Shown here: in pieces, positions 1 through 64,000 of the stretch
Layout of the letters: every line of letters starts with the position of its first letter
Position numbering within the stretch: position 1 is the stretch's first letter
DNA from: Bacteroidota bacterium
Lineage (GTDB): Bacteria > Bacteroidota > Bacteroidia > Flavobacteriales > Weeksellaceae
Direction: 5' to 3'
Length of the DNA: 64,000 nucleotides
Assembly: GCA_018266955.1 (NCBI GenBank)
Contig: JAFDZI010000022.1
Location: 124,001 to 188,000 of the forward strand
Notes under the pieces: model-generated
Seen by the model: the letters and a program-made list of their open reading frames with translations, nothing else
The model's database searches: none
What the model was told of the DNA's origin: nothing
Made by a program: the position numbers and the translations under genes

Positions 1-1113
1 TTTGACAGGATGGTGGGTCATCGGAAAAAGTGACTGGAAAGCAGGATTGAGCCAAAATATCCCCAAAACTGCCACAAAGCTCAACTGAAAACCAACATCA
101 AACAACGCATACGAATCAAATAATAAAATTATAATTGCCGCCAAAGCCATGGCATGTAACAAATCTGGCTTCCGATGGATGAGTTCATAAATATAATACA
201 CCGAAATCATGATTGAACTTCTAACCACCGAATTTCCGAAGTCGATAAACAAAGTAAATATCCAAATAAAAAGTAAAGCCAATACAATGGCTAATTTTCT
301 GTACTTATTGGGTAAAATTTTCTTCAACAAAAACATAATACTCCAAAAAATAATGACCATGTGGGTGCCGGAAATCGCTAAAAAATGAACCAATCCTGTT
401 TTATTAAAATCCTGAACCAAATCCGCATCCATATCGGTTCTATCTGCCAATATTATCCCTTTTGTAAATTCTTTAGTTCTAGCACTTAAACCGCTATTAT
501 TGATGTTTTCCAACACCTGCCATCTTAACTGTTTTAGTTTTTCCCAAAAAGACATTTCTTTTTCGTCTTGCTCCAAAGCACCAACCATCCATGCTTGATG
601 AGAAATTCCTTTTCTTGCCAAATAAAGAGAATAATCAAATAGAAAATTATGTCTTGGCGTCTGTACTTGCTTTAACGATAAATTGGCTTTATAAAAATGC
701 TTAAAATCCAAAGAAGGATAACGAAAAGGAACCGACAAAACTACTTTTGAGGGCACAATCTCTTTTATTTTATTTCCTTTTACTAAAATAATTTCATACT
801 TTTTAAAATCCTTATTGCTATTGAGTTTTTGCTTGATATGAAACACATATTCTCCAGAATTTAGTTTTGTTTGGTGGTTATTTTGCATTTTATTCATTTC
901 ATGAAACCCAGCTCCCAATCCAACACATGAGATAAAACAGAGGAATAAATACCATCGTTTGAATCTTATTTTTTTTAAAGCCATCAAAAAGAAAAAACCA
1001 ACACTGCTGACTAAAAACAACCCCCACCCCAAAGTATTTATCTGAAAAAATTCAGATAATAAAATTCCAGCCATGAAAAACAGACTCAGCAAAAGCAATG
1101 GTTGACGATTCAT
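1..1113 (-). CDS. comEC: ComEC/Rec2 family DNA uptake channel (3' part missing)
   Basis: This reading frame is open from an ATG at 1113 to the window edge (371 codons), so the C-terminal part is missing. The visible part starts with three closely spaced hydrophobic helices, then a soluble region, then the family hallmark around residues 235-248 (HFLAISGTHM), then further hydrophobic helices. In the family, ComEC forms the inner-membrane channel that takes up single-stranded DNA during natural transformation. It lies 85 bp downstream of lpxB on the same strand and is probably co-transcribed. The metallo-beta-lactamase-like domain found in many homologues would lie outside the window. Confidence 0.88.
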   Translation of the reverse strand, partial: MNRQPLLLLSLFFMAGILLSEFFQINTLGWGLFLVSSVGFFFLMALKKIRFKRWYLFLCFISCVGLGAGFHEMNKMQNNHQTKLNSGEYVFHIKQKLNSNKDFKKYEIILVKGNKIKEIVPSKVVLSVPFRYPSLDFKHFYKANLSLKQVQTPRHNFLFDYSLYLARKGISHQAWMVGALEQDEKEMSFWEKLKQLRWQVLENINNSGLSARTKEFTKGIILADRTDMDADLVQDFNKTGLVHFLAISGTHMVIIFWSIMFLLKKILPNKYRKLAIVLALLFIWIFTLFIDFGNSVVRSSIMISVYYIYELIHRKPDLLHAMALAAIIILLFDSYALFDVGFQLSFVAVLGIFWLNPAFQSLFPMTHHPVK

Positions 1114-1198
1114 CTTATGGTTTTTTGGAATATCTAAATTAAAAAAAAATCATAACCTACTGATTATGATTTATTAAAAAATATTTTCTAAAAAAAAA

Positions 1199-2302
1199 TT
1201 ACATAGCAACAATTATTTCGGCAGCTTTTTCACTTGCCCCATGATTGCCAAGTTTGTTTTTAAGTTCTAGATAATCTGCCATTATTTTATTCCTATTTTC
1301 ATGAAGAATAAGATTCAGTTCTTTGACAATATTTTCGGTATTCAAATCGTGTTGAATGAGCTCTTTCACCACTTCTCTATCCATAATTAAATTAACCAAT
1401 GAAATAAAACGGATATTCTTAACCAATCGTTTTCCAATTTCATAAGAAATGGTACTTGCCTTATAGCAAACTACTTCCGGCACCTGCAACAATGCAGTTT
1501 CCAAAGTGGCAGTACCACTTGTCACCAAGGCAGCACGGGCACAACGGAGCAAATCATAGGTTTCGTTGGAGACAAAATGAACTTGTGCATTAACAAACTG
1601 TTGGTAAAAATCTTTTGTCAAACTAGGTGCACCAGCAATCACGAATTGATAATTAGGAAAAAAAGGCATCACAGAAAGCATAATCGCCAGCATTTTTTCC
1701 ACTTCTTGTTTTCTAGAGCCAGGCAATAATGCGATAATCTCTCGATGATCTAATTGATGTTTCTTTTTAAACTCATCTTCAGAAATGGGTTGAAGTTTCT
1801 CTATGGCATCCAATAACGGATGGCCTACAAAATGAGCTTGCACTTTGTGTTTTGCATAAAAATCTTTTTCAAACGGAAGAATCACCAACATTTCATCTAC
1901 ATATTTTTGGATGGTTTTTACTCTTCCTTCCTTCCAAGCCCAAAGCTGAGGAGAAATATAATACGCTACTTTTATTCCATTTTCTTTTGCAAATTTTGCA
2001 ATTCTGAGGTTAAATCCTGGATAATCAATCAAAACCAACACATCCGGCTTGTAGGCAGCAATATCTTTTTTGCAAAAATTAATATTACCAAGAATGGTAT
2101 TAATATTTTTCGCCACTTCCAAAAAACCCATAAAAGCGAGATCTTTGTAGTGCTTCACGGGTTTTTTGCCTGTTTCTTTTTCCATAAGATCGCCACCCCA
2201 AAAACGAATTTCGGCTTGTCTATCTTTCTTTAATAGGGCTTGTATCAAATTGCTTCCATGCAAATCTCCAGAGGCTTCGCCAGCAATAATATAGTATTTC
2301 AT
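1199..2302 (-). CDS. lpxB: Lipid-A-disaccharide synthase
   Basis: The 367-aa product is the GT19 glycosyltransferase that joins UDP-2,3-diacylglucosamine and lipid X to form the lipid A disaccharide at the inner face of the cytoplasmic membrane. The N-terminal GEASGD motif (residues 8-13), DYPGFN (93-98), ISPQ (117-119 region), FVGHP (158-162) and LLPGSR (192-197) are all typical. The length is normal for the family. lpxK, the next lipid A enzyme, lies about 2.4 kb away on the same strand but not in the same operon. comEC follows downstream. Confidence 0.95.
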   Translation of the reverse strand: MKYYIIAGEASGDLHGSNLIQALLKKDRQAEIRFWGGDLMEKETGKKPVKHYKDLAFMGFLEVAKNINTILGNINFCKKDIAAYKPDVLVLIDYPGFNLRIAKFAKENGIKVAYYISPQLWAWKEGRVKTIQKYVDEMLVILPFEKDFYAKHKVQAHFVGHPLLDAIEKLQPISEDEFKKKHQLDHREIIALLPGSRKQEVEKMLAIMLSVMPFFPNYQFVIAGAPSLTKDFYQQFVNAQVHFVSNETYDLLRCARAALVTSGTATLETALLQVPEVVCYKASTISYEIGKRLVKNIRFISLVNLIMDREVVKELIQHDLNTENIVKELNLILHENRNKIMADYLELKNKLGNHGASEKAAEIIVAM

Positions 2303-2429
2303 AAGTAGTTCTTAATTGTTTTCAAAGGTCATCTGCAATCATCTCTATTCATTATCTTTTGATTAAAAATGATTTACCAAGGCAATTTCATCAATTGAAC
2401 AGATGACAAAATATTCTCTTCATGCCATC

Positions 2430-2462
2430 TTGAATGACTTTGAACAATAATGTTTAAATTTG
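2430..2462 (+). promoter_or_regulatory. Bacteroidota-type promoter for the DUF2480 gene
   Basis: TTG at 2430-2432 is followed after 22 nt by TAAATTTG (2455-2462), matching the Bacteroidota -33/-7 pattern. The gene starts 20 nt downstream. This is a pattern match only. Confidence 0.5.
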
Positions 2463-2482
2463 TCCAAATATACGAATAATCG

Positions 2483-2992
2483 ATGTCTGAAGAATTTGAA
2501 ATACAAAATAAAGTAGCCAACAGTGGATTGATAAACTTTGATATAGCCAGCCTAGTGCCAAAAGGTGAAAGAAAAGGAATAGACCTGAAAGATTTTTTGT
2601 TTGAAGGACTCATTTTAAAAGAAAAAGACTTTAGAGAAAAAGTGAACTTATGGGACACCAGTCCATACAAAAATTGCTTTGTGTACATCTACAATTCTGC
2701 CGATGCCATTGTCCCTCTTTGGTCCTATTTTTTACTTACAGCCAAATTAAGTGGTTTGACTCAAAAGATTGTTTTTGGAAACCGTGAAGATTTGGAAGTC
2801 TTACTTATGCACCAAGCCATACAAAGACATGATTTTTCTGATTTAAAAAATAAAAGAGTTTTGGTAAAAGGATGTTCGGATATTTACATTCCAGAAAATG
2901 CCTATATAGAATTGGTTGAACAATTAAAACCTTTAGTAAAATCGCTTATGTTTGGGGAAGCATGCTCTAATGTTCCTATTTTTAAAAATTAA
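2483..2992 (+). CDS. DUF2480 family protein
   Basis: The 169-aa product has no signal peptide or membrane segment. It resembles the DUF2480 family of small Bacteroidota proteins of unknown function: an N-terminal stretch with NSGLINFDIA, then a conserved centre rich in aromatic residues (PLWSYFLLTAKL, roughly residues 79-90), and a conserved KGCSDIYIPENAY region near 130-142. It is transcribed divergently from lpxB and carries its own promoter. The family assignment is by recognition of sequence style, and no function is claimed. Confidence 0.8.
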   Translation: MSEEFEIQNKVANSGLINFDIASLVPKGERKGIDLKDFLFEGLILKEKDFREKVNLWDTSPYKNCFVYIYNSADAIVPLWSYFLLTAKLSGLTQKIVFGNREDLEVLLMHQAIQRHDFSDLKNKRVLVKGCSDIYIPENAYIELVEQLKPLVKSLMFGEACSNVPIFKN

Positions 2993-3084
2993 CCTTTTTT
3001 TATTGCAAAATTCTTTTTAAATCTTTTTAAAAAATTGCGATAAATATCGCTAGTAAAAAAATCTAATTAATCAAAAATAATATC

Positions 3085-3092
3085 TACATTTG
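3085..3092 (+). promoter_or_regulatory. -7 element for the DUF937 gene
   Basis: TACATTTG matches the Bacteroidota -7 consensus TAnnTTTG and lies 28 nt before the start codon. No clear TTG -33 element is seen. Confidence 0.4.
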
Positions 3093-3120
3093 ATAAATCA
3101 ATTTAAAAAAATAGAACACA

Positions 3121-3750
3121 ATGAGTTTATTAGATTTAATTACCGGAAATTCCGGAGACCAAGTAGCCCAAGAAGCAGAGAACAGATTTGGCATTTCTAA
3201 AGGTCAAATTTTAGCACTATTGGCTGTAGCTGCCCCCATTATCATTAGCCAATTAAGAAAAAATGCCGAAAAAAGTCCTGAAGAAGCCAACAACATCAAT
3301 AATGCGCTTAACAAACACAATGGAAGTGTACTCAGCAACCCTGCCCAAGCAGACGAAGCTGATGGAAATTCCATTCTATCGCACATTTTTGGAAACAATA
3401 AAGCCAATGTAGAAAACCAACTAGCACAGTCATCTGGGATTTCTATGGACAAAATTGGTCCTATCCTTTCCATGTTGGCTCCTATAGTTATGGGTTATAT
3501 TGGTGGGCAAAAACAACAATCTGGCGGCAACGACTTAGGAGGTTTGTTGGGAGGTATTTTGGGCAATGCACAATCTCAATCAGCACAAAGCAATGACCCA
3601 CTTTCCAATATACTAGGCTCTGTACTTGGAGGTGGACAAGCACAAAATGGAGGCGGCATTGGAGACTTATTAGGATCTGTACTCGGTGGTGGCCAACAAC
3701 AAGGAGGCGGACTAGGTTCTATTTTAGGAAATATTCTGGGTGGAAAATAA
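3121..3750 (+). CDS. DUF937 domain-containing protein
   Basis: The 209-aa product has an N-terminal helical DUF937-type domain with two similar halves (about residues 1-60 and 85-125; both contain short AVAAPIII/SMLAPIVM hydrophobic motifs). A low-complexity C-terminus follows, with repeated GGLLGGILGN/GSVLGGG units and Gln/Gly tracts (residues about 135-209). No signal peptide is visible. The function of the family is unknown. The gene stands alone between its own promoter and a strong terminator, so it is probably monocistronic. Confidence 0.8.
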   Translation: MSLLDLITGNSGDQVAQEAENRFGISKGQILALLAVAAPIIISQLRKNAEKSPEEANNINNALNKHNGSVLSNPAQADEADGNSILSHIFGNNKANVENQLAQSSGISMDKIGPILSMLAPIVMGYIGGQKQQSGGNDLGGLLGGILGNAQSQSAQSNDPLSNILGSVLGGGQAQNGGGIGDLLGSVLGGGQQQGGGLGSILGNILGGK

Positions 3751-3773
3751 TTTACACCTTCCATAAACTATAA

Positions 3774-3803
3774 AAAAAGCTTCGCAAATTTGCGAAGCTT
3801 TTT
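3774..3803 (+). terminator. Terminator after the DUF937 gene
   Basis: A perfect 30-bp palindrome (AAAAAGCTTCGCAAA and its complement) ends in a T run, 23 bp after the DUF937 stop codon. The A run on the other side lets it serve the converging PNP gene as well. Confidence 0.8.
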
Positions 3804-3854
3804 ATTTTTCTGAGTGATAAACCAATCTTTCTAAAATCGAATTATTACCGTTTC

Positions 3855-4673
3855 TTAATTGCTGTAATTTTTTACAAGTCCTTTTACAATGCGAATAACA
3901 TGAGGCATGGCTTTATTGGCGGCTTGTAGTACCTCATCATGAGATACTGCATACGAAATATCCGGTCCTCCTAAATCTGTGATTACGGAAATCCCAAAGC
4001 AATCCATCCCCTGATGTTTGGCCACGATAACCTCTGGCACCGTACTCATACCCACCGCATCAGCACCCATGGCTTTTACCATTCCGTATTCTGCTGGGGT
4101 TTCAAATGTAGGACCTTGTAACGCAAGATAAACACCCACATGATAGGGTATTCCAGCTTGGATTGCGTATTCTTCTGCTATGGCCAACATTTTCTTATGA
4201 TAAGGCTCGCTCATATCAACAAAACGAGGTCCCAGTTCATCTATATTTTTCCCACGCAATGGATGTTCTGGCATAAGATTGATATGGTCTTTGATGAGCA
4301 TTACATCGCCCACTTTAAAATTTTTGTTCACCCCACCTGAAGCATTGGATAAAATGAGATTTTGAATTCCTAATAATTTAAAAACTCTAAATGGGAAAGT
4401 AACGGTTTCCATACTATGTCCTTCGTAGTAATGAAACCGACCGCTCATGAGTAAAACTTTTTTCCCTTCAAGTAAGCCATAGATGAGTTGTCCGCCATGT
4501 CCTACAACAGTGGTTTGTGGGAAATTAGGAATATCTTTATAGTCCATCACCTGCAAAGGTTGAACTTCATTTTTCAAAGCACCAAGACCCGATCCAAGCA
4601 CTATCGCAAAATCTGGTTGCTCTTGTATTACCTGATGTATAAAATGTGCCGTTTCTTTAATTTTTTCTAACAT
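3855..4673 (-). CDS. Purine-nucleoside phosphorylase (trimeric type)
   Basis: The 272-aa product is a PNP of the low-molecular-mass, inosine/guanosine-preferring trimeric class. It splits purine nucleosides with phosphate to base plus ribose-1-phosphate in the cytosol. Visible landmarks are the phosphate loop GSGLG (27-31), GRFHYYEG (78-85), NASGGVN (110-116), GPTFETPAE (187-195) and GMSTVPE (208-214). Its start codon lies inside the 3' end of lpxK (17-bp overlap), so the two genes are transcribed and probably translated together although their pathways are unrelated. Confidence 0.93.
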   Translation of the reverse strand: MLEKIKETAHFIHQVIQEQPDFAIVLGSGLGALKNEVQPLQVMDYKDIPNFPQTTVVGHGGQLIYGLLEGKKVLLMSGRFHYYEGHSMETVTFPFRVFKLLGIQNLILSNASGGVNKNFKVGDVMLIKDHINLMPEHPLRGKNIDELGPRFVDMSEPYHKKMLAIAEEYAIQAGIPYHVGVYLALQGPTFETPAEYGMVKAMGADAVGMSTVPEVIVAKHQGMDCFGISVITDLGGPDISYAVSHDEVLQAANKAMPHVIRIVKGLVKNYSN

Positions 4674-5682
4674 AATCCAAAATCAATTGATCAAATTCTT
4701 CTTTTTTGTCGATACTTACATTTATGGGCCAGTAAAAAATAATATCTCTTAATTGGTCGTAGGTTTTCAGTCGAACGAAATCTTTTTCCGTAGTCAAAAT
4801 CAATTTATAATCTCCCATTTTACGGTATTCTGTCAGGATATTTTTAATATCCGATTCGGTAAAACTGTGGTGATCTCTAAATTTCAGGTGCTTCACTCTT
4901 TGGGAAAATTTATGTAAATGTTTCACCAAAGGATTTGGATTGGCAATTCCCGTTATGAGCAGTATATCGTAATAATTCAAATTATTATCCGGTATGGATT
5001 TATCTTTAGAATAAATATTCTCATCATAATTAATGGATGAAAAGAATATTTTTTGTTCGGGTTTGGCTTTAATTCTTGTTTTATAGAATTGTTTTTTTTC
5101 TTCCGTTAAATCGTCAGGACATTTAGAAACCATAATTACTTGGGCTCTGGAAGCACCAGATCTAGACTCTCTGAGGTCTCCGGCTGGCAATAAATAATCT
5201 TTAAAATAAGGATCATTATAATCTGTCATCAAGATATTAAACCCGGGCTTTATCGCTCTATGTTGGTAAGCATCATCTAACAAAAGCACAGACAAGTCCA
5301 TTTCAGAAATCATCTTTTTAGCACCGGAGACACGATCCTCACAAACACCAACAACAAAACGGTTTTTGAATCGTTCAAAAAGCTGCATTGCTTCATCGCC
5401 TACCATTTTATAATTGCTTTCGTAATTGGTAATCATATATCCTTTGGTTACCCTTCCGTATCCTCTAGACAAAACGCCTGTACGATAGTATTTGGAAATT
5501 AAATCTGCCAAATACATCACCATAGGCGATTTTCCAGAACCTCCAACCGATAAATTTCCCACACAAATAAGAGGCGTTTGAAATCGTACAGATTTCTTTA
5601 ATCCTATATTGTACAGAACATTTCGGGTGGTAGTCCCAATATTATATAGAATAGAGAATGGATAGAGGTACCATCTTTTCAT
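4657..5682 (-). CDS. lpxK: Tetraacyldisaccharide 4'-kinase
   Basis: The 341-aa product phosphorylates the 4' position of the lipid A disaccharide at the inner membrane. A short N-terminal hydrophobic stretch (about 5-25) is followed by the P-loop region GNLSVGGSGKSP (42-53), and then LSRGYGR and the LLDDAYQH motif typical of LpxK. The length is normal. It is the first gene of a two-gene operon with the overlapping phosphorylase gene downstream. Confidence 0.94.
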   Translation of the reverse strand: MKRWYLYPFSILYNIGTTTRNVLYNIGLKKSVRFQTPLICVGNLSVGGSGKSPMVMYLADLISKYYRTGVLSRGYGRVTKGYMITNYESNYKMVGDEAMQLFERFKNRFVVGVCEDRVSGAKKMISEMDLSVLLLDDAYQHRAIKPGFNILMTDYNDPYFKDYLLPAGDLRESRSGASRAQVIMVSKCPDDLTEEKKQFYKTRIKAKPEQKIFFSSINYDENIYSKDKSIPDNNLNYYDILLITGIANPNPLVKHLHKFSQRVKHLKFRDHHSFTESDIKNILTEYRKMGDYKLILTTEKDFVRLKTYDQLRDIIFYWPINVSIDKKEEFDQLILDYVRKN

Positions 5683-6047
5683 ATGGAGATTATTATTGTT
5701 TTTTAAAGGTCATATAAAATCGTCTATCTTCATCAGTGCTGGATTGCAAAGGTTGTTAACGGCGATTTCATGGGCAATGATTAAATTTCATGATTACAAA
5801 AAAATGTTGCATAGTAGTATCTCAAACAATACAACATTCACAATTCACAAAAATATCATAAACTATGAGATTAAACAAAAAAATATGAATCTTAGAGTTT
5901 AAATATTTTCAAAATAAAACTAAGTGACAAAATAATTCTTTTTGGAATGCTTAAATCAAGTAAAAACCATCCATTATTTGGCGTAAAACAATATGTAACT
6001 ATCCATAGCTGTACAAGAATTCATATCTTTGCAATTATTTTTTTACA
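5683..6047. promoter_or_regulatory. Divergent lpxK/argS intergenic region with argS promoter
   Basis: This 365-bp A+T-rich gap separates divergent lpxK and argS. TATCTTTG at 6024-6031 (plus strand) matches the -7 consensus and lies 16 bp before the argS ATG. I see no convincing gene or structured RNA in the rest. A 68-codon frame at 5696-5902 has no credible features. Confidence 0.5.
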
Positions 6048-7811
6048 ATGAATATTAAGTTAGAACTACAGAAGAAAATTTCAGAAATTGTGCACCAACT
6101 GTATCAATTAGAAGGGCAAAATTTAGAAATTCAAGAAAACAAGACCGATTTCGAAGGCGATTTTACCATTGTAATTTTTCCTTTGGTTAAAGCCCTTAAA
6201 AAAAGTCCCGATGCTTTGGGAACAGAATTGGGTGATGCACTAAGGCAGTCTGTAGCATATATTAATCATTATCAGGTAGTAAAAGGTTTTGTAAATGTGA
6301 GCATCAACAATGAATTGTTCTTGGAGCAATTCAACTTTCTGAAAAACAACTGGAAAGAAACCACAAAGAAAAACCAAACGGTAATGGTAGAATATTCCTC
6401 TCCCAACACCAACAAACCGCTGCATTTAGGGCATGTTCGAAATAATCTTTTGGGTTTTTCGGTTGCTAAAATATTGGAAGAAGCCGGCTTTGATGTTATC
6501 AAAACTCAAATCATCAACGACAGAGGCATCCATATTTGCAAATCCATGTTGGCGTGGCAAAAATTCGGAAATGGAGAGACTCCTAACACCCAAAATATAA
6601 AAGGAGATAAACTCGTAGGTAACTATTATGTGGAATTCGATAAAGAGTACAAAGCCCAGATAAAAGACTTACAAGCCCAAGGATTGGATGAAGAAGCAGC
6701 AAAAAAACAAGCTCCTATTATTGTAGAAGCTCAGAAAATGTTGTTGGAATGGGAACAGGAAAATCCAGAAGTACGACAACTTTGGCAAACCATGAATGAG
6801 TGGGTTTATGCAGGATTCAATGAGACCTACAAAAGAATGGGGGTCGCTTTTGACCAAGTGCAATACGAAAGTAAAACTTACATTTTGGGTAAAGACCTTA
6901 TTACAGTGGGACTACAAAAAGGCATTTTCTACCGTAAAGACGATGGTTCTGTTTGGGTGGACTTTACCGATGAAGGGCTAGATCAAAAACTATTATTGCG
7001 TGGCGATGGCACCTCTGTCTATATGACGCAAGACTTGGGAACAGCGGTGGAACGATTCAAAGATAACGACATTCAGCAGCTTATTTATACGGTAGGAAAC
7101 GAACAAGACTACCACTTCCAGGTATTATTTAAAATTTTGAAAAAATTAGGCTACGCTTGGGCAGAACATCTTCACCACTTATCTTATGGTATGGTAGAGT
7201 TGCCAGAAGGAAAAATGAAATCCAGAGAAGGAACCGTTGTAGATGCCGATGACCTAATGCAGGAAATGTACGAAACCGCAAAGCAAAAAGCACAAGAACT
7301 AGGAAAACTCGAAAATTTAACCGAGGATGAAAAAGAAATTTCTTACGAAACGGTAGGCTTGGGTGCTTTAAAATATTTCATATTAAAAGTTGACCCGAAA
7401 AAGAAAATGCTTTTCGACCCGAAAAAATCTGTAGATTTCGAAGGGAATACCGCCCCTTTCATACAATATACCTATGCCAGAATACAGTCTTTATTAGCAA
7501 AATCTGAAAAGCAAAACTGGGAAAACATCCAAGGAATAGCATTAAATGCGTCGGAAAAAAACCTTCTCCTCTTGCTTTCCAATTATAAAGAAGTGGTACA
7601 AAAAGCAGCACAAAGCCTTAGTCCGGCATTGGTGGCCAACTTTGTATTTGATTTGGTAAAATCCTACAATTCTTTTTACCAAAACAACCCAATTCTGAAC
7701 CATGACAATGAGGATATTAAAAACTTCAGACTGCAATTATCCGCATTAACTGGAGAGGTTATAAAAAAATCCCTTTCCTTATTGGGAATAGGCACAGTCA
7801 ACAGAATGTAA
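6048..7811 (+). CDS. argS: Arginine--tRNA ligase
   Basis: The 587-aa class I synthetase charges tRNA-Arg with arginine using ATP. It has the N-terminal additional domain (about 1-105) and the HIGH-type signature PNTNKPLHLGH (119-129). The KMSKS-equivalent KMKSREGT lies near residue 390, and the C-terminal DALR anticodon-binding domain ends the protein. The length is standard. It has its own promoter and a strong terminator, so it is a single-gene transcript. Confidence 0.97.
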   Translation: MNIKLELQKKISEIVHQLYQLEGQNLEIQENKTDFEGDFTIVIFPLVKALKKSPDALGTELGDALRQSVAYINHYQVVKGFVNVSINNELFLEQFNFLKNNWKETTKKNQTVMVEYSSPNTNKPLHLGHVRNNLLGFSVAKILEEAGFDVIKTQIINDRGIHICKSMLAWQKFGNGETPNTQNIKGDKLVGNYYVEFDKEYKAQIKDLQAQGLDEEAAKKQAPIIVEAQKMLLEWEQENPEVRQLWQTMNEWVYAGFNETYKRMGVAFDQVQYESKTYILGKDLITVGLQKGIFYRKDDGSVWVDFTDEGLDQKLLLRGDGTSVYMTQDLGTAVERFKDNDIQQLIYTVGNEQDYHFQVLFKILKKLGYAWAEHLHHLSYGMVELPEGKMKSREGTVVDADDLMQEMYETAKQKAQELGKLENLTEDEKEISYETVGLGALKYFILKVDPKKKMLFDPKKSVDFEGNTAPFIQYTYARIQSLLAKSEKQNWENIQGIALNASEKNLLLLLSNYKEVVQKAAQSLSPALVANFVFDLVKSYNSFYQNNPILNHDNEDIKNFRLQLSALTGEVIKKSLSLLGIGTVNRM

Positions 7812-7831
7812 AACTGCCACAACACAATTAT

Positions 7832-7870
7832 AAAGAGATTCTCTGCCAAACTAGAGAATCTCTTTTTTTT
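7832..7870 (+). terminator. argS terminator
   Basis: A 13-bp stem (AAAGAGATTCTCT, complement 8 nt later) is followed by a run of eight or more T residues, 20 bp after the argS stop. Confidence 0.88.
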
Positions 7871-7965
7871 GTGTAAAATACGACCATCGGCTTATTGATT
7901 ATATACTGACAAGATTCCCAATTTTGCAATGTAGCGATACAAAACTCATTAATACTACTTAGCCT

Positions 7966-8220
7966 ATGTCTTATATACTATCAGCCATCATTATATTATT
8001 TCTTTTTTTTATGACCCTTATTTACTTTAAATTTCAACAAGAAATTTGTAAAAACAAAAGGCATCTTTTGGACATTGAACACAAAATTGAATATCAAAAA
8101 GAAATCAATTCCAAGTTAAGCAATACTGACTCAAGCCTTTCTGTTAAAAGATCAGACTTAGACGATGCTCAAAAAGAAACCTTAGAAATTCATCGTGAAA
8201 TTTTTGGGAAACTGAAGTAG
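7966..8220 (+). CDS. Small membrane-anchored coiled-coil protein, unknown
   Basis: The 84-aa product has one N-terminal membrane helix (about residues 3-24, ILSAIIILFLFFMTLIYF). A charged segment likely to form a coiled coil follows (about 28-80). I do not recognise a family. It lies 37 bp before the TPR sensor kinase gene on the same strand and may be the first gene of that operon, so a link with the sensor is possible but unproven. Confidence 0.55.
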   Translation: MSYILSAIIILFLFFMTLIYFKFQQEICKNKRHLLDIEHKIEYQKEINSKLSNTDSSLSVKRSDLDDAQKETLEIHREIFGKLK

Positions 8221-8257
8221 TAAAAATTTATTAATTTTATTAATTAAAAAAAACACG

Positions 8258-10177
8258 GTGGTTAGAATAAGTACAATACTCATTTTGTTGCTCATGTATT
8301 CCTGCGAAAAAAAACCGATGGGAACCCTTGACACACCCCCTCAGAAACAATTCGAACAAAAGGAAATTCAAGATTTATACAATCAAGTGTATAGAAATCC
8401 CAAATATCCGAACGATAGTATATTGAAAAAAATTGATGCTTGGAATCAAAAAACAATTTCATCAAATTACCATCATGCTGTGTTTGATGTTGCTAAAGGT
8501 GGCTATTACACGAAGGTCTCGGCACAAAAATCAGCTGAACTTTTTTACCATAAAGCTTTAAAAAGAATTCCGCAACTGGTGAATGACTCTATTGCAGAAC
8601 GAGCCTATGTTGGTTTGGGCAATCTGTATAAAAACAATGGAGAATATTCCAAAGCCATCGTTTATTTTCAAAAATCCATTAAAGCCAATGAATTCCGAAA
8701 AGATACAATTAGACTGGGAGGTACTTTAGCTTCGCTGGCTCAATTGTATGTTGAAAAAGGTGAAAATGCTAAAGCCAGAAAACAAATTCAAAAGGTGTTT
8801 TCTTTACTTCAACATCAAAAAGAAAGTATTCCGTATCTTATTGCGCTACATACATTAGCCAATATTGAATTGAGTGAGAAAAAATTCTCTAAAGCCATCG
8901 ATTTGGACAAAACAGGAATTTTAATTGCCGAAAAGATGGAATCAGAAAAAGCAATGGTCACCTTCCAAGACAATTTAGCCCAATGCTATTTACAACAAAA
9001 AGATTGGAAAAATGCAGAAATGTACTTTAACAATAATTTGGAAATCGACAAAAAAAGCCAAAACCCCAAATGGATTTCGGACACTTACATCAGTCTTGCA
9101 TCGCTAAATATGCAACAAAGGAAATGGAACGATGCAGAAAATTATATCCAACAAGCTATTCATATTTTAAACCAAAACCAACTTCCATCTCAGAGTTTAA
9201 AAGCGTATGAATTATTGGCTGATCTTTTTCAAAAAAAGGGAGATTTTGCAAAAGCTTATGAAGCCAAAAACCAATATCTGAAAATCTACCAAGACATTAA
9301 CACCACCAAAAAGGAAGAGGCTTTTGCCGAGTTCGATAGAATATTCGAAGCACAAGAAAAAGAAAAAGCACTTGCAGAAACGAAATTGGCTCTCAATAAA
9401 AAAGATAAGCAGACGGATATACAGTGGTTGGGCATCATCGTACTTTTATTGTTGTTGCTCATTGGGTTTATTCTCTTCAGAAACCATAAAATAAAATCCA
9501 AATTGGAAAAGCAACAGTGGATACTCAAAAATCAATTATTACAAGAACAAACCGAGAGTAAAATTCAAAAACAACGCTTAGCCATCTCCCGCGAGTTGCA
9601 TGACAGTGTTGGCTCACAACTCACCTTCATTATCGCCATTTTGGACAGCCTCAAAAAATCTCCTTTGAAAATTGATGATTTGGTTGTACAAAAAATCAAT
9701 ACACTTTCCGCATTTGCACAAAAATCCATAGCCGAACTTCGGGATGCTATTTGGGCACTGAACACAGAACAACTCCAATGGAAAGAACTAAGTACCAGAA
9801 TATTAAACTTCGTAAAAGAGGCGAGTGAGTCTGCAGACGAAATTAAATTTGAAACCGATTTTAATGTAAACGAAAATATATCATTCACTTCAAAGCAAGC
9901 AATCAACCTATTCAGAGTTATACAAGAAACCATGAACAATGCCATAAAGCATGCGGAAGCACATACTATAATTTTAAAAATAATCTTAGCAAATAACCGT
10001 CTGAACATAGTGATTTCGGATGATGGTAAAGGTTTTGACTATGAAGCTTTTAAAAGAAAATCGTATGGTATTGGCCATATTGAAAAAAGAATACAGGAGC
10101 TAAACGGATCATTTTCAGTTGATTCCAAAATAGGTATTGGTACGGTTTATTCCATTCAAATAAATAATGCATCATGA
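8258..10177 (+). CDS. TPR-repeat sensor histidine kinase (NarL-type partner)
   Basis: The 639-aa product begins at a GTG codon with a short lipoprotein-like signal (LLMYSC, Cys16). Several tetratricopeptide repeats fill about residues 95-345. Then come a charged coiled coil, one membrane helix (about 390-408), and a HisKA_3 dimerisation region whose phosphoacceptor is His448 in RELHDSVGSQL. A HATPase_c domain (ISDDGKGFDYE) ends the protein. The TPR part would lie on the periplasmic side. Its stop codon overlaps the start of the response regulator gene (ATGA), showing a dedicated kinase-regulator pair. The ligand is unknown. Confidence 0.88.
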   Translation: MVRISTILILLLMYSCEKKPMGTLDTPPQKQFEQKEIQDLYNQVYRNPKYPNDSILKKIDAWNQKTISSNYHHAVFDVAKGGYYTKVSAQKSAELFYHKALKRIPQLVNDSIAERAYVGLGNLYKNNGEYSKAIVYFQKSIKANEFRKDTIRLGGTLASLAQLYVEKGENAKARKQIQKVFSLLQHQKESIPYLIALHTLANIELSEKKFSKAIDLDKTGILIAEKMESEKAMVTFQDNLAQCYLQQKDWKNAEMYFNNNLEIDKKSQNPKWISDTYISLASLNMQQRKWNDAENYIQQAIHILNQNQLPSQSLKAYELLADLFQKKGDFAKAYEAKNQYLKIYQDINTTKKEEAFAEFDRIFEAQEKEKALAETKLALNKKDKQTDIQWLGIIVLLLLLLIGFILFRNHKIKSKLEKQQWILKNQLLQEQTESKIQKQRLAISRELHDSVGSQLTFIIAILDSLKKSPLKIDDLVVQKINTLSAFAQKSIAELRDAIWALNTEQLQWKELSTRILNFVKEASESADEIKFETDFNVNENISFTSKQAINLFRVIQETMNNAIKHAEAHTIILKIILANNRLNIVISDDGKGFDYEAFKRKSYGIGHIEKRIQELNGSFSVDSKIGIGTVYSIQINNAS

Positions 10178-10815
10178 TAAAGGTACTTATTGTAGAAGAT
10201 CAGTTTATTTTACAAAAAACTTTAGAAGAAAAGCTCTCTTTTTATTCTGATGTTCAAGTAAAATTCTGTGCCCGAAATGGAGAAGAAGCCCTTGGGTATT
10301 TGGCAGACCATCGGACAATCGATTTGGTATTGATGGATATTGAAATGCCAGTTATGAATGGAATTGTTGCAACGGATATCATCAAACAAAAATACCCTCA
10401 TATAAAAGTGATAATGATAACCGTTTTTGATGACGACGAAAAAATTTTTAATGCAATAAAAGCGGGTGCCGATAGCTATCTACTGAAAGATTCATCTGCA
10501 GAAAAAATATACGAAGCCCTTACGGAAACCCTTAACGGCGGAGCGGTAATGTCTCCCTCCATAGCGATGAAAACATTAAAACTACTTCAAAATCCTTTTC
10601 CAGTGGATCCTCATCCGACTTCCGTAGAACTATCGGAAAGAGAATTAGAAATATTAACGCAACTTAGCAAAGGACTGAAAAACAAAGCCATTGCCGACAA
10701 TTTATTCATCTCCAGTGCAACGGTAAAAAAACACATTGAGAATATTTATAAAAAATTACAAGCCCACAACCGATTGGAAGTAGTGATGAAAGCCAAACAA
10801 AACAAACTACTTTAA
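10174..10815 (+). CDS. LuxR/NarL-family response regulator
   Basis: The 213-aa product has a receiver domain with phosphoacceptor Asp55 (LVLMDIEMP) and Lys105. A GerE helix-turn-helix occupies about 153-205 (ELEILTQLSKGLKNKAIAD ... VKKHIENIYKKL). It starts 4 nt inside the end of the upstream kinase gene, so the two are translationally coupled. Targets are not known. The two T9SS genes immediately downstream on the same strand are candidates by position only. Confidence 0.93.
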   Translation: MIKVLIVEDQFILQKTLEEKLSFYSDVQVKFCARNGEEALGYLADHRTIDLVLMDIEMPVMNGIVATDIIKQKYPHIKVIMITVFDDDEKIFNAIKAGADSYLLKDSSAEKIYEALTETLNGGAVMSPSIAMKTLKLLQNPFPVDPHPTSVELSERELEILTQLSKGLKNKAIADNLFISSATVKKHIENIYKKLQAHNRLEVVMKAKQNKLL

Positions 10816-10884
10816 AAAAATAAGCCAAACAGCGTATTTCATTGCATAGAATATATAGTGAACTTTGAATTAAAATATTATGCT

Positions 10885-13221
10885 ATGAAAAACATCTACT
10901 TTTTAGTCTTTATACTCATAGAACTTCACTCTTCTGCACAAGTCTCTATCGTGAAAGATGTAACCGCTGCAGGAATTATTCCAACCTCTGACAAGCAGGA
11001 ATTTTGGCAAAACAATAAGTGGAACAATAAAATTTATTATAATGCCGGAACAAGTGCCAAATTAGCGGTTACCGACGGAACCGATGCAGGAACATTTTTA
11101 GTAAAAGACTTGGCTATTGCAGGTGCATCCACCACAATTACAAAAATAATTCCGGCTCAGGATTTATTCTATATCCAAATAGATGTGGTCGATACTTGGT
11201 CGCCTTACACCTTGCATCAGGAACTTTGGAGATCCGACGGAACCGCAACAGGAACTTTTCTCCTGAAAAAATTTGATGCAACAACTTCCTATCCCATCAA
11301 TCTTGGATCGGATATTACAGAATATTACAACAACTCCATCAGTGGAAACGAAATGTTTTTTGCTGCATTTACCTCTGCCAATGGCTACGAACTTTGGAAA
11401 TCCGACGGAACAGTGGCAGGTACAACCATGGTAAAAGACATGAATCCTGGATCTGGAAGCACACCAATGGATGGATTTACCAGAATGGGAAATTTCGTTT
11501 ATTTCTTTACCGGTTCTGGGCAACTTTGGAAAACAGATGGCACTGATGCAGGTACCACCAACATCCCATTGCCTTCTGGACTAATCGTTTATGTATATAA
11601 TACGATGGCAGAATACAACGGGAAATTATTTTTTATTGGTTTTGATGCCGCTCATGGAAATGAACTTTGGACAAGTGACGGTACTACTTCCGGAACTTAT
11701 ATGGTGAAAGACACCTCCCCTAGAACCGATTACTACTATACCCATAAAGGTTTTATGCTAAAAAAAATACCAGGTGGACTTATCTTCCAACAAAACATGG
11801 TTCCATCAAGCAATAAAGTAGCCCTTTGGAAAACGGATGGTACAGCCGCAGGAACAATAAAACTAACGGACGATGAAGCTATTGATGAGCAAATGATTCG
11901 CGATATAAGCATGACACAAGAGTCGATCTATTTTCATAATATGACTCAAAAAAATATTGTAAAAAGCAATTACCAACCCGGTGGCAGCTCTGTGGTTCCT
12001 TTCAATCCTATGCTGTATTTTCAAGCAAAAAATTATTTTAATTTTAAAAATACGCTGTGGCTAAACTGTGGTTGGCCTGCAGCAGGCTATGATGGCCCCG
12101 AACCTTGGCGTTGCGATGGCAATCAAGCATCCAAAGCATTGGATATTAATCCTGGTGCCGCAGGTTCTGCTCCTTTTGGCTTCTTTGAAAAAGACGATAA
12201 AATGTGTTTTTTTGCCAACAACGGAAGTGGTGTAAAATTATTTCAGTTTTATGGTGATTACACTTTCAATAATTCGGTGAGCAACAAATGGAGTAATCCT
12301 TCCAATTGGAATTCCGGAATCCTCCCAATGCTGACAGACAATGCCACTATTCCGTCTGGTTATAATGTAAATATTGATACCAATGCATACGCCAACAACC
12401 TCATCTTAAATTCTCCTACTCAACTTGCTTCAGGAAATATGAACATTTCGGGTAACTTAAATTTGAATGCCAAACTTAGTTTGAACAATAATAATTTAAT
12501 CCTAAAAGGAAGTTCTTCTCTCATTTCCAATGGAAACTCCAGCAATTATATAGAAACCAACGGAAGCGGAAAAGTTACTGTGGAAAATATGGATGCCAAC
12601 CGAGGAACGCTACAATTACCCATCGGAACTTCCTCACAATACAACCCTGTAAGCTTGAAAAACATAGGTTCTGTAGATCATTTTTCAGTTCAGGTTTCCG
12701 ATGGAATTTCCAATACGAGCAATGAAGCCGTGAATGCCACTTGGGACATTTCTGAAGCTACCGCTGGAGGAAGCACACTAGAAATTGGTTTGGGATGGAA
12801 TCAGGCTCAGGAAAGTGCGGGCTTCAATAGAGCAAATGCAAAAGTGGGGCATTTTGTAGGTGGAGTTTGGACTGAAGAAAACTCGGGATCCGTAAGTGGA
12901 AGCAATCCGTACTTTCTCATCGGTACTGGAATCACCAGCTTGTCACCTTTCTCTGTAATGAATTTCTCCTCTTTAGCTACTTCTGAAGTCAATAAAAAGG
13001 AAATTTTAATTTATCCAAATCCAATAAAAGACCTGCTCAATATACAGGTAAATGAAGATTGTCAAATGACCATTTATGACCTCAGTGGCAAACATATTTC
13101 AACCGAAGGTTTGAAAAAAGGCATGAACACTTTAGACAAATCACAATTACCCAAAGGAGTGTACGAGCTAATAATACAAGGAACAAAAACCCTAAAATCT
13201 TTCAAAATAATAAAAAACTAA
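10885..13221 (+). CDS. ELWxxDGT-repeat secreted protein with T9SS type A sorting domain
   Basis: The 778-aa product starts at ATG 10885. An upstream in-frame GTG at 10858 lies within a likely promoter (TTG ... GAACTTTG) and was rejected. After a signal peptide (FILIELHSSAQ) come repeated ELW(K/R)SDGTxxGT units spread over about residues 30-330, a family repeat predicted to form a beta-propeller-like fold. A beta-rich spacer follows, and then a T9SS type A C-terminal signal (IYPNPIKDLLNIQV ... KSFKIIKN). It should be exported through the T9SS. The 3' part is almost identical to that of the next gene. Confidence 0.9.
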   Translation: MKNIYFLVFILIELHSSAQVSIVKDVTAAGIIPTSDKQEFWQNNKWNNKIYYNAGTSAKLAVTDGTDAGTFLVKDLAIAGASTTITKIIPAQDLFYIQIDVVDTWSPYTLHQELWRSDGTATGTFLLKKFDATTSYPINLGSDITEYYNNSISGNEMFFAAFTSANGYELWKSDGTVAGTTMVKDMNPGSGSTPMDGFTRMGNFVYFFTGSGQLWKTDGTDAGTTNIPLPSGLIVYVYNTMAEYNGKLFFIGFDAAHGNELWTSDGTTSGTYMVKDTSPRTDYYYTHKGFMLKKIPGGLIFQQNMVPSSNKVALWKTDGTAAGTIKLTDDEAIDEQMIRDISMTQESIYFHNMTQKNIVKSNYQPGGSSVVPFNPMLYFQAKNYFNFKNTLWLNCGWPAAGYDGPEPWRCDGNQASKALDINPGAAGSAPFGFFEKDDKMCFFANNGSGVKLFQFYGDYTFNNSVSNKWSNPSNWNSGILPMLTDNATIPSGYNVNIDTNAYANNLILNSPTQLASGNMNISGNLNLNAKLSLNNNNLILKGSSSLISNGNSSNYIETNGSGKVTVENMDANRGTLQLPIGTSSQYNPVSLKNIGSVDHFSVQVSDGISNTSNEAVNATWDISEATAGGSTLEIGLGWNQAQESAGFNRANAKVGHFVGGVWTEENSGSVSGSNPYFLIGTGITSLSPFSVMNFSSLATSEVNKKEILIYPNPIKDLLNIQVNEDCQMTIYDLSGKHISTEGLKKGMNTLDKSQLPKGVYELIIQGTKTLKSFKIIKN

Positions 13222-13241
13222 AACGATGAAAAAGTTAATTT
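12391..13241 (+). repeat. 851-bp direct repeat, copy 1
   Basis: This copy begins at GCCAACAACCTCATC and runs through the end of the first T9SS gene, across the spacer AAAACG, into the first codons of the next gene. It aligns without gaps to 14888-15738, with only scattered base changes. Confidence 0.95.
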
Positions 13242-15718
13242 TATTTTTAGGAATACAATTTTGTATGAACTTACAAGCACAAGTTACTCCACTTGTAACT
13301 GCAGGAGATAGTACCGGAAGCTTAATAGAATTTAAAAATAGACAATATCTCTTTGTCTATGGTGCATATCCAGCGATTATTGTCACTGACGGAACAACCA
13401 ATCCAGTAAAGCCTGTAATTTCACTTCCCAATGGAAGTTTTGTATCAAGTATAAATAAAACAGCCAATTTATTGTTTATTTATATCAATAATGGGGCACT
13501 TTATGTGACTGATGGGAGTAATGAAGTATTGACTCAAATTGCTACTATACCCAATGAATACATCGGTTTAGCAACCAATTTAAAAAGGCATAATAATATC
13601 TTCACTAAAGAAATACCAACCAACTACATAGGCAATAAAATAATTTTCGGCTCTCGAATACCAACCAGCACAACCACATCCTCAATATGGGTTTCCGATG
13701 GAACATCTGCAGGAACCATGAAGCTTACTTCCGCTACAGGAAATCAATTGGATGTTTTGTTTGATACATTTGGAAATAATATTGGTGGGTTCGTTTATTT
13801 TAATGCCAAAGAATTAGGAGCAACAGAACCTTATTATCTTTGGAAAACTGATGGAACCATCGGCGGAACCAACCCTGTCTTGGATAACCTTGGACAGAAA
13901 CTTTACACTAAAACCAAGTCGAACATTGAATCCATCAATAATGAATTAGTTTTCATTGCCAATACAGATGCATCTGCAATACAAGGTGATTTATATAAAA
14001 CCAATGGAAGTTCTGGAGGCACCTTAAAACTATTTACAAACCCTAAACTTCCGGACAGTCAGAACTCAGATCAAAAAATGATAGGTTGGACATTTAAAAA
14101 TAAATTTTATTTTTATGGGAATGACAATACCTTAGGAGATTATTACCTTTATGAAACCGATGGAAGCATCGCTGGAACAAAGCTGGTGAAAAACATGGGC
14201 GATAATAATCTTAATATAAAAGTCCCTATAGCGACTTCCATATTTATAGACGATGGCAATTATTTATATTTCACTGGGAAAGGAAGAAAATTTTTAACAC
14301 CCACCTTTTCTACTCCTTGGGATTTTTTATTCGCAACTGATGGAACAACAACCAAAACCATCGATGTTATTGAAAATTTCCCAACCATCTCCTCCTACTT
14401 TAAGACTTCTAATGGGATTATTGGAAATAGAGGAAACAATTCAATCCGTTTGAATGGATGGATAAAACCGGTTAAAACTTCGTTTACCATAAATGAATTA
14501 AATCCTGACAATAGTTTAGGAGGCAGTTTATTCATTCATAAAAACAAAATATTCTTTGCAGCATCTCAAGGTGGTGCTAATAGCGACTTGTGGGTTTCGG
14601 ATGGCACTCAGTTAGGCACAAAAATGTTCGCTGAAGTTGGTCCGGGTACTCTATCAGGGGACATTAAGTATTTTTTCGAAATTAATAATCACTTGTATTT
14701 TTTTGGCAGACAAGGTCCTACTGCTCCGTACTATATTTATAAACTAGAAGAAGATTACACCTTTAATGGTCAATTATCATCCAATTTAAGCCTACCACAA
14801 AATTGGAACTCTGGCTCTTTGCCTACCTCTGTTGACAATGCAACGATTCCTTCAGGCTTTAGTCCTATACTAAATGGAAATTTCGCAGCCAACAACCTCA
14901 TCTTAAATTCTCCTACTCAACTTGCTTCAGGAAATATGAACATTTCGGGTAACTTAAATTTGGGTGCCAAACTTAGTTTGAACAATAATAATTTAATCCT
15001 AAAAGGAAGCTCTTCACTCATTTCCAATGGAAACTCCAGCAATTATATAGAAACCAACGGAAGCGGAAAAGTTACTGTGGAAAATATGGATGCCAACCGA
15101 GGAACGCTACAATTACCCATCGGAACTTCCACACAATACAACCCTGTGAGCTTGAAAAATACTGGTGCAATAGATAATTTTTCAGTTCAGGTTTCCGATG
15201 GAATTTCCAATACGAGCAATGAAGCCGTGAATGCCACTTGGGACATTTCTGAAGCTACCGCTGGTGGAAGCACACTAGAAATTGGTTTGGGATGGAATCA
15301 GGCTCAGGAAAGTGCGGGCTTCAATAGAGCAAATGCAAAAGTGGGACATTTTGTAGGTGGAGTTTGGACTGAAGAAACCTCAGGATCCGTAAGTGGAAGC
15401 AATCCGTACTTTCTCATCGGTACTGGAATCACCAGTTTGTCACCTTTCTCTGTAATGAATTTCTCCTCTTTAGCTACCTCTGAAGTCAATAAAAAGGAAA
15501 TTTTAATTTATCCAAATCCAATAAAAGACCTGCTCAATATACAGGTAAATGAAGATTGTCAAATGACCATTTATGACCTCAGTGGCAAACATATTTCAAC
15601 CGAAAGTTTGAAAAAAGACATGAACACTTTAGATAAATCACATTTGACCAAAGGAGTGTACGAGCTAATAATACAAGGAACAAAAACCCTAAAATCTTTC
15701 AAAATAATAAAAAACTAA
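13226..15718 (+). CDS. ELWxxDGT-type secreted protein with T9SS type A sorting domain, paralogue
   Basis: The 830-aa product starts 4 bp after the previous gene. It has a signal peptide (LILFLGIQFCMNLQAQ) and degenerate versions of the (L)W(K/V)(S/T)DGTxxGT repeat through about residue 490. The C-terminal 275 or so residues are nearly identical to those of the upstream protein, including the T9SS type A tail. The N-terminal two thirds have diverged strongly. The pair therefore looks like a tandem duplication in which the C-terminal half is kept uniform. Confidence 0.9.
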   Translation: MKKLILFLGIQFCMNLQAQVTPLVTAGDSTGSLIEFKNRQYLFVYGAYPAIIVTDGTTNPVKPVISLPNGSFVSSINKTANLLFIYINNGALYVTDGSNEVLTQIATIPNEYIGLATNLKRHNNIFTKEIPTNYIGNKIIFGSRIPTSTTTSSIWVSDGTSAGTMKLTSATGNQLDVLFDTFGNNIGGFVYFNAKELGATEPYYLWKTDGTIGGTNPVLDNLGQKLYTKTKSNIESINNELVFIANTDASAIQGDLYKTNGSSGGTLKLFTNPKLPDSQNSDQKMIGWTFKNKFYFYGNDNTLGDYYLYETDGSIAGTKLVKNMGDNNLNIKVPIATSIFIDDGNYLYFTGKGRKFLTPTFSTPWDFLFATDGTTTKTIDVIENFPTISSYFKTSNGIIGNRGNNSIRLNGWIKPVKTSFTINELNPDNSLGGSLFIHKNKIFFAASQGGANSDLWVSDGTQLGTKMFAEVGPGTLSGDIKYFFEINNHLYFFGRQGPTAPYYIYKLEEDYTFNGQLSSNLSLPQNWNSGSLPTSVDNATIPSGFSPILNGNFAANNLILNSPTQLASGNMNISGNLNLGAKLSLNNNNLILKGSSSLISNGNSSNYIETNGSGKVTVENMDANRGTLQLPIGTSTQYNPVSLKNTGAIDNFSVQVSDGISNTSNEAVNATWDISEATAGGSTLEIGLGWNQAQESAGFNRANAKVGHFVGGVWTEETSGSVSGSNPYFLIGTGITSLSPFSVMNFSSLATSEVNKKEILIYPNPIKDLLNIQVNEDCQMTIYDLSGKHISTESLKKDMNTLDKSHLTKGVYELIIQGTKTLKSFKIIKN

Positions 15719-15738
15719 AACGATGAAAAAGTTAATTT
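14888..15738 (+). repeat. 851-bp direct repeat, copy 2
   Basis: This copy covers the end of the second T9SS gene plus the first codons (MKKLI) of the lipoprotein gene. It has the same length as copy 1, and reading the two side by side shows only a few per cent differences. Confidence 0.95.
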
Positions 15739-16178
15739 ATCTACCGTTGGCAATTGTATTGCTATGTACATCCTCTTGCTCCAGTTCTTCAGATGATACA
15801 CCTATAGGTGTTAGTCCTCAAAATCAAACTGGCTTTGTTTGGCACGAAAACACCCCCACAGCAACAGCCAAAAATGCTGGCTCTGCAGAGTTGCGTACCT
15901 TGTACAAATCCATCTTTGCTTTTCAAGGAAGCACAACAACTTCAGGAACTTTGTTCGAAATAAACCTTACTGGCACTTCACCAGCCACTTATGATTTAGC
16001 AACATCGGGTAATGCATTCTATTTTTCAGGATTCCCATCTTCGGGGACAATCACAGGTAAAGTAATTATTACAAAAAATGAATCGGGGAAAGCTTCTGGA
16101 ACTTTTGAAGCAAGTAGTTCGGGAAGCGGTGCCATTACCAAAGTCTATGGATCGTTTACCGACATCCCAGTACAGTAA
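15723..16178 (+). CDS. Small secreted lipoprotein, unknown
   Basis: The 151-aa product has a lipoprotein signal peptide with lipobox TSSC (Cys19), followed by Ser/Asp residues. The rest is a compact Gly/Ser/Thr-rich domain with no recognisable family. It begins 4 bp after the second T9SS gene, and its first codons are inside the 851-bp repeat. The three genes thus form one transcription unit ended by the terminator at 16202. Confidence 0.75.
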   Translation: MKKLIYLPLAIVLLCTSSCSSSSDDTPIGVSPQNQTGFVWHENTPTATAKNAGSAELRTLYKSIFAFQGSTTTSGTLFEINLTGTSPATYDLATSGNAFYFSGFPSSGTITGKVIITKNESGKASGTFEASSSGSGAITKVYGSFTDIPVQ

Positions 16179-16201
16179 CATTCTCTTTTTTTTATCCTTG
16201 T

Positions 16202-16234
16202 AAAAATCCTGAAACCAATTCAGGATTTTTTTTG
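16202..16234 (+). terminator. Terminator of the T9SS/lipoprotein operon
   Basis: A 12-bp stem (AAAAATCCTGAA / TTCAGGATTTTT) with a 5-nt loop is followed by a T run. Confidence 0.88.
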
Positions 16235-16541
16235 TTTCTTTTTGACATATCATTTCCTATCTAAGTTTTAATTTTTACTCCATCTAAAAATTTAATACGC
16301 AGACTATTTTTCATTCAGTGTCAAAATCATATAAGAATACAAATAATGATTTTACCCTCTTTTTGCATCGTATCAACCATTATCTAAAATCTTTTTTTGA
16401 AGATATCCTAAAAACAATCTATGGGAAAAACAGAATTTTATAAAATTAATAAGAAAATATTAACAAAATTTTATAATAAGAAAATCCATTTTGGCATACA
16501 TTTTACATTGTAGAAAGCAATAACAATTAAAACATTAAATC
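16235..16541. other. Non-coding A+T-rich gap
   Basis: About 300 bp with no credible gene. A TTGGC ... TACATTGT pair near 16491-16512 could be a weak promoter for the downstream YtxH-like gene. Confidence 0.4.
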
Positions 16542-16775
16542 ATGGGAAACAAAACAAAAGGACTATTGGCATTACTCGGTTTAGGAGCTTTAGCATTTTG
16601 GAAATACAAAAAATCTACACCAGAAGAACAACAAGCCATAAAAGACAAACTCAACTCTGCCAAAGATAATTTAAACAAATTCGGAAATGAATTGAAAGAA
16701 AAAGCAGAGGAGTTAGCTTCTCAAGCGCAAGAAAAATTAAACGATTTACAAAACAAAGACAAAGTAAATCCTTAA
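16542..16775 (+). CDS. YtxH-like small protein
   Basis: The 77-aa product has a short hydrophobic N-terminal helix (about residues 6-20, GLLALLGLGALAFW). A long amphipathic, Lys/Glu-rich helix follows, as in YtxH-type general stress proteins of Bacteroidota. It is monocistronic, between an A+T-rich leader and a bidirectional terminator. A role in stress is only an analogy with the family. Confidence 0.65.
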   Translation: MGNKTKGLLALLGLGALAFWKYKKSTPEEQQAIKDKLNSAKDNLNKFGNELKEKAEELASQAQEKLNDLQNKDKVNP

Positions 16776-16817
16776 ATTAAAGACTTTAGTTTTACATTCA
16801 TATAGTTTTTTTTACAG

Positions 16818-16845
16818 AAAATACCACCTTTTGGTGGTATTTTTT
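16818..16845. terminator. Bidirectional terminator between ytxH-like gene and hisS
   Basis: Stem AAAATACCACC / GGTGGTATTTT with a TTTT loop and T runs on both strands, between converging genes. Confidence 0.8.
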
Positions 16846-16874
16846 GCTATGCTTTATATTGATGACATCCTCTT

Positions 16875-18221
16875 TTAGGCTAAAAATTCTTGGATGCTCA
16901 TGGTTTTTTGTTCACCTGTAGTTTGATTTTTCACGGTGATGCTTTGGTTTTGGAGTTCCGTTTCGCCTAAGAACACCAAATTTTCCACCCCTCGTTTTTC
17001 TGAGTAGGCAAAGAATTTTTTCATTTTCGTTTCAGGGTATAATTCGGCTACAATTCCTTTTTGTCTTAGTTTTCCAATAATCTTCAGCGCTTCCCTTGCT
17101 TCAAATTCACCATAATTGGCAAATAAATAGTGTACTTGTGTAGCCGCATTTTTTGGGAAAAGCCCCAACTCCTCCATAACGAGGTATATCCTATCCAAAC
17201 CAAAAGAAATACCAATTCCCGGAATATTTTTCACACCGAAAACCTCAGTTAAATTATCATATCTACCACCGCCACCTATAGAGCCCATGGCAACATTTTT
17301 GGCTTTAACTTCGAAAATCGCACCGGTGTAGTAATCCAATCCTCTGGCTAAGGTGATGTCGAATTTTAAATTTTCTTCGCTAATTCCCAAAGCAATAGAT
17401 TGGTTAATGACAAACGACAATTCATCAACCCCTTGTAGTCCTACGGGGATATCTTGAAATTTGTCTCTGAGCATTTGTAGGTTTTCTAAAGCACTTCCGG
17501 CAGGATGAAATAAAAAATCCAACACATCAATTGAGGTTTGAGGAATATTTTTCTCCAACATTTCTTTTACTACACCCTCTTTCCCAATTTTATCCAGCTT
17601 ATCCAAAGCTACAGTAAAATCGATGAGTTGTTCTGTAATTCCAGCGTATTCTGCTAAACCAGATAGTATTTTTCGGTTATTAATGTGCAAATGAACATCT
17701 ATTCCCAATTCTTTAAAAGATGTAAGATACAATTGCACCAAATCTACCTCTTGCCAAAGACTGTTGCTGCCCACCACATCGGCATCGCATTGGTAGAACT
17801 CTCGGTATCGCCCTTTTTGTGGTCGATCGGCACGCCAAACTGGCTGTATTTGGTAGCGCTTGTAAGGGAAAACAAGATTGTTCTGATTCATGGCAACAAA
17901 TCGTGCAAATGGAACTGTAAGGTCGTAACGAAGTGCCTTTTCGGAAATTTTAGGAGTTAATGACTTATACTTTTTTTCTGCCAATTCTTCGGTTGAAATT
18001 TTATCTAAAAAATCTCCTGAGTTTAGAATTTTAAAAATCAAACGATCTCCTTCCTCGCCGTATTTTCCGGTTAGGGTGGACAGATTTTCAAAACTAGGTG
18101 TTTCCAGAGGCTGAAAACCAAAAAGTTCAAAATTATTTTGTAGAATTCCGATGATGTATTTTCTTCTACTTACTTCTATTGCAGTAAAATCTCTGGTTCC
18201 TTTTGCTAAAGATGGTTTCAT
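16875..18221 (-). CDS. hisS: Histidine--tRNA ligase
   Basis: The 448-aa class II synthetase has motif 1 in the N-terminal part and motif 2 around [20 protein letters not shown]. The histidine-binding loop [10 protein letters not shown] and motif 3 GGGGRYDNL follow, then a C-terminal anticodon-binding domain. I start it at the ATG at 18221 ([12 protein letters not shown], the normal family start). A longer in-frame start at 18287 would lie upstream of the predicted promoter (-7 box at 18246-18253). Confidence 0.96.
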
Positions 18222-18245
18222 TGACTTGTTTTTTGTTGCGCTGTG

Positions 18246-18253
18246 CAAAAGTA
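18246..18253 (-). promoter_or_regulatory. hisS -7 promoter element
   Basis: On the minus strand TACTTTTG matches TAnnTTTG, 24 bp before the chosen start. It argues for the shorter protein. Confidence 0.5.
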
Positions 18254-18415
18254 CTAATTTATCGTTAGAATCTGAGCATTTGCTCAATTGGTAAACTTAT
18301 AATTTCTATTGACAATATAGAGTAAATACGAATTTGTCACTTGATAACTTCAACTCCTAAAAATCAATTTCTGTACTTGTACAAAACGGTGTATTTTTAC
18401 ACACAAACTAGTGAT

Positions 18416-19000
18416 ATGGGATTAGTACAATCATGGACAGATGAATATATTGAAGCTGGATGCGACGAGGTGGGAAGAGGTTGTCTCTGTGGACCTGTAG
18501 TTGCAGCGGCAGTTATCTTAGACAAAAAGACGGATGCTAGGCTCATCAACGACTCCAAGAAATTGAATGCCAAAAACCGCTTGCAATTGGACGATTACAT
18601 AAAATCTGTTGCGTTGGACTTTGCGATTGCTGAGCTTCCTCCTTCGTACATTGACAGCCACAATATACTGAATGCCTCTATACATGCGATGCATTTGGCT
18701 TTGGACCAATTAAAAACCCGTCCTGAACTTATATTGGTGGATGGTAATAAGTTTCATCCCTATCCTTTTACGCCTCATATTTGTGTGATTAAAGGTGATG
18801 CTAAAGTATTGAGCATTGCTGCAGCGTCTATTTTGGCAAAAAATTATAGAGATCAAAAAATGATGGTTTTGCATGAGGAGTTCCCACAATATGGTTGGGA
18901 TAAGAATATGGGTTATGCCACGAAGCAACATCGGGAAGCATTAAAATTATTGGGACCTACACCACACCACAGAAGGTCTTTCCGTTTGAACTATGACTAA
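18416..19000 (+). CDS. rnhB: Ribonuclease HII
   Basis: The 194-aa product removes RNA from RNA-DNA hybrids and single ribonucleotides from DNA. The catalytic DE(V)GRG motif is at residues 17-22, followed by LCGPVVAAAVIL. A further metal-binding Asp is in ILVDGNKF, and HHRRSF closes the protein. I chose ATG 18416 because the N-terminus then has the usual length; an in-frame ATG at 18341 adds 25 residues that do not fit the family. It is transcribed away from hisS. Confidence 0.94.
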   Translation: MGLVQSWTDEYIEAGCDEVGRGCLCGPVVAAAVILDKKTDARLINDSKKLNAKNRLQLDDYIKSVALDFAIAELPPSYIDSHNILNASIHAMHLALDQLKTRPELILVDGNKFHPYPFTPHICVIKGDAKVLSIAAASILAKNYRDQKMMVLHEEFPQYGWDKNMGYATKQHREALKLLGPTPHHRRSFRLNYD

Positions 19001-19017
19001 TTGAACATAAAACGAAT

Positions 19018-19125
19018 GCTTTGGAGCGGGGCAACCCCCTATGTTCTAGCCCTGATTGCAGTGGAAATCCTTGGGTGAGGAACGAGCCCAAGATTGTAAC
19101 GAAAAGCAGGCACGACCTACGAAAC
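19018..19125 (+). ncRNA. Conserved structured intergenic element, possibly flavo-1-like
   Basis: Between rnhB and yidC there is an element with short paired segments. The clearest stem is CTTGGG (19070-19075) with CCCAAG (19087-19092), closing a TGAGGAACGAG loop. CCTG near 19051 can pair with CAGG near 19107. The sequence style (GCCCTGATTGCAGTGG ... GATTGTAACGAAAAGCAGG) resembles an intergenic motif recurring in flavobacterial genomes. I recall this as the flavo-1 RNA type but cannot check it here. Strand is assigned by analogy. Confidence 0.45.
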
Positions 19126-19156
19126 GGGGAATACTTTGTCTGCTCCTAAAAAAATA

Positions 19157-19194
19157 AAACCCCGAAAATACATGGTGCATCTTCGGGGTTTTTA
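19157..19194. terminator. Bidirectional terminator between rnhB and yidC
   Basis: Stem AAACCCCGAA / TTCGGGGTTT with T runs on both strands, between converging genes. Confidence 0.82.
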
Positions 19195-19210
19195 TGTGGT
19201 GATAAAGTAT

Positions 19211-20998
19211 TTACTTCTTTTTATTCTTTTGTTGTTCGGCGTATTTTTGTTGTTCTTGTGCTTGTTCCATCATTTCGCGCATTTTTTTCTGGAATTTTCC
19301 TTCTTTTTTTGGTTGCGCTTTGTTGGCTTGGATTTGGGCGTGTATTTTCTTTTCGTCTAAAATCCAGTATTTAATCACAAGGATAATGATAATGTTGATG
19401 GCATTGGACACGAAATAGTACCACGACAAACCGGAAGGAGCCGAGTTGAGGAAGAAGAAGAAGGTGATTGGGAAAATATACATCAGTACCTTCATGTTTG
19501 GCATTCCTTCTTGTACGGGTTGTTGCATTTGCCCAGAAGTCATAATGGTGTAGATAAGGATAACCACAGTACAAGCAACGGCAAAAATACTGATGTGGCT
19601 TCCAATTAGTGGTATATTGGTGGACCAACGGATGACATCGTCGTAGGCTGTAAGGTCTTTGGCAAACCAGAAACTATCTCCTCTTAGACCGATTAGGTTA
19701 GGGAATAATCGGAATAATGCGTAGAAAATTGGAATCTGAATAAGTGCCGGCAAACAACCTGCCATTTGGTTTACCCCTGCTTTTCGGTACACTTCCATGG
19801 TTGCTTGTTGCTTTTTCATTGGGTCGGCATCTTTGTATTTTGCATTTACCTCGTCTATTTCTGGACGAATAACCTTCATCATTGCACTTAGCTTGTGCTG
19901 TTTGTACATAATAGGAGAAGTAATCAGTTTAACGATAATGGTAAGCATAAAGATAACCCATCCGGCAGTAAGTCCCCATGTTCCGATGAAATCATAAACA
20001 GGAATAAAGAAATATCGGTTGAGTGTCCCAATAAAAGACCAACCGAGAGGTAAAATTTGATCGAACTCTTTGCCTTTATATTCTTCTAATAATTTTAAAT
20101 CCAAGGGCATGAAATACCACGAAAAATCTTGATTTAGCTCACTCCCTGTCATAGGTACTTGTCCTTGAAATTGAAATTTCTTCAGTATATTTCCTTCTGG
20201 TAGTGCTTCTTGCTCTCCTTTGGATTGGGTAAATCCGCTTTTAGGTTCAATTATCGAAGTAAAAAATTGTTGTTTGATGGCCAACCAATTGAGGGTTTCT
20301 TTGGTTTCGTCCATGGTTGTTCTACCATCATAATCGTAGGATCCGTAATTATTGAAAGCATAGCCAAACTCTGTATGTTGCTCTTCCTGAGAGCGGCCTT
20401 TTTCAAAATTTTTCACAGAATTGTTCCAATCGAATGTTGCGTGGGCATCTGCCGTAATTTGTGTAAGTCCACTGGATTTTACTTTGAAATCGACAGTATA
20501 TTTTGGCAAAAGGGTATAGACAAACTGAAGAGTAGCACCACTAATATTGGTGGAAAGTGTAACGGTGTTACCATTAACCACCGGAGTGAAAACTAGGTTT
20601 TTGGTATCTATTAATTTTCCGCTTTTGTCTTTGAACTGGAACCCGTAGTTGGAAGTATTTTTGTCGATCAACATCAAAGGCAAATCTGCTTTGTCTGTTT
20701 TGGGATTGTAGGCTTTGTATTCTAATAATTCTACATTAGAAATATATCCTCCCAAATTGGAAAACTCCAATGCCAATTCGTTGTTTTTCAGTTGTACATT
20801 AGGCCCTGCAGTTGCTGTAGGATTAGGCGCAACAATAGGATTGGCTTGTGTTTGTTCTACTTTTGGCTGATTGGCTTTTGCTTCGGCTTCTTTTTGTTGA
20901 TCTCTGGATTGGAAATAGAATAAAAATCCCATGAGAACCATGGAGAACACGAAAAAACTAATCAGTTGCTTTTTATCTAAGCCTTTGTTTTGTTCCAT
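19211..20998 (-). CDS. yidC: Membrane protein insertase YidC
   Basis: The 595-aa product is the YidC/Oxa1-type insertase of the inner membrane. It has an N-terminal membrane helix (about 8-26), a large periplasmic beta domain, and the conserved C-terminal five-helix insertase core (PIMYKQHKLSAMMKVIRPEI through SAPSGLSWYYFVSN). The tail is Lys/Gln-rich. I start it at ATG 20998 (MEQNKGLDKKQ). A longer frame from 21163 overlaps dinB and contains the promoter element at 21059-21066, so it was rejected. Confidence 0.95.
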   Translation of the reverse strand: MEQNKGLDKKQLISFFVFSMVLMGFLFYFQSRDQQKEAEAKANQPKVEQTQANPIVAPNPTATAGPNVQLKNNELALEFSNLGGYISNVELLEYKAYNPKTDKADLPLMLIDKNTSNYGFQFKDKSGKLIDTKNLVFTPVVNGNTVTLSTNISGATLQFVYTLLPKYTVDFKVKSSGLTQITADAHATFDWNNSVKNFEKGRSQEEQHTEFGYAFNNYGSYDYDGRTTMDETKETLNWLAIKQQFFTSIIEPKSGFTQSKGEQEALPEGNILKKFQFQGQVPMTGSELNQDFSWYFMPLDLKLLEEYKGKEFDQILPLGWSFIGTLNRYFFIPVYDFIGTWGLTAGWVIFMLTIIVKLITSPIMYKQHKLSAMMKVIRPEIDEVNAKYKDADPMKKQQATMEVYRKAGVNQMAGCLPALIQIPIFYALFRLFPNLIGLRGDSFWFAKDLTAYDDVIRWSTNIPLIGSHISIFAVACTVVILIYTIMTSGQMQQPVQEGMPNMKVLMYIFPITFFFFLNSAPSGLSWYYFVSNAINIIIILVIKYWILDEKKIHAQIQANKAQPKKEGKFQKKMREMMEQAQEQQKYAEQQKNKKK

Positions 20999-21058
20999 TA
21001 TGAATTGATAAAAAATTAATTTGTATTTGGTTTTGAATTGGTGTAAAAATTCAAGCGA

Positions 21059-21066
21059 CAAAAATA
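21059..21066 (-). promoter_or_regulatory. yidC -7 promoter element
   Basis: TATTTTTG on the minus strand, 60 bp before the yidC start, matches TAnnTTTG. No clear TTG is seen upstream. Confidence 0.4.
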
Positions 21067-21149
21067 CAGTTTTTTTTAAAATTAATGGGACTTTATTTGT
21101 AAAATACCCCATTGAAAAATAAAGCGTTCTGAATAGAAAGCAACCGCAT

Positions 21150-22238
21150 TTAATCCTCAACAAAACCGACCTCGAATGGGAATTGTAATTGTACTGAAAT
21201 TTGCTTTTTTTCGTGGATATTAAGATTTGAAATGGATAAACCTAAGAGGCGAACCGCTTTGTTGAAGGGTCTTAGTTGCCAGAGTTGTTGTGCTATTTCC
21301 AAAAAATCGTGTTGGGTTTCAAAATAATGGTTGAGTGTTTTACTTCGGGTGTATTGAGTAAAGTCTTTGTATTTAATTTTAAGGGTGAGTGTTTTGCCTT
21401 TGATTTCTTTTTTTAGGAGTCTATTTTCCAATTCTTCGCTCAATTTTATCAGTTGGTTTTGAATTTCATCATCATCTACCAAGTCGTCCCAAAAAGTATG
21501 TTCTACGGCTACTGATTTTTGTAATCTATTGGCTTTTACTTCTCCGTTATGCACACCACGAACGACATGATAGTAATACAAACCACTTTTACCGAAATGA
21601 TATTGAAGATAGTCCAAAGATTTTTCCTTGAGATCAGCACCGTTAAATATATGCATTCCATGCATTTTGTTGGCAGTTACTTTCCCTATTCCGTAAAATT
21701 TTTCAATGGGTAATTTTTCCAGAAATGCCAACATTTTATCGGGGTGTATGGTTTTTTGACCATTGGGTTTATTGATGTCTGAGGCTACTTTTGCCAAAAA
21801 CTTATTGATGGATATTCCTGCGGATGCGGTAAGCCCTGTGGTTTCAAAAATTTTTTGTCTTATTTCTTTGGCTATTTGATTGGCAGAGGCTATATTTTTT
21901 TTGTTTTGTGTTACATCCAAATAAGCTTCGTCCAAGGAAAGTGGTTCTACATGATCTGTGTATTGATGGAAAATTTCGTGAATTTGTCTGGACACTTCTT
22001 TGTAACGGGCAAATCTCGGCAACACGAAGATAAGTTGTGGGCATTTTTCTTTGGCCATTTTACTGGGCATTGCAGAGCGTACCCCAAATTTTCTTGCTTC
22101 GTAGCTGGCGGCAGCAACCACCCCTCTATGTTCTCCACCCACGGCAATAGGTTTCCCACGAAGTTCGGGAAAATCTCTTTGCTCCACCGAAGCAAAAAAG
22201 GCATCCATATCGATATGTATGATTTTTCTTTGGGTCAT
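21150..22238 (-). CDS. dinB: DNA polymerase IV (Y-family)
   Basis: The 362-aa product is a translesion polymerase. The start has the family signature HIDMDAFFASVEQRD, and the second catalytic site is in PLSLDEAYLDVT. GISINKFLAKVASDINKP lies in the palm, helix-hairpin-helix GIGKVTANKMHGM follows, and the little-finger domain ends the protein. No beta-clamp motif was examined beyond the C-terminal QLQFPF, which fits a clamp-binding peptide. Confidence 0.95.
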   Translation of the reverse strand: MTQRKIIHIDMDAFFASVEQRDFPELRGKPIAVGGEHRGVVAAASYEARKFGVRSAMPSKMAKEKCPQLIFVLPRFARYKEVSRQIHEIFHQYTDHVEPLSLDEAYLDVTQNKKNIASANQIAKEIRQKIFETTGLTASAGISINKFLAKVASDINKPNGQKTIHPDKMLAFLEKLPIEKFYGIGKVTANKMHGMHIFNGADLKEKSLDYLQYHFGKSGLYYYHVVRGVHNGEVKANRLQKSVAVEHTFWDDLVDDDEIQNQLIKLSEELENRLLKKEIKGKTLTLKIKYKDFTQYTRSKTLNHYFETQHDFLEIAQQLWQLRPFNKAVRLLGLSISNLNIHEKKQISVQLQFPFEVGFVED

Positions 22239-22299
22239 AGCCGTGCAAATTTAGGGAATAAAACAAAATGATACAGAGACGATAGAGCGAGTATTGAGC

Positions 22300-22328
22300 A
22301 AAAAAAATCTCGACCGTAGCCGAGATTT
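22300..22328 (-). terminator. Terminator after rpoBC-DUF3467
   Basis: On the minus strand, stem AAATCTCG ... CGAGATTT (8-nt loop) runs into a T run, 42 bp after the DUF3467 stop. Confidence 0.82.
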
Positions 22329-22369
22329 ATGATATTTGTTAGTTAAAATTAATTCAACTAATGTTTTTA

Positions 22370-22672
22370 TTAAGCATTTACATTGTTACCACCAATTACG
22401 AAAGGCTCAACTTCTTTGATTTCTCCAAATTGTTGTTCGTAGTTAGCGATATTTTGTTGAAGAGCATTCAATACTCTTTTTGCATGTAAAGGAGCCAAGA
22501 TAACTCTAGATCTCACATTGGCTTGTTGTACTCCTGGCATCATTTGGATGAAGTCTAGTACAAACTCAGATGGAGAGTGATTTACCAACGCTAAGTTACA
22601 ATATACCCCAGCAGCTACCATTTCGTTTAATTGAATGTTGATGTTTCCATCTTGTGGATTTTGGTTGTCCAT
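22370..22672 (-). CDS. DUF3467 domain-containing protein
   Basis: The 100-aa cytosolic product matches the DUF3467 style: INIQLNEMVAAGVYCNLALVNHSPSEFVLDF ahead of a hydrophobic helix and a Gln-rich C-terminus. The function is unknown. It follows rpoC by 100 bp on the same strand, the position it holds in many flavobacteria, and precedes the operon terminator. Confidence 0.85.
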   Translation of the reverse strand: MDNQNPQDGNINIQLNEMVAAGVYCNLALVNHSPSEFVLDFIQMMPGVQQANVRSRVILAPLHAKRVLNALQQNIANYEQQFGEIKEVEPFVIGGNNVNA

Positions 22673-22772
22673 GATAATTTTTTTTAAGTTAAATTTTTAT
22701 ATTAATAATTCTGGTTTCAAGTATGCAAATATATCATTTTAGTTGAAACTTGAAACCAGAAATTAAAAAATT

Positions 22773-25700
22773 TTAGTTGATATCTTCAAACTCTTTGCTA
22801 GAGCCTACTATTACATTTTGGTAAGTTTTAAGCCCGGTACCTGCAGGAATTCTGTGTCCTACAATTACATTTTCTTTCAAACCGTTCAATTCGTCCACTT
22901 TACCTGCCACCGCAGCCTCGTTGAGTACTTTGGTTGTTTCTTGGAAGGAAGCTGCCGACATGAAGGATTTGGTTTGTAATGCTGCTCTTGTAATCCCTTG
23001 CAATACTGGAGATGCAGTTGCAGGAAGCACTTCTCTTACTTGTACCAATTGTAAGTCTTCTCTTTTCAATTTAGAGTTTTCGTCTCTCAATTCTCTTGCG
23101 GTAATCATTTGTCCTGGTTGGAATTCAGAAGAATCACCAGCATCTACCACTACTTTCATTCCGAAGATACGGTTGTTTTCTTCCAAGAAATCCAGTTTAT
23201 GTTCTAAGGCACCTTCTAAGAATTGAGTATCGCCACCATCCACAATCATTACTTTAGTCATCATTTGTCTCACGATGATTTCGAAATGTTTGTCGTCAAT
23301 TTTCACCCCTTGCAAACGATATACTTCTTGAATTTCGTTCACTAAGTACTCTTGTACTGCGGTAGATCCTTTGATTCTTAGGATGTCGTCTGGTGTGATG
23401 GAACCATCGGATAGAGATGTTCCTGCTCTAACGAAGTCATTCTCTTGAACCAAAATTTGGTTGGAAAGTTTCACTAAATAAGTTTTTCTTTCCCCTGTTT
23501 TGGCCTCTACAATTAATTCTCGGTTACCTCTCTTAATTTTACCATAAGAAACTACACCATCTATCTCTGTTACAACAGCAGGGTTAGAAGGGTTTCTTGC
23601 TTCGAAAAGTTCGGTAACTCTCGGAAGACCTCCGGTGATATCCCCTGCTTTTGCAGATTTTCTTGGGATTTTAATTAAGATTTTACCTGCCTTAATTTTC
23701 TCACCATCATTTACCATAAGGTGAGCGCCAACTGGTAGGTTATAGCCCTTTTGTTCCACTCCTTTGGAGTCCACTACTTTTAGGGTAGGAACGGCTTTTT
23801 TATTTCTTGATTCTGAGATTACTTTTTCTTCGAAACCAGTTTGTTCGTCGATTTCCAATTGGAAAGAAACCCCTTGGATAATGTCTTCGTACTCTACTTT
23901 ACCCGAAGTTTCTGCAATAATAACCGCGTTATAAGGATCCCACTTACAGATGACATCACCTTTTTTCACTTTATCCCCTGGTTTAACAGAGATTTCTGAT
24001 CCATAAGGAATGTTTGCCACCATTAGCGGAGTTCTGGCTTCGTTATCGGTTACCAAACGGAATTCTGTTGAACGAGATACAACAACATCTCTAAGATTTC
24101 CAAACTCATCTTCTGAAGCAATGGTTCTTAATTCGTCCATTTCTACGATACCATCTCTTCTAGCAACGATGGAAGGATTTACAGAGACATTCCCTGCAGT
24201 ACCCCCTTGGTGGAAGGTTCTAAGGGTAAGCTGTGTTCCAGGTTCACCAATAGATTGTGCAGCGATTACACCTACAGCCTCTCCCATGTGAATTGGTTTA
24301 CCCGTTGCCAAGTTTCTACCATAACATTTGGCACAAATACCTTTTTTGGCTTCACAAGTAAGAGGAGATCTAACTTCTACCGTTTCGATTCCTGTATTTT
24401 CTATTGTTTTTGCTAATTCTTCATTGATAATGGTATCAGCATGAACAATTATTTCATCGGATTCTGGATCGTAGATATCGTGTAATGAAACTCTACCTAA
24501 GATTCTTTCAGAAAGTTTTTCAACGATTTCATCATTTTTCTTCAATGGAGAAATTTCAGTTCCTCTAAGCGTTCCACAGTCGTCTTCGGTAATGATAACA
24601 TCTTGTGCCACATCCACCAAACGACGGGTAAGATAACCCGCATCGGCTGTTTTAAGAGCGGTATCTGCAAGACCTTTTCTCGCCCCGTGGGTAGAGATAA
24701 AGTACTCCAAGATGGAAAGTCCTTCTTTAAAGTTCGCAACGATTGGGTTTTCGATAATTTCAGCACCTACGGCTCCAGCTTTTTGTGGTTTGGCCATCAA
24801 ACCTCTCATTCCGGAGAGCTGACGGATCTGTTCTTTAGACCCCCTTGCACCAGAATCGAGCATCATGAACACAGAGTTAAACCCACCTTGGTCGGTCTTC
24901 ATTCTGCTCATAATCATTTCGGTAAGTCCGGCATTGGTATTGGTCCAAACATCAATTACCTGGTTGTATCTTTCGGTGTCTGTAATAAGACCCATGTTAT
25001 AGTTTCCAGTAATTTCGTTAACATTTTCCACGGCTTTTGCAATCATTCCTCTTTTTTCTTCAGGAACAACGATATCTCCTAGGGAGAAAGAAAGACCACC
25101 TTTGAAGGCGTTGGAATATCCTAGATCTTTCATTTCGTCTAGGAACTTTACTGTTGTTGGGAAGTCGGTTTCTGCCAAAATTCTACCAATAACATTACGA
25201 AGTGATTTTTTAGTTAAAAGCTCATCGATATAGCCTACTTGTTTTGGTACAATTTGATTAAATAAAATTCTACCAACGGTTGTAGGGATAAGTTTAGTAA
25301 CGAGTTCACCTTCTTCATTTTTAACTGGAAGTTTACATCTTACTTTTGCATTTAGAGATACTTGTCCTTCAGCATAAGCGATTTCTACTTCTTCTGGAGA
25401 ATAGAATGCCAATCCTTCACCTTTTACCTTCATGGTATCGGTAGAATCCAATTGTTTGGTCATAAAATACAGACCCAATACCATGTCTTGAGAAGGTACG
25501 GTAATTGGAGATCCGTTGGCTGGGTTCAAGATATTTTGAGATCCCAACATCAACAATTGAGCTTCTAAGATTGCTTCTGGCCCTAGCGGTAAATGTACCG
25601 CCATTTGGTCACCATCAAAATCGGCGTTGAAGGCCGTAGTTACCAATGGGTGCAATTGGATTGCTTTTCCTTCGATCATTTTCGGTTGGAAAGCCTGTAT

Positions 25701-27041
25701 CCCAAGTCTGTGCAAAGTAGGTGCCCTGTTCAATAGTACAGGATGTCCTTTCATCACATTTTCTAGGATATCATATACTACAGGTTCCTTTCTGTCGATG
25801 ATTCTTTTGGCTGATTTTACGGTCTTTACAATTCCTCTTTCGATGAGTTTACGAATGATGAATGGTTTGTAAAGTTCAGCAGCCATATCTTTAGGAAGAC
25901 CACACTCGTGCAATTGTAGGCTTGGTCCAACGACAATTACGGAACGAGCAGAATAGTCCACCCTTTTCCCTAATAAGTTCTGACGGAAACGACCTTGCTT
26001 ACCTTTCAATGAATCTGAAAGTGACTTCAATGGTCTATTCGATTCGGATTTTACAGCAGAAGATTTTCTGGTATTATCGAATAATGAATCTACCGATTCC
26101 TGAAGCATTCGTTTCTCGTTTCTTAGGATTACCTCAGGAGCTTTAATTTCCAATAATCTCTTCAAACGGTTGTTTCTGATGATTACTCTACGGTAAAGGT
26201 CGTTAAGGTCGGAGGTAGCAAAACGCCCTCCATCCAATGGTACCAAAGGTCTTAGTTCTGGTGGGATAACCGGAAGCACACGCATAACCATCCATTCTGG
26301 ACGATTGACCATTCGGGTATTGGCACCTCTAAGTGCTTCAACCACATTGAGTCTTTTTAATGCTTCTGTTCTTCTTTGTTTTGATCCTTCGTTGTGTGCT
26401 TTGTGTCTTAATTCAAAAGACAATGCGTCCAAATCGATTCTTTTCAAAAGTTCTTCAATAGCTTCAGCACCCATTTTGGCGATGAATTTATTAGGATCGC
26501 TATCGTCCAAATATTGGTTCTCGATTGGAAGGGTATCCATGATGTCCAAATATTCTTCCTCGGTAAGGAATTCCATTGGGTCGAAATCTGAACCGTCGGC
26601 TTTTTTAGCTATACCTTGTTGTACCACTACATATCTTTCGTAGTAGATGATCATGTCCAATTTCTTGGAAGGCAAACCTAAAAGGTAACCAATTTTGTTC
26701 GGTAAAGAACGGAAATACCAGATATGAGCCACAGGAACTACCAAGTTGATGTGTCCTACTCTTTCTCTACGCACTTTTTTCTCGGTTACTTCCACCCCAC
26801 AACGGTCGCAGACAATCCCTTTGTAACGGATTCTTTTGTATTTTCCGCAGGCACATTCGTAGTCTTTGATAGGGCCAAAGATTTTTTCGCAAAACAAACC
26901 ATCTCTTTCTGGTTTGTGGGTTCTATAGTTAATCGTTTCCGGCTTTAGAATTTCCCCTCTTGATTCTTGAAGAATAGACTCGGGAGATGCTAAACCGATG
27001 GTGATTTTACTAAATCTGCTTGATTTATTTTTATTTGACAT
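22773..27041 (-). CDS. rpoC: RNA polymerase subunit beta'
   Basis: The 1422-aa product is the largest RNA polymerase subunit. It carries the N-terminal zinc site ([20 protein letters not shown], near residues 64-83), the catalytic Mg loop [15 protein letters not shown] near 470-480, the trigger loop region, and the second zinc site with CAKCYGRN. The length is typical of Bacteroidota. It starts 85 bp after rpoB on the same strand. That gap carries a short tandem repeat but no terminator, so rpoB and rpoC should be co-transcribed. Confidence 0.98.
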
Positions 27042-27059
27042 TTTTCTTTAGATTTTAAA

Positions 27060-27082
27060 TTTTGGATTTTGGATTTTGGATT
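27060..27082. repeat. Short tandem repeat between rpoB and rpoC
   Basis: Three tandem ATTTTGG-type 7-bp units lie in the 85-bp rpoB-rpoC gap, followed by related CAAAATTCA/TTCAAAAT words. Slippage could vary the spacing, and no regulatory role is visible. Confidence 0.7.
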
Positions 27083-27126
27083 CATGAATTTGAAAGGGTT
27101 CAAAATTCAGTCTTCAAAATTCAAAA

Positions 27127-30100
27127 TTACTCCTCTAGTCTTACATCCAATCCTAGTCCTTGTAACTCATGTAGCAATACATTGAAGGATTCTGGAATAC
27201 CTGGTTCAGGCATTGCTTCTCCTTTAGCAATGGCTTCATAAGTTTTGGCTCTTCCCATTACATCATCCGATTTCACGGTTAGGATTTCTCTCAAGATATT
27301 GGATGCTCCAAAAGCTTCTAGAGCCCAAACCTCCATCTCTCCAAAACGCTGACCACCAAATTGAGCTTTACCTCCTAATGGCTGTTGGGTAATTAATGAA
27401 TATGGACCAATAGAACGAGCATGCATTTTATCATCTACCATGTGTCCTAGTTTCAGCATATAAATTACTCCAACTGTTGCTGGCTGGGTGAATCTTTCTC
27501 CAGTTCCACCATCATAAAGGTGAGTAGATCCGAATTTAGGTACACCTGCTTGTTCGGTATATTCAGTAATTTGTTCAAGGCTTGCCCCATCAAAAATTGG
27601 CGTTGCAAACTTGAGTCCCATGTTTTTACCAGCCCAACCTAAAACAGTTTCATAAATCTGACCGATGTTCATACGAGAAGGTACCCCTAGTGGATTCAAT
27701 ACAATATCTACTGGTGTCCCATCTTCTAAGAATGGCATATCTTCTTCACGAACGATACGAGAAACAATCCCTTTGTTACCGTGACGACCCGCCATTTTAT
27801 CTCCTACATTCAGTTTTCTTTTCTTCGCGATATACACTTTGGCCAACTTCATGATACCTGCTGGCAATTCGTCCCCGATGGAAATAGCAAATTTCTCACG
27901 GTTTTTAATTCCGGAAATGTCGTTGTATTTAATTTTATAGTTATGAATTAACTGATTGATCAAGTCGTTTTTGTCTTGATCTACCGTCCAATCCAAACCA
28001 CTAATATTTACATAATCTTCAACTGATTGTAAAAGTTTAAGGGTAAATTTAGCACCTTTACCGATTACTTCTTCTTCTAGGTCGTTTTGTACTCCTTGGG
28101 AAGTTTTTCCACTAACTAGGGTGTTAAGTTTTTCGATTAGGGTATTTCTAAGTTCGGTAAATTGTTTTTTATATTTATTTTCAATTTCCTCCAACTTCAA
28201 TTTTTCCTCTGCTCTTTTCTTTTTGTCTTTGATGTTTCTTGAGAATAGTTTTTTATTGATTACCACTCCTCTCAAGGAAGAATCTGCTTTCAATGAAGCA
28301 TCTTTTACATCTCCGGCTTTATCTCCAAAAATGGCACGAAGAAGTTTTTCCTCTGGCGTTGGGTCGGATTCTCCTTTAGGAGTAATCTTACCAATCATAA
28401 TATCTCCAGGTTTTACTTCGGCACCGATACGGATCATTCCGTTTTCGTCCAAATCTTTGGTTGCTTCTTCAGAAATATTTGGAATATCCGAAGTTAATTC
28501 TTCCATTCCTAGTTTGGTATCTCTTACTTCCAAAGAATATTCATCCACATGGATGGAGGTAAACCAGTCTTCTCTTACTACCTTTTCATTAATTACGATA
28601 GCATCCTCAAAGTTGTATCCCTTCCAAGGCATGAAGGCCACAACTAAGTTTCTACCCAAGGCCAATTCACCGTTTTCAGTAGCATAACCACCACAAAGCA
28701 CCTGTCCTTTTTCTACCGTTTCCCCCACTCTTACAATTGGTTTTAGGGTAATGGTTGTAGATTGGTTGGTTTTTCTAAATTTAGGAAGGGTATAAGTTTT
28801 GGTAGCCGATTCAAATTGAACCAAATCCTCATCTTCCGTTCTATCGTACTTAATGATGATTTTTTCTGCATCTACATATTCTACAATACCAGTTCCTTCC
28901 GCATTAATTAATACACGAGAATCCTGTGCTACTTGTTTTTCCAGACCTGTACCTACAATTGGTGCTTGTGGTTGCAACAAAGGTACTGCCTGACGCATCA
29001 TGTTGGAGCCCATCAATGCACGGTTCGCATCATCATGCTCTAGGAAAGGAATTAGGGAAGCCGATATACCAGAAATTTGGTTTGGAGCTACATCCACTAG
29101 ATCTACTTGACTGCCATTAACTACAGGGTAGTCTCCATCCAATCGAGCAATAATTCTATCCGTTTGAAATTCTCCTGAATCCGACATTTCCACATTCGCT
29201 TGAGCAATTACTTTACCTTCTTCATCTTCTGCGTTAAGGTAAATAGGTGCGTCCGAAAGATTTACTTTTCCATTTTCTACTTTTCTGTACGGCGTTTCGA
29301 TAAATCCAAGATTGTTAATTTTCGCAAACAATCCTAAAGAAGAAATCAAACCAATGTTCGGCCCTTCCGGAGTTTCGATAGGACAAATTCTACCATAGTG
29401 AGTATGGTGAACATCTCGTACCTCGAAACCGGCTCTTTCTCTGGATAAACCTCCAGGTCCTAGAGCGGAAAGTCTTCTTTTATGCGTTACCTCTGACAAT
29501 GGATTGGTTTGGTCCATAAACTGAGATAGCTGGTTGGTTCCGAAGAATGAGTTGATTACAGATGTTAGGGTCTTAGCATTAACCAAATCTACAGGTGTAA
29601 ATATTTCGTTGTCACGAACATTCATCCTTTCTCTAATGGTTCTTGCAATTCTGGAAAGACCAACGCCAAACTGACCTGCCAATTGTTCACCAACCGTTTT
29701 AATTCTACGGTTAGAAAGGTGGTCAATATCATCAACTTCTGCTTTAGAGTTTACTAATTCAATCAAATGACGAACGATAGAGATGATATCATCTTTGGTT
29801 AATACTTCAGTTTCTGTTGGGATATTTAAACCTAATTTTTTATTTAAACGATAACGACCTACTTCTCCCAAAGAATATCTTTGTTCTGAGAAAAAGAGTT
29901 TATCGATAATACCTCTTGCAGTTTCTGCATCAGGTGGATCTGCGTTTCTTAACTGTCTATAGATATATTCTACCGCTTCTATTTCGGAATTGGTAGGGTC
30001 TTTTTGTAAAGTATTTTGAATAATGGAAAATTCACCTGAATTTTCTTTATGAATCAAAATAGTTTTTACACCAGCTTCTAGAATAAGATCTAAGTGTTCT

Positions 30101-30957
30101 TTTTCCAGAACAGTTTCTCTATCCAAGATAATTTCATTTCTTTCAACAGACACCAATTCTCCGGTATCTTCATCCACGAAATCCTCGAACCAAGTATTTA
30201 ATACCCTAGCTGCTAAGGTTCTTCCTTCTACTTTTTTCAGAGCCGCTTTAGAAACTTTTACTTCTTCTGCTAAATCAAAAATTTGAAGAATATCCTTATC
30301 CGATTCGTACCCTATTGCTCTTAACAAAGTAGTAAGAGGCAATTTCTTTTTACGGTCAATATAGGCATACATTACCGAGTTAATATCGGTTGTAAATTCC
30401 ATCCAAGATCCTTTGAAAGGAATAATTCTGGAATAATACAATTTAGTACCATTCGCGTGATAGGTCTGTCCAAAGAACACCCCTGGAGAACGGTGCAATT
30501 GAGTAACTACTACCCTTTCTGCCCCATTGATGATAAATGATCCCGATGGCGTCATATAAGGTACCGGACCTAAATAAACATCTTGAATTACAGTTTGAAA
30601 TTCTTCGTGTTCTGGATCTGTACAGTACAATTTCAGCCTCGCCTTTAATGGAACTGAATAAGTTAATCCTCTCTCCACACATTCGTTGATTGAATAACGA
30701 GGAGAATCTACCAAATAATCTAAAAATTCTAATACGAATTGGTTTCTAGAATCGGTAATTGGGAAGTTTTCTTCGAAAGTTTTGTACAATGCTTCGTGTT
30801 TTCTAGCATCTGGAAGGGTGTCTAACTGGAAGAACTCTTTAAATGATTCAATCTGAACATCTAAGAAATCTGGCGTTATTACCTTACCTTTTACAGCTGA
30901 GAAATTCACACGCTCATGTCGTCTTTCGTTTTGTTGAGTTTTTGATGTTTTACTCAT
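27127..30957 (-). CDS. rpoB: RNA polymerase subunit beta
   Basis: The 1276-aa product is the beta subunit. The rifampicin-binding region ([34 protein letters not shown], about residues 485-520) shows no resistance-type substitution that I can recognise. The C-terminal clamp part [22 protein letters not shown] and [21 protein letters not shown] is intact. It is not adjacent to rplL as in most bacteria: a secreted-protein cluster lies upstream, and rpoB has its own promoter and long leader. Confidence 0.98.
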
Positions 30958-31273
30958 AAAAAATAGAACGAAGGGTTAAAAAACATTTTGATTTCACTAA
31001 AAAATATCAGAAAAAGAAATTTGGATCTAAAAAAAAAGGCATTGACATTGGCGCTATCAAAATTAGCCTTAAATTTTCTATATAATCCAGATTCTTTATC
31101 TAAATTGCAACACCGGTATATCTTTTCACGGCGTAGTACAAAATATTCTTTTCAATTTTTTCTTTCGGCGGTAAACTGACGTAAATCCCTAAAACACGAA
31201 ACCCCTTCCGAATCAATCGAAAGAGCTGATTTACAATATTTTAGTGATTTATGTACAATGGTTAGCGCCAAAA
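30958..31273 (-). promoter_or_regulatory. Long 5' leader of rpoBC
   Basis: If transcription starts about 7 nt after the promoter at 31280-31310, rpoB has a leader of about 315 nt. An 8-nt word at its 5' end (minus-strand TGGCGCTA, 31263-31270) is exactly complementary to one near the middle-to-end (TAGCGCCA, 31049-31056), which could pair at long range. A second -7-like box, TAATTTTG (31058-31065), lies beside the latter. No open frame of note is present. Confidence 0.45.
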
Positions 31274-31279
31274 GGAGTG

Positions 31280-31310
31280 CAAATTTACGAAAACCAATTC
31301 GATTTCACAA
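31280..31310 (-). promoter_or_regulatory. rpoBC promoter
   Basis: On the minus strand TTG (31308-31310), a 20-nt spacer and TAAATTTG (31280-31287) match the Bacteroidota consensus exactly. It sits just downstream of the terminator of the secreted-protein cluster. Confidence 0.65.
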
Positions 31311-31312
31311 GT

Positions 31313-31337
31313 AAAAAACCATCTCCGAAGAGATGGT
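31313..31337 (-). terminator. Terminator of the secreted-protein cluster
   Basis: On the minus strand CCATCTC-TTCG-GAGATGG (UUCG tetraloop) is followed by six T residues. It insulates rpoBC from the upstream genes. Confidence 0.9.
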
Positions 31338-31378
31338 CTGTTATAAAGTTTTGTTAAAAATAAATTTAACTAAGTCGC

Positions 31379-31930
31379 TTACGGCTTCCAGAAGCCCCAA
31401 GTTGACCCGTTGAATACAGCCAATCTCTCAGAACCTTCCTTTCTTACAAATACTATCATACCCGGGCTTGGGCTGGGAATATTGTTCACATCGTCCACCT
31501 GAGGCAGTACCATCGCTTTTGTTGTAGATTCTAGAACCAAAACGCCATCTGTAACAGAACTTGTACTCGCACCGATGATGGTTTTTGCTTCAGTAGGTTC
31601 CGTTACTGTAGTAGGCTGTGTATTGAGGATGGTGCTAATATCGGCACCCTGCCCGCTGAGGTCCACCCAGCTTCCGTTGTAATATTTCACTCGTGCATCT
31701 GCCGGATTAGAAGCATCCAATATGATGGAACCTTCGGTTGGAGCAGTAGATTTAGTTCTTACATAAGGCAGGATAATGCCTTTGTTGTTGGTATTGGCAA
31801 ATTCCAGAAGGACAGAGGTTTTTTGTGCTGCCGGAGCGGTACCCACGGCATCACCGATAATGACCTGTGCAGAAGCGCCTCCGGAAAGGACTGCAGCTGC
31901 GATAAGGGTTAATTTAGCTAATGATTTCAT
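31379..31930 (-). CDS. Small secreted protein with surface-type C-terminal module
   Basis: The 183-aa product has a clear signal peptide (LTLIAAAVLSGGASA). The mature part reads like the terminal module of large flavobacterial surface proteins: a KGIILPYVRT stretch, an Ala/Pro-rich linker, then a repeated-looking KAMVLPQVDDVNNIPSPSPGMIVFV ending in a GSTWGFWKP tail. A related module ends the 1287-aa protein encoded 71 bp upstream. No enzyme motif is seen. It may be a partner or a spare end-module of the large protein. Confidence 0.7.
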   Translation of the reverse strand: MKSLAKLTLIAAAVLSGGASAQVIIGDAVGTAPAAQKTSVLLEFANTNNKGIILPYVRTKSTAPTEGSIILDASNPADARVKYYNGSWVDLSGQGADISTILNTQPTTVTEPTEAKTIIGASTSSVTDGVLVLESTTKAMVLPQVDDVNNIPSPSPGMIVFVRKEGSERLAVFNGSTWGFWKP

Positions 31931-32001
31931 TACTTTTTTTATTTTAAATGAATTTAAAAACAGAGGCCGTTATCGTACGACCACGACCTCTGGATTAATG
32001 A

Positions 32002-35000
32002 TTATGGACAAGCCGGTGTGCTGAAGCACTTCCAGCCAGTGTTCGCCGGTGTGGTATTGTCCACCACGTAGATTTTCAGACATTTCGCCGTAGTGTCATA
32101 CACCATCATCCCTTCTACAGGATTGGTAATAGCAGACAGACCGGAAGTCGGCACTCTGGTGATCACAAATCCTTTGGTGTTGGATTCCAGTGCGGTGTGC
32201 GCCGAGCTGCGGTTCATTGGCCAGTTGCCGTTATCAACACCTGCTCTTTGTAGTAAGGTGATACCGTGTTTGGTATCTACTCCTGCAGTTCCAGTGTTTG
32301 GCAGTTCATAGCAAACTGCAAGATCCAAACTCGTAAGTTCTAGTGTAGCTTGATCACATGCTTGTGGTACGCCATTATCACAAATTGTGTAAGGGATTAC
32401 TACGGTTCCTACATAAGTTGCTACTGGTACAAAACTGTAAGTTCCATTAGCATTTAAGGTAACACTTCCTACTCCTGGAATTACTGTTGCTGTTCCGATT
32501 GTTAATGCTGTTCCGTTTGCTACGCCATTTACAGAGAATACTGTTGCAGCCGTAACTGTGGTTGTATTTCCTTCTGGGTCGGTATCATTCGTTTTCACAT
32601 TTCCTGTCATCGTTACGCCTTTCGGTGCTGTATTGGCATCATCATTCGCAAACGTATTATTGGTGGTAGAACCTGCGCCAACTACGGTGATGTAGATGTT
32701 TGCGGTTGCTGTTCCACCATTTCCATCACTGATTACGTAAGGTAAAGGATTTACTGTTCCTACGAATCCTGCTGCAGGTACGTACGTGTAAGTTCCATTG
32801 GCATTCAACTGTACTGTTCCGGCATTAGCAACTGGTGTTCCTGCTGCATTTACTCCAGAAACTACGGTTGCTGTTCCTATTGTAAGTCCTGTAGCAGAAG
32901 TTACCGTTAATGCATCTCCATCTGGATCTGAATCATTATTAAGAACGGTTGAACTTACCGAAACTCCTTCTTCTGTGAAAGAGGTATCGTGCTGTGCTAT
33001 TGGATTGTCATTTCCTACTACGGTATTTGGTATAACCTTAATGGTTAATGTAGTAGAATCTGTAGATCCCAAATTATTGGTTAAAGTATAATTTACTGGA
33101 ATTTCTCCTACAAAACCAGTTGTTGGTGTGTAAGTGTAGGTTCCATCCGCATTCAACAACATGGTTCCTGCTGGTACTCCTGCTGGAGTAAAGACTGGTG
33201 TTGCGGTACCGATTGGTAAATTAGTTAGTACACCACTTGCATTGTAAAACTGTGCAGAAGTTACGGTAGCGGTACCGGTAAACTCGTCATTCGTAATTAC
33301 ATTACCACTTACTGGAACATTGATAGGGGTTTGGTTGATGTCTAATACTGCATCAATACAAGTTTCTGTATAGGTATAGGTTACAGTTGTTGTAAAATAT
33401 ACTTGTGTAAATATGTTTGAAATTCCGTATCCTCCTATACTCATAATCGTTGGAATGTTATGAGAATAGGTGAATGGTACATTTCCTGAAGCTCCTGTAA
33501 AACTGGCTAAATCAGTAGCACTAGTATAATTTACAGAACCATTATAATTATATGTGTTATAAAATGGTGAAAAATAGAAATCATCATCAAAGGTACTGTT
33601 ACCTGTAATATTAGTAACCCATCTAGGATCGGTTCTTGGATCAATACCTGCATAAACAGAGTTAGAAGTCCATGGCATTGCATTAAGAGTACTCGATGAT
33701 ACATCACCTGTCCAAGCTCCTTGAGCAGGAACAGTTATTCCAACACCTGTTCCTAAAATATCATAAGTATTCCCACCATCATAACTTGGTGATTGCCATA
33801 ACAAATAATCTGTTGGAGTACTTACATTAACACCATTGTATTTAAAAAGTGGACGGAATTTTATTATTCCACTAAATTCATTTCCACCATTACCCGTTCC
33901 CTCAATAATTACAAAATTTCTAGCATTACTCGTGTAATTAATAGCCACACCCGTTAAAACTTTTCCTCCTGTTTGATTAAATTTTGGGATAAAAATTTGA
34001 TTATTTACACCACTTAAAAGTATAGGAGATTGATAAGTATAAGTTACTGTTTTATTAGTACCTCCTGAACAAGCTACCAAAGTACAAGATCCAGGGTTTA
34101 CAAGTACTATAGAATTTGGAGCATAACTACCCCAGTTTGGTGTTACGGTTACAGTAACATCTCCATTATTAGACGAACCATTGGCTAATCTGAATGATTC
34201 TGCTAAACTATTATATCCAACATTAGTAGCTGGGCTACCATCTGATAAAGTTACCGTTACGGGATTTCCATTCTGAGTAGCTGTTACTGAATAAGTATAG
34301 GGAGCTTCATAAAACAATACTGGTGCTGGAGCCAACATACTAAATGTAATGTAATCATCTGAACCATCTTCTAAAGTTCCGTTAGGATTACAAGTGATAT
34401 TACTTAACGCAACTACATTTGAAGTTACCATAACTGATACTACTGCATCATCACAATTAGTTGGGTTAGCAACTTCACAAATTTGGTATGTAAACGTATA
34501 ATTTCCTGCTGGAGTTCCTGGATTAACAGAAACTGCACCTGTTGTTACATCTAAAACTATTCCTGTTGGAATTGTACCTGTTGTTAAAATAACATCTGCT
34601 GGATTAACGCCAGTTGTTGTTCCTAAAACGTCATTAGCGAAAATATTAATTCCTGTGCTTCCGCCTATTGTTCCGTTTATAGGTGCTCCAGAGTCGTTGT
34701 CTGCAATGATTGGGCTGATACAATCATAAGTATATTCTACTTTTACAAAATACCGGGCCTTTGTAGCTTGACTAAATAAAAATTGACCGCCACTACCAGA
34801 AGCAGTAATAGAACCATAGGCATCTACAGCTATAGGAAATGTGGAAGCTCCTTTATATGCATTTAAATCTAATGGAGCTGTCAGGTTAATTGAGGGTGCG
34901 TTAAAAGCAAAAGTAGGGTTAACTGCAACAGTTATATCATCATCATCACCAGCGTTTCCTGTTAATTGTGTTACCCAAAGCGGATTTGTAGTCGGGTCTA

Positions 35001-35865
35001 TACCGGAAGCAAGTGCACTTTGTAACCAAGTATTCGCATAATTTCCCATAGCTGTTAAAGTAGAAGGAGTAAAATTAGGTGCAACTCCAGGATCATCACC
35101 CGGCCATGCCCCACTTGCTGGCACCAAAACAGCACCAGCGACTGGAATAGATGTGGGATATCCTGGTGTTTGTACAATTATTTTACTAGCAATAGGATGA
35201 GCAACCGTATTTATGTCAAATTGATAAGGTTCAACTTCAGTTTTTATTCTGACAGTCTGAGGGTTTGCCGCTCGATTCTCACCGCTAACGCTACCTGATG
35301 CAGTAAAACCATAATCAATTTTCACACCCGTTAATGTTCTAGAAGTTCCTTCGTCAAATTTTGGTAAAGTTGCATTTTGCGACGTGAACAGGTCTAGAGG
35401 TAAAACATTTTCATAATAGTACGTTACTTTATTCCCAGTTGACGCTCCAGTACACACAGTAGAGCAAGTACCAGGATTGGTAAGGTTTACAACCTCTTGG
35501 GTCATTGCGCCAAATTGTGCTGTTAGGGTAATTACGATATTACCTGCGGCTGCAATAGTTCCATTATTAATTCTATAATAAGGGTTCTCTCCATAGTCGC
35601 CTTGCGTTACCGCTACCCCTGCCATATCTGTGATGGTTACTGGATTACCCAAGTACGTAGCGGAAATATTATACTTAAATGGATGGACTACAATACCACC
35701 TGGCGGTTGCGGATTCAATTTAAAAGCAACAAAATCATCTGCTGCTGTATTAAATGTTCCATTATTGGAGCATTGTACATCCGAAATAACGGATTGAGCA
35801 GAAATGAAATTTGTAAGTAGAAATAAGGACATCAATACAGTCCTCAAAATAAAACTTTTTTTCAT
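32002..35865 (-). CDS. Large secreted protein with Ig/cadherin-like repeats
   Basis: The 1287-aa product has a signal peptide (VLMSLFLLTNFISAQ). Two related modules of about 110 residues follow (starting SVISDVQCSNNGTFNTAADDF and again LSNITCNPNGTLEDGSDDY near residue 490), each with a beta-rich extension. From about residue 860 on there are four or more cadherin-like/VCBS-type repeats with NDxxTDPDGDxLTVT and NADGTYTYTPxxGFVG motifs. It ends in GMMVYDTTAKCLKIY ... WKCFSTPACP and shows no classical T9SS tail. An adhesin or cell-surface role is inferred. Confidence 0.8.
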   Translation of the reverse strand: MKKSFILRTVLMSLFLLTNFISAQSVISDVQCSNNGTFNTAADDFVAFKLNPQPPGGIVVHPFKYNISATYLGNPVTITDMAGVAVTQGDYGENPYYRINNGTIAAAGNIVITLTAQFGAMTQEVVNLTNPGTCSTVCTGASTGNKVTYYYENVLPLDLFTSQNATLPKFDEGTSRTLTGVKIDYGFTASGSVSGENRAANPQTVRIKTEVEPYQFDINTVAHPIASKIIVQTPGYPTSIPVAGAVLVPASGAWPGDDPGVAPNFTPSTLTAMGNYANTWLQSALASGIDPTTNPLWVTQLTGNAGDDDDITVAVNPTFAFNAPSINLTAPLDLNAYKGASTFPIAVDAYGSITASGSGGQFLFSQATKARYFVKVEYTYDCISPIIADNDSGAPINGTIGGSTGINIFANDVLGTTTGVNPADVILTTGTIPTGIVLDVTTGAVSVNPGTPAGNYTFTYQICEVANPTNCDDAVVSVMVTSNVVALSNITCNPNGTLEDGSDDYITFSMLAPAPVLFYEAPYTYSVTATQNGNPVTVTLSDGSPATNVGYNSLAESFRLANGSSNNGDVTVTVTPNWGSYAPNSIVLVNPGSCTLVACSGGTNKTVTYTYQSPILLSGVNNQIFIPKFNQTGGKVLTGVAINYTSNARNFVIIEGTGNGGNEFSGIIKFRPLFKYNGVNVSTPTDYLLWQSPSYDGGNTYDILGTGVGITVPAQGAWTGDVSSSTLNAMPWTSNSVYAGIDPRTDPRWVTNITGNSTFDDDFYFSPFYNTYNYNGSVNYTSATDLASFTGASGNVPFTYSHNIPTIMSIGGYGISNIFTQVYFTTTVTYTYTETCIDAVLDINQTPINVPVSGNVITNDEFTGTATVTSAQFYNASGVLTNLPIGTATPVFTPAGVPAGTMLLNADGTYTYTPTTGFVGEIPVNYTLTNNLGSTDSTTLTIKVIPNTVVGNDNPIAQHDTSFTEEGVSVSSTVLNNDSDPDGDALTVTSATGLTIGTATVVSGVNAAGTPVANAGTVQLNANGTYTYVPAAGFVGTVNPLPYVISDGNGGTATANIYITVVGAGSTTNNTFANDDANTAPKGVTMTGNVKTNDTDPEGNTTTVTAATVFSVNGVANGTALTIGTATVIPGVGSVTLNANGTYSFVPVATYVGTVVIPYTICDNGVPQACDQATLELTSLDLAVCYELPNTGTAGVDTKHGITLLQRAGVDNGNWPMNRSSAHTALESNTKGFVITRVPTSGLSAITNPVEGMMVYDTTAKCLKIYVVDNTTPANTGWKCFSTPACP

Positions 35866-36048
35866 AATATGTTATTTTCTATTTGTTTAATGTTGTTTTG
35901 CGAAATTTTTAAAGTAAAAAAAACTTTCGCATTATTTTTTATTTAGAAATAACCAAAATCTTTAAGGAAATTATCTAAAAAATTGATTTCCTAAAAGATA
36001 GTTATTTTCACAAGCATATTTTAATTTTTTTTAAAATAGGATTGATTC

Positions 36049-36651
36049 TTATGCAACGGGAGGTGCACGGAGAGAAGAAATTCTGCAATGTTGGGATGCA
36101 GAAAATAAAAGGTAGGTATAAGAATTTTCCTTTCTTTGGAAAACTTGAATTTTAAAATTGTCAAAAACTTCTTCCGGAATTGCAGAGAATTTTTGCACTT
36201 TAAAATTTGTAGGTATTACACCGTGAGCATAAAAACCCGAACTTTGGCTAAATGTATTTCCGCTCGAAGGAAAATTAATAAACAAAAAAGAACTTTGTTT
36301 TTCTATTTTTTTAGCAACTGGTTTCGTAGTTTTCTGTGTTTCTACTTTTTTACTTTTTATAGAAAGTGCTTTTTCTTTGGAAGTTGTAGGGTTTAAATTT
36401 GAATTTTCGGTAGCATTGCCATTATAAATAATTTTTGCGGCATAAATTTCATCTGCTCCCACCATCACTGCTCCAGATGTCATATATATGATCGCCGAAT
36501 TTTCGGGTAATTGTGAAGGGTTTTGTGTAATGGGTTCAGAAAATTCTATCGCAAAAGAAAAAACAGGCAATACAACCAAAATCCATAACAATATCTTAAA
36601 CATTATTGTGGATTTAGTAGATATGCTTGTAAAAAGTAAATTTGTTTTCAT
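36049..36651 (-). CDS. Secreted or anchored protein, unknown
   Basis: The 200-aa product has a hydrophobic N-terminal segment (ILLWILVVLPVFSFA). After it comes a basic, Lys/Thr-rich stretch (about 95-130) and no recognised domain. I keep the start at 36651 because a -7 box (36675-36682) lies 24 bp upstream, giving a short leader. An internal ATG at 36603 would also keep the signal. It is the first gene of the cluster inserted between rplL and rpoB. Confidence 0.6.
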   Translation of the reverse strand: MKTNLLFTSISTKSTIMFKILLWILVVLPVFSFAIEFSEPITQNPSQLPENSAIIYMTSGAVMVGADEIYAAKIIYNGNATENSNLNPTTSKEKALSIKSKKVETQKTTKPVAKKIEKQSSFLFINFPSSGNTFSQSSGFYAHGVIPTNFKVQKFSAIPEEVFDNFKIQVFQRKENSYTYLLFSASQHCRISSLRAPPVA

Positions 36652-36674
36652 CTATTTGTGCGTAGATTAGTGAG

Positions 36675-36682
36675 CAAATATA
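36675..36682 (-). promoter_or_regulatory. -7 element of the secreted-protein cluster
   Basis: TATATTTG on the minus strand matches the consensus and lies 24 bp before the first gene. Confidence 0.5.
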
Positions 36683-36838
36683 CGTGATTAATTTTAAAAT
36701 TAAGAAAAATTATGTAATAAAAGCTAAAATTGTTGAAAATGCGTGATTAAAGCAAGGTTTTTATAACGCAAAGAATTCTACAAATAATTTAAAAATAAAA
36801 AGCAAAGATTATGGACTTGGTCATTAAAGCCAGTTTAT

Positions 36839-37169
36839 TTGCGAGTCGCCACTTTGTCTTTGCGATGAACAGTATGTCCCAATTCATCAGGAAAGCAATC
36901 CCATCTAGCATCCTTGTTTTCCACTCACAAAAGCAAACATCCAAACTGCGAAAAACTTGCTGGATGAGATTGCCACACCCGACAACCAAATTTTCGCTTG
37001 AAGCACTTTTTGCAATCTGCCGGGTTCGCAATGACAGGATGCCGTAATTGCGAGTCTGCGTTTTTTCTGTTGGTGCGAGCATCTTGTTCGTATCCGATTT
37101 GTCTTATTGCCATTATTTCAAAAATTTTCGCAAAATTCCTGATGTGGATACGAGCGTGACGCTTGCACC
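36839..37169. repeat. Degenerate intergenic repeat region with imperfect palindromes
   Basis: This gene-free stretch upstream of the secreted-protein cluster contains words typical of dispersed Bacteroidota intergenic repeats (GCGAGTCGCCACTTTG, TTCGCAATGACAGGATG, TGGATGAGATTGCC). It ends in an imperfect inverted repeat of 24-bp arms, GGTGCGAGCATC.. (37072-37095) and ..GACGCTTGCACC (37146-37169), with about five mismatches. I interpret it as REP-like elements in decay. Short open frames across it on both strands are not credible genes. Confidence 0.6.
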
Positions 37170-37187
37170 AGCTTGAGGGTTTTAACC

Positions 37188-37216
37188 AAAAAAAATCCCT
37201 TCTTTCGAAAGGATTT
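37188..37216 (-). terminator. rplKAJL operon terminator
   Basis: On the minus strand AAATCCTTTC-GAAA-GAAGGGATTT with a T run lies 23 bp after rplL. Confidence 0.88.
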
Positions 37217-37238
37217 AAAATTTAAGATGAAACGAGAA

Positions 37239-37607
37239 TTATTTCAATTCTACTTCTGCACCTGCTTCTTCTAATTGTTTTTTCAAAGCTTCAGCTTCGT
37301 CTTTAGAAATACCTTCTTTAATAGCAGTTGGAGCACCATCTACCATATCTTTAGCTTCTTTAAGACCAGCACCTGTTAAATCTTTAACTAATTTAACAAT
37401 AGCTAATTTAGAAGCACCAGCTGATTTAAGAATTACATCGAATTCTGTTTTTTCTTCAGCAGCTTCACCAGCACCACCAGCAGCAACTACAACAGCAGCA
37501 GCAGCAGGCTCTATTCCGTACTCATCCTTAAGGATAGCAGCTAATTCATTTACATCTTTTACCGTAAGGTTCACAAGCGTTTCCGCTAAATTTTTTAAAT
37601 CTGACAT
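37239..37607 (-). CDS. rplL: Ribosomal protein bL12 (L7/L12)
   Basis: The 122-aa stalk protein recruits translation factors. It has the helical N-terminal dimer domain ([20 protein letters not shown]), an Ala/Gly hinge with [15 protein letters not shown], and the C-terminal domain [21 protein letters not shown] start it at ATG 37607; a longer frame reaches 37673 but adds a lysine-rich stretch foreign to the family. It is the last gene of rplKAJL and is followed by a terminator, not by rpoB. Confidence 0.96.
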
Positions 37608-37697
37608 TTTGTTAATGTTTTTTGTTGAACGATTATATTTATTTTTTTGAGAGTCTTTTCTCATTGCCAACAAGGTTGGACTTTTATGAATGTGAAA

Positions 37698-38270
37698 TTA
37701 TTCTGCAGATGCCTCTGGAGCTTCTGGAGCTTCGGCAACTGGTGTTTCTTCCACAGCTGGAGCTTCCACTTCTTCGGTAGTTGCACCTGTAGCTTCTGCT
37801 TTATTTTGCAATGCAGACACCAATCTTTGGATAGGAGATTGAAGTAATCCGATGATTTCTCCAAGCATTTCTTCTCTAGATTTGATGTTGGTAAGCGTTT
37901 CTAAATTGTTGTCTCCAATATAGAAAGTTTCTTGCAAGTAAGCAGATTTCAAAGCTGGTGTAGCTTCTTTTTTTCTAAATTCCTTAATCAACTTCGCTGG
38001 AGCGTTAGCTGTTTCGGAGATCATCAAAGCAGAATTACCTTTAAAAGAAGAGAACATTTCGGAAAAATCAACTTCCATCTGTTCCATTGCTTTTTGAAGC
38101 AAGGTATTTTTTACTACTTTAATTTTGATATTATTTTTAAATGCTTGTCTTCTAAAATCGGATGACTTTTGAGCATTCATTCCTTCAAGATCTGCAACAT
38201 ATACTACATTAGCACCTTGCAATAGATCTTTGATTTCCTGTATTACTAATACTTTTTCTTCTTTTGTCAT
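37698..38270 (-). CDS. rplJ: Ribosomal protein uL10
   Basis: The 190-aa product anchors the L7/L12 stalk on the ribosome. The N-terminal RNA-binding part (KEEKVLVIQEIKDLLQGANVVYVADLEGM) is typical, and the C-terminus ends in an extended, acidic Ala/Pro/Glu-rich tail (VEAPAVEETPVAEAPEAP) of the sort common in Bacteroidota. It starts 12 bp after rplA and is separated from rplL by 90 bp. Confidence 0.96.
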   Translation of the reverse strand: MTKEEKVLVIQEIKDLLQGANVVYVADLEGMNAQKSSDFRRQAFKNNIKIKVVKNTLLQKAMEQMEVDFSEMFSSFKGNSALMISETANAPAKLIKEFRKKEATPALKSAYLQETFYIGDNNLETLTNIKSREEMLGEIIGLLQSPIQRLVSALQNKAEATGATTEEVEAPAVEETPVAEAPEAPEASAE

Positions 38271-38282
38271 GTCTTACAGATT

Positions 38283-38975
38283 TTAGTTTACAGCTTTAGT
38301 ATCGATTGCAATTCCTGGGCTCATTGTAGAAGACAAGAAAATTGACTTCACATAAGTACCTTTAGCAGCAGTTGGTTTCAACTTTATTAAAGTTTGAATC
38401 AACTCGGTAGCATTTTCTTTCAATTTATCTGCATCGAAAGAAACTTTACCAATAGCAGCATGAATAATACCATACTTATCAACTTTAAAGTCAATTTTAC
38501 CAGCTTTTACCTCAGCTACAGCTTTACCAACTTCTAGGGTTACAGTTCCTGATTTAGGGTTCGGCATCAATCCTCTTGGACCTAAGACTCTACCTAATGG
38601 ACCTAATTTACCCATTACAGATGGCATCGTTACAATAACATCAACATCTGTCCATCCTTCTTTTATTTTTTGCAGATACTCATCAAGACCTACATAGTCA
38701 GCTCCAGCTTCTTTCGCTTCTGCTTCTTTATCTGGAGTTACTAATGCAAGAACTTTAACATCTTTACCTGTACCATGAGGAAGAGAAACTACGCCTCTCA
38801 CCATTTGGTTTGCTTTTCTAGGATCTACTCCTAATCGTACTGCGATGTCAACAGATGCATCAAATTTAGCTGTGTTTACTTCTTTCACCAAAGAAGAACC
38901 TTCTGCCAATGAGTAAACTTTACCTTTTTCTAATTTGCTTAAAGCTTCTTTTTGCTTTTTTGTTAATTTTGCCAT
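38283..38975 (-). CDS. rplA: Ribosomal protein uL1
   Basis: The 230-aa product binds 23S rRNA at the L1 stalk. It has the family signature MPNPKSGTV preceded by [13 protein letters not shown], and a typical C-terminus with [14 protein letters not shown]. It lies 11 bp after rplK in the same operon. In many bacteria L1 also represses translation of its own mRNA, but I do not see a specific leader motif here. Confidence 0.97.
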
Positions 38976-38986
38976 AATAGTTAGAT

Positions 38987-39430
38987 TTAAGCGTTAGTTG
39001 GTTTAGTTCCTGTTACTCTTACACCCATAGATCTTGCAGTACCTGCAACCATAGTTAATGCTGAGTCCAAAGTGAAACAGTTAAGATCGCCCATTTTATC
39101 TTCAGCGATTTTCTTTACCTGATCCCAAGATACAGCCCCAACTTTGTTTCTGTTAGGCTCACCAGAACCACCCTTGATTTTCGCAGCTTCCATTAATTGG
39201 ATTGCAGCAGGAGGAGTTTTAATTACGAATTCAAAAGATTTGTCTTCGTACACTGTAATTACTACAGGTAAAACTTGTCCCGGCTTGTCTTGGGTTCTTC
39301 CGTTAAATTGCTTACAAAACTCCATGATGTTCACCCCAGCAGAACCCAATGCAGGACCTACTGGTGGAGAAGGGTTAGCAGCGCCACCTTTCACCTGAAG
39401 TTTTACCATTTTAAAGACTTTTTTAGCCAT
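38987..39430 (-). CDS. rplK: Ribosomal protein uL11
   Basis: The 147-aa product is at the base of the factor-binding stalk. The motif [20 protein letters not shown] lies in the N-terminal domain and the C-terminus ends in the rRNA-binding region with SMGVRVTG. It is the first gene of the operon, with a full consensus promoter 98-127 bp upstream, so its transcription starts separately from nusG. Confidence 0.97.
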
Positions 39431-39527
39431 TTTTTGTTTTTTAAATTTGAATATTAAATGAGTTTGGAAGCATTTATTATTCCTACCGCCTTGATTATCT
39501 CACTTCACAAAACGGTATTTTGGTTTG

Positions 39528-39557
39528 CAAAAGTATAAATAATATTTGAATCTACAA
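39528..39557 (-). promoter_or_regulatory. rplKAJL promoter
   Basis: On the minus strand TTG (39555-39557), a 19-nt spacer and TACTTTTG (39528-39535) match the consensus. The transcript would have a leader of about 90 nt. Confidence 0.65.
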
Positions 39558-39593
39558 ATTAGTTGCTTAACTTTTTACAAAAATATAATTAAT

Positions 39594-39621
39594 AAAAAAA
39601 GCATTCAGTTTTGAATGCTTT
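39594..39621 (-). terminator. Terminator between nusG and rplK
   Basis: On the minus strand AAAGCATTCA-AAAC-TGAATGCTTT with a T run directly follows the nusG stop codon, separating secE-nusG from rplKAJL. Confidence 0.88.
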
Positions 39622-39629
39622 CTATTTTC

Positions 39630-40175
39630 TTAAACTATTTTCTCTACTTGCATGTAGTTAAGTTCCATAGGAGTTTTTCTACCGAAAATGAGAACAGTGA
39701 CTTCTATTTTTCGTTTATCCTCTAAGATTCTTTCAATTGTTCCATTGAAACCATTAAAAGGACCATCAATTACTTTAACCGTTTCACCTACTAAGTAAGG
39801 TATAGCGATATCTTGAGCAAATTCAGATAATTCATCTGCTTTACCAAGCATTTTATCCACTTCATGTTTTCTCATTGGTACGGGTTCTCCTCCTTTAGTC
39901 AAACTTAAGAAAGAAATAACTCCTGGTATATTCTTAATAACATGAGGTACTTCACCTATTAAATTAGCTTCTACCATTAAATACCCTGGATAAAAAGGTC
40001 TTTCTTTAATGGATTTTTTTCCATTTTTAACTTGGATAACTTTTTCCGTTGGAATAACTACTTGAGTTACATACTCCTCGAAACCTAATCTTCTCATTTC
40101 GTTTTCGATGTAGTTTTTCACTTTATTTTCCTGTCCGCTCACCGCTTTCAGCACATACCATTTCAAATCGCTCAT
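39630..40175 (-). CDS. nusG: Transcription termination/antitermination factor NusG
   Basis: The 181-aa product has the NGN domain (KWYVLKAVSGQENKV) and a C-terminal KOW domain with GETVKVIDGPFNGFNGTI. It binds RNA polymerase and links it to Rho or to the ribosome. It follows secE by 18 bp. It has the ordinary chromosomal length, unlike the shorter NusG-like (UpxY/LoaP type) paralogues linked to capsule or antibiotic clusters. Confidence 0.96.
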   Translation of the reverse strand: MSDLKWYVLKAVSGQENKVKNYIENEMRRLGFEEYVTQVVIPTEKVIQVKNGKKSIKERPFYPGYLMVEANLIGEVPHVIKNIPGVISFLSLTKGGEPVPMRKHEVDKMLGKADELSEFAQDIAIPYLVGETVKVIDGPFNGFNGTIERILEDKRKIEVTVLIFGRKTPMELNYMQVEKIV

Positions 40176-40193
40176 AGGTTGGAAAATATTAAA

Positions 40194-40397
40194 TTAGTTA
40201 AAAACACCAATTAACATGGCAATGATATTTCTTAAAGATTTAGAGAATAATTCATCTACGCCAAAAGTAAATACCGAAAGTATAAGAGTCGCGACAGATA
40301 CTACAATAGTAGAAGATTGTAGCTCTGGCCATTTTGGCCACTCTACTTTCTCTTTGAACTCGATAATAGAACCTTTTATAAAACTTGCTAAACTCAT
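40194..40397 (-). CDS. secE: Preprotein translocase subunit SecE
   Basis: The 67-aa product is the small, single-helix SecE that clamps SecY. A short amphipathic segment with KEKVEWPKWPEL (about 15-26) is followed by one membrane helix (about 28-60). I start it at ATG 40397; extending it upstream would read through the tRNA-Trp gene, which is impossible. It lies between tRNA-Trp and nusG as in most Bacteroidota. Confidence 0.93.
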   Translation of the reverse strand: MSLASFIKGSIIEFKEKVEWPKWPELQSSTIVVSVATLILSVFTFGVDELFSKSLRNIIAMLIGVFN

Positions 40398-40411
40398 TGT
40401 CTTTTCTTTTG

Positions 40412-40482
40412 CACGGGCACAAGGATTCGAACCCTGATCAACGGTTTTGGAGACCGGTATCCTACCATTGGACGATGCCCGT
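40412..40482 (-). tRNA. tRNA-Trp (anticodon CCA)
   Basis: Reverse-complement reading gives a cloverleaf with acceptor ACGGGCA/TGCCCGT, discriminator G (as expected for Trp), anticodon loop CTCCAAA (anticodon CCA) and T-loop TTCGAAT. The 3' CCA is not encoded. It lies between the tuf terminator and secE. Confidence 0.93.
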
Positions 40483-40485
40483 AGA

Positions 40486-40521
40486 TTAAAAAAGCTCCGC
40501 AAGTTTCCTTGCGGAAGCTTT
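40486..40521 (-). terminator. tuf terminator
   Basis: On the minus strand a GC-rich stem (AAAGCTTCCGCAAG, GAAA loop, CTTGCGGAGCTTT, one bulged base) with a T run lies 16 bp after tuf. Some readthrough must serve tRNA-Trp and secE, for which no separate promoter is seen. Confidence 0.85.
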
Positions 40522-40536
40522 AGTTATTTTTATCGA

Positions 40537-41742
40537 TTAGTCGATGATTTCAGTTACCTGACCTGAACCAACTGTTCTACCACCTTCTCTGATCGCGAAT
40601 CTAAGACCCTCGTTAAGAGCGATTGGTTGCAACAATTCTACAGTGATCTCTAAGTTATCACCAGGCATTACCATTTCTACACCTTCTGGTAAGAAGATTT
40701 CACCTGTAACATCGGTAGTTCTTACATAGAACTGAGGACGATACTTGTTATGGAATGGAGTGTGACGACCACCTTCTTCTTTAGAAAGGATATACACAGA
40801 AGCTTTGAATTTCTTGTGTGGCTTCACAGAATCTTTCTTAGCGATTACCATACCTCTCTTGATGTCAGTTTTCTCGATACCTCTCAACAATAGACCTACA
40901 TTATCACCAGCTTCACCTCTATCTAGGATTTTTCTAAACATCTCAACCCCTGTAATAGTTGATGTTAATTTTTCATCACCCATACCAACGATATCAACTG
41001 GATCACCAGTGTTGACAACACCAGCCTCGATTCTACCAGTTGCAACAGTACCTCTACCTGTAATAGAGAATACATCTTCGATTGGCATCAAGAATGGCTT
41101 ATCAGTATCTCTAACTGGCTCGTCGATCCACTCATCAACCGCATCCATTAATGCTTCAACAGACTTGAACCACTTATCTTCTGAGTCTCCACTAGTAGCT
41201 GCATTAAGCGCTCCAAGAGCTGAACCTAAAACTACTGGAGAGTTATCTCCATCAAAGTCATAAGTAGATAATAAATCTCTAAGCTCCATTTCAACAAGCT
41301 CTAACAATTCAGCATCATCCACCATATCAACTTTGTTCATGAAAACAACAATCTTAGGTACATTTACCTGACGGCAAAGCAAGATATGTTCTCTAGTCTG
41401 AGGCATCGGACCATCTGTCGCAGCACATACCACGATAGCTCCATCCATTTGCGCAGCACCAGTTACCATGTTTTTTACATAGTCGGCGTGACCTGGACAG
41501 TCAACATGAGCATAGTGTCTTTTTTCAGTTTCGTACTCAATGTGTGAAGTATTAATAGTGATCCCTCTTTCTTTTTCTTCTGGAGCAGAGTCAATTGCAG
41601 AGAAGTCTCTTTTCTCAGCAAGTCCTTTGCTAGCTAATACAGCAGAAATAGCAGCTGTAAGAGTAGTTTTACCATGGTCAACGTGACCAATAGTACCAAT
41701 GTTCAAGTGTGGTTTGTTACGATTAAACGTTTCCTTTGCCAT
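40537..41742 (-). CDS. tuf: Elongation factor Tu
   Basis: The 401-aa product delivers aminoacyl-tRNA to the ribosome. It has the P-loop GHVDHGKTT (18-26), DCPGHADY and NKVDM motifs of the GTPase domain, the conserved switch region with RGITINT, and standard domains 2 and 3 ending in GRTVGSGQV. The length is slightly above the usual 395-397. Two consensus -7 boxes lie upstream, consistent with very high expression. Confidence 0.98.
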
Positions 41743-41786
41743 GATTTTATATTATTTAAATTATTAATTCAAATTTTTCGGTTTGC

Positions 41787-41794
41787 AAATATAG
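41787..41794 (-). promoter_or_regulatory. tuf promoter P1 (-7 box)
   Basis: TATATTTG on the minus strand, followed by GCAA, 45 bp before tuf. Confidence 0.55.
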
Positions 41795-41888
41795 TGTTTT
41801 TTTGAATATTAAAACTTTTTTTTACAAAAATTTTAAATTATTCAACTATTTCTATTTCAATAATAGTACACTCTATCTTTTCAGATTG

Positions 41889-41896
41889 CAAATATA
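41889..41896 (-). promoter_or_regulatory. tuf promoter P2 (-7 box)
   Basis: A second TATATTTG followed by GCAA, 102 bp farther upstream than P1. The repeated extended box suggests tandem promoters. Confidence 0.5.
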
Positions 41897-41967
41897 CGGT
41901 TTTTTCTCTTTAATATTAAAGTTAAAAAATATTAAAAAAATCAAAATTTTTGAAGAGGGACATCAAC

Positions 41968-44900
41968 CTAATCTATATTTTCATTTTTTGTTCTATTGAA
42001 CACCCAAAATATTATTGGGAAAATAAGCAGTGTTAAAATAGTGGCCGATTGCAGTCCGCCGATGATAACAATTGCGAGTGGCTTTTGAGATTCTGAACCA
42101 ATACCGGTGGACAAAGCGGCAGGCATTAACCCAATGGATGCCATCAGTGCAGTCATCACAACTGGACGGGTTCTCGCCTGCACTCCCTTGACGATACCAG
42201 CAACCACCGACATACCATTTTTTATATTTTGATGGAATTCCGTAAGTAAAATAACTCCATTTTGAATGCAAATTCCAAACAAGGCGATAAATCCCACCCC
42301 TGCTGAGATGCCAAAATTAATTCCCGTTAGGTGCAAGGCTATAATCCCACCTATCAGCGCAAAAGGAACATTGGCCAATACCAATAGTGTATCTTTTATA
42401 TTACCAAATAATATGAATAAGAGGAAAAAGATTCCTAATAAAGAAATAGGCACCACTTGTCCCAGTCTCTTGGTAGCCCTTTGTTGGTTTTCGAATTGAC
42501 CAGTCCAACCATAGGAATATCCATCGGGCAATACTATTTTACCTACTTTTTGCTGGGCTTCAGCAATGGTACTTCCCAAATCTCGATCTCGTATGGAGAA
42601 TTTAATTCCTATATACCGCTTTATCCCATCTCTATAGATAAATGCTGCACCATTATCAGAAACTATATTGCAAATTTCTTTTAAAGGTATGAGCCCATTG
42701 TCTTCGGTAGGTACCATAAGTTGGGCAATATCGTTTTCGTCTTTTCTATATTCTTGTTCGTATCGAATACGGATATCGAATTTTCTTTCCCCATCATATA
42801 ATGTAGAAGCCGTAACTCCACCGAAAGCAGTTTCCAATACCGATTGAGCATCTGCCAATGATACGCCGTATTGAGCCATTTTTTCTCTATCTAAAACCAC
42901 AGAAATTTCTGGCTGTCCAATATTTTTGATAATTCCAGGTTCTTTTATACCATCAATATGTTTAATAACTTCTAGTACTTGCTTTCCATATTTATCCAAA
43001 GTTTCTAAATTGTCTCCATATATTTTTATTCCATTTTCGGCTTTAAATCCAGCAACTGCTTCGGCCACATTATCGGAAATAGGTTGAGAATAATTAAAAG
43101 TAATCCCTTGATATTCCTTTAATTTTTTGTCCATCTCGTCAATGAGATCATCCATGGTTATTTTCCTTGTCCATTCTTCCTTTGGCTTTAAATTAACCGA
43201 AAACTGAACAAATCCAAATCCATTGGGGTCGGTTCCATCGTTACTTCTCCCGGTTTGCGACAGCACTCCTGTTACTTCCGGAAAAGAACGAATGATATTT
43301 TTCAGTTTGTCCGTAGTTTTTAAACTTTGCTTTAAACTCGTACTCATCGGCATTTCAGCAGTAATCCATAAAGAGCCTTCATTTAGTTTGGGCAAAAACT
43401 CAGTTCCTAAAAATGAAGCCGAAAATAGACTCCCAATCAAAATTCCAATAGCTACAATAAGGCTCATCCTCTTATGTCTAAAGGTAAAGTTAAACCCTTT
43501 CATTACTATTTTATCCCAAAATTGAACAAAAACATTGTGCTTTTCCTTTACATTTTTATTCAGCAACAAATGTGATAGTACGGGAACCAAAGTCAGCGTA
43601 AATATTAACGCCCCCATCAATGCAAACCCTAGGGTATAGGCCAAAGGTGAGAACATTTTACCTTCCACTTTTTGAAAAGAGAAAATAGGCAACAACGAGG
43701 TAATAATAATTACTTTGGAAAAGAATATCGCCTTCCCAAGTCCAATTCCGGAATTTTTAATCCAGCCCGCTTTGGCTAACTTATTGAATCTTTCCATGCC
43801 ATATTTTTGGGCTTTATGATCGAGCATTACAAAAACACCTTCCACCATAACCACAGCACCATCGATGATGATACCAAAATCTACTGCACCTAATGAGAGT
43901 AAATTGGCACTCATCCCAGCCATATTCAAACAGAAAAAAGCAAATAATAAACTTAACGGAATAATAATTGAAACGATAAATGTAGTACGCCAATCGGCCA
44001 TGAAAAGAAAAACGACTACCGTAACCAAAACAATTCCCTCAATAAGATTATGCATTACGGTATGGGTAGTGAAATCCATGAGGGTTTCTCTATTATAATA
44101 GGTTTCTATTTTTACATCTTTGGGTAAAATTTTGGTGTTTAATTCTTCCACTTTGGCTTTTACCAACTGAAGTACCTCAACTGGATTTTCTCCTTTTCGC
44201 ATCACTACGGTTCCACAAACCACATCATCCTGATCATTAAGACCGGCTTGTCCTACCCTTGGCAAAGAACTTTCCACCACATTGGCTACATTTTTCACTA
44301 AAATAGGATTCCCTTGGTCGTTTCTCACGATTACATTTCCTATGTCTTCTATGGATTTTAACAATCCTATTCCTCGGACCACATAGCTTTGACCATTTTT
44401 CTCAATCACATCACCACCTACATTCAAATTACTTTTCGCTACGGCATCATAAACCGCTGAAGTTGTTAAATTATAGGTTTCGAGCTTTCTTGGATCAATA
44501 TTGAGTTGAAAAATCTTTTGCTGACCACCAAAAACATTAATGTCTGCCACACCCGGAATCCCTCGCAACGCTCTATCGACCACCCAACTTTGGAGGGTTA
44601 GCAAATCCCTTGAGTCTCGATCTTTGCTTTGCAAAGTATATCGGAACACCTCACCAGTGGGACCATAGGGCGGCTGCACTTCTGGCACTGCTCCGTCTGG
44701 AAAAGTAACTGTCCTGAGTTGATTATTGACTTGGTTTCTAGCAAAAGCATCGTCCACTTTGTCTTCGAAAATAATTTTAATAATCGACAAACCAAACATG
44801 GTGGTACTCCGCACACTGGTTTTCTTTTGCACTGGAGCCATAGCCAACTCAATGGGTGTGGTAACGAATCGTTCTACCTCTTCTGCACTCCTTCCATTCC

Positions 44901-45066
44901 ATTGGGTAATGATGGTTATTTGTGTATTGGTCACATCTGGAAATGCATCTATGGGCATATTTTTAAAGCTAATAAAACCCAATAATGCCAAAATTCCGAC
45001 CCAAATAAAAGTGAAACTTTTGTTTTTCAGTGAAAAGGCAATGATATTTTTAATGAATTTATTCAT
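41968..45066 (-). CDS. RND efflux transporter, heavy-metal (CzcA) type
   Basis: The 1032-aa product is a full-length RND permease with two homologous halves, twelve membrane helices and two large periplasmic loops. The helix-4 proton-relay signature DFGIIIDGAVVMVE (about residues 396-409) matches the HME-RND group for divalent cations (Zn/Co/Cd/Ni type), not the Cu/Ag CusA version. The actual substrate is not provable from sequence. It is the last gene of an operon encoding a complete tripartite pump and its own two-component regulators. Confidence 0.9.
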   Translation of the reverse strand: MNKFIKNIIAFSLKNKSFTFIWVGILALLGFISFKNMPIDAFPDVTNTQITIITQWNGRSAEEVERFVTTPIELAMAPVQKKTSVRSTTMFGLSIIKIIFEDKVDDAFARNQVNNQLRTVTFPDGAVPEVQPPYGPTGEVFRYTLQSKDRDSRDLLTLQSWVVDRALRGIPGVADINVFGGQQKIFQLNIDPRKLETYNLTTSAVYDAVAKSNLNVGGDVIEKNGQSYVVRGIGLLKSIEDIGNVIVRNDQGNPILVKNVANVVESSLPRVGQAGLNDQDDVVCGTVVMRKGENPVEVLQLVKAKVEELNTKILPKDVKIETYYNRETLMDFTTHTVMHNLIEGIVLVTVVVFLFMADWRTTFIVSIIIPLSLLFAFFCLNMAGMSANLLSLGAVDFGIIIDGAVVMVEGVFVMLDHKAQKYGMERFNKLAKAGWIKNSGIGLGKAIFFSKVIIITSLLPIFSFQKVEGKMFSPLAYTLGFALMGALIFTLTLVPVLSHLLLNKNVKEKHNVFVQFWDKIVMKGFNFTFRHKRMSLIVAIGILIGSLFSASFLGTEFLPKLNEGSLWITAEMPMSTSLKQSLKTTDKLKNIIRSFPEVTGVLSQTGRSNDGTDPNGFGFVQFSVNLKPKEEWTRKITMDDLIDEMDKKLKEYQGITFNYSQPISDNVAEAVAGFKAENGIKIYGDNLETLDKYGKQVLEVIKHIDGIKEPGIIKNIGQPEISVVLDREKMAQYGVSLADAQSVLETAFGGVTASTLYDGERKFDIRIRYEQEYRKDENDIAQLMVPTEDNGLIPLKEICNIVSDNGAAFIYRDGIKRYIGIKFSIRDRDLGSTIAEAQQKVGKIVLPDGYSYGWTGQFENQQRATKRLGQVVPISLLGIFFLLFILFGNIKDTLLVLANVPFALIGGIIALHLTGINFGISAGVGFIALFGICIQNGVILLTEFHQNIKNGMSVVAGIVKGVQARTRPVVMTALMASIGLMPAALSTGIGSESQKPLAIVIIGGLQSATILTLLIFPIIFWVFNRTKNENID

Positions 45067-45151
45067 CTTTTGATTTTTCTTTCTTTGGTTTAAAACACTT
45101 AGAGTCTGTTTTAACTTTATTTATTAACGCTGAATCTAGGATTAAATACAA

Positions 45152-46234
45152 CTACTGATTGAGTGCTCTGTAAATGAGCAATTGATTATTGGTAATTACT
45201 TTATCCCCTGCTGAGAGTCCTTTTGATATAAATGCTTGATCGTCGGTTTGGCTGGACACAGTTACCTCATGCACCTTCACATCACTTTGGGATTTGTACA
45301 CGACCACAAAATATCGATTATTATCAAAAATTAATGCTTTGGTAGGAATGGATATTGCTGTTGTATCCTCGGTTTTCAACACCTTAATTGTCGCTTTACT
45401 TTCAGGGATAAGGACTCCTTGTACATTGTTCAACACCACTCTGGCTTGCATAGAGTTGGTGGCCGGATCGATTACTTTTACTATTTTATCAATCGTTCCA
45501 GGAAAAATGACGCCTGGATTAACTATCGTGGAAACTTGAGCCTGCATTCCCACAGTAATTTTAGAAATATCACTTTCATTTACATTCACCATTGCCCAGA
45601 CATTAGTAGTATTGGCCACATCAAACACATTATCCGATCGGTCACTTCTCAGCTCCATGCCTTTATTGATGCTTTTTTGAACAATATAGCCAGAGATTGG
45701 CGAAGTAATGGTGTAGATATTTCCGTTTTTTACATTGTATATTTCACTTACTTGTTGTGCTCTTCTGAGTTCGTCATGTGCTTTTTGTAACTGGCTTTTG
45801 GCTTCCAGCACCTCTTTTTCTGTACTTAGTTTTCCGGCATACATTTCTTTGGCAATCCTTAGTGCATTTTCTGCCACCACCACATTGGTTTTCGCATCCC
45901 CCAAGTCTCTTTGAAATCCGGCTATCTCGGTAGATCGTATGGTTGCCAAGGGCTGTCCTTTTTGTACATAATCGCCCAAGCTTACAAAAACATTCAGTAC
46001 ATTCCCTCCCACTAAAGGATAAACATCGATGTATTGGTTTTTATCTGCGGATATTTTCCCAAAAAATTGTAATTCATCTTTCACAAATTCATTTTTGGCT
46101 TCTGCCATGGTTGTGGTTTTCATCATGGTATTGGAAATCATAAAACCTGTATCGGGTTTTTTTTCTGTTTTCGCTTCTTTAGAACAAGCAAAAAGCAATA
46201 TGGATGAAAAGAGAATGATATGTATTTTTTTCAT
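45152..46234 (-). CDS. RND efflux periplasmic adaptor (CzcB type)
   Basis: The 360-aa product is a lipoprotein (LLFAC, Cys17) of the membrane-fusion protein family linking the inner-membrane pump to the outer-membrane channel. A biotinyl-lipoyl-like half (VYPLVGGNVLNVFVSLGDYVQKGQPLATI) is followed by a helical hairpin and its second half (TSPISGYIVQKSINKGMEL). A beta-barrel domain ends the protein. I start it at ATG 46234, which gives a proper lipoprotein signal; a longer frame to 46264 does not. Confidence 0.88.
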   Translation of the reverse strand: MKKIHIILFSSILLFACSKEAKTEKKPDTGFMISNTMMKTTTMAEAKNEFVKDELQFFGKISADKNQYIDVYPLVGGNVLNVFVSLGDYVQKGQPLATIRSTEIAGFQRDLGDAKTNVVVAENALRIAKEMYAGKLSTEKEVLEAKSQLQKAHDELRRAQQVSEIYNVKNGNIYTITSPISGYIVQKSINKGMELRSDRSDNVFDVANTTNVWAMVNVNESDISKITVGMQAQVSTIVNPGVIFPGTIDKIVKVIDPATNSMQARVVLNNVQGVLIPESKATIKVLKTEDTTAISIPTKALIFDNNRYFVVVYKSQSDVKVHEVTVSSQTDDQAFISKGLSAGDKVITNNQLLIYRALNQ

Positions 46235-46451
46235 GTGTAGATATTTATTTTTTTTAATGGTCATATATAAATGTCATTATTCATTAATTCTTGTTGACAA
46301 TGCGATTGGTGAATGGCGATTTCATAACAGTAATTTATTTTATACTGGTTATACACAAACCACTATTTTTATTGCTTTCTATTTTTATAAAATCGATGAT
46401 TATTAAATGTCATTCATTTGGTTCGCATAAGGCGTATTCTTAAAGCAATTA

Positions 46452-47690
46452 TTAAAAAATTGGTACTTGCACCAATCTATTGAGTTCTTCTGCAGAAATA
46501 AGAATTTGTTTTTTCATTTCATTCACTTGAAGTACTGTTTGTTTGTAACTTTCGGTAAAATCGGTAAAATCGATAAGGGTAACATTTCCTTTACTAAAAT
46601 TTCCTGTCATACCTTTATACACCAAGTCCAAATTATCCATATCTTTTTGTGGAATATTTTCCAAAATTTCATATTGATTTTTCCAAGTTTGATAAGCGGT
46701 GAGTACATTGGCTTCTAAGGTCAATTTTTTCAAAGCTGCATTCTTAGCACTTTGCTGGGTTAGGAATTGTGCTTTTTTAATATTTCCTTCATTTTGTCGC
46801 CATAAAGGAATCGGAATCCCAAGGGTAAAGTTTATTTCGTTTTGATAGTATCCAGAATTTTGGTTCCATTGCAGTCCACCGGTAAGATCTGGGGTATTGA
46901 GGGACTTTTGCCAACCTTCAAAAAGTTGAGCACTTTCTGTTGTTTTCAAAGTACTTAAATAATCCGCATTATTCTCAATTGCTTTTTTTTGAAGCTCATC
47001 TACGGTAAGCAAAGGTTGAAAAGCGAGTTTTTGTCCAACTTCCTCCTCATCCAAAAGTGGTTGAATTACATCTGGGAGGCCTGTAAGAACCAAAAGAGCA
47101 TTTTGTTCCGCCAAAATATTATTGCTTAGCTGAGCAATATCATTATTTAACGCAATCACCAGCGAGTTAAGTCTAACTTCATCTTTTAATGCGACATTCC
47201 CTTTAGCCGTTTGCACCTGATAGGCCTTTAGCAAACTACTGAGATAGGATTTTTGATTGAGTAGGCTTTTTAATTTTTTTTGATCAAAAAATAAAGAGTA
47301 GAAAGATTCTCTGAGTTGGGACTTAAGATCCTGTGTCAGTTGTTGGTATTGTAATTGCGCAAGTTCTTTATTCGATTTAACGAAATCTATTTGCTTTTGC
47401 CTTTTCCCTCCAAGTAAAAAAAGTTGGGTAATTTGTGCACTTTTGGTTGGACCTATATTAAATAATTGAGCACCTTGGGGATGATACAAATTGGCAGAGA
47501 AGCCAAATTGTGGTAAATCCCAAATTTTAGCTTGAATAATTTCAGCATCGGTAATATTAACATTCAATTCTTCTGCCAATAAACGAAGATTATTCTGCTG
47601 GAGTGCCGATTCGCATTCTTGTAATGTTCTCTCTTTTTGCGCGAATAGTGGTAGAGAAAGTACGCATAAAACCAAAGATATAAATCTCAT
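46452..47690 (-). CDS. TolC-family outer membrane efflux protein (CzcC type)
   Basis: The 412-aa product has a signal peptide (VLCVLSLPLFAQ) and two repeated helical halves typical of outer-membrane efflux channels, with the usual GxPxxL/R-type turn (FTLGIPIPLWRQNEGNIKKA) in the second half. It is placed between the sensor kinase and the adaptor genes in the same direction. The gap to the adaptor (46235-46451) is 217 bp and holds no visible terminator. Confidence 0.88.
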   Translation of the reverse strand: MRFISLVLCVLSLPLFAQKERTLQECESALQQNNLRLLAEELNVNITDAEIIQAKIWDLPQFGFSANLYHPQGAQLFNIGPTKSAQITQLFLLGGKRQKQIDFVKSNKELAQLQYQQLTQDLKSQLRESFYSLFFDQKKLKSLLNQKSYLSSLLKAYQVQTAKGNVALKDEVRLNSLVIALNNDIAQLSNNILAEQNALLVLTGLPDVIQPLLDEEEVGQKLAFQPLLTVDELQKKAIENNADYLSTLKTTESAQLFEGWQKSLNTPDLTGGLQWNQNSGYYQNEINFTLGIPIPLWRQNEGNIKKAQFLTQQSAKNAALKKLTLEANVLTAYQTWKNQYEILENIPQKDMDNLDLVYKGMTGNFSKGNVTLIDFTDFTESYKQTVLQVNEMKKQILISAEELNRLVQVPIF

Positions 47691-47778
47691 AAATCGCTTT
47701 TATAAGTTGACTACAAAGTAAATGCGACCACCTTAAAAGCGACTTAAAAAGAAATTAAAAATACCTTAAAAATAGAAT

Positions 47779-49152
47779 TTACTCCCTGTAAAACCTGATA
47801 ACAAAACGATTTAGGTTCTCCTTTGGAACTTCGTAACCTATTGTTGCTTGATGAAATTTCAAAATTCGCTGAACAATTCTAAGTCCCAATCCAGAACCAG
47901 AACGATGCTGAGCATTACCACCTCTGGTAAAGGCATTAAAGATATTTTTCTGTTCATCATTGGTTAAAGTTTCACCAACAGAATCGATGTACAACTTCAA
48001 TTCTTCTGTATTTTCATTCAACTCGACACCTATCCATGGTTTGATGGAATATAACGCAGCATTTTTAAAAAGATTAATAAAAACAATTTCCAAGAGCGAT
48101 TTTTGTCCCAACACCGTCAGAGTGGCATCGCTTGTAATATTTTCGGAAACCATAAAATGCAACTCTAATCCTTTATGCGATTTTTCAACTTTTTGGTACG
48201 CATCATACAAAACCTCATCTATCCGAACTTCTTCAAATAATTCTTGAGACGGTAACTCTTCTATTTTGGACAACAGCAACAAGGACTGCGTTAAATCTGA
48301 AAGCTGATAAACATCGGAAAGAATATTTTTCAGTTTTGAATTTGCTGTCGGATTTAAATCTGAGGATTGGCATAAGTTTTCTAATTGAAAAGCCATCCTT
48401 GCCAAAGGGGTTCTTAACTCATGTGAGGCACTTGCCGTGAAACTCTTTTGCGCATCAAAGACTTCATTTATTCGATGCAGCATAGTATTAAAGGATTGAG
48501 AGAGGGTTGCAATTTCGTCGTGGGTATCAATAACCTCAATAGTGGATAATAACTGACCTGCATTTATCGTTAGTATTCGCTCATTCAACCGTTCCAAAGG
48601 TCTAAGGTATTTCGTAAGCAAATAGTAACTGAGAAGGCCTACGCCCAAAACGATTAAAACAAATGAAAAAGTAAGCAAGTACTTTAGATAGGCCAGCTTT
48701 GCAACTCCAGTACTGTCTTGCGCACTGGTGAGGATATAATATTTTTTTTGATGAATTTCTCGTAATGCGGCATAAATTTCCGGAGTAGATTTGTCCTTAA
48801 AAATAGTTTGTTGATGATCCAATGCTTCCAAAATAGCATCATCCCATTGTATGCTTTCATCTTTAACGGTACTGTAAATAAGTTTTTTCTGTGCATCAAA
48901 AATCAAAATTTGTTCATTGAGCAATACATTGTCTGAGTTTTCATTAAAAAAAACAGGAGCTTCTTCATTAAAATCTTTAGATTGCTCTATAAACCGGATG
49001 GTAAACAATAATCTTTGCTTGAAACGGTTCTCGAATTCATCTCTTCTAAAATCACTAAAAGAAATGTACACCAATACCATAACTATTGCAAATAGTAAAG
49101 AAATCACAATACTAATCCTAATGGCAATTTTTCGTTTAAGAGAACCTTTCAT
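47779..49152 (-). CDS. Sensor histidine kinase (OmpR-type partner)
   Basis: The 457-aa product has two membrane helices (about 11-31 and 157-179) bracketing a periplasmic sensor region. A HAMP domain (about 180-235) is followed by a HisKA domain with His244 (SASHELRTPLARM). A HATPase_c domain with the N-box LFKNAALYS and SGSGLGLRIV ends it. It begins 11 bp after the regulator gene. By position it should control the efflux pump genes, probably sensing metal in the periplasm. Confidence 0.92.
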   Translation of the reverse strand: MKGSLKRKIAIRISIVISLLFAIVMVLVYISFSDFRRDEFENRFKQRLLFTIRFIEQSKDFNEEAPVFFNENSDNVLLNEQILIFDAQKKLIYSTVKDESIQWDDAILEALDHQQTIFKDKSTPEIYAALREIHQKKYYILTSAQDSTGVAKLAYLKYLLTFSFVLIVLGVGLLSYYLLTKYLRPLERLNERILTINAGQLLSTIEVIDTHDEIATLSQSFNTMLHRINEVFDAQKSFTASASHELRTPLARMAFQLENLCQSSDLNPTANSKLKNILSDVYQLSDLTQSLLLLSKIEELPSQELFEEVRIDEVLYDAYQKVEKSHKGLELHFMVSENITSDATLTVLGQKSLLEIVFINLFKNAALYSIKPWIGVELNENTEELKLYIDSVGETLTNDEQKNIFNAFTRGGNAQHRSGSGLGLRIVQRILKFHQATIGYEVPKENLNRFVIRFYRE

Positions 49153-49163
49153 AAATAATGTGA

Positions 49164-49844
49164 TTACATCGACGCTAAAAAGTACCCAAATCCGGAACGA
49201 GTATGAATAAGTTTCGTAGGAAAATCTTTGTCGATTTTTTTTCGTAAAAAATTAATATACACTTCCACAGTATTGGTATTGGTATTGAAATTATGTTCCC
49301 ATACTTGTTCGGTAATTTGCTGTTTGGATACAATCCTTCCTTGCGCTTCTGCAAGATAGACCAAAAGTTGAAATTCTTTAAGCGTAAGGGTTATTTCCTT
49401 CCCTGCTCTATGCACAATTCTTTGAGTAAGATTGATGACCAGATCTTCTATCTTTATAAATTGATCTTGATCTTGATTTTTTATACTGCGTCGTAAAAAA
49501 GAATTTATCTTCATCCACAATTCATCAAAATGAAAGGGCTTTACTAAATAATCATCGGCAAATCTATTATACGCATCGGTTTTATCCGCCAATTCACCAT
49601 AAGCCGAAATCATAATTATGGGCACCATTTTGTCCTTTTCTCTAATTTTAGAACAAACTTCCAAACCATTAACTTGTGGCACATGTATATCCAGCAGATA
49701 CACATCTATGGATTGATTATGCAAAAGCAACGCATCCAATTGGTCGCCAGAATATATTCTGGTGCATGCTGCGCCTTTGTTTTCTAGAAATTGTCCTAAT
49801 TCCGACGACAAGATAAGGTCGTCTTCCAATAAGAGTATGTGCAT
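49164..49844 (-). CDS. OmpR-family response regulator
   Basis: The 226-aa product has a receiver domain with Asp52 (VYLLDIHVP) and a winged-helix DNA-binding domain ending in TRSGFGYFLA. It is the first gene of the efflux operon and has a -7 promoter box 19 bp upstream of its start. The closest functional analogues are CzcR/CusR-type regulators, by context and not by a decisive motif. Confidence 0.93.
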   Translation of the reverse strand: MHILLLEDDLILSSELGQFLENKGAACTRIYSGDQLDALLLHNQSIDVYLLDIHVPQVNGLEVCSKIREKDKMVPIIMISAYGELADKTDAYNRFADDYLVKPFHFDELWMKINSFLRRSIKNQDQDQFIKIEDLVINLTQRIVHRAGKEITLTLKEFQLLVYLAEAQGRIVSKQQITEQVWEHNFNTNTNTVEVYINFLRKKIDKDFPTKLIHTRSGFGYFLASM

Positions 49845-49862
49845 AGTTTAAAATTAACCAAA

Positions 49863-49870
49863 CAAAGATA
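49863..49870 (-). promoter_or_regulatory. Efflux/regulator operon -7 element
   Basis: TATCTTTG on the minus strand, 19 bp before the regulator gene. It suggests the whole five-gene cluster starts here, allowing autoregulation. Confidence 0.5.
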
Positions 49871-49904
49871 AAAAAATAGATGATGAAGACGATATTCTTA
49901 TAAT

Positions 49905-49936
49905 GAAAAAAGTCTCCCGAGAAACGAGAGACCTTT
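49905..49936 (-). terminator. Terminator after the tRNA cluster
   Basis: On the minus strand a stem GTCTCTCG-TTTC-TCGGGAGAC (one mismatch) runs into a T run, directly after tRNA-Thr(GGT). It separates the tRNA operon from the efflux operon. Confidence 0.78.
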
Positions 49937-49938
49937 AG

Positions 49939-50010
49939 AGCCATTATCGGGATTTGAACCCGAGACCTCTTCCTTACCAAGGAAGCGCTCTACCCCTGAG
50001 CTATAACGGC
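49939..50010 (-). tRNA. tRNA-Thr (anticodon GGT)
   Basis: Cloverleaf with acceptor GCCGTTA/TAATGGC (one G-T pair), D-arm GCTC..GAGC, anticodon stem CTTCC/GGAAG with loop TTGGTAA, and T-loop TTCAAAT. CCA is not encoded. It is last in the four-tRNA transcript. Confidence 0.95.
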
Positions 50011-50062
50011 AATATGATTTGAAAAAAAAATCACAATCCGAATATTGGTTGTGATTTCTTTG

Positions 50063-50135
50063 AGCGGAAGACGGGGGTCGAACCCGCGACATTCAGCTTG
50101 GAAGGCTGACGCTCTACCAACTGAGCTACTTCCGC
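50063..50135 (-). tRNA. tRNA-Gly (anticodon TCC)
   Basis: Cloverleaf with acceptor GCGGAAG/CTTCCGC, anticodon stem TCAGC/GCTGA with loop CTTCCAA (anticodon TCC), T-loop TTCGACC, and discriminator T. CCA is not encoded. Confidence 0.95.
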
Positions 50136-50222
50136 ATTAAGTGTTTACTTAACATTGTTGGTAAACGGTGTGCAAATTTAAGAATTATTTTCAAACCTGC
50201 AAACTTTTTTTAAAAAAAATAG

Positions 50223-50303
50223 TGGGGAGAGCAGGATTCGAACCTACGAAGCCGAAGCAACTGAGTTACAGTCAGTCCCATTTAGCCACTCTGGAATCTC
50301 CCC
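50223..50303 (-). tRNA. tRNA-Tyr (anticodon GTA)
   Basis: An 81-nt gene with the long variable arm expected of tRNA-Tyr, acceptor GGGGAGA/TCTCCCC, anticodon stem ACTGA/TCAGT with loop CTGTAAC (GTA), and discriminator A. Confidence 0.95.
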
Positions 50304-50315
50304 AAAATTTTAATG

Positions 50316-50389
50316 AGCCTCCAGAGGGATTCGAACCCACGACCCCGAGATTACAAATCACGTGCTCTGGCCAACTGAGCTATGGAGGC
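50316..50389 (-). tRNA. tRNA-Thr (anticodon TGT)
   Basis: Cloverleaf with acceptor GCCTCCA/TGGAGGC, D-stem GCTC/GAGC and anticodon loop TTTGTAA (TGT). One T-T apposition in the anticodon stem (CGTGA/TCTCG) and one in the T-stem (GTGGG/CCCTC) are unusual. It is the first tRNA of the cluster. Confidence 0.92.
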
Positions 50390-50463
50390 AAAGATTTCAA
50401 AAGAACTTCTATCTCTTTCTGCTTGCAGTAAAACTCGATGAGTTTGTTCCTGTTTTGCGAGTG

Positions 50464-50494
50464 CAAATATGAACACTTTTTTTGAAATCCCCAA
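50464..50494 (-). promoter_or_regulatory. Promoter of the four-tRNA operon
   Basis: On the minus strand TTG (50492-50494), a 20-nt spacer and CATATTTG (50464-50471) nearly match the consensus, 75 bp before tRNA-Thr(TGT). Confidence 0.55.
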
Positions 50495-50535
50495 ATTATT
50501 TTAAAAGTTTTTTACATTTTTTTTCAAACTTTTTC

Positions 50536-50826
50536 CTAAGCCATTTCTTTCTTCTTGATTAGCAACTTCTTAGCAGCATCTGCACATAAGTCTAAACTTT
50601 CCTCAAAACTAGCGGCTGTTTTCTTAACTACGATATCATCTCCCGGGACAACCAAAATTATCTCTGATGTTTTATTGGATTTTTCAGAAGCATTTTCAAC
50701 TTTTAAAAAAACCTTACACTCCTGGATTCGATCGTAAAATGTAGATAGTTTGCTTAATTTTTTTTCGATGTAATCTTCTAATGGTTCGTGAGGAGTCAAT
50801 CCGATTGACTGAACGGTAATTTTCAT
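50536..50826 (-). CDS. hpf: Ribosome hibernation/translation inhibition factor (HPF/RaiA)
   Basis: The 96-aa product is a short HPF-type protein (beta-alpha-beta-beta-beta-alpha) that blocks the decoding and mRNA channel of idle ribosomes. The start ITVQSIGLTPHEPLEDYIEKKLSKL is typical of the family. It lacks the C-terminal dimerisation extension of long HPF, so it belongs to the short class. It lies 55 bp after xer and before the tRNA promoter. Confidence 0.85.
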   Translation of the reverse strand: MKITVQSIGLTPHEPLEDYIEKKLSKLSTFYDRIQECKVFLKVENASEKSNKTSEIILVVPGDDIVVKKTAASFEESLDLCADAAKKLLIKKKEMA

Positions 50827-50881
50827 AATCTGTCAATTTTATTTTTGGTTAAACATTTTCGAAACTCCAAAAGCTTCGATT

Positions 50882-51763
50882 TTATTTTATTTTTTTAATG
50901 GCTCTTGGATGAGCCGTTGCATAAACTTTTTTTAATTGTTCTAAATTGGCATGTGTATAAACTTGCGTGGAGGCTAAAGACACATGTCCCAAAATTTTTT
51001 GCACCTTAGAAATTTCAGCCCCATTATCCAAAACATGTGTTGCAAAACTATGCCGAAGGATATGGGGGCTTTTCTTTTCTTTCGAAGTGACAAGACTAAG
51101 GTAAGACGAAACCTTGATATACACAAATTTTTCGGTGAGTTTTTTACCTTTTTCGTTTACAAAAAACAGATGAGCCGAAGTCTCAATTGGTTTTCTGTGC
51201 TTTAAATAATTTTTCATCTTTTGAGACAACTCATCAGATATAGGAACTATTCTCGTTTTGTTCCCTTTCCCTATAATTCTAAGTTCTTGAATATCTAAAT
51301 TCACATTCTGAAGCAAAAGTCCACAAAGCTCAGCCTTTCGCATTCCTGTTTGGTACAAAACTTCTATAATTAATTCCGACAAGACATCCGGCTTCTCATC
51401 CCATTGAGATTGTAATTGTTCCATTTCTTCAACAGACATTGGAATTTGTTTCTCTGGATACACTTTAAGTGACTCAATACCTTCCATTGGCGATGTACCG
51501 ATTGTGCCTATCTTCATCAAAAAGGAATAAAACGATCTTAGTGCAGATATTTTCCTATTAATACTCCTTTTGCCCAAACCTTTTTCACTTAACATCATCA
51601 TAAAATTCCTTATTCCTCGTTTGTTTATCGTTTCCAAATCTTCGGTTGATTCGGTTTCCAAACAAAAGGCTTTGAAATCATTCAAATCTCGAGTATAGCT
51701 AAGTATCGTATGGGCAGAATATCGTTTTTCTGTGGCGAGATAGTCTAAAAATCGGTGCATCAT
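50882..51763 (-). CDS. Tyrosine recombinase XerC/XerD type
   Basis: The 293-aa product has an N-terminal SAM-like core-binding domain (FLDYLATEKRYSAHTILSYTRDL) and a catalytic domain with TGMRKAELCG (Arg), HILRHSFATH (His-x-x-Arg), GH and the nucleophile in TQVYTH. The size and the housekeeping position between rpsU and hpf, which is conserved in flavobacteria, point to a Xer chromosome-dimer recombinase and not to a mobile-element integrase. I start it at the ATG pair at 51763. C versus D type is not decided. Confidence 0.85.
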   Translation of the reverse strand: MMHRFLDYLATEKRYSAHTILSYTRDLNDFKAFCLETESTEDLETINKRGIRNFMMMLSEKGLGKRSINRKISALRSFYSFLMKIGTIGTSPMEGIESLKVYPEKQIPMSVEEMEQLQSQWDEKPDVLSELIIEVLYQTGMRKAELCGLLLQNVNLDIQELRIIGKGNKTRIVPISDELSQKMKNYLKHRKPIETSAHLFFVNEKGKKLTEKFVYIKVSSYLSLVTSKEKKSPHILRHSFATHVLDNGAEISKVQKILGHVSLASTQVYTHANLEQLKKVYATAHPRAIKKIK

Positions 51764-51766
51764 AAC

Positions 51767-51809
51767 AAAAAAAATCTCTTTCCAAATGTACAAAATTTGG
51801 AAAGAGATT
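51767..51809 (-). terminator. Strong hairpin between rpsU and xer
   Basis: On the minus strand a 14-bp stem (AATCTCTTTCCAAA and its complement, 9-nt loop) followed by a run of T ends immediately before the xer start codon. Confidence 0.85.
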
Positions 51810-51830
51810 AATATTTAATTTTGAAAATAA

Positions 51831-52028
51831 TTAAGCTTGTTCTTCTCTACTTGCTTCTCTTTGTTTGTGAGCCGCTTTCAATTTAGCTTGTCTGTTGGTT
51901 ACGGAAGGTTTGATAAATTGTTGTCTCGCTCTTAACGATCTTACAACTCTTGTTTTATCATATTTTCTCTTATACTTCTTAAGAGCTCTGTCGATAGACT
52001 CTCCGTCTTTTACTGGAATTATTAACAT
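51831..52028 (-). CDS. rpsU: Ribosomal protein bS21
   Basis: The 65-aa basic product (MLIIPVKDGESIDRALKKYKRKYDKTRVV) is the small-subunit protein bS21, of standard length. It has its own consensus promoter. A strong terminator follows, so the downstream xer-hpf genes are expressed by readthrough or by a promoter I do not see. In Bacteroidota bS21 is discussed as part of the reason for weak Shine-Dalgarno use. Confidence 0.96.
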   Translation of the reverse strand: MLIIPVKDGESIDRALKKYKRKYDKTRVVRSLRARQQFIKPSVTNRQAKLKAAHKQREASREEQA

Positions 52029-52051
52029 ATTTTACATCTCATTTTGAGGTG

Positions 52052-52082
52052 CAAATGTATAAACTTTTTCCAGATCCCACAA
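52052..52082 (-). promoter_or_regulatory. rpsU promoter
   Basis: On the minus strand TTG (52080-52082), a 20-nt spacer and TACATTTG (52052-52059) match the consensus, 24 bp before rpsU. Confidence 0.65.
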
Positions 52083-52118
52083 ATTATTTTTAAAAATAAA
52101 TAAAATTCAAAAAAACAC

Positions 52119-52126
52119 TACATTTG
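52119..52126 (+). promoter_or_regulatory. -7 element of the large T9SS gene
   Basis: TACATTTG lies 19 bp before ATG 52145. It overlaps an upstream in-frame TTG at 52124, ruling that out as the start. Confidence 0.5.
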
Positions 52127-52144
52127 TATAAACAAAATTCAAGA

Positions 52145-55100
52145 ATGAGAACCACTAATTATATAGTATTAATTTGTATATTATTTTTCCAAATCTTCAA
52201 TAGCCAACAAAGAAGAGCAAACAAAATAGAACCCAGTACTTCGGCCACTCTTAAAGCAGGAGCTTTCATCGATGTCAATAGTGCTGGTTATACCGCATCA
52301 AGCTATACCATTGAGCAACTCATTAAAAATATTTTGATATCTGGAGGAAATAGCAATTGTACTACGCCCAACATCAGCAATGTGCAAGTTTCCCCAAACT
52401 TATCAGCTTCGAATCAAAATAGATCTTGGGGATACTTTAATAAAGCTTTGACTAATTTTCCTTTTACCGATGGTATTATTTTAACTACTGGTTACGCAAG
52501 GAGAGCTGGAAACACAGCCGCCGGTGGCACCCTGAGTGATGTACTTGGTACTGGAGGAGATCCCGATTTGGCCAATGCTATTTCCGTCCCCAACAACAGC
52601 TTGAACGATGCTACTTATATTGAATTTGACTTCATCCCTACGGTATCCACTCTTACTTTTAATTATATTTTTGCCTCCGAAGAGTACACCGCAACTTATC
52701 CTTGCAATTTCACCGATGGATTTGCTCTTTTACTAAAGAAACAAGGAGACCCCAATTATACCAATTTAGCTATATTACCCAACAACGCAGGCCCAGTAAG
52801 CGTTACCAACATTCACCCTGCCATTAATTCAGGTTGCAGCGCCATCAATGAGCAATATTTCTTTGGCTATAACACAGCTAATATTGAAACTAATTTTAAC
52901 GGGAGAACCATTCCTTTAACAGCCACAGCCAATGTAATTCCTGGCCAATCGTATCATTTCAAAATCGTTTTGGCCGATTTTCAGGATTCATCTTTTGATT
53001 CTGGTGTTTTTTTACAAGCTGGTTCTTTTAATATTGGGGTACAAATAGGTGACGGCACAGGAGCCACATTACCTCCCAACTTATCGGTTTGCGGCAATGT
53101 AAACCAAACTCTTGTAGCCAACGCACAAGCAACTGGGGCAACTTACCAATGGTTTCTCAATGGCAACCCAATTCCAGGGGCCACAAACAATACATATACT
53201 GCAACTCAAGCCGGCACATTTTCAGTAGAGGTAACCATCCCTGGCAGCACATGCCCTGGTACAGCGCAAATTGTCATCACCTCCACCCCTACACCTGTAG
53301 TACAAAACGCAACATTGAATGTATGCTCAACTTCAACAACAGGAACTTTTGATCTAACGACAGCACAAAACTCCATAAGTACCACTCCTGGAGCAACCTT
53401 TAGCTTTTACCAAAATATTGCTGATGCACAAGCAGGCAACAACAACACGATAGCCAATCCTACTACTTATGTTTCGGGTAATGCAACACTATATGTATTG
53501 GTTAAAAATGGAAATTGTTCTTCAATTGCCAATTTACAACTTACATTAACCTCCGTAAGTACACCGACAATCACCGCTTCTGCACCCAAAATTTGCGGCA
53601 ATGGAAGTGTTACATTATCATCCAATTTAACAACTGGAAACAACTGGTCCACAGGGGAAACAACACAAACCATAACCGTAACCACTCCAGGAACTTATAC
53701 ATTAACCCAAACCATAGGGAATTGCACTTCAAATCCTGCAACCATCACTATTACGGGAGATGCCGATCCAAATATTCAAATTTCTGGCAATTCAACTTAT
53801 TGTGCTTCCCCCATTGTGCTTACAGCTTCAGCAACAGGAAACATCACCAATTACACATGGTCCAATGGAGCTACAGGCGCAACCACAACCATCAATGCCG
53901 CTGGAACTTACACAATTACAGGGACTACTCCATCTGGATGCCAATTTATCAAGTCATTCGTTGTAAACCAAGGCACGGTTCCTACTGTACAAAATACGAA
54001 TCTTGCAACATGTTCTACCACAAACACTTTTACATTTGACCTAACCACGGCACAAAACCAGATTAGCACGACACCTGGAGTAACTTTCAGCTATTACCAA
54101 AACCAAGCAGACGCACAAGCGGGCAACAACAATACAATTGCCAATCCCAATACTTTCAACTCTGGTAACGCAACACTTTTTGTCTTGGTCAAAACCAACA
54201 CATGTTCAGCCATAGCTCAACTACAACTTACGGTGACTGAAATTCCAAATACACAGATAACCCAATCTGCCCCCGCAATATGTGGTAACACACCTGTTGT
54301 ATTAACTTCCAATTATGCAGTTGGTAACATTTGGTCAAATGGCTCTACCAACCAAAGCATTACAGTAACCACTCCTGGGACATACACCGTAACCACAACC
54401 AACGGAAATTGCACCGGAAACACAGCAACCGTTACATTGGTTGCCACACCAGATCCTAACATTCAAATTACTGGTAATTTGAATTTCTGCCAAGGAAGCT
54501 CTACTACTTTAACAGCTACAGCTGATGGCAATTCTAATATATATTCTTGGTCCAATGGAACCAATGGGAACACCACACTCATTACTACTCCTGGAGTGTA
54601 CACTGTAACAGTAACTACTCCAAGCGGTTGTCAGTTTCAAAAATCTGTTACTATAACCATGGATCCAACGATTGTGCTTAACATTGCAAATCCAAACCAA
54701 ATCGATTGCAACAACACCCAAGTTACCCTTAATGCTACCAACTCCATCATCATTCCAGGATCAACAATTTTATGGACTGCCTCTGGTGGTGGAAATATCG
54801 TTTCAGGAAACAACACACTTACCCCAGTAGTGAATGCGGCAGGAACCTACACATTAACCGTTACCAGCCCTAATCCTAATGGATGTGCCGCACAAAGCAA
54901 TGTAGTGGTGGTAAAAAACATTACCCCTCCAGTTATCTCCGTCAACGCCTCCTCTATACAGATTTGTAAAGGGCAAACCGTTATTTTAACTGCTGCTGGT
55001 GGAGTAAATTATACCTGGACTGGACTTACCGGGAATGGAAATACACAGAGCGTTAGCCCTACCACCACCACCACATATACCGTTACAGGAATTGGAGCCA

Positions 55101-55846
55101 ATGGATGCCAAGCTACTAACCCAGCTACTGTTACCATAACTGTAGTTCCAGAAATCACATCTACATTAACTAATGGAAATATGTGCAAGGGAGACAAATT
55201 AACATTAGACGCAGGCGCCGGCCCCAATTACACTTATCTTTGGAACACTGGCGAAACCACACAAACCATAGATGTGACTCAAGCGGGAAATTATACAGTA
55301 ATCATCAATAATGGCACTTGTACAAAATCTGTAACAGCCATAGTTACTTACACTGTTGTTCCAGAAATTAAAGAAGTAAAATTCGACAATAATACGCTCA
55401 CCATAACTGCCACCAACCCACAAGGAACTCCTTTAGAATATTCGTTAGATAATGGAGTTAATTGGCAAAATTCAAATATTTTCAACAGTATAGAAAACAA
55501 TATGTACTACACTATTTCTGTAAGAAACCAAGGAATGAATTGCTCCAATACTGTTATATACTTTACAGCATTCATCCCCAATTTCATCACACCGAATGGA
55601 GATGGGAATAATGACACGCTCAACTTAAGTGAACTAACGAAATATGACAATTTCGGAGGCGCTATTTACGATCGTTACGGAAAACCCGTGTTTAAAGCCA
55701 ATAAAAACAATTACATTTGGAATGGCCTATATTTAAACTCACCATTACCAACAGCAACTTATTGGTACGAACTACATTGGAATGACCCTATTTCATTGAA
55801 AATCGTTGAAAAATCCGGATGGATTTTGTTAAAAAACAGAGATTAA
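52145..55846 (+). CDS. Giant surface protein, choice-of-anchor L and T9SS type B tail
   Basis: The 1233-aa product starts at ATG 52145. A signal peptide (IVLICILFFQIFNSQQ) is followed by a choice-of-anchor L domain (about residues 75-290; FNYIFASEEYTATYPC, IVLADFQDSSFDSGVFLQ). Tandem Ig-like/PKD-like repeats fill about 300-1140. The C-terminus (PNFITPNGDGNNDTLNLSEL ... YDRYGKPV) is the CHU_C/T9SS type B sorting domain, which sends the protein to the cell surface. Homologues are often adhesins or gliding-linked proteins. The specific role here is unknown. Confidence 0.9.
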   Translation: MRTTNYIVLICILFFQIFNSQQRRANKIEPSTSATLKAGAFIDVNSAGYTASSYTIEQLIKNILISGGNSNCTTPNISNVQVSPNLSASNQNRSWGYFNKALTNFPFTDGIILTTGYARRAGNTAAGGTLSDVLGTGGDPDLANAISVPNNSLNDATYIEFDFIPTVSTLTFNYIFASEEYTATYPCNFTDGFALLLKKQGDPNYTNLAILPNNAGPVSVTNIHPAINSGCSAINEQYFFGYNTANIETNFNGRTIPLTATANVIPGQSYHFKIVLADFQDSSFDSGVFLQAGSFNIGVQIGDGTGATLPPNLSVCGNVNQTLVANAQATGATYQWFLNGNPIPGATNNTYTATQAGTFSVEVTIPGSTCPGTAQIVITSTPTPVVQNATLNVCSTSTTGTFDLTTAQNSISTTPGATFSFYQNIADAQAGNNNTIANPTTYVSGNATLYVLVKNGNCSSIANLQLTLTSVSTPTITASAPKICGNGSVTLSSNLTTGNNWSTGETTQTITVTTPGTYTLTQTIGNCTSNPATITITGDADPNIQISGNSTYCASPIVLTASATGNITNYTWSNGATGATTTINAAGTYTITGTTPSGCQFIKSFVVNQGTVPTVQNTNLATCSTTNTFTFDLTTAQNQISTTPGVTFSYYQNQADAQAGNNNTIANPNTFNSGNATLFVLVKTNTCSAIAQLQLTVTEIPNTQITQSAPAICGNTPVVLTSNYAVGNIWSNGSTNQSITVTTPGTYTVTTTNGNCTGNTATVTLVATPDPNIQITGNLNFCQGSSTTLTATADGNSNIYSWSNGTNGNTTLITTPGVYTVTVTTPSGCQFQKSVTITMDPTIVLNIANPNQIDCNNTQVTLNATNSIIIPGSTILWTASGGGNIVSGNNTLTPVVNAAGTYTLTVTSPNPNGCAAQSNVVVVKNITPPVISVNASSIQICKGQTVILTAAGGVNYTWTGLTGNGNTQSVSPTTTTTYTVTGIGANGCQATNPATVTITVVPEITSTLTNGNMCKGDKLTLDAGAGPNYTYLWNTGETTQTIDVTQAGNYTVIINNGTCTKSVTAIVTYTVVPEIKEVKFDNNTLTITATNPQGTPLEYSLDNGVNWQNSNIFNSIENNMYYTISVRNQGMNCSNTVIYFTAFIPNFITPNGDGNNDTLNLSELTKYDNFGGAIYDRYGKPVFKANKNNYIWNGLYLNSPLPTATYWYELHWNDPISLKIVEKSGWILLKNRD
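53290..53960 (+). repeat. Internal Ig-like repeat block 1
   Basis: A block of about 670 bp coding for TPVVQNATLNVCST through TTPSGCQFIKSF. It aligns at protein level with 53981-54646, giving two tandem copies of a unit of about 220 residues. Confidence 0.8.
53981..54646 (+). repeat. Internal Ig-like repeat block 2
   Basis: The second copy (VPTVQNTNLATCST through TTPSGCQFQKSV). It shares DLTTAQNxISTTPGxTFSxY and the AQAGNNNTIANP segment with block 1. Confidence 0.8.
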
Positions 55847-55860
55847 AAAACGATAAGTTA

Positions 55861-55889
55861 AAAATCCCATTGTATGATGGGATTTTTTT
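55861..55889 (+). terminator. Terminator of the large surface protein gene
   Basis: AAAATCCCAT / ATGGGATTTT stem with a 6-nt loop and a T run, 15 bp after the stop codon. Confidence 0.85.
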
Positions 55890-55954
55890 ATTCTAAATTA
55901 AATTTAAAAAACCATAATAATCCAATCAAAATACTTAATTTTGCAGTACTCAAT

Positions 55955-56350
55955 GGGGTTGACTGGCTTCGACAGCAAGACCAATGGGTAAGTAAGCATG
56001 CAGAGAACCGTAGCGCGATCTCTTTAATCCCTTGCTACAAAATTTAACTGGCAACGAAGAGTTTGCTCTTGCTGCTTAATCTGAAGTTTAGTAGGATAAG
56101 CCTTTTCCCGAAGTATAGTAAGGAAACAAGATGTCTCACCAAAGTTCTGTTCTGCGACAATGGAATCTGAGGCATAGGAAATGCGGAAATAAGCTTTTGG
56201 AAGCTTCGGCCAAAGGACGAAAACCAAAGAAGATAAGCGTAAAGTTGGCTGTTGACTGTCTGTTTTACGACGAAAATTAAAAGTTGAATAAGCATGTAGA
56301 AAGCTTGCGTATTGCTTGTTTGGACGAGGGTTCGAATCCCTCCAACTCCA
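55955..56350 (+). ncRNA. ssrA: tmRNA (transfer-messenger RNA)
   Basis: The tRNA-like ends are GGGGTTG (55955-55961) and CAACTCC (56343-56349) with discriminator A. The 5' part GACTGGCTTCGACAG and the 3' T-arm GGGTTCGAATCCC are standard. The tag frame starts at GGC (56050) and reads GNEEFALAA followed by TAA (56077-56079), the Bacteroidota-type tag. The last 12 nt coincide with the attL core of an integrated element, so the functional 3' end is kept. An older terminator now lies beyond the element. Confidence 0.96.
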
Positions 56351-56351
56351 C
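56339..56351. other. attL core at ssrA 3' end
   Basis: CCTCCAACTCCAC forms the 3' acceptor side of tmRNA and is repeated exactly at 62444-62456. Confidence 0.9.
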
Positions 56352-56356
56352 ATTAT

Positions 56357-56398
56357 CAAAAGCGTAATTAACTAATATACAGTTACTTGCGCTTTTTT
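56357..56398 (+). terminator. Element-borne terminator downstream of ssrA
   Basis: AAAAGCG ... CGCTTTT with an inner AACT/AGTT pairing and a T run, 6 bp inside the element. It would replace the displaced native ssrA terminator. Confidence 0.65.
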
Positions 56399-56406
56399 TA
56401 TTTTGT

Positions 56407-56431
56407 AAATTGTACAAGATTTGTACAAATA
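56407..56431. repeat. Subterminal repeat, left (possible integrase arm site)
   Basis: Two adjacent palindromic words, TTGTACAA and TTTGTACAAA, in a 25-bp unit that recurs in the same orientation at 62294-62318 with one mismatch. Confidence 0.8.
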
Positions 56432-56956
56432 GAAAAAGGATAGCCAAAAATGACTACCCTCGTGTGTGTTAATCAAACTAAAAATATAGCTCTTTAGTTC
56501 ACTTCAAAGATACGGCTTTTCCATTATTGCACAATACCTCAATAAATATTCTGTGTTTCTCTTATTTATTGATAGTGAAGATTAACATTGTCGGCTTACA
56601 AAACAAAATAGGTATTGTTAGAAATCGAGTTTAGAATTTCGGTTTGTTGCTTTCTATTTTTATAGGGGGTGGGTAAAATATAAGTGCTTAAAAAGTCAGA
56701 TTTTATTTTCTTCCTGTATATATATCTACCCTTGTAATTGTTCAGATATTTGATACAAAAATGTTTACCGCCTTATAATGAATTAGTTATATATACTGAT
56801 TAGATTATTGGTAAAGAAAAAACCACCAATATATGGTGGCTAAATTTATAACTTATTGATTGTCAGATTTGATAAAAATATCATGTCTGATATTCAGGGT
56901 GTTAAAAGACCTACACCCTTGATAATTTATACCTTAATCGCCTGATAATTATTGTT
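56432..56956. other. Non-coding left end of the element
   Basis: About 525 bp with no credible open frame on either strand. On the minus strand it contains a terminator hairpin (CCACCATATATTGGTGG then TTTTTT, 56817-56840) that ends the leftward operon, and a further hairpin GGGTGT/ACACCC (56898-56918). The rest is A+T-rich and unexplained. A packaging or transfer site would be possible but there is no evidence. Confidence 0.6.
56817..56840 (-). terminator. Terminator of the element's replication operon
   Basis: On the minus strand GCCACCATATATTGGTGGTT plus a T run, about 115 bp after the primase-like gene. Confidence 0.85.
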
Positions 56957-58213
56957 TCAATTTTTAAGTATAATATTATCCCAGCTTTCAGGCTCGTATT
57001 GTATAAGATTTTTAATGAATAGGCAAGTGATGAGGTCTTTTATTTCTAAAATGTGGGGTTTATTATCTTTCAGGAATGATGTCATTCTTTCAATTAATGT
57101 AGGTTCTTTTATAACCTCATCTTTACCAATAAGACTTTCTGCCAAATACTTAAAGTCATCATTACTTATATGATTGAGTGCAGTTAGTAGCCTTTCTTCT
57201 TCCGTATAGCTGTCATAAGGCTTCGTTTTCTTTGTGATAAACTCCGTCCTATCCAGCTTTATTAAAAAGTCTGCAATATCCAAACCTTTGTCTTTTTCTT
57301 CCTGCGTGGCTTTTCTTTCTAACAAGTCAAACATTTGAAACTTTGTACCGTGTAATTGTTTTTGATATTCTTTGACTTTGGTTTCCCATTCTTTAAAAGT
57401 ACCACCGCTTTTTGATAAGTCGGGCAACACATATACAAACCGTCCTTGTAGTGCTTTTATCTTATCAAATGAAAGACTACTTTTATTGTACACGGCTAAC
57501 CAAATAATATCTTTTAGCGGTTCAAATTGCTTAAAGAATAGCATACATATAACGGCTGTCTTTGGAGCTTCCACCAGTCCTATTTTAGCATTTGGATATT
57601 GCTTTAATAGATGACTTCCAAAAAGACAATTGATTTTTTTCTCTTGATTTTTATACTTCAACAACCATTCGGGGGTTGGCTTTACCTCTTTCTCAATGAT
57701 AGAATGTAAAAAGGTTGTTGAGGTTGTATGATTGTCTTTATCAAAATCTTTTACTTGTATTGCGTTCACTCTGTTATATTCGTCTATAAAGGGGAATGTA
57801 ACCGCACCAGTAGTTAAGTTTGTGCCTAAATAATACTTCTCTATAACTTCCTCAACCTCATCAAGTGGATAGTATTTGAGTAGGTTATTGACAAATGTAT
57901 TCTTATCATAACCTTGTAGGGTCTTTTTAAAGGCTTCAAAGTCAAAATAAAATATTTCTCTTTGTTGAGGTTTGAAAGGTTTATGAGGTTTAAACCGTCT
58001 TTGATAAGGTGTAAACTCTTTCTTTCCGTATCCTGCTTTGAATGGGTTTAGATGATGGTTACATTCATCTAATCGGTCGCATTTGCCAAACTCATCGGGC
58101 AGTAGCTCTTTACTCTCATTGTCAATGTAGCGAACAAATCTTTTCTTTCTGCATTGCGGACAAATGTATTTTTTTGATGATGGGTCGAGTGTATAACGAT
58201 ATGAATTATTCAT
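56957..58213 (-). CDS. Zinc-finger primase/replication protein (DUF6371 type)
   Basis: The 418-aa product begins with a four-Cys cluster (Cys18, Cys21, Cys45, Cys51), like the zinc ribbons of primases. A basic linker, a degenerate toprim-like region (about 180-260, with KIGLVEAPKTAVICML) and a charged C-terminal part follow. It resembles DUF6371 proteins of Bacteroidota mobile elements; I cannot confirm the family. It follows the iteron array and is the last gene of the leftward operon. A role in replication priming is inferred. Confidence 0.65.
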   Translation of the reverse strand: MNNSYRYTLDPSSKKYICPQCRKKRFVRYIDNESKELLPDEFGKCDRLDECNHHLNPFKAGYGKKEFTPYQRRFKPHKPFKPQQREIFYFDFEAFKKTLQGYDKNTFVNNLLKYYPLDEVEEVIEKYYLGTNLTTGAVTFPFIDEYNRVNAIQVKDFDKDNHTTSTTFLHSIIEKEVKPTPEWLLKYKNQEKKINCLFGSHLLKQYPNAKIGLVEAPKTAVICMLFFKQFEPLKDIIWLAVYNKSSLSFDKIKALQGRFVYVLPDLSKSGGTFKEWETKVKEYQKQLHGTKFQMFDLLERKATQEEKDKGLDIADFLIKLDRTEFITKKTKPYDSYTEEERLLTALNHISNDDFKYLAESLIGKDEVIKEPTLIERMTSFLKDNKPHILEIKDLITCLFIKNLIQYEPESWDNIILKN

Positions 58214-58263
58214 TTTTTATTAATTTGTAAACTACTGAAATTCAATATATTAGAAAAATCAAT

Positions 58264-58469
58264 AAGGTTTAAGAAAATCAACAAGGTTTAAACCTTATTT
58301 TTAGCACTTTTTCATCACATAGTTTAAACCTTGCTAAACCTTATTTATCCCTTTACTCATCGGCTTTTTAGCTGTTAAGGTTTAAAGGTTTAAATCTTGT
58401 TTCTAAACCGTCAAAAGTAACATGGTTTAAAGGTTTAGCCGTATATATAATACGGCAAACCTAAACCTT
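58264..58469. other. Iteron array, candidate replication origin
   Basis: In about 206 bp the word AAGGTTTAA or its complement TTAAACCTT occurs about ten times. It includes a perfect 14-bp palindrome AAGGTTTAAACCTT (58283-58296), overlapping pairs AAGGTTTAAAGGTTTAAA (58377-58394) and GGTTTAAAGGTTTAG (58424-58438), and single copies at 58264, 58323, 58335 and 58462. An inverted repeat GCCGTAT/ATACGGC (58438-58456) adds a hairpin. The array lies between the ATPase and primase-like genes, the usual place for an origin. Confidence 0.72.
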
Positions 58470-59609
58470 GTGAAAGAAATTAGTATTTAGAGTGTATGGT
58501 TTCCGTGGTTGGGATTGTATTATTCTTCCCTCAAATTTTAATTTTAATACCAGCTCTTTAGTATCGTTATCGCCAATGCTTATCTTATATTTCTCTTTGA
58601 GTGCTACTTTAATACCCCTCCATAAATTATCATATCCAATTTCTTTATTTTTTGAGAATAGAGTATTTAGAATATCTGTTATTTTGAGGTCGTCAATAGT
58701 TGGACTACTTCTTTTTTCTCTTGATGATGTTGAGGGTGTGTAATCCGTGATGTAAGGTAGTCCATCGCTATCAATCTCAAACGCTAAACCGTCAAAATCT
58801 TTTTCTCGACTTTCCGTAGCTTCCACAAGTGATATATCTTTATTATCCTTTGCTCTTGATATAGAAACTACTGTTTGAGCCTTGTTTACTAATTCAGTGC
58901 CTAAATGCCCTCTTGCATTGGTGTCGCCTTTATTCTGATGTAGGACTGTCGTAATATGTATATTGTATGTCGCAGACCATTGCAATAAATATGTAGATAA
59001 TAAGGTAGCTTGTTCTTCATCATTGATTGAGTATGTCAAATCTCGAATGCCATCAATAAAAACATATCCTAAATTTTCTGTCTTTTTAATTGCTTCATCT
59101 ATCATTGACAATCGTTCACTTGGTTCATCTTCTCTTAAATAATAGACTTCCAAATTATCGAAATTTTCCCCTGCAATAGCTTCAATTCTTTTTAATGCTT
59201 TTTGCGTGTGATACTCTCCTTGTTCTGTGTCGAAATACAAAACTTTCTTTTTATCGTTGGGTAGATGTCCTGTTATTGCCGTATTGGATTCACTTGATAA
59301 TAACCTACCAGCCATTAAAGACAAGAAGAATGATTTACGGCTCTTTGCTTTGCCTGTAATTAAGCTGAAATTTCCTAACGAACCAAATACCTCTCCGCCT
59401 ATTTTTAAGGCTGTTTTCGGAGGTTGTAATGGTTTGTTTCGGTCTATTTTCCGTTTCTTCAATTTTAATTGTAAATCACTATCTTCCGTTACTTCCTGTA
59501 AAGATTTTTCAAGATTTTCAGCAGTTAAAACTCTAAAATTTGGATTAATTTTTGTATCTTCGCCTTGTTCGTTTAAACCCATAAGGCTTTGATTTACTGT
59601 TGTATTCAT
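58461..59609 (-). CDS. RepA-like AAA ATPase (DnaB/RecA-like fold)
   Basis: The 382-aa product has a Walker A-like loop GKAKSRKS (86-93, with Arg where Gly is usual), DTEQG (127-131) and Walker B YVFIDGIRD (182-190), then TVLHQNKGD and a C-terminal winged-helix-like tail. This is the AAA_25/RepA style found in small Bacteroidota elements, acting as helicase or origin-binding ATPase. Its 3' end overlaps the last iteron. It begins 8 bp after the HTH gene, so the two are co-transcribed. Confidence 0.78.
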   Translation of the reverse strand: MNTTVNQSLMGLNEQGEDTKINPNFRVLTAENLEKSLQEVTEDSDLQLKLKKRKIDRNKPLQPPKTALKIGGEVFGSLGNFSLITGKAKSRKSFFLSLMAGRLLSSESNTAITGHLPNDKKKVLYFDTEQGEYHTQKALKRIEAIAGENFDNLEVYYLREDEPSERLSMIDEAIKKTENLGYVFIDGIRDLTYSINDEEQATLLSTYLLQWSATYNIHITTVLHQNKGDTNARGHLGTELVNKAQTVVSISRAKDNKDISLVEATESREKDFDGLAFEIDSDGLPYITDYTPSTSSREKRSSPTIDDLKITDILNTLFSKNKEIGYDNLWRGIKVALKEKYKISIGDNDTKELVLKLKFEGRIIQSQPRKPYTLNTNFFHKV

Positions 59610-59617
59610 CGCCTTTT

Positions 59618-59902
59618 TTATTTAATGGGTGTGAACAAATTCTCAATGTCAGCTCTTTTGTAGTAGCGTTTACCACCAATGCCATAAGATTGTAGCTTTC
59701 CTGCTTTCTCCCAATGCCAAAGAGTACTGCTACTCGCTAACTTCCCCCTTACTTCGGTCTTAGAAACATAGTCAGATAACAATCCTTTTTGAGGTTCTGC
59801 TATACTGGTTTCCTTTTCAATGATTAAGCGTTTTAATTCGCTTACTTGCTCCGTCAAATCTGCTACCGCTTGTGGTAGTGTTTCGAATGATAATTTTACC
59901 AT
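59618..59902 (-). CDS. Small helix-turn-helix DNA-binding protein (excisionase/AlpA type)
   Basis: The 94-aa product has an N-terminal coiled-coil part (about 8-36) and a C-terminal winged-helix/HTH_17-type domain (about 45-92; LLSDYVSKTEVRGKLASS, then WEKAGKLQSYGIGGKRYYKRADI), as in excisionases and AlpA-type regulators. It opens the replication operon and could set integrase directionality, origin use, or act as repressor. The operator-like array upstream is its natural candidate target. Confidence 0.75.
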   Translation of the reverse strand: MVKLSFETLPQAVADLTEQVSELKRLIIEKETSIAEPQKGLLSDYVSKTEVRGKLASSSTLWHWEKAGKLQSYGIGGKRYYKRADIENLFTPIK

Positions 59903-60052
59903 AATATTTATTTTAGAACATTATGAAATCAATATAAACGCTAATCTCATTTTCCCATTTTTGCTAAATTTCGATTTTGCTTTTTCGTTGGTTAGCTTGT
60001 TCGGGTTGGATAAGTGTAAAATAAAAAACTCCATAACATTATTATTGTGGAG

Positions 60053-60120
60053 CAAAGTTGGTTAGGCGTTTTCGTGGGATTTTTGGGCGTTCGCCTAAAT
60101 TTCGCCCAAAATCGCCCAAT
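60053..60120 (-). promoter_or_regulatory. Operator-like repeat array upstream of the HTH gene
   Basis: TCGCC(C/T)AA occurs three times at 60091, 60102 and 60112 (10-11 bp apart, same helix face) and twice inverted (TTAGGCG at 60062-60068 and TTGGGCG at 60083-60089). A 9-bp inverted repeat TTTTGGGCG (60081-60089)/CGCCCAAAA (60103-60111) is included. On the minus strand CAACTTTG (60053-60060), close to the -7 consensus, directly adjoins it. The pattern suggests repressor sites over a promoter. A TGTCGGAAG tandem duplicate follows at 60161-60178. Confidence 0.6.
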
Positions 60121-60195
60121 ATTGATTTTCAGTTAGTTACATGAAATAAAATTATAACCGTGTCGGAAGTGTCGGAAGTGCTACTTAAACAAAAC

Positions 60196-60996
60196 TTATT
60201 TTTTTTCATCTACAATTTTAGAGATCCTTTCTTTCAATCCTTTTTCAATTTCCAACTGTTTTATTAGGTTATCGATATTATCCAATTGTTTTCTAATAGT
60301 ATTCCCTTTTATAGTATTATTTGAAAAGTGATATAATTCTCTTTCTTTATCTTCTTGTGTTAATTGATTGTATTTTATTTTATTGTTAGTACAATGGATA
60401 TGATATGCCAAAGCATATTCTTTCGCTGTATATTTCTTTTCTTTTTGACAAATAGATAGATTTGTTTTTAATGTACCTCTCTTCTCTCCGTCATATATTT
60501 TAGTTATAAGACTAATTCTATTCTGTCCGTAACTTCTATCTCCTAATTCTCTTTCTCGATTGCCTAAAAAGTTATTTTTCTCTGCCAACTTATCTAATCT
60601 TGGGTGTTCAATATAGCTATTTCCGTATTTATCCCAAAGAAATTCAGAAAGGTTTATGCTTTTATCGAGTGGATAACTATCGGTAAACGGAAATAATTTA
60701 TCTCCGCCCAATTCTTTGTATCTATTTTCTAAATGTTGTACTCCGTATTTTTTAGCAGTTTGCCCCCAATGAACCAGTATTAAGTTTTCGTTTAAAAGTT
60801 CTTGTACCTTACTGGAATACTCTTCCAAAGCTTCTTTTTCTTTATTCTCGTCCGATGGGTCGAATTCATAACTTAAAGTAATTCCTTTTGCAATTATATG
60901 TAAGCTGTAAATTTTATTTGGATTGTTCCATGCATTACATTGGTAGTGAGTGAAAAACACATCTTGATAAGGTGGTAAATTTTTTATTGTTTCCAT
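60196..60996 (-). CDS. Uncharacterised element protein
   Basis: The 266-aa product has no signal peptide or membrane segment. It is acidic and basic in alternation, with an aromatic-rich N-terminal half (HYQCNAWNNPNKIYSLHIIAKG) and a helical C-terminal end with a likely coiled coil (about 235-262). I recognise no domain. Its start codon lies 2 bp after the integrase stop, so the pair is translationally coupled. It could be cargo, an accessory recombination factor or a defence protein; sequence alone does not decide. Confidence 0.7.
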   Translation of the reverse strand: METIKNLPPYQDVFFTHYQCNAWNNPNKIYSLHIIAKGITLSYEFDPSDENKEKEALEEYSSKVQELLNENLILVHWGQTAKKYGVQHLENRYKELGGDKLFPFTDSYPLDKSINLSEFLWDKYGNSYIEHPRLDKLAEKNNFLGNRERELGDRSYGQNRISLITKIYDGEKRGTLKTNLSICQKEKKYTAKEYALAYHIHCTNNKIKYNQLTQEDKERELYHFSNNTIKGNTIRKQLDNIDNLIKQLEIEKGLKERISKIVDEKK

Positions 60997-60998
60997 AT

Positions 60999-62255
60999 TT
61001 ATTTTTTAGCGTTAATGAAGTAATCAAAACTTTCTTTAGCAGTATCTTTTGAAGTCTTGCCAATATAGACCAGTAGCATATTTTCGGTGCTATGTCCTGT
61101 AATATCCTTTAGGTATGTAGTAGGTACTTTGCCGTAGTAATTAGTTGCAAAAGACCTCCTGCCACAATGCGAAGTAATAAGCTCATATTTAGGGTATTCT
61201 CCAGCTATTTCTCTAACTTCGCCTTTACCTACTACTTCTGCTTTTTTACCTCTTGTAGGGGTGTCTATTCCCGCTCTTTTGCAAACCTCTTTTATGTATT
61301 CGTTATATCGTTGGTCGCTTATCTTTCTTGGGAACTCTCCACCTCTTTTTTGTAGAATATCTTCAACTTCGGGAAGTATGGGTACTGATATAATTTTAGA
61401 GGTTTTTTGTTGCCTTAAATCCATATATCTTTTTCCGTCAGTAATCCTTATCATTGATGAGGTAAATTTTAGAAAGTCGCTAACCCTCTGCCCGGTGTAA
61501 CAAGATATTAGTAACCAATCTTTGGCATTATCTAAGTAGTCGTCATTAAAGGTAGTAGCTTTTATTTTATCGAGTTCCTCAAAGGATAGATATATCTTTG
61601 GGAAGACCTCATCTTTTAACCTTACTTGAAGTTTCTCTAATGATAAACTTGTAGGCATTCCGTTTATTCGTGCGTGTACACAAACGGTCTTAATGAAAGT
61701 GAAATTTTTCTTTATCGTTTCAGGTGCGTATTGGTTTTTTAAACCGTAAGCCGTCCAATCTTTTAGAAATTGCTCATTAACATCAACAACCTCATATTTT
61801 TGTTTTTTGAAAGATTGAAATTTAGCTAACAAATTCCTTATTGATACCCACTTTTTCCATGATGATAATTTAGACTTCAACTCGTGTTCTCGTAATCCTA
61901 AGTAATAATCAAAGTAATCCAATAAACCACTTGGGATAACCTCATTCATTTTAGGGTTGTAATAATTGATTAAAGCGTTATTTAGCCAATCTTTATCTAT
62001 CGTCTTGGTTTTATTACTTTCTTCAAGTAGATAATCTTTAACAGATTGTAAATGATTGTCTAAGTCTGTTTTAAGGTTTTGTTTTTCTCCATCTCTAAAC
62101 CGCTTATTATTCTTGTATTCCTGCCAAAAATTTTTAGTAACCTTTATTTGTAATTGTGAACGAATGGACTTGAAAGAATTGTCCTCTTTGTAGGTTAGTC
62201 TAACCTCAATGTTTGAAAAGTCTTTTTTAGACCTAAACTCAAAAGCTATATTCAT
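60999..62255 (-). CDS. int: Site-specific tyrosine recombinase (integrase)
   Basis: The 418-aa product is the element integrase: an arm-binding domain (about 1-90), a core-binding domain (about 100-215), and a catalytic domain with Arg257 (CYTGQRVSD), Lys284, His363-x-x-Arg366 (SHCGRRSF), His388 (GHSTENM) and nucleophile Tyr397 (VYIGK). It belongs to the Bacteroidota phage_int_SAM_5 style. It lies beside attR and reads inward. Its promoter should lie in 62256-62300, close to the right subterminal repeat, which could allow autoregulation. Confidence 0.9.
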   Translation of the reverse strand: MNIAFEFRSKKDFSNIEVRLTYKEDNSFKSIRSQLQIKVTKNFWQEYKNNKRFRDGEKQNLKTDLDNHLQSVKDYLLEESNKTKTIDKDWLNNALINYYNPKMNEVIPSGLLDYFDYYLGLREHELKSKLSSWKKWVSIRNLLAKFQSFKKQKYEVVDVNEQFLKDWTAYGLKNQYAPETIKKNFTFIKTVCVHARINGMPTSLSLEKLQVRLKDEVFPKIYLSFEELDKIKATTFNDDYLDNAKDWLLISCYTGQRVSDFLKFTSSMIRITDGKRYMDLRQQKTSKIISVPILPEVEDILQKRGGEFPRKISDQRYNEYIKEVCKRAGIDTPTRGKKAEVVGKGEVREIAGEYPKYELITSHCGRRSFATNYYGKVPTTYLKDITGHSTENMLLVYIGKTSKDTAKESFDYFINAKK

Positions 62256-62293
62256 GATATTTTAAATTGATTAACACATTTCAAAGATATAAA

Positions 62294-62318
62294 AAATTGT
62301 ACAAAATTTGTACAAATA
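62294..62318. repeat. Subterminal repeat, right (possible integrase arm site)
   Basis: The same 25-bp TTGTACAA/TTTGTACAAA unit as at 56407-56431, same orientation, one mismatch (A for G at 62305). It lies 39 bp upstream of the integrase start. Confidence 0.8.
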
Positions 62319-62443
62319 AACCGAACAAAGCAAAATAATTTAAAATCGTTTAAAAATGAATATTCTTTAAAACACTTTGTTTATAGGGTGTTATACTTGT
62401 TTTTGTATTGTGTTTGATTTTTTAATATTCGCCTTTTGTAGAA

Positions 62444-62456
62444 CCTCCAACTCCAC
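62444..62456. other. attR core
   Basis: Exact copy of the 13-bp tmRNA 3' end CCTCCAACTCCAC. The base before it differs from attL. Confidence 0.88.
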
Positions 62457-62466
62457 TATTTCCATT

Positions 62467-62492
62467 AAAGGCATTCCATTGAATGCCTTTTT
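62467..62492 (+). terminator. Orphan terminator, probably the original ssrA terminator
   Basis: AAAGGCATTC-CATT-GAATGCCTTT with a T run lies 10 bp after attR, with no plus-strand gene before it. Removing the element would put it directly after ssrA. Confidence 0.82.
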
Positions 62493-62656
62493 CATGTAGC
62501 AAACAACCTGCAAACCACTGACTTTGTGAACAATAAACCCCATCACAACATTTCAAACCTTTATTTTTCAGGAAGTTAATCGTCCTATCAACATAAAATC
62601 AGGCAATAAAAAGACTGAAAAAAAATGAAAAAACATATTAATTTTAAAGATTTTTA

Positions 62657-62664
62657 TATATTTG
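62657..62664 (+). promoter_or_regulatory. acpP -7 promoter element
   Basis: TATATTTG, 34 bp before acpP. No TTG -33 element is visible. Confidence 0.5.
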
Positions 62665-62697
62665 CACCGAATAACAAATAACAAAAAACAATTTACT

Positions 62698-62937
62698 ATG
62701 TCAGACATTGCATCAAGAGTTAAAGCTATCATCGCTGATAAGCTTGACGTTGAAGAAACAGAAGTAACACCAGAAGCTAGCTTCACAAATGATTTAGGAG
62801 CTGATTCTTTGGACACTGTTGAATTAATCATGGAATTCGAAAAAGAATTCAACATTCAAATCCCAGATGATCAAGCAGAAAAAATCACTACAGTTGGTCA
62901 TGCTATCGCTTACATCGAAGAAGTAGTTAACAAATAA
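62698..62937 (+). CDS. acpP: Acyl carrier protein
   Basis: The 79-aa acidic product carries the fatty-acid chain on a 4'-phosphopantetheine attached to the Ser of [11 protein letters not shown] start it at ATG 62698 ([12 protein letters not shown]). A longer frame from 62662 would overlap the promoter. It is followed by fabF after 36 bp, as in the usual fatty-acid cluster. Confidence 0.97.
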
Positions 62938-62973
62938 TATTTCTAAAAAATAGAAATAAAAAATTAATAATTT

Positions 62974-64000
62974 ATGGAATTAAAAAGAGTAGTCGTAACA
63001 GGATTTGGCGCAATAACGCCGATAGGCAACAATGCAAAAGAATACTGGGAAAATCTTGTAAAAGGTAAGAGCGGAGCTGCTCCGATTACTCTTTTTGATG
63101 CCACAAATTTCAAAACTCGCTTTGCTTGTGAAGTAAAAAATTACGATCCATTAAACTACTTCGAAAAGAAAGAGGCTAAAAAAATGGATAGAAATACTCA
63201 GTTTGGTTTAATTTCCGCTAAAGAAGCAATTGAACATTCTGGTTTACTGAACAGCGATATGAACAAAAACAGAGTGGGCGTAATTTGGGGGTCTGGAATT
63301 GGTGGACTAGAAACTTTTGAATCAGAAGTTGTTGGTTGGGCAAATTCAGAAATTCCAAGATTCAACCCGTTCTTTATCCCTAAAATGATAGCCGATATCA
63401 CTCCAGGACATATATCCATAGAGTATGGCTTTCATGGTCCAAACTACACTACTGTATCTGCTTGTGCATCTTCTGCAAATGCTTTAATCGATGCAAAAAT
63501 GCTTATTCAACTTGGAAAAGCTGATGTTATTGTTTGCGGAGGTTCCGAGGCTGCAGTAACGGCTAGTGGCGTAGGAGGTTTTAATGCCATGATGGCGCTT
63601 TCTACAAGGAATGATGAGCCGACCACCGCTTCTAGACCATTTGACAAAGACAGAGATGGTTTTGTATTAGGTGAAGGATCGGGATGTATCATTTTAGAAG
63701 AATACGAACATGCTAAAAAAAGAGGTGCAACTATTTATGCTGAATTGCTTGGCGGTGGAATGAGCGCCGATGCGCATCACATGACTGCCCCACATCCTGA
63801 AGGCTTAGGTGCATACTTAGTAATGAAAAATTGTTTAGAAGACGCTGGAATTTCAACAGATGAAGTAGATCACATCAATATGCACGGTACATCTACTCCA
63901 TTAGGTGATATTGCTGAGTCCAGTGCTATTTCTAGATTATTGGGAGATCATGCATACGATATTCAAATTAATTCTACAAAATCCATGACCGGGCATTTAT
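62974..64000 (+). CDS. fabF: 3-oxoacyl-ACP synthase II (3' end missing)
   Basis: The first 342 residues are present. The catalytic Cys164 is in TVSACASSAN, the first active-site His304 in NMHGTSTPLGD, and the window cuts just after the second, His341 (SMTGH). It elongates acyl-ACP with malonyl-ACP in the cytosol. It is co-transcribed with acpP. Confidence 0.97.
   Translation, partial: MELKRVVVTGFGAITPIGNNAKEYWENLVKGKSGAAPITLFDATNFKTRFACEVKNYDPLNYFEKKEAKKMDRNTQFGLISAKEAIEHSGLLNSDMNKNRVGVIWGSGIGGLETFESEVVGWANSEIPRFNPFFIPKMIADITPGHISIEYGFHGPNYTTVSACASSANALIDAKMLIQLGKADVIVCGGSEAAVTASGVGGFNAMMALSTRNDEPTTASRPFDKDRDGFVLGEGSGCIILEEYEHAKKRGATIYAELLGGGMSADAHHMTAPHPEGLGAYLVMKNCLEDAGISTDEVDHINMHGTSTPLGDIAESSAISRLLGDHAYDIQINSTKSMTGHL

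Follow-up and report, generated by a model that had tools for sequence, protein, structure and literature searches.

In the window (the whole stretch of DNA analyzed, 64,000 nucleotides), rpoBC is predicted to have its own promoter and a conserved, structured, cis-acting leader of ca. 320 nt, and we favor, with moderate confidence, the reading that this leader controls rpoBC after initiation, replacing the control of the rplKAJL unit. The putative leader represents an RNA family that has no name in Rfam 15 and is found in one bacterial family. To this family, whose members include Chryseobacterium, Elizabethkingia, and Riemerella, it brings a defined RNA whose base pairs can be tested. Its probable role is in controlling the level of core RNA polymerase, a type of control that, to our knowledge, is largely open outside the well-studied bacterial models.

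First, we located the elements of the junction (Table 1). Both rplL and rpoB lie on the minus strand, and the ORF coordinates place ca. 6.28 kb between them, as expected from the original prediction of a split of about 6 kb. Along this strand, rplL is followed by a hairpin, ORFs of 200, 1287, and 183 aa, a hairpin with a UUCG loop, the promoter, the leader, and rpoB. Three secreted proteins had been predicted in the gap, and each of the three ORFs has, by eye, a hydrophobic N terminus. Equally, the UUCG-loop terminator said to stand directly before the promoter was recovered there as a terminator-like hairpin; in total, the scanned 6.8 kb held 11 terminator-like sites versus 4.9 in shuffles. 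A set of decayed repeats could not be confirmed. The longest direct repeats of the gap are coding repeats within the gene for the 1287-aa protein, and for the stretch from 36740 to 37160, no second copy was found in the genome at an E value of ≤0.001.

Table 1 Features of the rplL-rpoB region and of the predicted rpoBC leader (positions in the window)
Feature	Position	Strand	Basis
rplL (L7/L12), last gene of rplKAJL	37239..37607	-	ORF list; start picked by eye at MSDLKN
Terminator-like hairpin 3' of rplL	37193..37216	-	Hairpin scan
200-aa ORF, hydrophobic N terminus, no family	36049..36651	-	
1287-aa adhesin-like secreted-type protein	32002..35865	-	Big_9 and Cadherin_5 repeats (Ig and cadherin-like)
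183-aa secreted-type protein, small member of cargo pair	31379..31930	-	Hydrophobic N terminus by eye
Terminator-like hairpin, UUCG loop, upstream of promoter	31316..31339	-	Hairpin scan
Promoter: TTG (31310-31308), 20-nt spacer, TAAATTTG (31287-31280)	31280..31310	-	Sequence
Predicted rpoBC leader RNA, ca. 318 nt from predicted start at 31275	30958..31275	-	Promoter position; fold; family conservation
5' arm TTGGCGCTA, by predicted mRNA 5' end	31263..31271	-	Swap test; RNAalifold pairs it with 3' arm
CGCCGAAAG, alternative local partner of 5' end, base of hairpin domain P2	31162..31170	-	MFE; arm-swap folds
Segment A, 5' strand of proposed closing helix of three-way junction	31140..31151	-	
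Core hairpin P3, 13-nt loop UGAAAAGAUAUAC at 31128-31116	31106..31140	-	Covariation; loop letters; covariance model R1
Rod P4, long hairpin with 3' arm in loop	31008..31102	-	Fold of L001 (the window locus); strand-swap test
3' arm TAGCGCCAA, in loop of rod P4 (long-range helix P1)	31048..31056	-	Swap test; RNAalifold
Segment B, AUAUUUUUU, immediately 3' of P4	30999..31007	-	Alignment A2; sequence
Segment C, AAAAUGUUUUUU, 3' strand of proposed closing helix, 20 nt upstream of ATG	30978..30989	-	
rpoB (1276 aa)	27127..30957	-	ORF list; tblastn to relatives
rpoC, downstream of rpoB	22773-27041	-	

The TTG-20-TAAATTTG promoter proposed for rpoBC is present, and its spacing recurs among relatives: from 149 loci, after removal of 32 duplicates and 14 loci without a promoter match, we retained 103 unique leaders, and in 94 of these, all selected for having a TAnnTTTGC box, a TTG lies 17 to 23 nt upstream of that box, versus 24.9 expected from shuffling. 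Given that PMC9723704 places the -7 box of Flavobacterium psychrophilum at -12 to -5, the start was predicted at 31275, giving a leader of 318 nt (ca. 315 nt had been anticipated). That source gives a mean of 65 and a median of 24 for 5' untranslated regions and mentions 64 structured 5' regions. The leader of the window folds better than its shuffles (minimum free energy z = -4.81, with 0 of 100 shuffles equally stable).

The original prediction would have been abandoned for lack of conservation of the leader, which was found to be kept across the Weeksellaceae relatives. A blastn search with the leader gave matches, not always spanning the core hairpin, in 114 of 148 genomes of the family and in 28 of its 33 genera. 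A covariance model of the core hairpin (57 positions, built from 48 blastn-fetched sequences) matched 111 of the 148 Weeksellaceae genomes and 25 of the 33 genera at an E value of ≤0.001, with one match per matched genome, except for two in G067 and in G137. In one further genus (g33, locus L102), the fetched contig ends, by eye, within the core; in genus g12, the genome search did not find rpoB; and in the six remaining genera (11 genomes), no core was seen before rpoB, which there follows rplL by 40 to 163 nt. Among 296 genomes of the order, the core was matched in 48 Weeksellaceae genomes, and 10 genomes outside the family gave matches only at E values of 0.0077 to 0.094. An element outside the family was rejected for six of these 10 weak matches, which sit elsewhere in the genome than rpoB, and no core was found in the 330 nt upstream of the rpoB fetched from these six genomes. 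Among 296 genomes of the phylum, seven of eight core matches fell within the family, the one outside having an E value of 0.0016.

A scan of named genomes with the core pattern recovered at least 118 stretches, representing at least 80 loci. By record title, from which the family name is taken, the matches listed include the Weeksellaceae genera Chryseobacterium, Kaistella, Epilithonimonas, Elizabethkingia, Bergeyella, Riemerella, Halpernia, Soonwooa, Moheibacter, and Frigoriflavimonas, the remainder being metagenome-assembled genomes labeled Weeksellaceae, Flavobacteriaceae, Flavobacteriales, or Flavobacteriia. Among the matches listed, the start of rpoB lies 116 to 254 nt beyond the core start in 77 of 80 loci, the other three being stretches without rpoB. 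Part of all the loci compared here were fetched by a pattern with fixed P3 loop letters. By sequence comparison, the leader goes with rpoB and is widespread in Weeksellaceae.

Covariation analysis of the leader, which had been suggested along with the original prediction, was positive, with two-sided changes in both P1 and the P3 stem. In the core hairpin P3, 99.0% of 414 cells were paired (48 sequences, 46 of them distinct), and 14 cells had two-sided changes versus 3.6 in shuffles; pairing fell to 14 to 54% when the partner was shifted by one to three columns. Five of the nine pairs are invariant; two-sided changes occur in two pairs, a number that 35 of 500 shuffles reached as well. Across 79 distinct cores, the inner stem was CCG/CGG in 40, CUG/CAG in 30, UCG/CGA in three, and CGG/CCG in one, with a G-U pair or mismatch in five. 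The P3 loop was counted in the blastn-fetched set alone, because the pattern-fetched set fixes its letters; there, in 38 distinct cores, it reads UGAAAAGAUAUA followed by C (34 cores), U (three), or A (one), varying only at its last base. Such a nearly invariant loop suggests a binding site. No covariation was found for a pairing of the loop with the AUAUUUUUU tracts. RNAalifold, run on 32 leaders, selects an alternative core hairpin rather than P3. In an energy comparison of the two core hairpins, the P3 state was lower in 86 of 101 cases. We also considered whether the core overlaps a short coding frame (GTG AAA AGA TAT ...) and rejected this by eye, because AAA AGA TAT was never synonymously changed in 61 loci and the stem changes alter the residue.

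The long-range complementarity of 8 nt that had been noted in the leader does exist as a pairing, but its length is 9 nt, TTGGCGCTA with TAGCGCCAA. In this helix, P1, the partner of the 5' arm is a 3' arm ca. 200 nt downstream, and the two covary among relatives (GGCGC/GCGCC, GGTGC/GCACC, GGGCT/AGCCC, GAAGTTATCC/GGATAACTTC, GAAGC/GCTTC, GGCAC/GTGCC, and GGCGT/ACGCC); within the genus of the window, locus L055 has GGCACAATTA/TGATTGTGCC. When arms were exchanged among leaders, the P1 score was 22.9 for own arms versus 14.5 when the partner came from another arm class, and the own partner exceeded the 95th percentile of swapped partners in 86 of 103 leaders. RNAalifold found P1 unprompted in its 32 leaders, which were chosen by hand with outliers such as L032 to L035 and L041 to L046 excluded: of 27 pairs, three had two-sided changes, all of them in P1. 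These counts do not represent independent events, because the sequences are related and 73 of the 103 leaders belong to one arm class, GGCGC. Six arm classes comprising eight leaders (GAGAA, GAGAG, GAGTG, GCTGC, GGGGC, and TTAAG) showed no advantage of the own partner, and P1 is absent from L032 and L060, so that P1 is not essential for the element.

An inverted repeat near a promoter would equally fit the layout of a DNA operator, with the two arms as inverted sites for a repressor rather than as strands of an RNA helix. We regard this as very improbable, given that the arms change together (GGCGC, GGTGC, GGGCT, GAAGT, GAAGC, GGCAC, and GGCGT), which one DNA-binding protein would hardly permit, and that P3 also has two-sided changes.

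Read as RNA, the 5' arm has two supported partners, the P1 3' arm and the base of P2. At least 5 nt of the 5' arm close the first hairpin domain in all 103 domain folds, with the partner located just before the core. Swapping the 5' arm for that of another class cost a mean of 3.9 kcal/mol, and the native fold was below the mean swapped fold in 99 of 103 leaders; the ungapped helix test of the P2 base was weak (16 of 103). P1 and the P2 base are predicted to be mutually exclusive, and on this ground we call the element switch-like. This two-partner 5' end is an unusual feature of the new leader family.

Going beyond the reading that we favor, we put forward, tentatively, that the leader represents a new class of RNA switch: its nearly invariant 13-nt loop would detect RNA polymerase or a growth signal, and the mRNA 5' end would move between the two exclusive partners and so control the synthesis of core RNA polymerase. 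In the favored reading, the rpoBC mRNA would start at its own promoter, carrying the folded leader, and the P3 loop would be recognized, most simply by RNA polymerase or its beta/beta' subunits, this sensor being a guess. The mRNA 5' end would then move between the P1 3' arm and the P2 base, and the closing helix would alter translation or elongation near the start codon. In this way, the leader may set rpoBC output after initiation (the direction of control is a guess), superseding the regulation to which rpoBC was subject at the distal end of the rplKAJL unit.

The 3' arm of P1 lies within the rod P4, at least four pairs of which enclose it in 100 of 102 leaders, a count made without a shuffled control in a test that set aside four leaders with a short stretch after the core and 10 without a promoter match. 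The strands of P4 gave -20.3 kcal/mol with their own partner versus -15.0 kcal/mol with foreign ones, falling below the foreign 10th percentile in 56 of 97 leaders, and the z-scores of its fold were modest (median, -1.5; below -2 in 33 of 102). Sequence comparison shows helices P2, P3, P4, and P1 to be a defined set that is kept in the leader. A static stabilizer or insulator, in which the pairings keep the 5' end double stranded and P4 or the closing helix shields the RNA or is processed, with no sensing or switching, would account for a 5' arm that is paired in either fold and for a rod that evolves fast yet keeps its pairing. However, such an element has no need of a 13-nt loop in which all bases but the last are fixed, or of two rival partners that each track the arm, and we consider it unlikely.

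The closing helix upstream of the start codon, formed by segments A and C, is predicted with weaker support than the other helices. It has 11 or 12 possible pairs, nearly all A-U; at its inner positions, nearly every substitution replaces A by G, preserving a G-U pair, and no two-sided changes were counted by a tool. Exceptions are L034, L043, L044, L045, and L055, whose sequences do not fit the helix, and L052 and L135, each with a single inner mismatch. RNAalifold selects a hairpin of segments B and C (B:C) rather than A:C; because A:C crosses P1, a program of this type cannot display the two together. In 101 leaders, the mean pairing probability was 0.83 for A:C versus 0.05 for B:C. These values argue against transcription attenuation, in which P4 with AUAUUUUUU, or the B:C hairpin with U5, would pause or end transcription and the alternative pairings would relieve it, and so does the composition of the stems beside the U-tracts, which are, by eye, A-U rich and weak. 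Hence, attenuation appears rather improbable, even if U-tracts immediately 3' of P4 and of B:C in alignment A2, the choice of B:C by RNAalifold, and an attenuator-like hairpin seen by eye after rplL in leaderless relatives speak in its favor. In the favored reading, a helix just upstream of the start codon would be a plausible actuator, given that, according to PMC6847099, Bacteroidota do without Shine-Dalgarno pairing and structure tunes initiation.

The original prediction also held that expression of rpoBC is uncoupled from that of the ribosomal stalk genes and suggested a comparison of the junction with relatives. Among 147 loci with >600 nt before rpoB, rplL was in range in 73, with gaps of 310 to 14008 nt (47 of up to 706 nt and 26 above 900 nt, duplicates included). 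The promoter box was present in 33 of 36 unique compact junctions (310 to 706 nt between rplL and rpoB), and 30 of these 33 promoter-bearing junctions (367 to 706 nt) have, by a count without a shuffled control, a terminator-like hairpin after rplL together with the leader. The window's own genus provides an example in L055, with hairpin, promoter, and leader in a gap of 384 nt. The recurrence of promoter, upstream hairpin, and leader thus supports the uncoupling at the level of sequence, but not the insertion as its cause, which we reject in view of the 33 compact promoter-bearing junctions, 30 of them with the hairpin. The predicted uncoupling therefore tracks these two elements, promoter and leader, and the inserted genes are optional cargo.

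We give almost no credence to the view that rpoBC is still transcribed mainly from the rplKAJL side and that the leader is incidental. Three compact junctions (L042, L058, and L046) would suit it, having the core with neither promoter box nor terminator-like hairpin, but two terminator-like hairpins and ca. 6.3 kb intervene in the window, and most compact promoter-bearing junctions have such a hairpin as well. The order suggested by which elements are present is a joint operon with an attenuator, then the core, then an own promoter, terminator, and 5' arm, and finally the insertion. Leaderless junctions, the core without a promoter, promoter plus leader, and cargo would make a readable series of rpoBC seemingly leaving the ribosomal stalk operon.

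In order to put the leader into perspective, we compared it with known systems. The E. coli rplL-rpoB region, where rpoBC is set apart from the stalk genes, was reportedly described by Barry in 1980. This intercistronic region occupies the same place, and according to PMC10931766, rpoBC is set apart there from the stalk genes and under autogenous control separate from that of rplJL. Unlike the E. coli region, the one studied here has a promoter of its own, and rplL is followed by a terminator-like hairpin; these sequence features (hairpins and own promoter) speak against cotranscription from rplL via an attenuator, as in E. coli. For an RNase III cleavage of the E. coli type, in a hairpin upstream of rpoB, P4, a long rod, is a candidate counterpart. 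The attenuator-like hairpin seen by eye between rplL and rpoB in other Flavobacteriales occupies the same gap, in the 11 genomes with short junctions and no core.

No Rfam 15 family reached its gathering score over the window leader or in the loci of six relatives, and at an E value of ≤10, positions 30900 to 31400 gave only chance-level matches. The closest known kind is Lacto-rpoB (RF01709), a different family and by name also an rpoB-linked RNA, which we compared by name and table ratings. It gave no match in the window, none at an E value of ≤10 in positions 30900 to 31400, and none in the six relatives' loci. A table of PMC2864571 rates it “Y” as RNA, “y” as cis-regulatory, and “n” as a switch and lists it for Lactobacillales only; PMC6064168 calls Lacto-rpoB related to its neighboring gene. 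The two share the association with rpoB, which comes next in 77 of 80 loci among the matches listed for our leader. The S15-Flavobacteria leader (RF03161) is likewise a leader RNA of the expression machinery, named for Flavobacteria, and its score in the window (18.1 bits versus a gathering score of 46.5; E value, 9.4; positions 31229 to 31287) is at chance level. The literature searched held no description of the leader by title or abstract start, and the main text of PMC8040213 contained none of six related words. Given these results from Rfam 15 and the literature searched, we hold the leader to be an undescribed, new family of a known kind; with its conserved place before rpoB and its two-sided pair changes, it shows what is generally expected of a structured cis-regulatory leader RNA.

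Finally, we looked at the cargo genes. The 183-aa protein had no Pfam or NCBIfam match at an E value of ≤0.01, and the 200-aa ORF had none in NCBIfam and a sole Pfam match below the Pfam cutoff. The 183-aa protein recurs at four further places in the genome, where the 1287-aa protein has four partial relatives. Each type occupies five genomic places, the rplL-rpoB copy included, and all five are adjacent pairs. Of 147 loci, 38 carry relatives of the 183-aa protein on the upstream side of rpoB (a count that contains the window genome three times, along with other duplicates), with two copies in L032, L037, L052, L067, and L159, among others.

Within the core of the leader, that is, the P3 hairpin region of the predicted structured RNA preceding rpoB, an alternative hairpin can form in which the segment AUAUUUUGCAY is paired with a second stretch (Table). 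Among 38 distinct cores, fetched without fixing the letter at Y, this position was C in 26 and T in 12, a pattern that is unexplained by P3 alone.

Table. Coordinates of additional features in the window
Feature	Position	Strand	Details
Flavo-1 RNA (RF01705)	19044-19117	+	61.1 bits
Alternative core hairpin	31116-31150	-	AUAUUUUGCAY paired with GUGAAAAGAUAU
Two-gene module	31379-35865		large adhesin-like secreted-type protein + ~185-aa partner

Two relatives have a second match to the leader or its core. The rpoB locus L040 contains the leader twice: the extra copy sits ca. 6.2 kb into the locus, and the intact leader lies ca. 8 kb downstream of it. Behind the extra copy come a short stretch resembling rpoB (L005; residues 16 to 87, 79% identity) and a reversed secreted-gene pair. 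This arrangement is possibly the scar of a recombination event into the 5' end of rpoB. In locus L038 (genome G067), the good core match is preceded at a distance of ca. 740 nt by a weak second match (G067:C1:1237524-1237588, 32.5 bits), perhaps a decayed copy.

The two-gene module was found at five places in the window's own genome, and many relatives carry it on the upstream side of rpoB. Among the loci L103 to L128, inspection by eye of the rplL-rpoB gap revealed, 3' of rplL, a hairpin resembling an attenuator (arms GGTTTAGRCC and GGYCTAARCC, with a T-rich stretch behind them) common to many Flavobacteriales lacking the core before rpoB, where it may represent a separate conserved element. 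Elsewhere in the window, the Flavo-1 RNA belongs to a class listed as sRNA in Rfam.

What the first reader, a model, noticed from the sequence alone, without database searches (positions are those of the whole stretch)
56339..62456. Compact 6.1-kb element integrated in the tmRNA gene, resembling a phage satellite
Seen: exact 13-bp att duplication, integrase, HTH protein, RepA-like ATPase, zinc-finger primase-like protein, iterons, and no relaxase, capsid or conjugation genes. Known: tyrosine integrases often target tmRNA 3' ends, and phage satellites and some integrative plasmids combine integration with their own replication. Inferred: an autonomously replicating hitchhiker in Flavobacteriia that needs another element to spread.
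Basis: partly seen in the sequence, partly recalled or inferred. Interest (0 to 1): 0.85.

Follow-up and report, generated by a model that had tools for sequence, protein, structure and literature searches.

The report
Minimal hitchhiker element in tmRNA gene
A complete 6.1-kb DNA hitchhiker sits precisely at the end of a bacterium's tmRNA gene; it carries genes to insert and probably copy itself but none to build particles or transfer channels, and it belongs to a little-noticed family across the Bacteroidota in which several relatives carry phage DNA-packaging genes.

Summary
In detail: an intact 6.1-kb integrative element lies between two exact 13-bp copies of the tmRNA 3' end (56339-56351, 62444-62456). 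It carries tyrosine integrase, orf266, HTH_17 protein, AAA_25 ATPase, iteron region and Zn-ribbon/DUF6371 primase. It is not a decayed end. Sister elements in Amniculibacterium aquaticum have 13-bp att sequences at other RNA genes, and 17 bounded relatives (5.6-14.6 kb) sit at tRNA or tmRNA genes across Bacteroidota, one in Gramella's tmRNA with a matching 13-bp repeat. In the primase tree the window falls in a 64-member clade with no detected relaxase; relatives there often carry terminase-small-subunit or DUF5681 genes directly after the primase. A more distant circular relative encodes an HK97 capsid, a terminase small subunit and an orf266 homologue. The core is also homologous to the Tn4555-type mobilizable element, so one chassis has been fitted with either transfer module. 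The window element itself carries neither, and packaging was not tested; its genome has two conjugative elements and no prophage terminase found by two models. Verdict: a minimal, PICMI-like member of a Bacteroidota hitchhiker family, phage satellite most likely but unproven.

The parts
55955..56351 (+). Host tmRNA gene (ssrA), integration target; 3' end kept intact by the element
   Evidence: ARAGORN, Rfam RF00023 3.5e-59
56339..56351 (+). att core copy 1 (last 13 nt of tmRNA)
   Evidence: exact repeat, none in 100 shuffles
56410..56428 (.). arm-type site TTGTACAAGATTTGTACAA, probable integrase binding site
   Evidence: same motif at both ends only, 0 expected; conserved in L015
56436..56461 (-). 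terminator-like hairpin downstream of the operon
   Evidence: terminator-like hits in the region equal chance, so weak
56821..56841 (-). terminator-like hairpin downstream of the primase gene
   Evidence: weak
56352..56956 (.). non-coding end; the part nearest the RNA gene is 82% identical over 379 bp to the tRNA-Ser end of the A. aquaticum element; lacks that element's 102-aa ORF
56957..58213 (-). Zn-ribbon + DUF6371 primase-like protein, 418 aa
   Evidence: Pfam/NCBIfam; a crAss-like phage homologue is annotated DNA primase/helicase
58214..58460 (.). iteron region, probable replication origin; GGTTTA/TAAACC repeats including palindrome AAGGTTTAAACCTT
   Evidence: all 5 exact AAGGTTTAAA of the window are here; conserved in L015
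58461..59609 (-). AAA_25 (RepA-like) ATPase, 382 aa
   Evidence: Pfam AAA_25 2.6e-10
59618..59902 (-). HTH_17 protein, 94 aa, probable excisionase/AlpA-type regulator
   Evidence: HTH_17 1.2e-4, PHROG excisionase 0.018; matches Tn4555-type excisionase 1.6e-4
60196..60996 (-). orf266, variable gene 2 bp downstream of int; N-terminal part modelled as RNase-H/exonuclease-like fold without the catalytic Asp/Glu pair
   Evidence: phrog_8766; model pLDDT 70, VIA Z 10 to T7 polymerase exonuclease domain
60999..62255 (-). tyrosine integrase, 418 aa
   Evidence: Pfam/PHROGs
62297..62315 (.). arm-type site TTGTACAAAATTTGTACAA
62444..62456 (+). att core copy 2
62467..62492 (+). displaced native ssrA terminator (AAAGGCATTC..GAATGCCTTTTT)
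   Evidence: similar hairpin directly follows ssrA in A. aquaticum (L220)

Best explanation
It is a complete, minimal integrative hitchhiker of a Bacteroidota-wide family without relaxases. The integrase recombines a 13-bp core with the 3' end of ssrA and restores the tmRNA sequence (borders shown; reaction inferred). The HTH_17 protein, probably with orf266, turns the integrase towards excision (inferred from position, from Tn4555-type elements and from PICMI). The resulting circle of about 6.1 kb is replicated from the iteron region by the ATPase and primase (inferred). It then leaves the cell most likely inside particles of an infecting helper phage, as PICMI satellites do with a similarly small gene set (inferred from relatives with TerS or capsid genes and from circular relatives in a virus-contig collection; not shown for this element).
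For: 13-bp att, arm sites and displaced ssrA terminator. Sister elements in A. aquaticum: the 13 nt at the tRNA-Ser 3' end recur beside an integrase end, and a second integrase end abuts another 13-nt sequence resembling a tRNA end. Seventeen bounded relatives at tRNA/tmRNA genes, including a Gramella tmRNA with CCTCCGACTCCAC. 64-member primase clade, support 1.0, no relaxase hit with nine relaxase queries. TerS in relatives: L175 phrog_309 1.5e-50, L144 phrog_51 2.4e-28, L180 6.9e-24, L194 1.9e-30; c21 genes weakly TerS-like. Circular L082 with HK97 capsid (2gp1 5.2e-19), TerS and an orf266 homologue. Circular small relatives L045, L050, L060. PICMI plan and size, 6,110 bp (PMC10803314).
Against: The window element has no TerS, capsid or recognised packaging signal. 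Its genome has two ICEs with relaxase and TraG and no resident prophage terminase by two models. The core is homologous to a relaxase-bearing Tn4555-type element. L082, L180 and L194 lie outside the 64-member clade, so the strongest capsid/TerS cases are distant relatives. IMG/VR contigs are not all from purified particles. No excision, replication or packaging data were available.
Confidence: 0.5

Rival explanations
1. A non-canonical integrative and mobilizable element: it excises and replicates by itself and is transferred as single-stranded DNA by a resident ICE that recognises an oriT on it, with no relaxase of its own.
For: Core homologous to the Tn4555-type mobilizable element; two complete-looking ICE transfer regions in the same genome; relaxase-less mobilizable islands are documented (PMC5704250); an 82%-conserved non-coding end next to the RNA gene could hold an oriT.
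Against: No significant similarity between the element and either ICE transfer region, apart from one short AT-rich alignment (5.8e-5) away from the relaxase gene; no relaxase found in the clade while TerS genes recur there.
Confidence: 0.22
2. An integrative plasmid without specialised transfer: it excises, replicates and moves rarely by generalised transduction, transformation or vesicles.
For: The window element carries only integration and replication genes plus orf266.
Against: Wide distribution, insertion at several RNA genes and conserved gene order fit efficient horizontal movement better.
Confidence: 0.18
3. A decayed remnant of a larger mobilizable or conjugative element that lost its transfer genes.
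For: The A. aquaticum sister has one extra 102-aa gene at this end; more distant relatives carry relaxases at that position.
Against: All genes intact, both att ends and arm sites present; relatives of similar size and order keep both borders, and no relaxase was found in the whole clade.
Confidence: 0.08

Closest known systems
PICMI, phage-inducible chromosomal minimalist islands of Vibrionaceae (PMC10803314)
   Same: About 6.1 kb; integrase, a variable gene overlapping or adjoining int, HTH_17/AlpA-type regulator, primase; no capsid-remodelling genes.
   Different: Primase is DUF6371, not DUF3987/DUF5906; target is ssrA, not fis; adds an AAA_25 ATPase; Bacteroidota host; packaging untested.
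Tn4555-type mobilizable element (CP103138.1; named from cfxA and gene set)
   Same: Homologous primase (28%, 1.6e-33), integrase and excisionase in the same functional order, with an ATPase before the primase.
   Different: No mobilization gene and no resistance gene here; the window groups with relaxase-free relatives in the primase tree.
PICI and capsid-forming PICI satellites
   Same: Integrase, small HTH regulator and replication genes; some relatives add TerS or an HK97 capsid.
   Different: The window element has no TerS and no capsid gene.
Riemerella anatipestifer 10-kb genomic island (PMC6764341)
   Same: Integrase-bearing island in the same bacterial group, inserted at an RNA gene; excises as a circle.
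   Different: 53-bp att at Arg-tRNA, 12 ORFs; not compared by sequence here.

Membership tests
PICMI | int, AlpA-type (HTH_17) and primase genes in a roughly 6-kb element | tested here: met
   the HTH_17 match is below the Pfam cut-off
PICMI | DUF3987/DUF5906 primase | tested here: not met
   Pfam shows Zn_ribbon_16 + DUF6371 only
PICMI | integration at fis | tested here: not met
   integrated at ssrA
Phage satellite (general) | DNA packaged in helper-phage particles | not testable with these tools
   needs lysates or viromes
Phage satellite (general) | packaging or capsid-interference gene on the element (not required in PICMI) | tested here: not met
   no match in the five genes; present in relatives only
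Canonical IME (Tn4555/NBU type) | integrase plus excisionase-type HTH | tested here: met
Canonical IME (Tn4555/NBU type) | own relaxase | tested here: not met
   no relaxase in the element or its primase clade
ICE | type IV secretion and coupling-protein genes | tested here: not met
   none between the att sites

The most novel reading that the evidence does not exclude
Bacteroidota harbour a phylum-wide, undescribed class of phage satellites (int - variable gene - HTH - [small protein c5] - AAA ATPase - DUF6371 primase - TerS/DUF5681/other) at tRNA, tmRNA and mnmE genes, sharing its chassis with Tn4555-type mobilizable elements, so that one integrating and replicating core has switched between conjugative and viral transfer; the window element is its most stripped-down form.
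Probability: 0.45. Interest if true: 0.82.

Novelty: new variant of a known kind. Interest (0 to 1): 0.62.

Why it matters
My searches of the open-access paper library found no description of phage satellites in Bacteroidota, although this phylum dominates gut and many marine communities. If relatives with TerS and capsid genes are satellites, a family of small islands now filed as unknown would gain a mode of spread, and the shared core with Tn4555-type elements would show how a hitchhiker can exchange a conjugation module for a viral one. Many of the elements are 6-9 kb, have defined borders and occur in cultured species, so packaging can be tested directly.

Tried and rejected
Shared oriT between element and resident ICEs: no significant match near the relaxase genes. 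Remnants of TerS, DUF5681, c9 or the 102-aa gene in the non-coding end: none. Defence function for orf266 or the variable slot: no PADLOC match for orf266; two of 63 slot proteins match PDC-S05. Close relatives of the window's integrase or ATPase in IMG/VR: none by pattern scan. c9 family in IMG/VR: none by pattern scan, although L050 carries a c9-like gene by profile; its function remains unknown. Resident prophage helper: no Terminase_6N or Terminase_3 match. Structured RNA in the element: only tmRNA matched. The c21 model is low confidence (pLDDT 63), so its TerS reading rests on several weak lines. VIA rows cover only residues 8-174 of orf266. A genome with ssrA directly beside acpP and no element was not found: in A. 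aquaticum acpP lies about 10 kb away, so the empty site is shown by the terminator, not by full flanks.

Full report
CHECK. The 13-mer CCTCCAACTCCAC occurs only at 56339-56351, the last 13 nt of the tmRNA, and at 62444-62456; 100 shuffles of the window gave none. Between the copies lie five intact genes on the minus strand. Their families are tyrosine integrase, an unassigned 266-aa protein, a weak HTH_17 protein, an AAA_25 ATPase and a Zn-ribbon/DUF6371 primase-like protein. Between the primase and ATPase genes is a 247-bp region holding all five exact AAGGTTTAAA sites of the 64-kb window; it is almost unchanged in the sister element. The finding also missed paired TTGTACAA sites just inside both ends, with none expected by chance. 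Beyond the second att copy lies a hairpin terminator resembling the one that directly follows ssrA in Amniculibacterium aquaticum, so the native terminator appears to have been pushed away by 6.1 kb.

SISTERS. Its primase is 90% identical and sits beside tRNA-Ser. The 13 nt at that tRNA's 3' end recur, inverted, beside an integrase end on another contig, and a second integrase end abuts a different 13-nt sequence that reads like a tRNA 3' end. The two integrase ends are 94% identical to each other, and one of them 80% identical to the window's. DNA from primase to HTH gene is 87% identical to the window's, but the gene behind the integrase shows no similarity to orf266. The window's own genome carries a second, more distant element of 5.6 kb at tRNA-Ala with a 15-bp repeat and a DUF5681-like gene.

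FAMILY. Of 99 related genomes, 11 have a primase match. A profile search of named genomes returned many more, of which the best 80 were kept. Annotated together they show a shared order: integrase, variable gene, HTH, often a second small protein (c5), ATPase, primase, then a variable slot. Seventeen relatives have direct repeats at a tRNA or tmRNA 3' end, giving sizes of 5.6 to 14.6 kb; Gramella sp. KN1008 has one in its tmRNA with the 13-bp repeat CCTCCGACTCCAC. Others lie beside mnmE, several with repeats too long for chance. The variable gene adjoins or overlaps int in 68 loci and falls into 26 groups by BLAST linkage.

TRANSFER MODULE. In a primase tree of 160 sequences the window falls in a clade of 64 (support 1.0) containing no relaxase-bearing element by label. 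Nine relaxase proteins used as queries found none there. Sampling favours sequences like the query, so the count is not a census. In 53 integrase-bearing loci with at least 2.5 kb beyond the primase, 26 have DUF5681, c9, c21 or TerS-type genes in that slot and two have relaxases. Some of these genes are clear terminase small subunits: L175 (Spirosoma) phrog_309 1.5e-50, L144 phrog_51 2.4e-28 (there before the core rather than after it), L180 6.9e-24 and L194 1.9e-30. The c21 family is weakly TerS-like by three methods. The circular IMG/VR contig L082 (8,668 bp) joins the same chassis and an orf266 homologue to TerS, an HK97-type capsid protein (PDB 2gp1, 5.2e-19) and a protein that reads like a prohead protease, the last from its sequence and its similarity to ORFs of phage contigs here. 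L045, L050 and L060 are further circular contigs with the chassis. On the other side, the same core occurs with a mobilization protein and cfxA in CP103138.1, which I take to be Tn4555-type, and with relaxases in L019, L020 and L023. I conclude that the chassis is shared and the transfer module varies.

MECHANISM. Shown: precise borders, intact genes, close sisters at different RNA genes as judged from their att sequences, conserved iterons. Inferred: integrase-driven excision under the HTH protein; a role for orf266 in excision, by position and by analogy with PICMI iolg, which is needed for excision (PMC10803314); iteron-dependent replication by ATPase and primase; phage packaging. orf266 has a moderate model (pLDDT 70) whose first 174 residues resemble polymerase exonuclease domains (VIA Z 10.0, rmsd 3.9, 143 aligned), with His and Gln where T7 polymerase has its catalytic Asp and Glu by my reading; a catalytic role is unlikely.

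ALTERNATIVES. The host genome has two ICE transfer regions and no Terminase_6N or Terminase_3 match. A helper phage, if any, would be external or of another terminase type. ICE-driven transfer of a relaxase-less island is documented elsewhere (PMC5704250), but no oriT similarity to the resident ICEs was found. These facts hold my confidence in phage packaging at about one half.

NOVELTY. The library searches gave no description of phage satellites in Bacteroidota; the nearest descriptions are PICMI in Vibrio and the relaxase-bearing Bacteroides elements. Most subscription journals and preprints are not in that library, so earlier description cannot be excluded. I rate the window element a new variant of a known kind and the family reading as the larger prize.

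Noticed in passing
L082:1-8791 (IMGVR_UViG_3300012942_000311): Circular 8.7-kb contig with integrase, orf266-like gene, ATPase, primase, TerS and HK97 capsid but no TerL or portal by our profiles: looks like a capsid-forming satellite.
   Followed up: partly
L014:3447-9071 (G000:C5): Second element of the family in the window's own genome, 5.6 kb at tRNA-Ala, with a DUF5681-like gene.
   Followed up: partly
L241, L242 (G000:C22 and C8): Two ICE transfer regions with relaxase and TraG in the window's genome.
   Followed up: partly
L119, L126, L127, L142, L161, L165, L167 and others: The 3' side of mnmE is a recurrent insertion site for this family, as trmE is for SGI1 elsewhere.
   Followed up: partly
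L198 (MT839118.1): A record filed as 'Bacteriophage sp.' from human faeces is nearly identical at protein level to the Tn4555-type core of CP103138.1: mislabelled, or mobilizable-element DNA in a virus preparation.
   Followed up: no
L221:990-1100 (G001:C155): Just after ssrA in another species of the genus a hairpin is followed by TTGCACAAGAATTGCACAA, much like the window's arm-type site; perhaps the trace of a former insertion.
   Followed up: no
L123:12085-12672 and about 26 relatives (c9): A conserved 195-aa protein of unknown function in the slot after the primase.
   Followed up: partly
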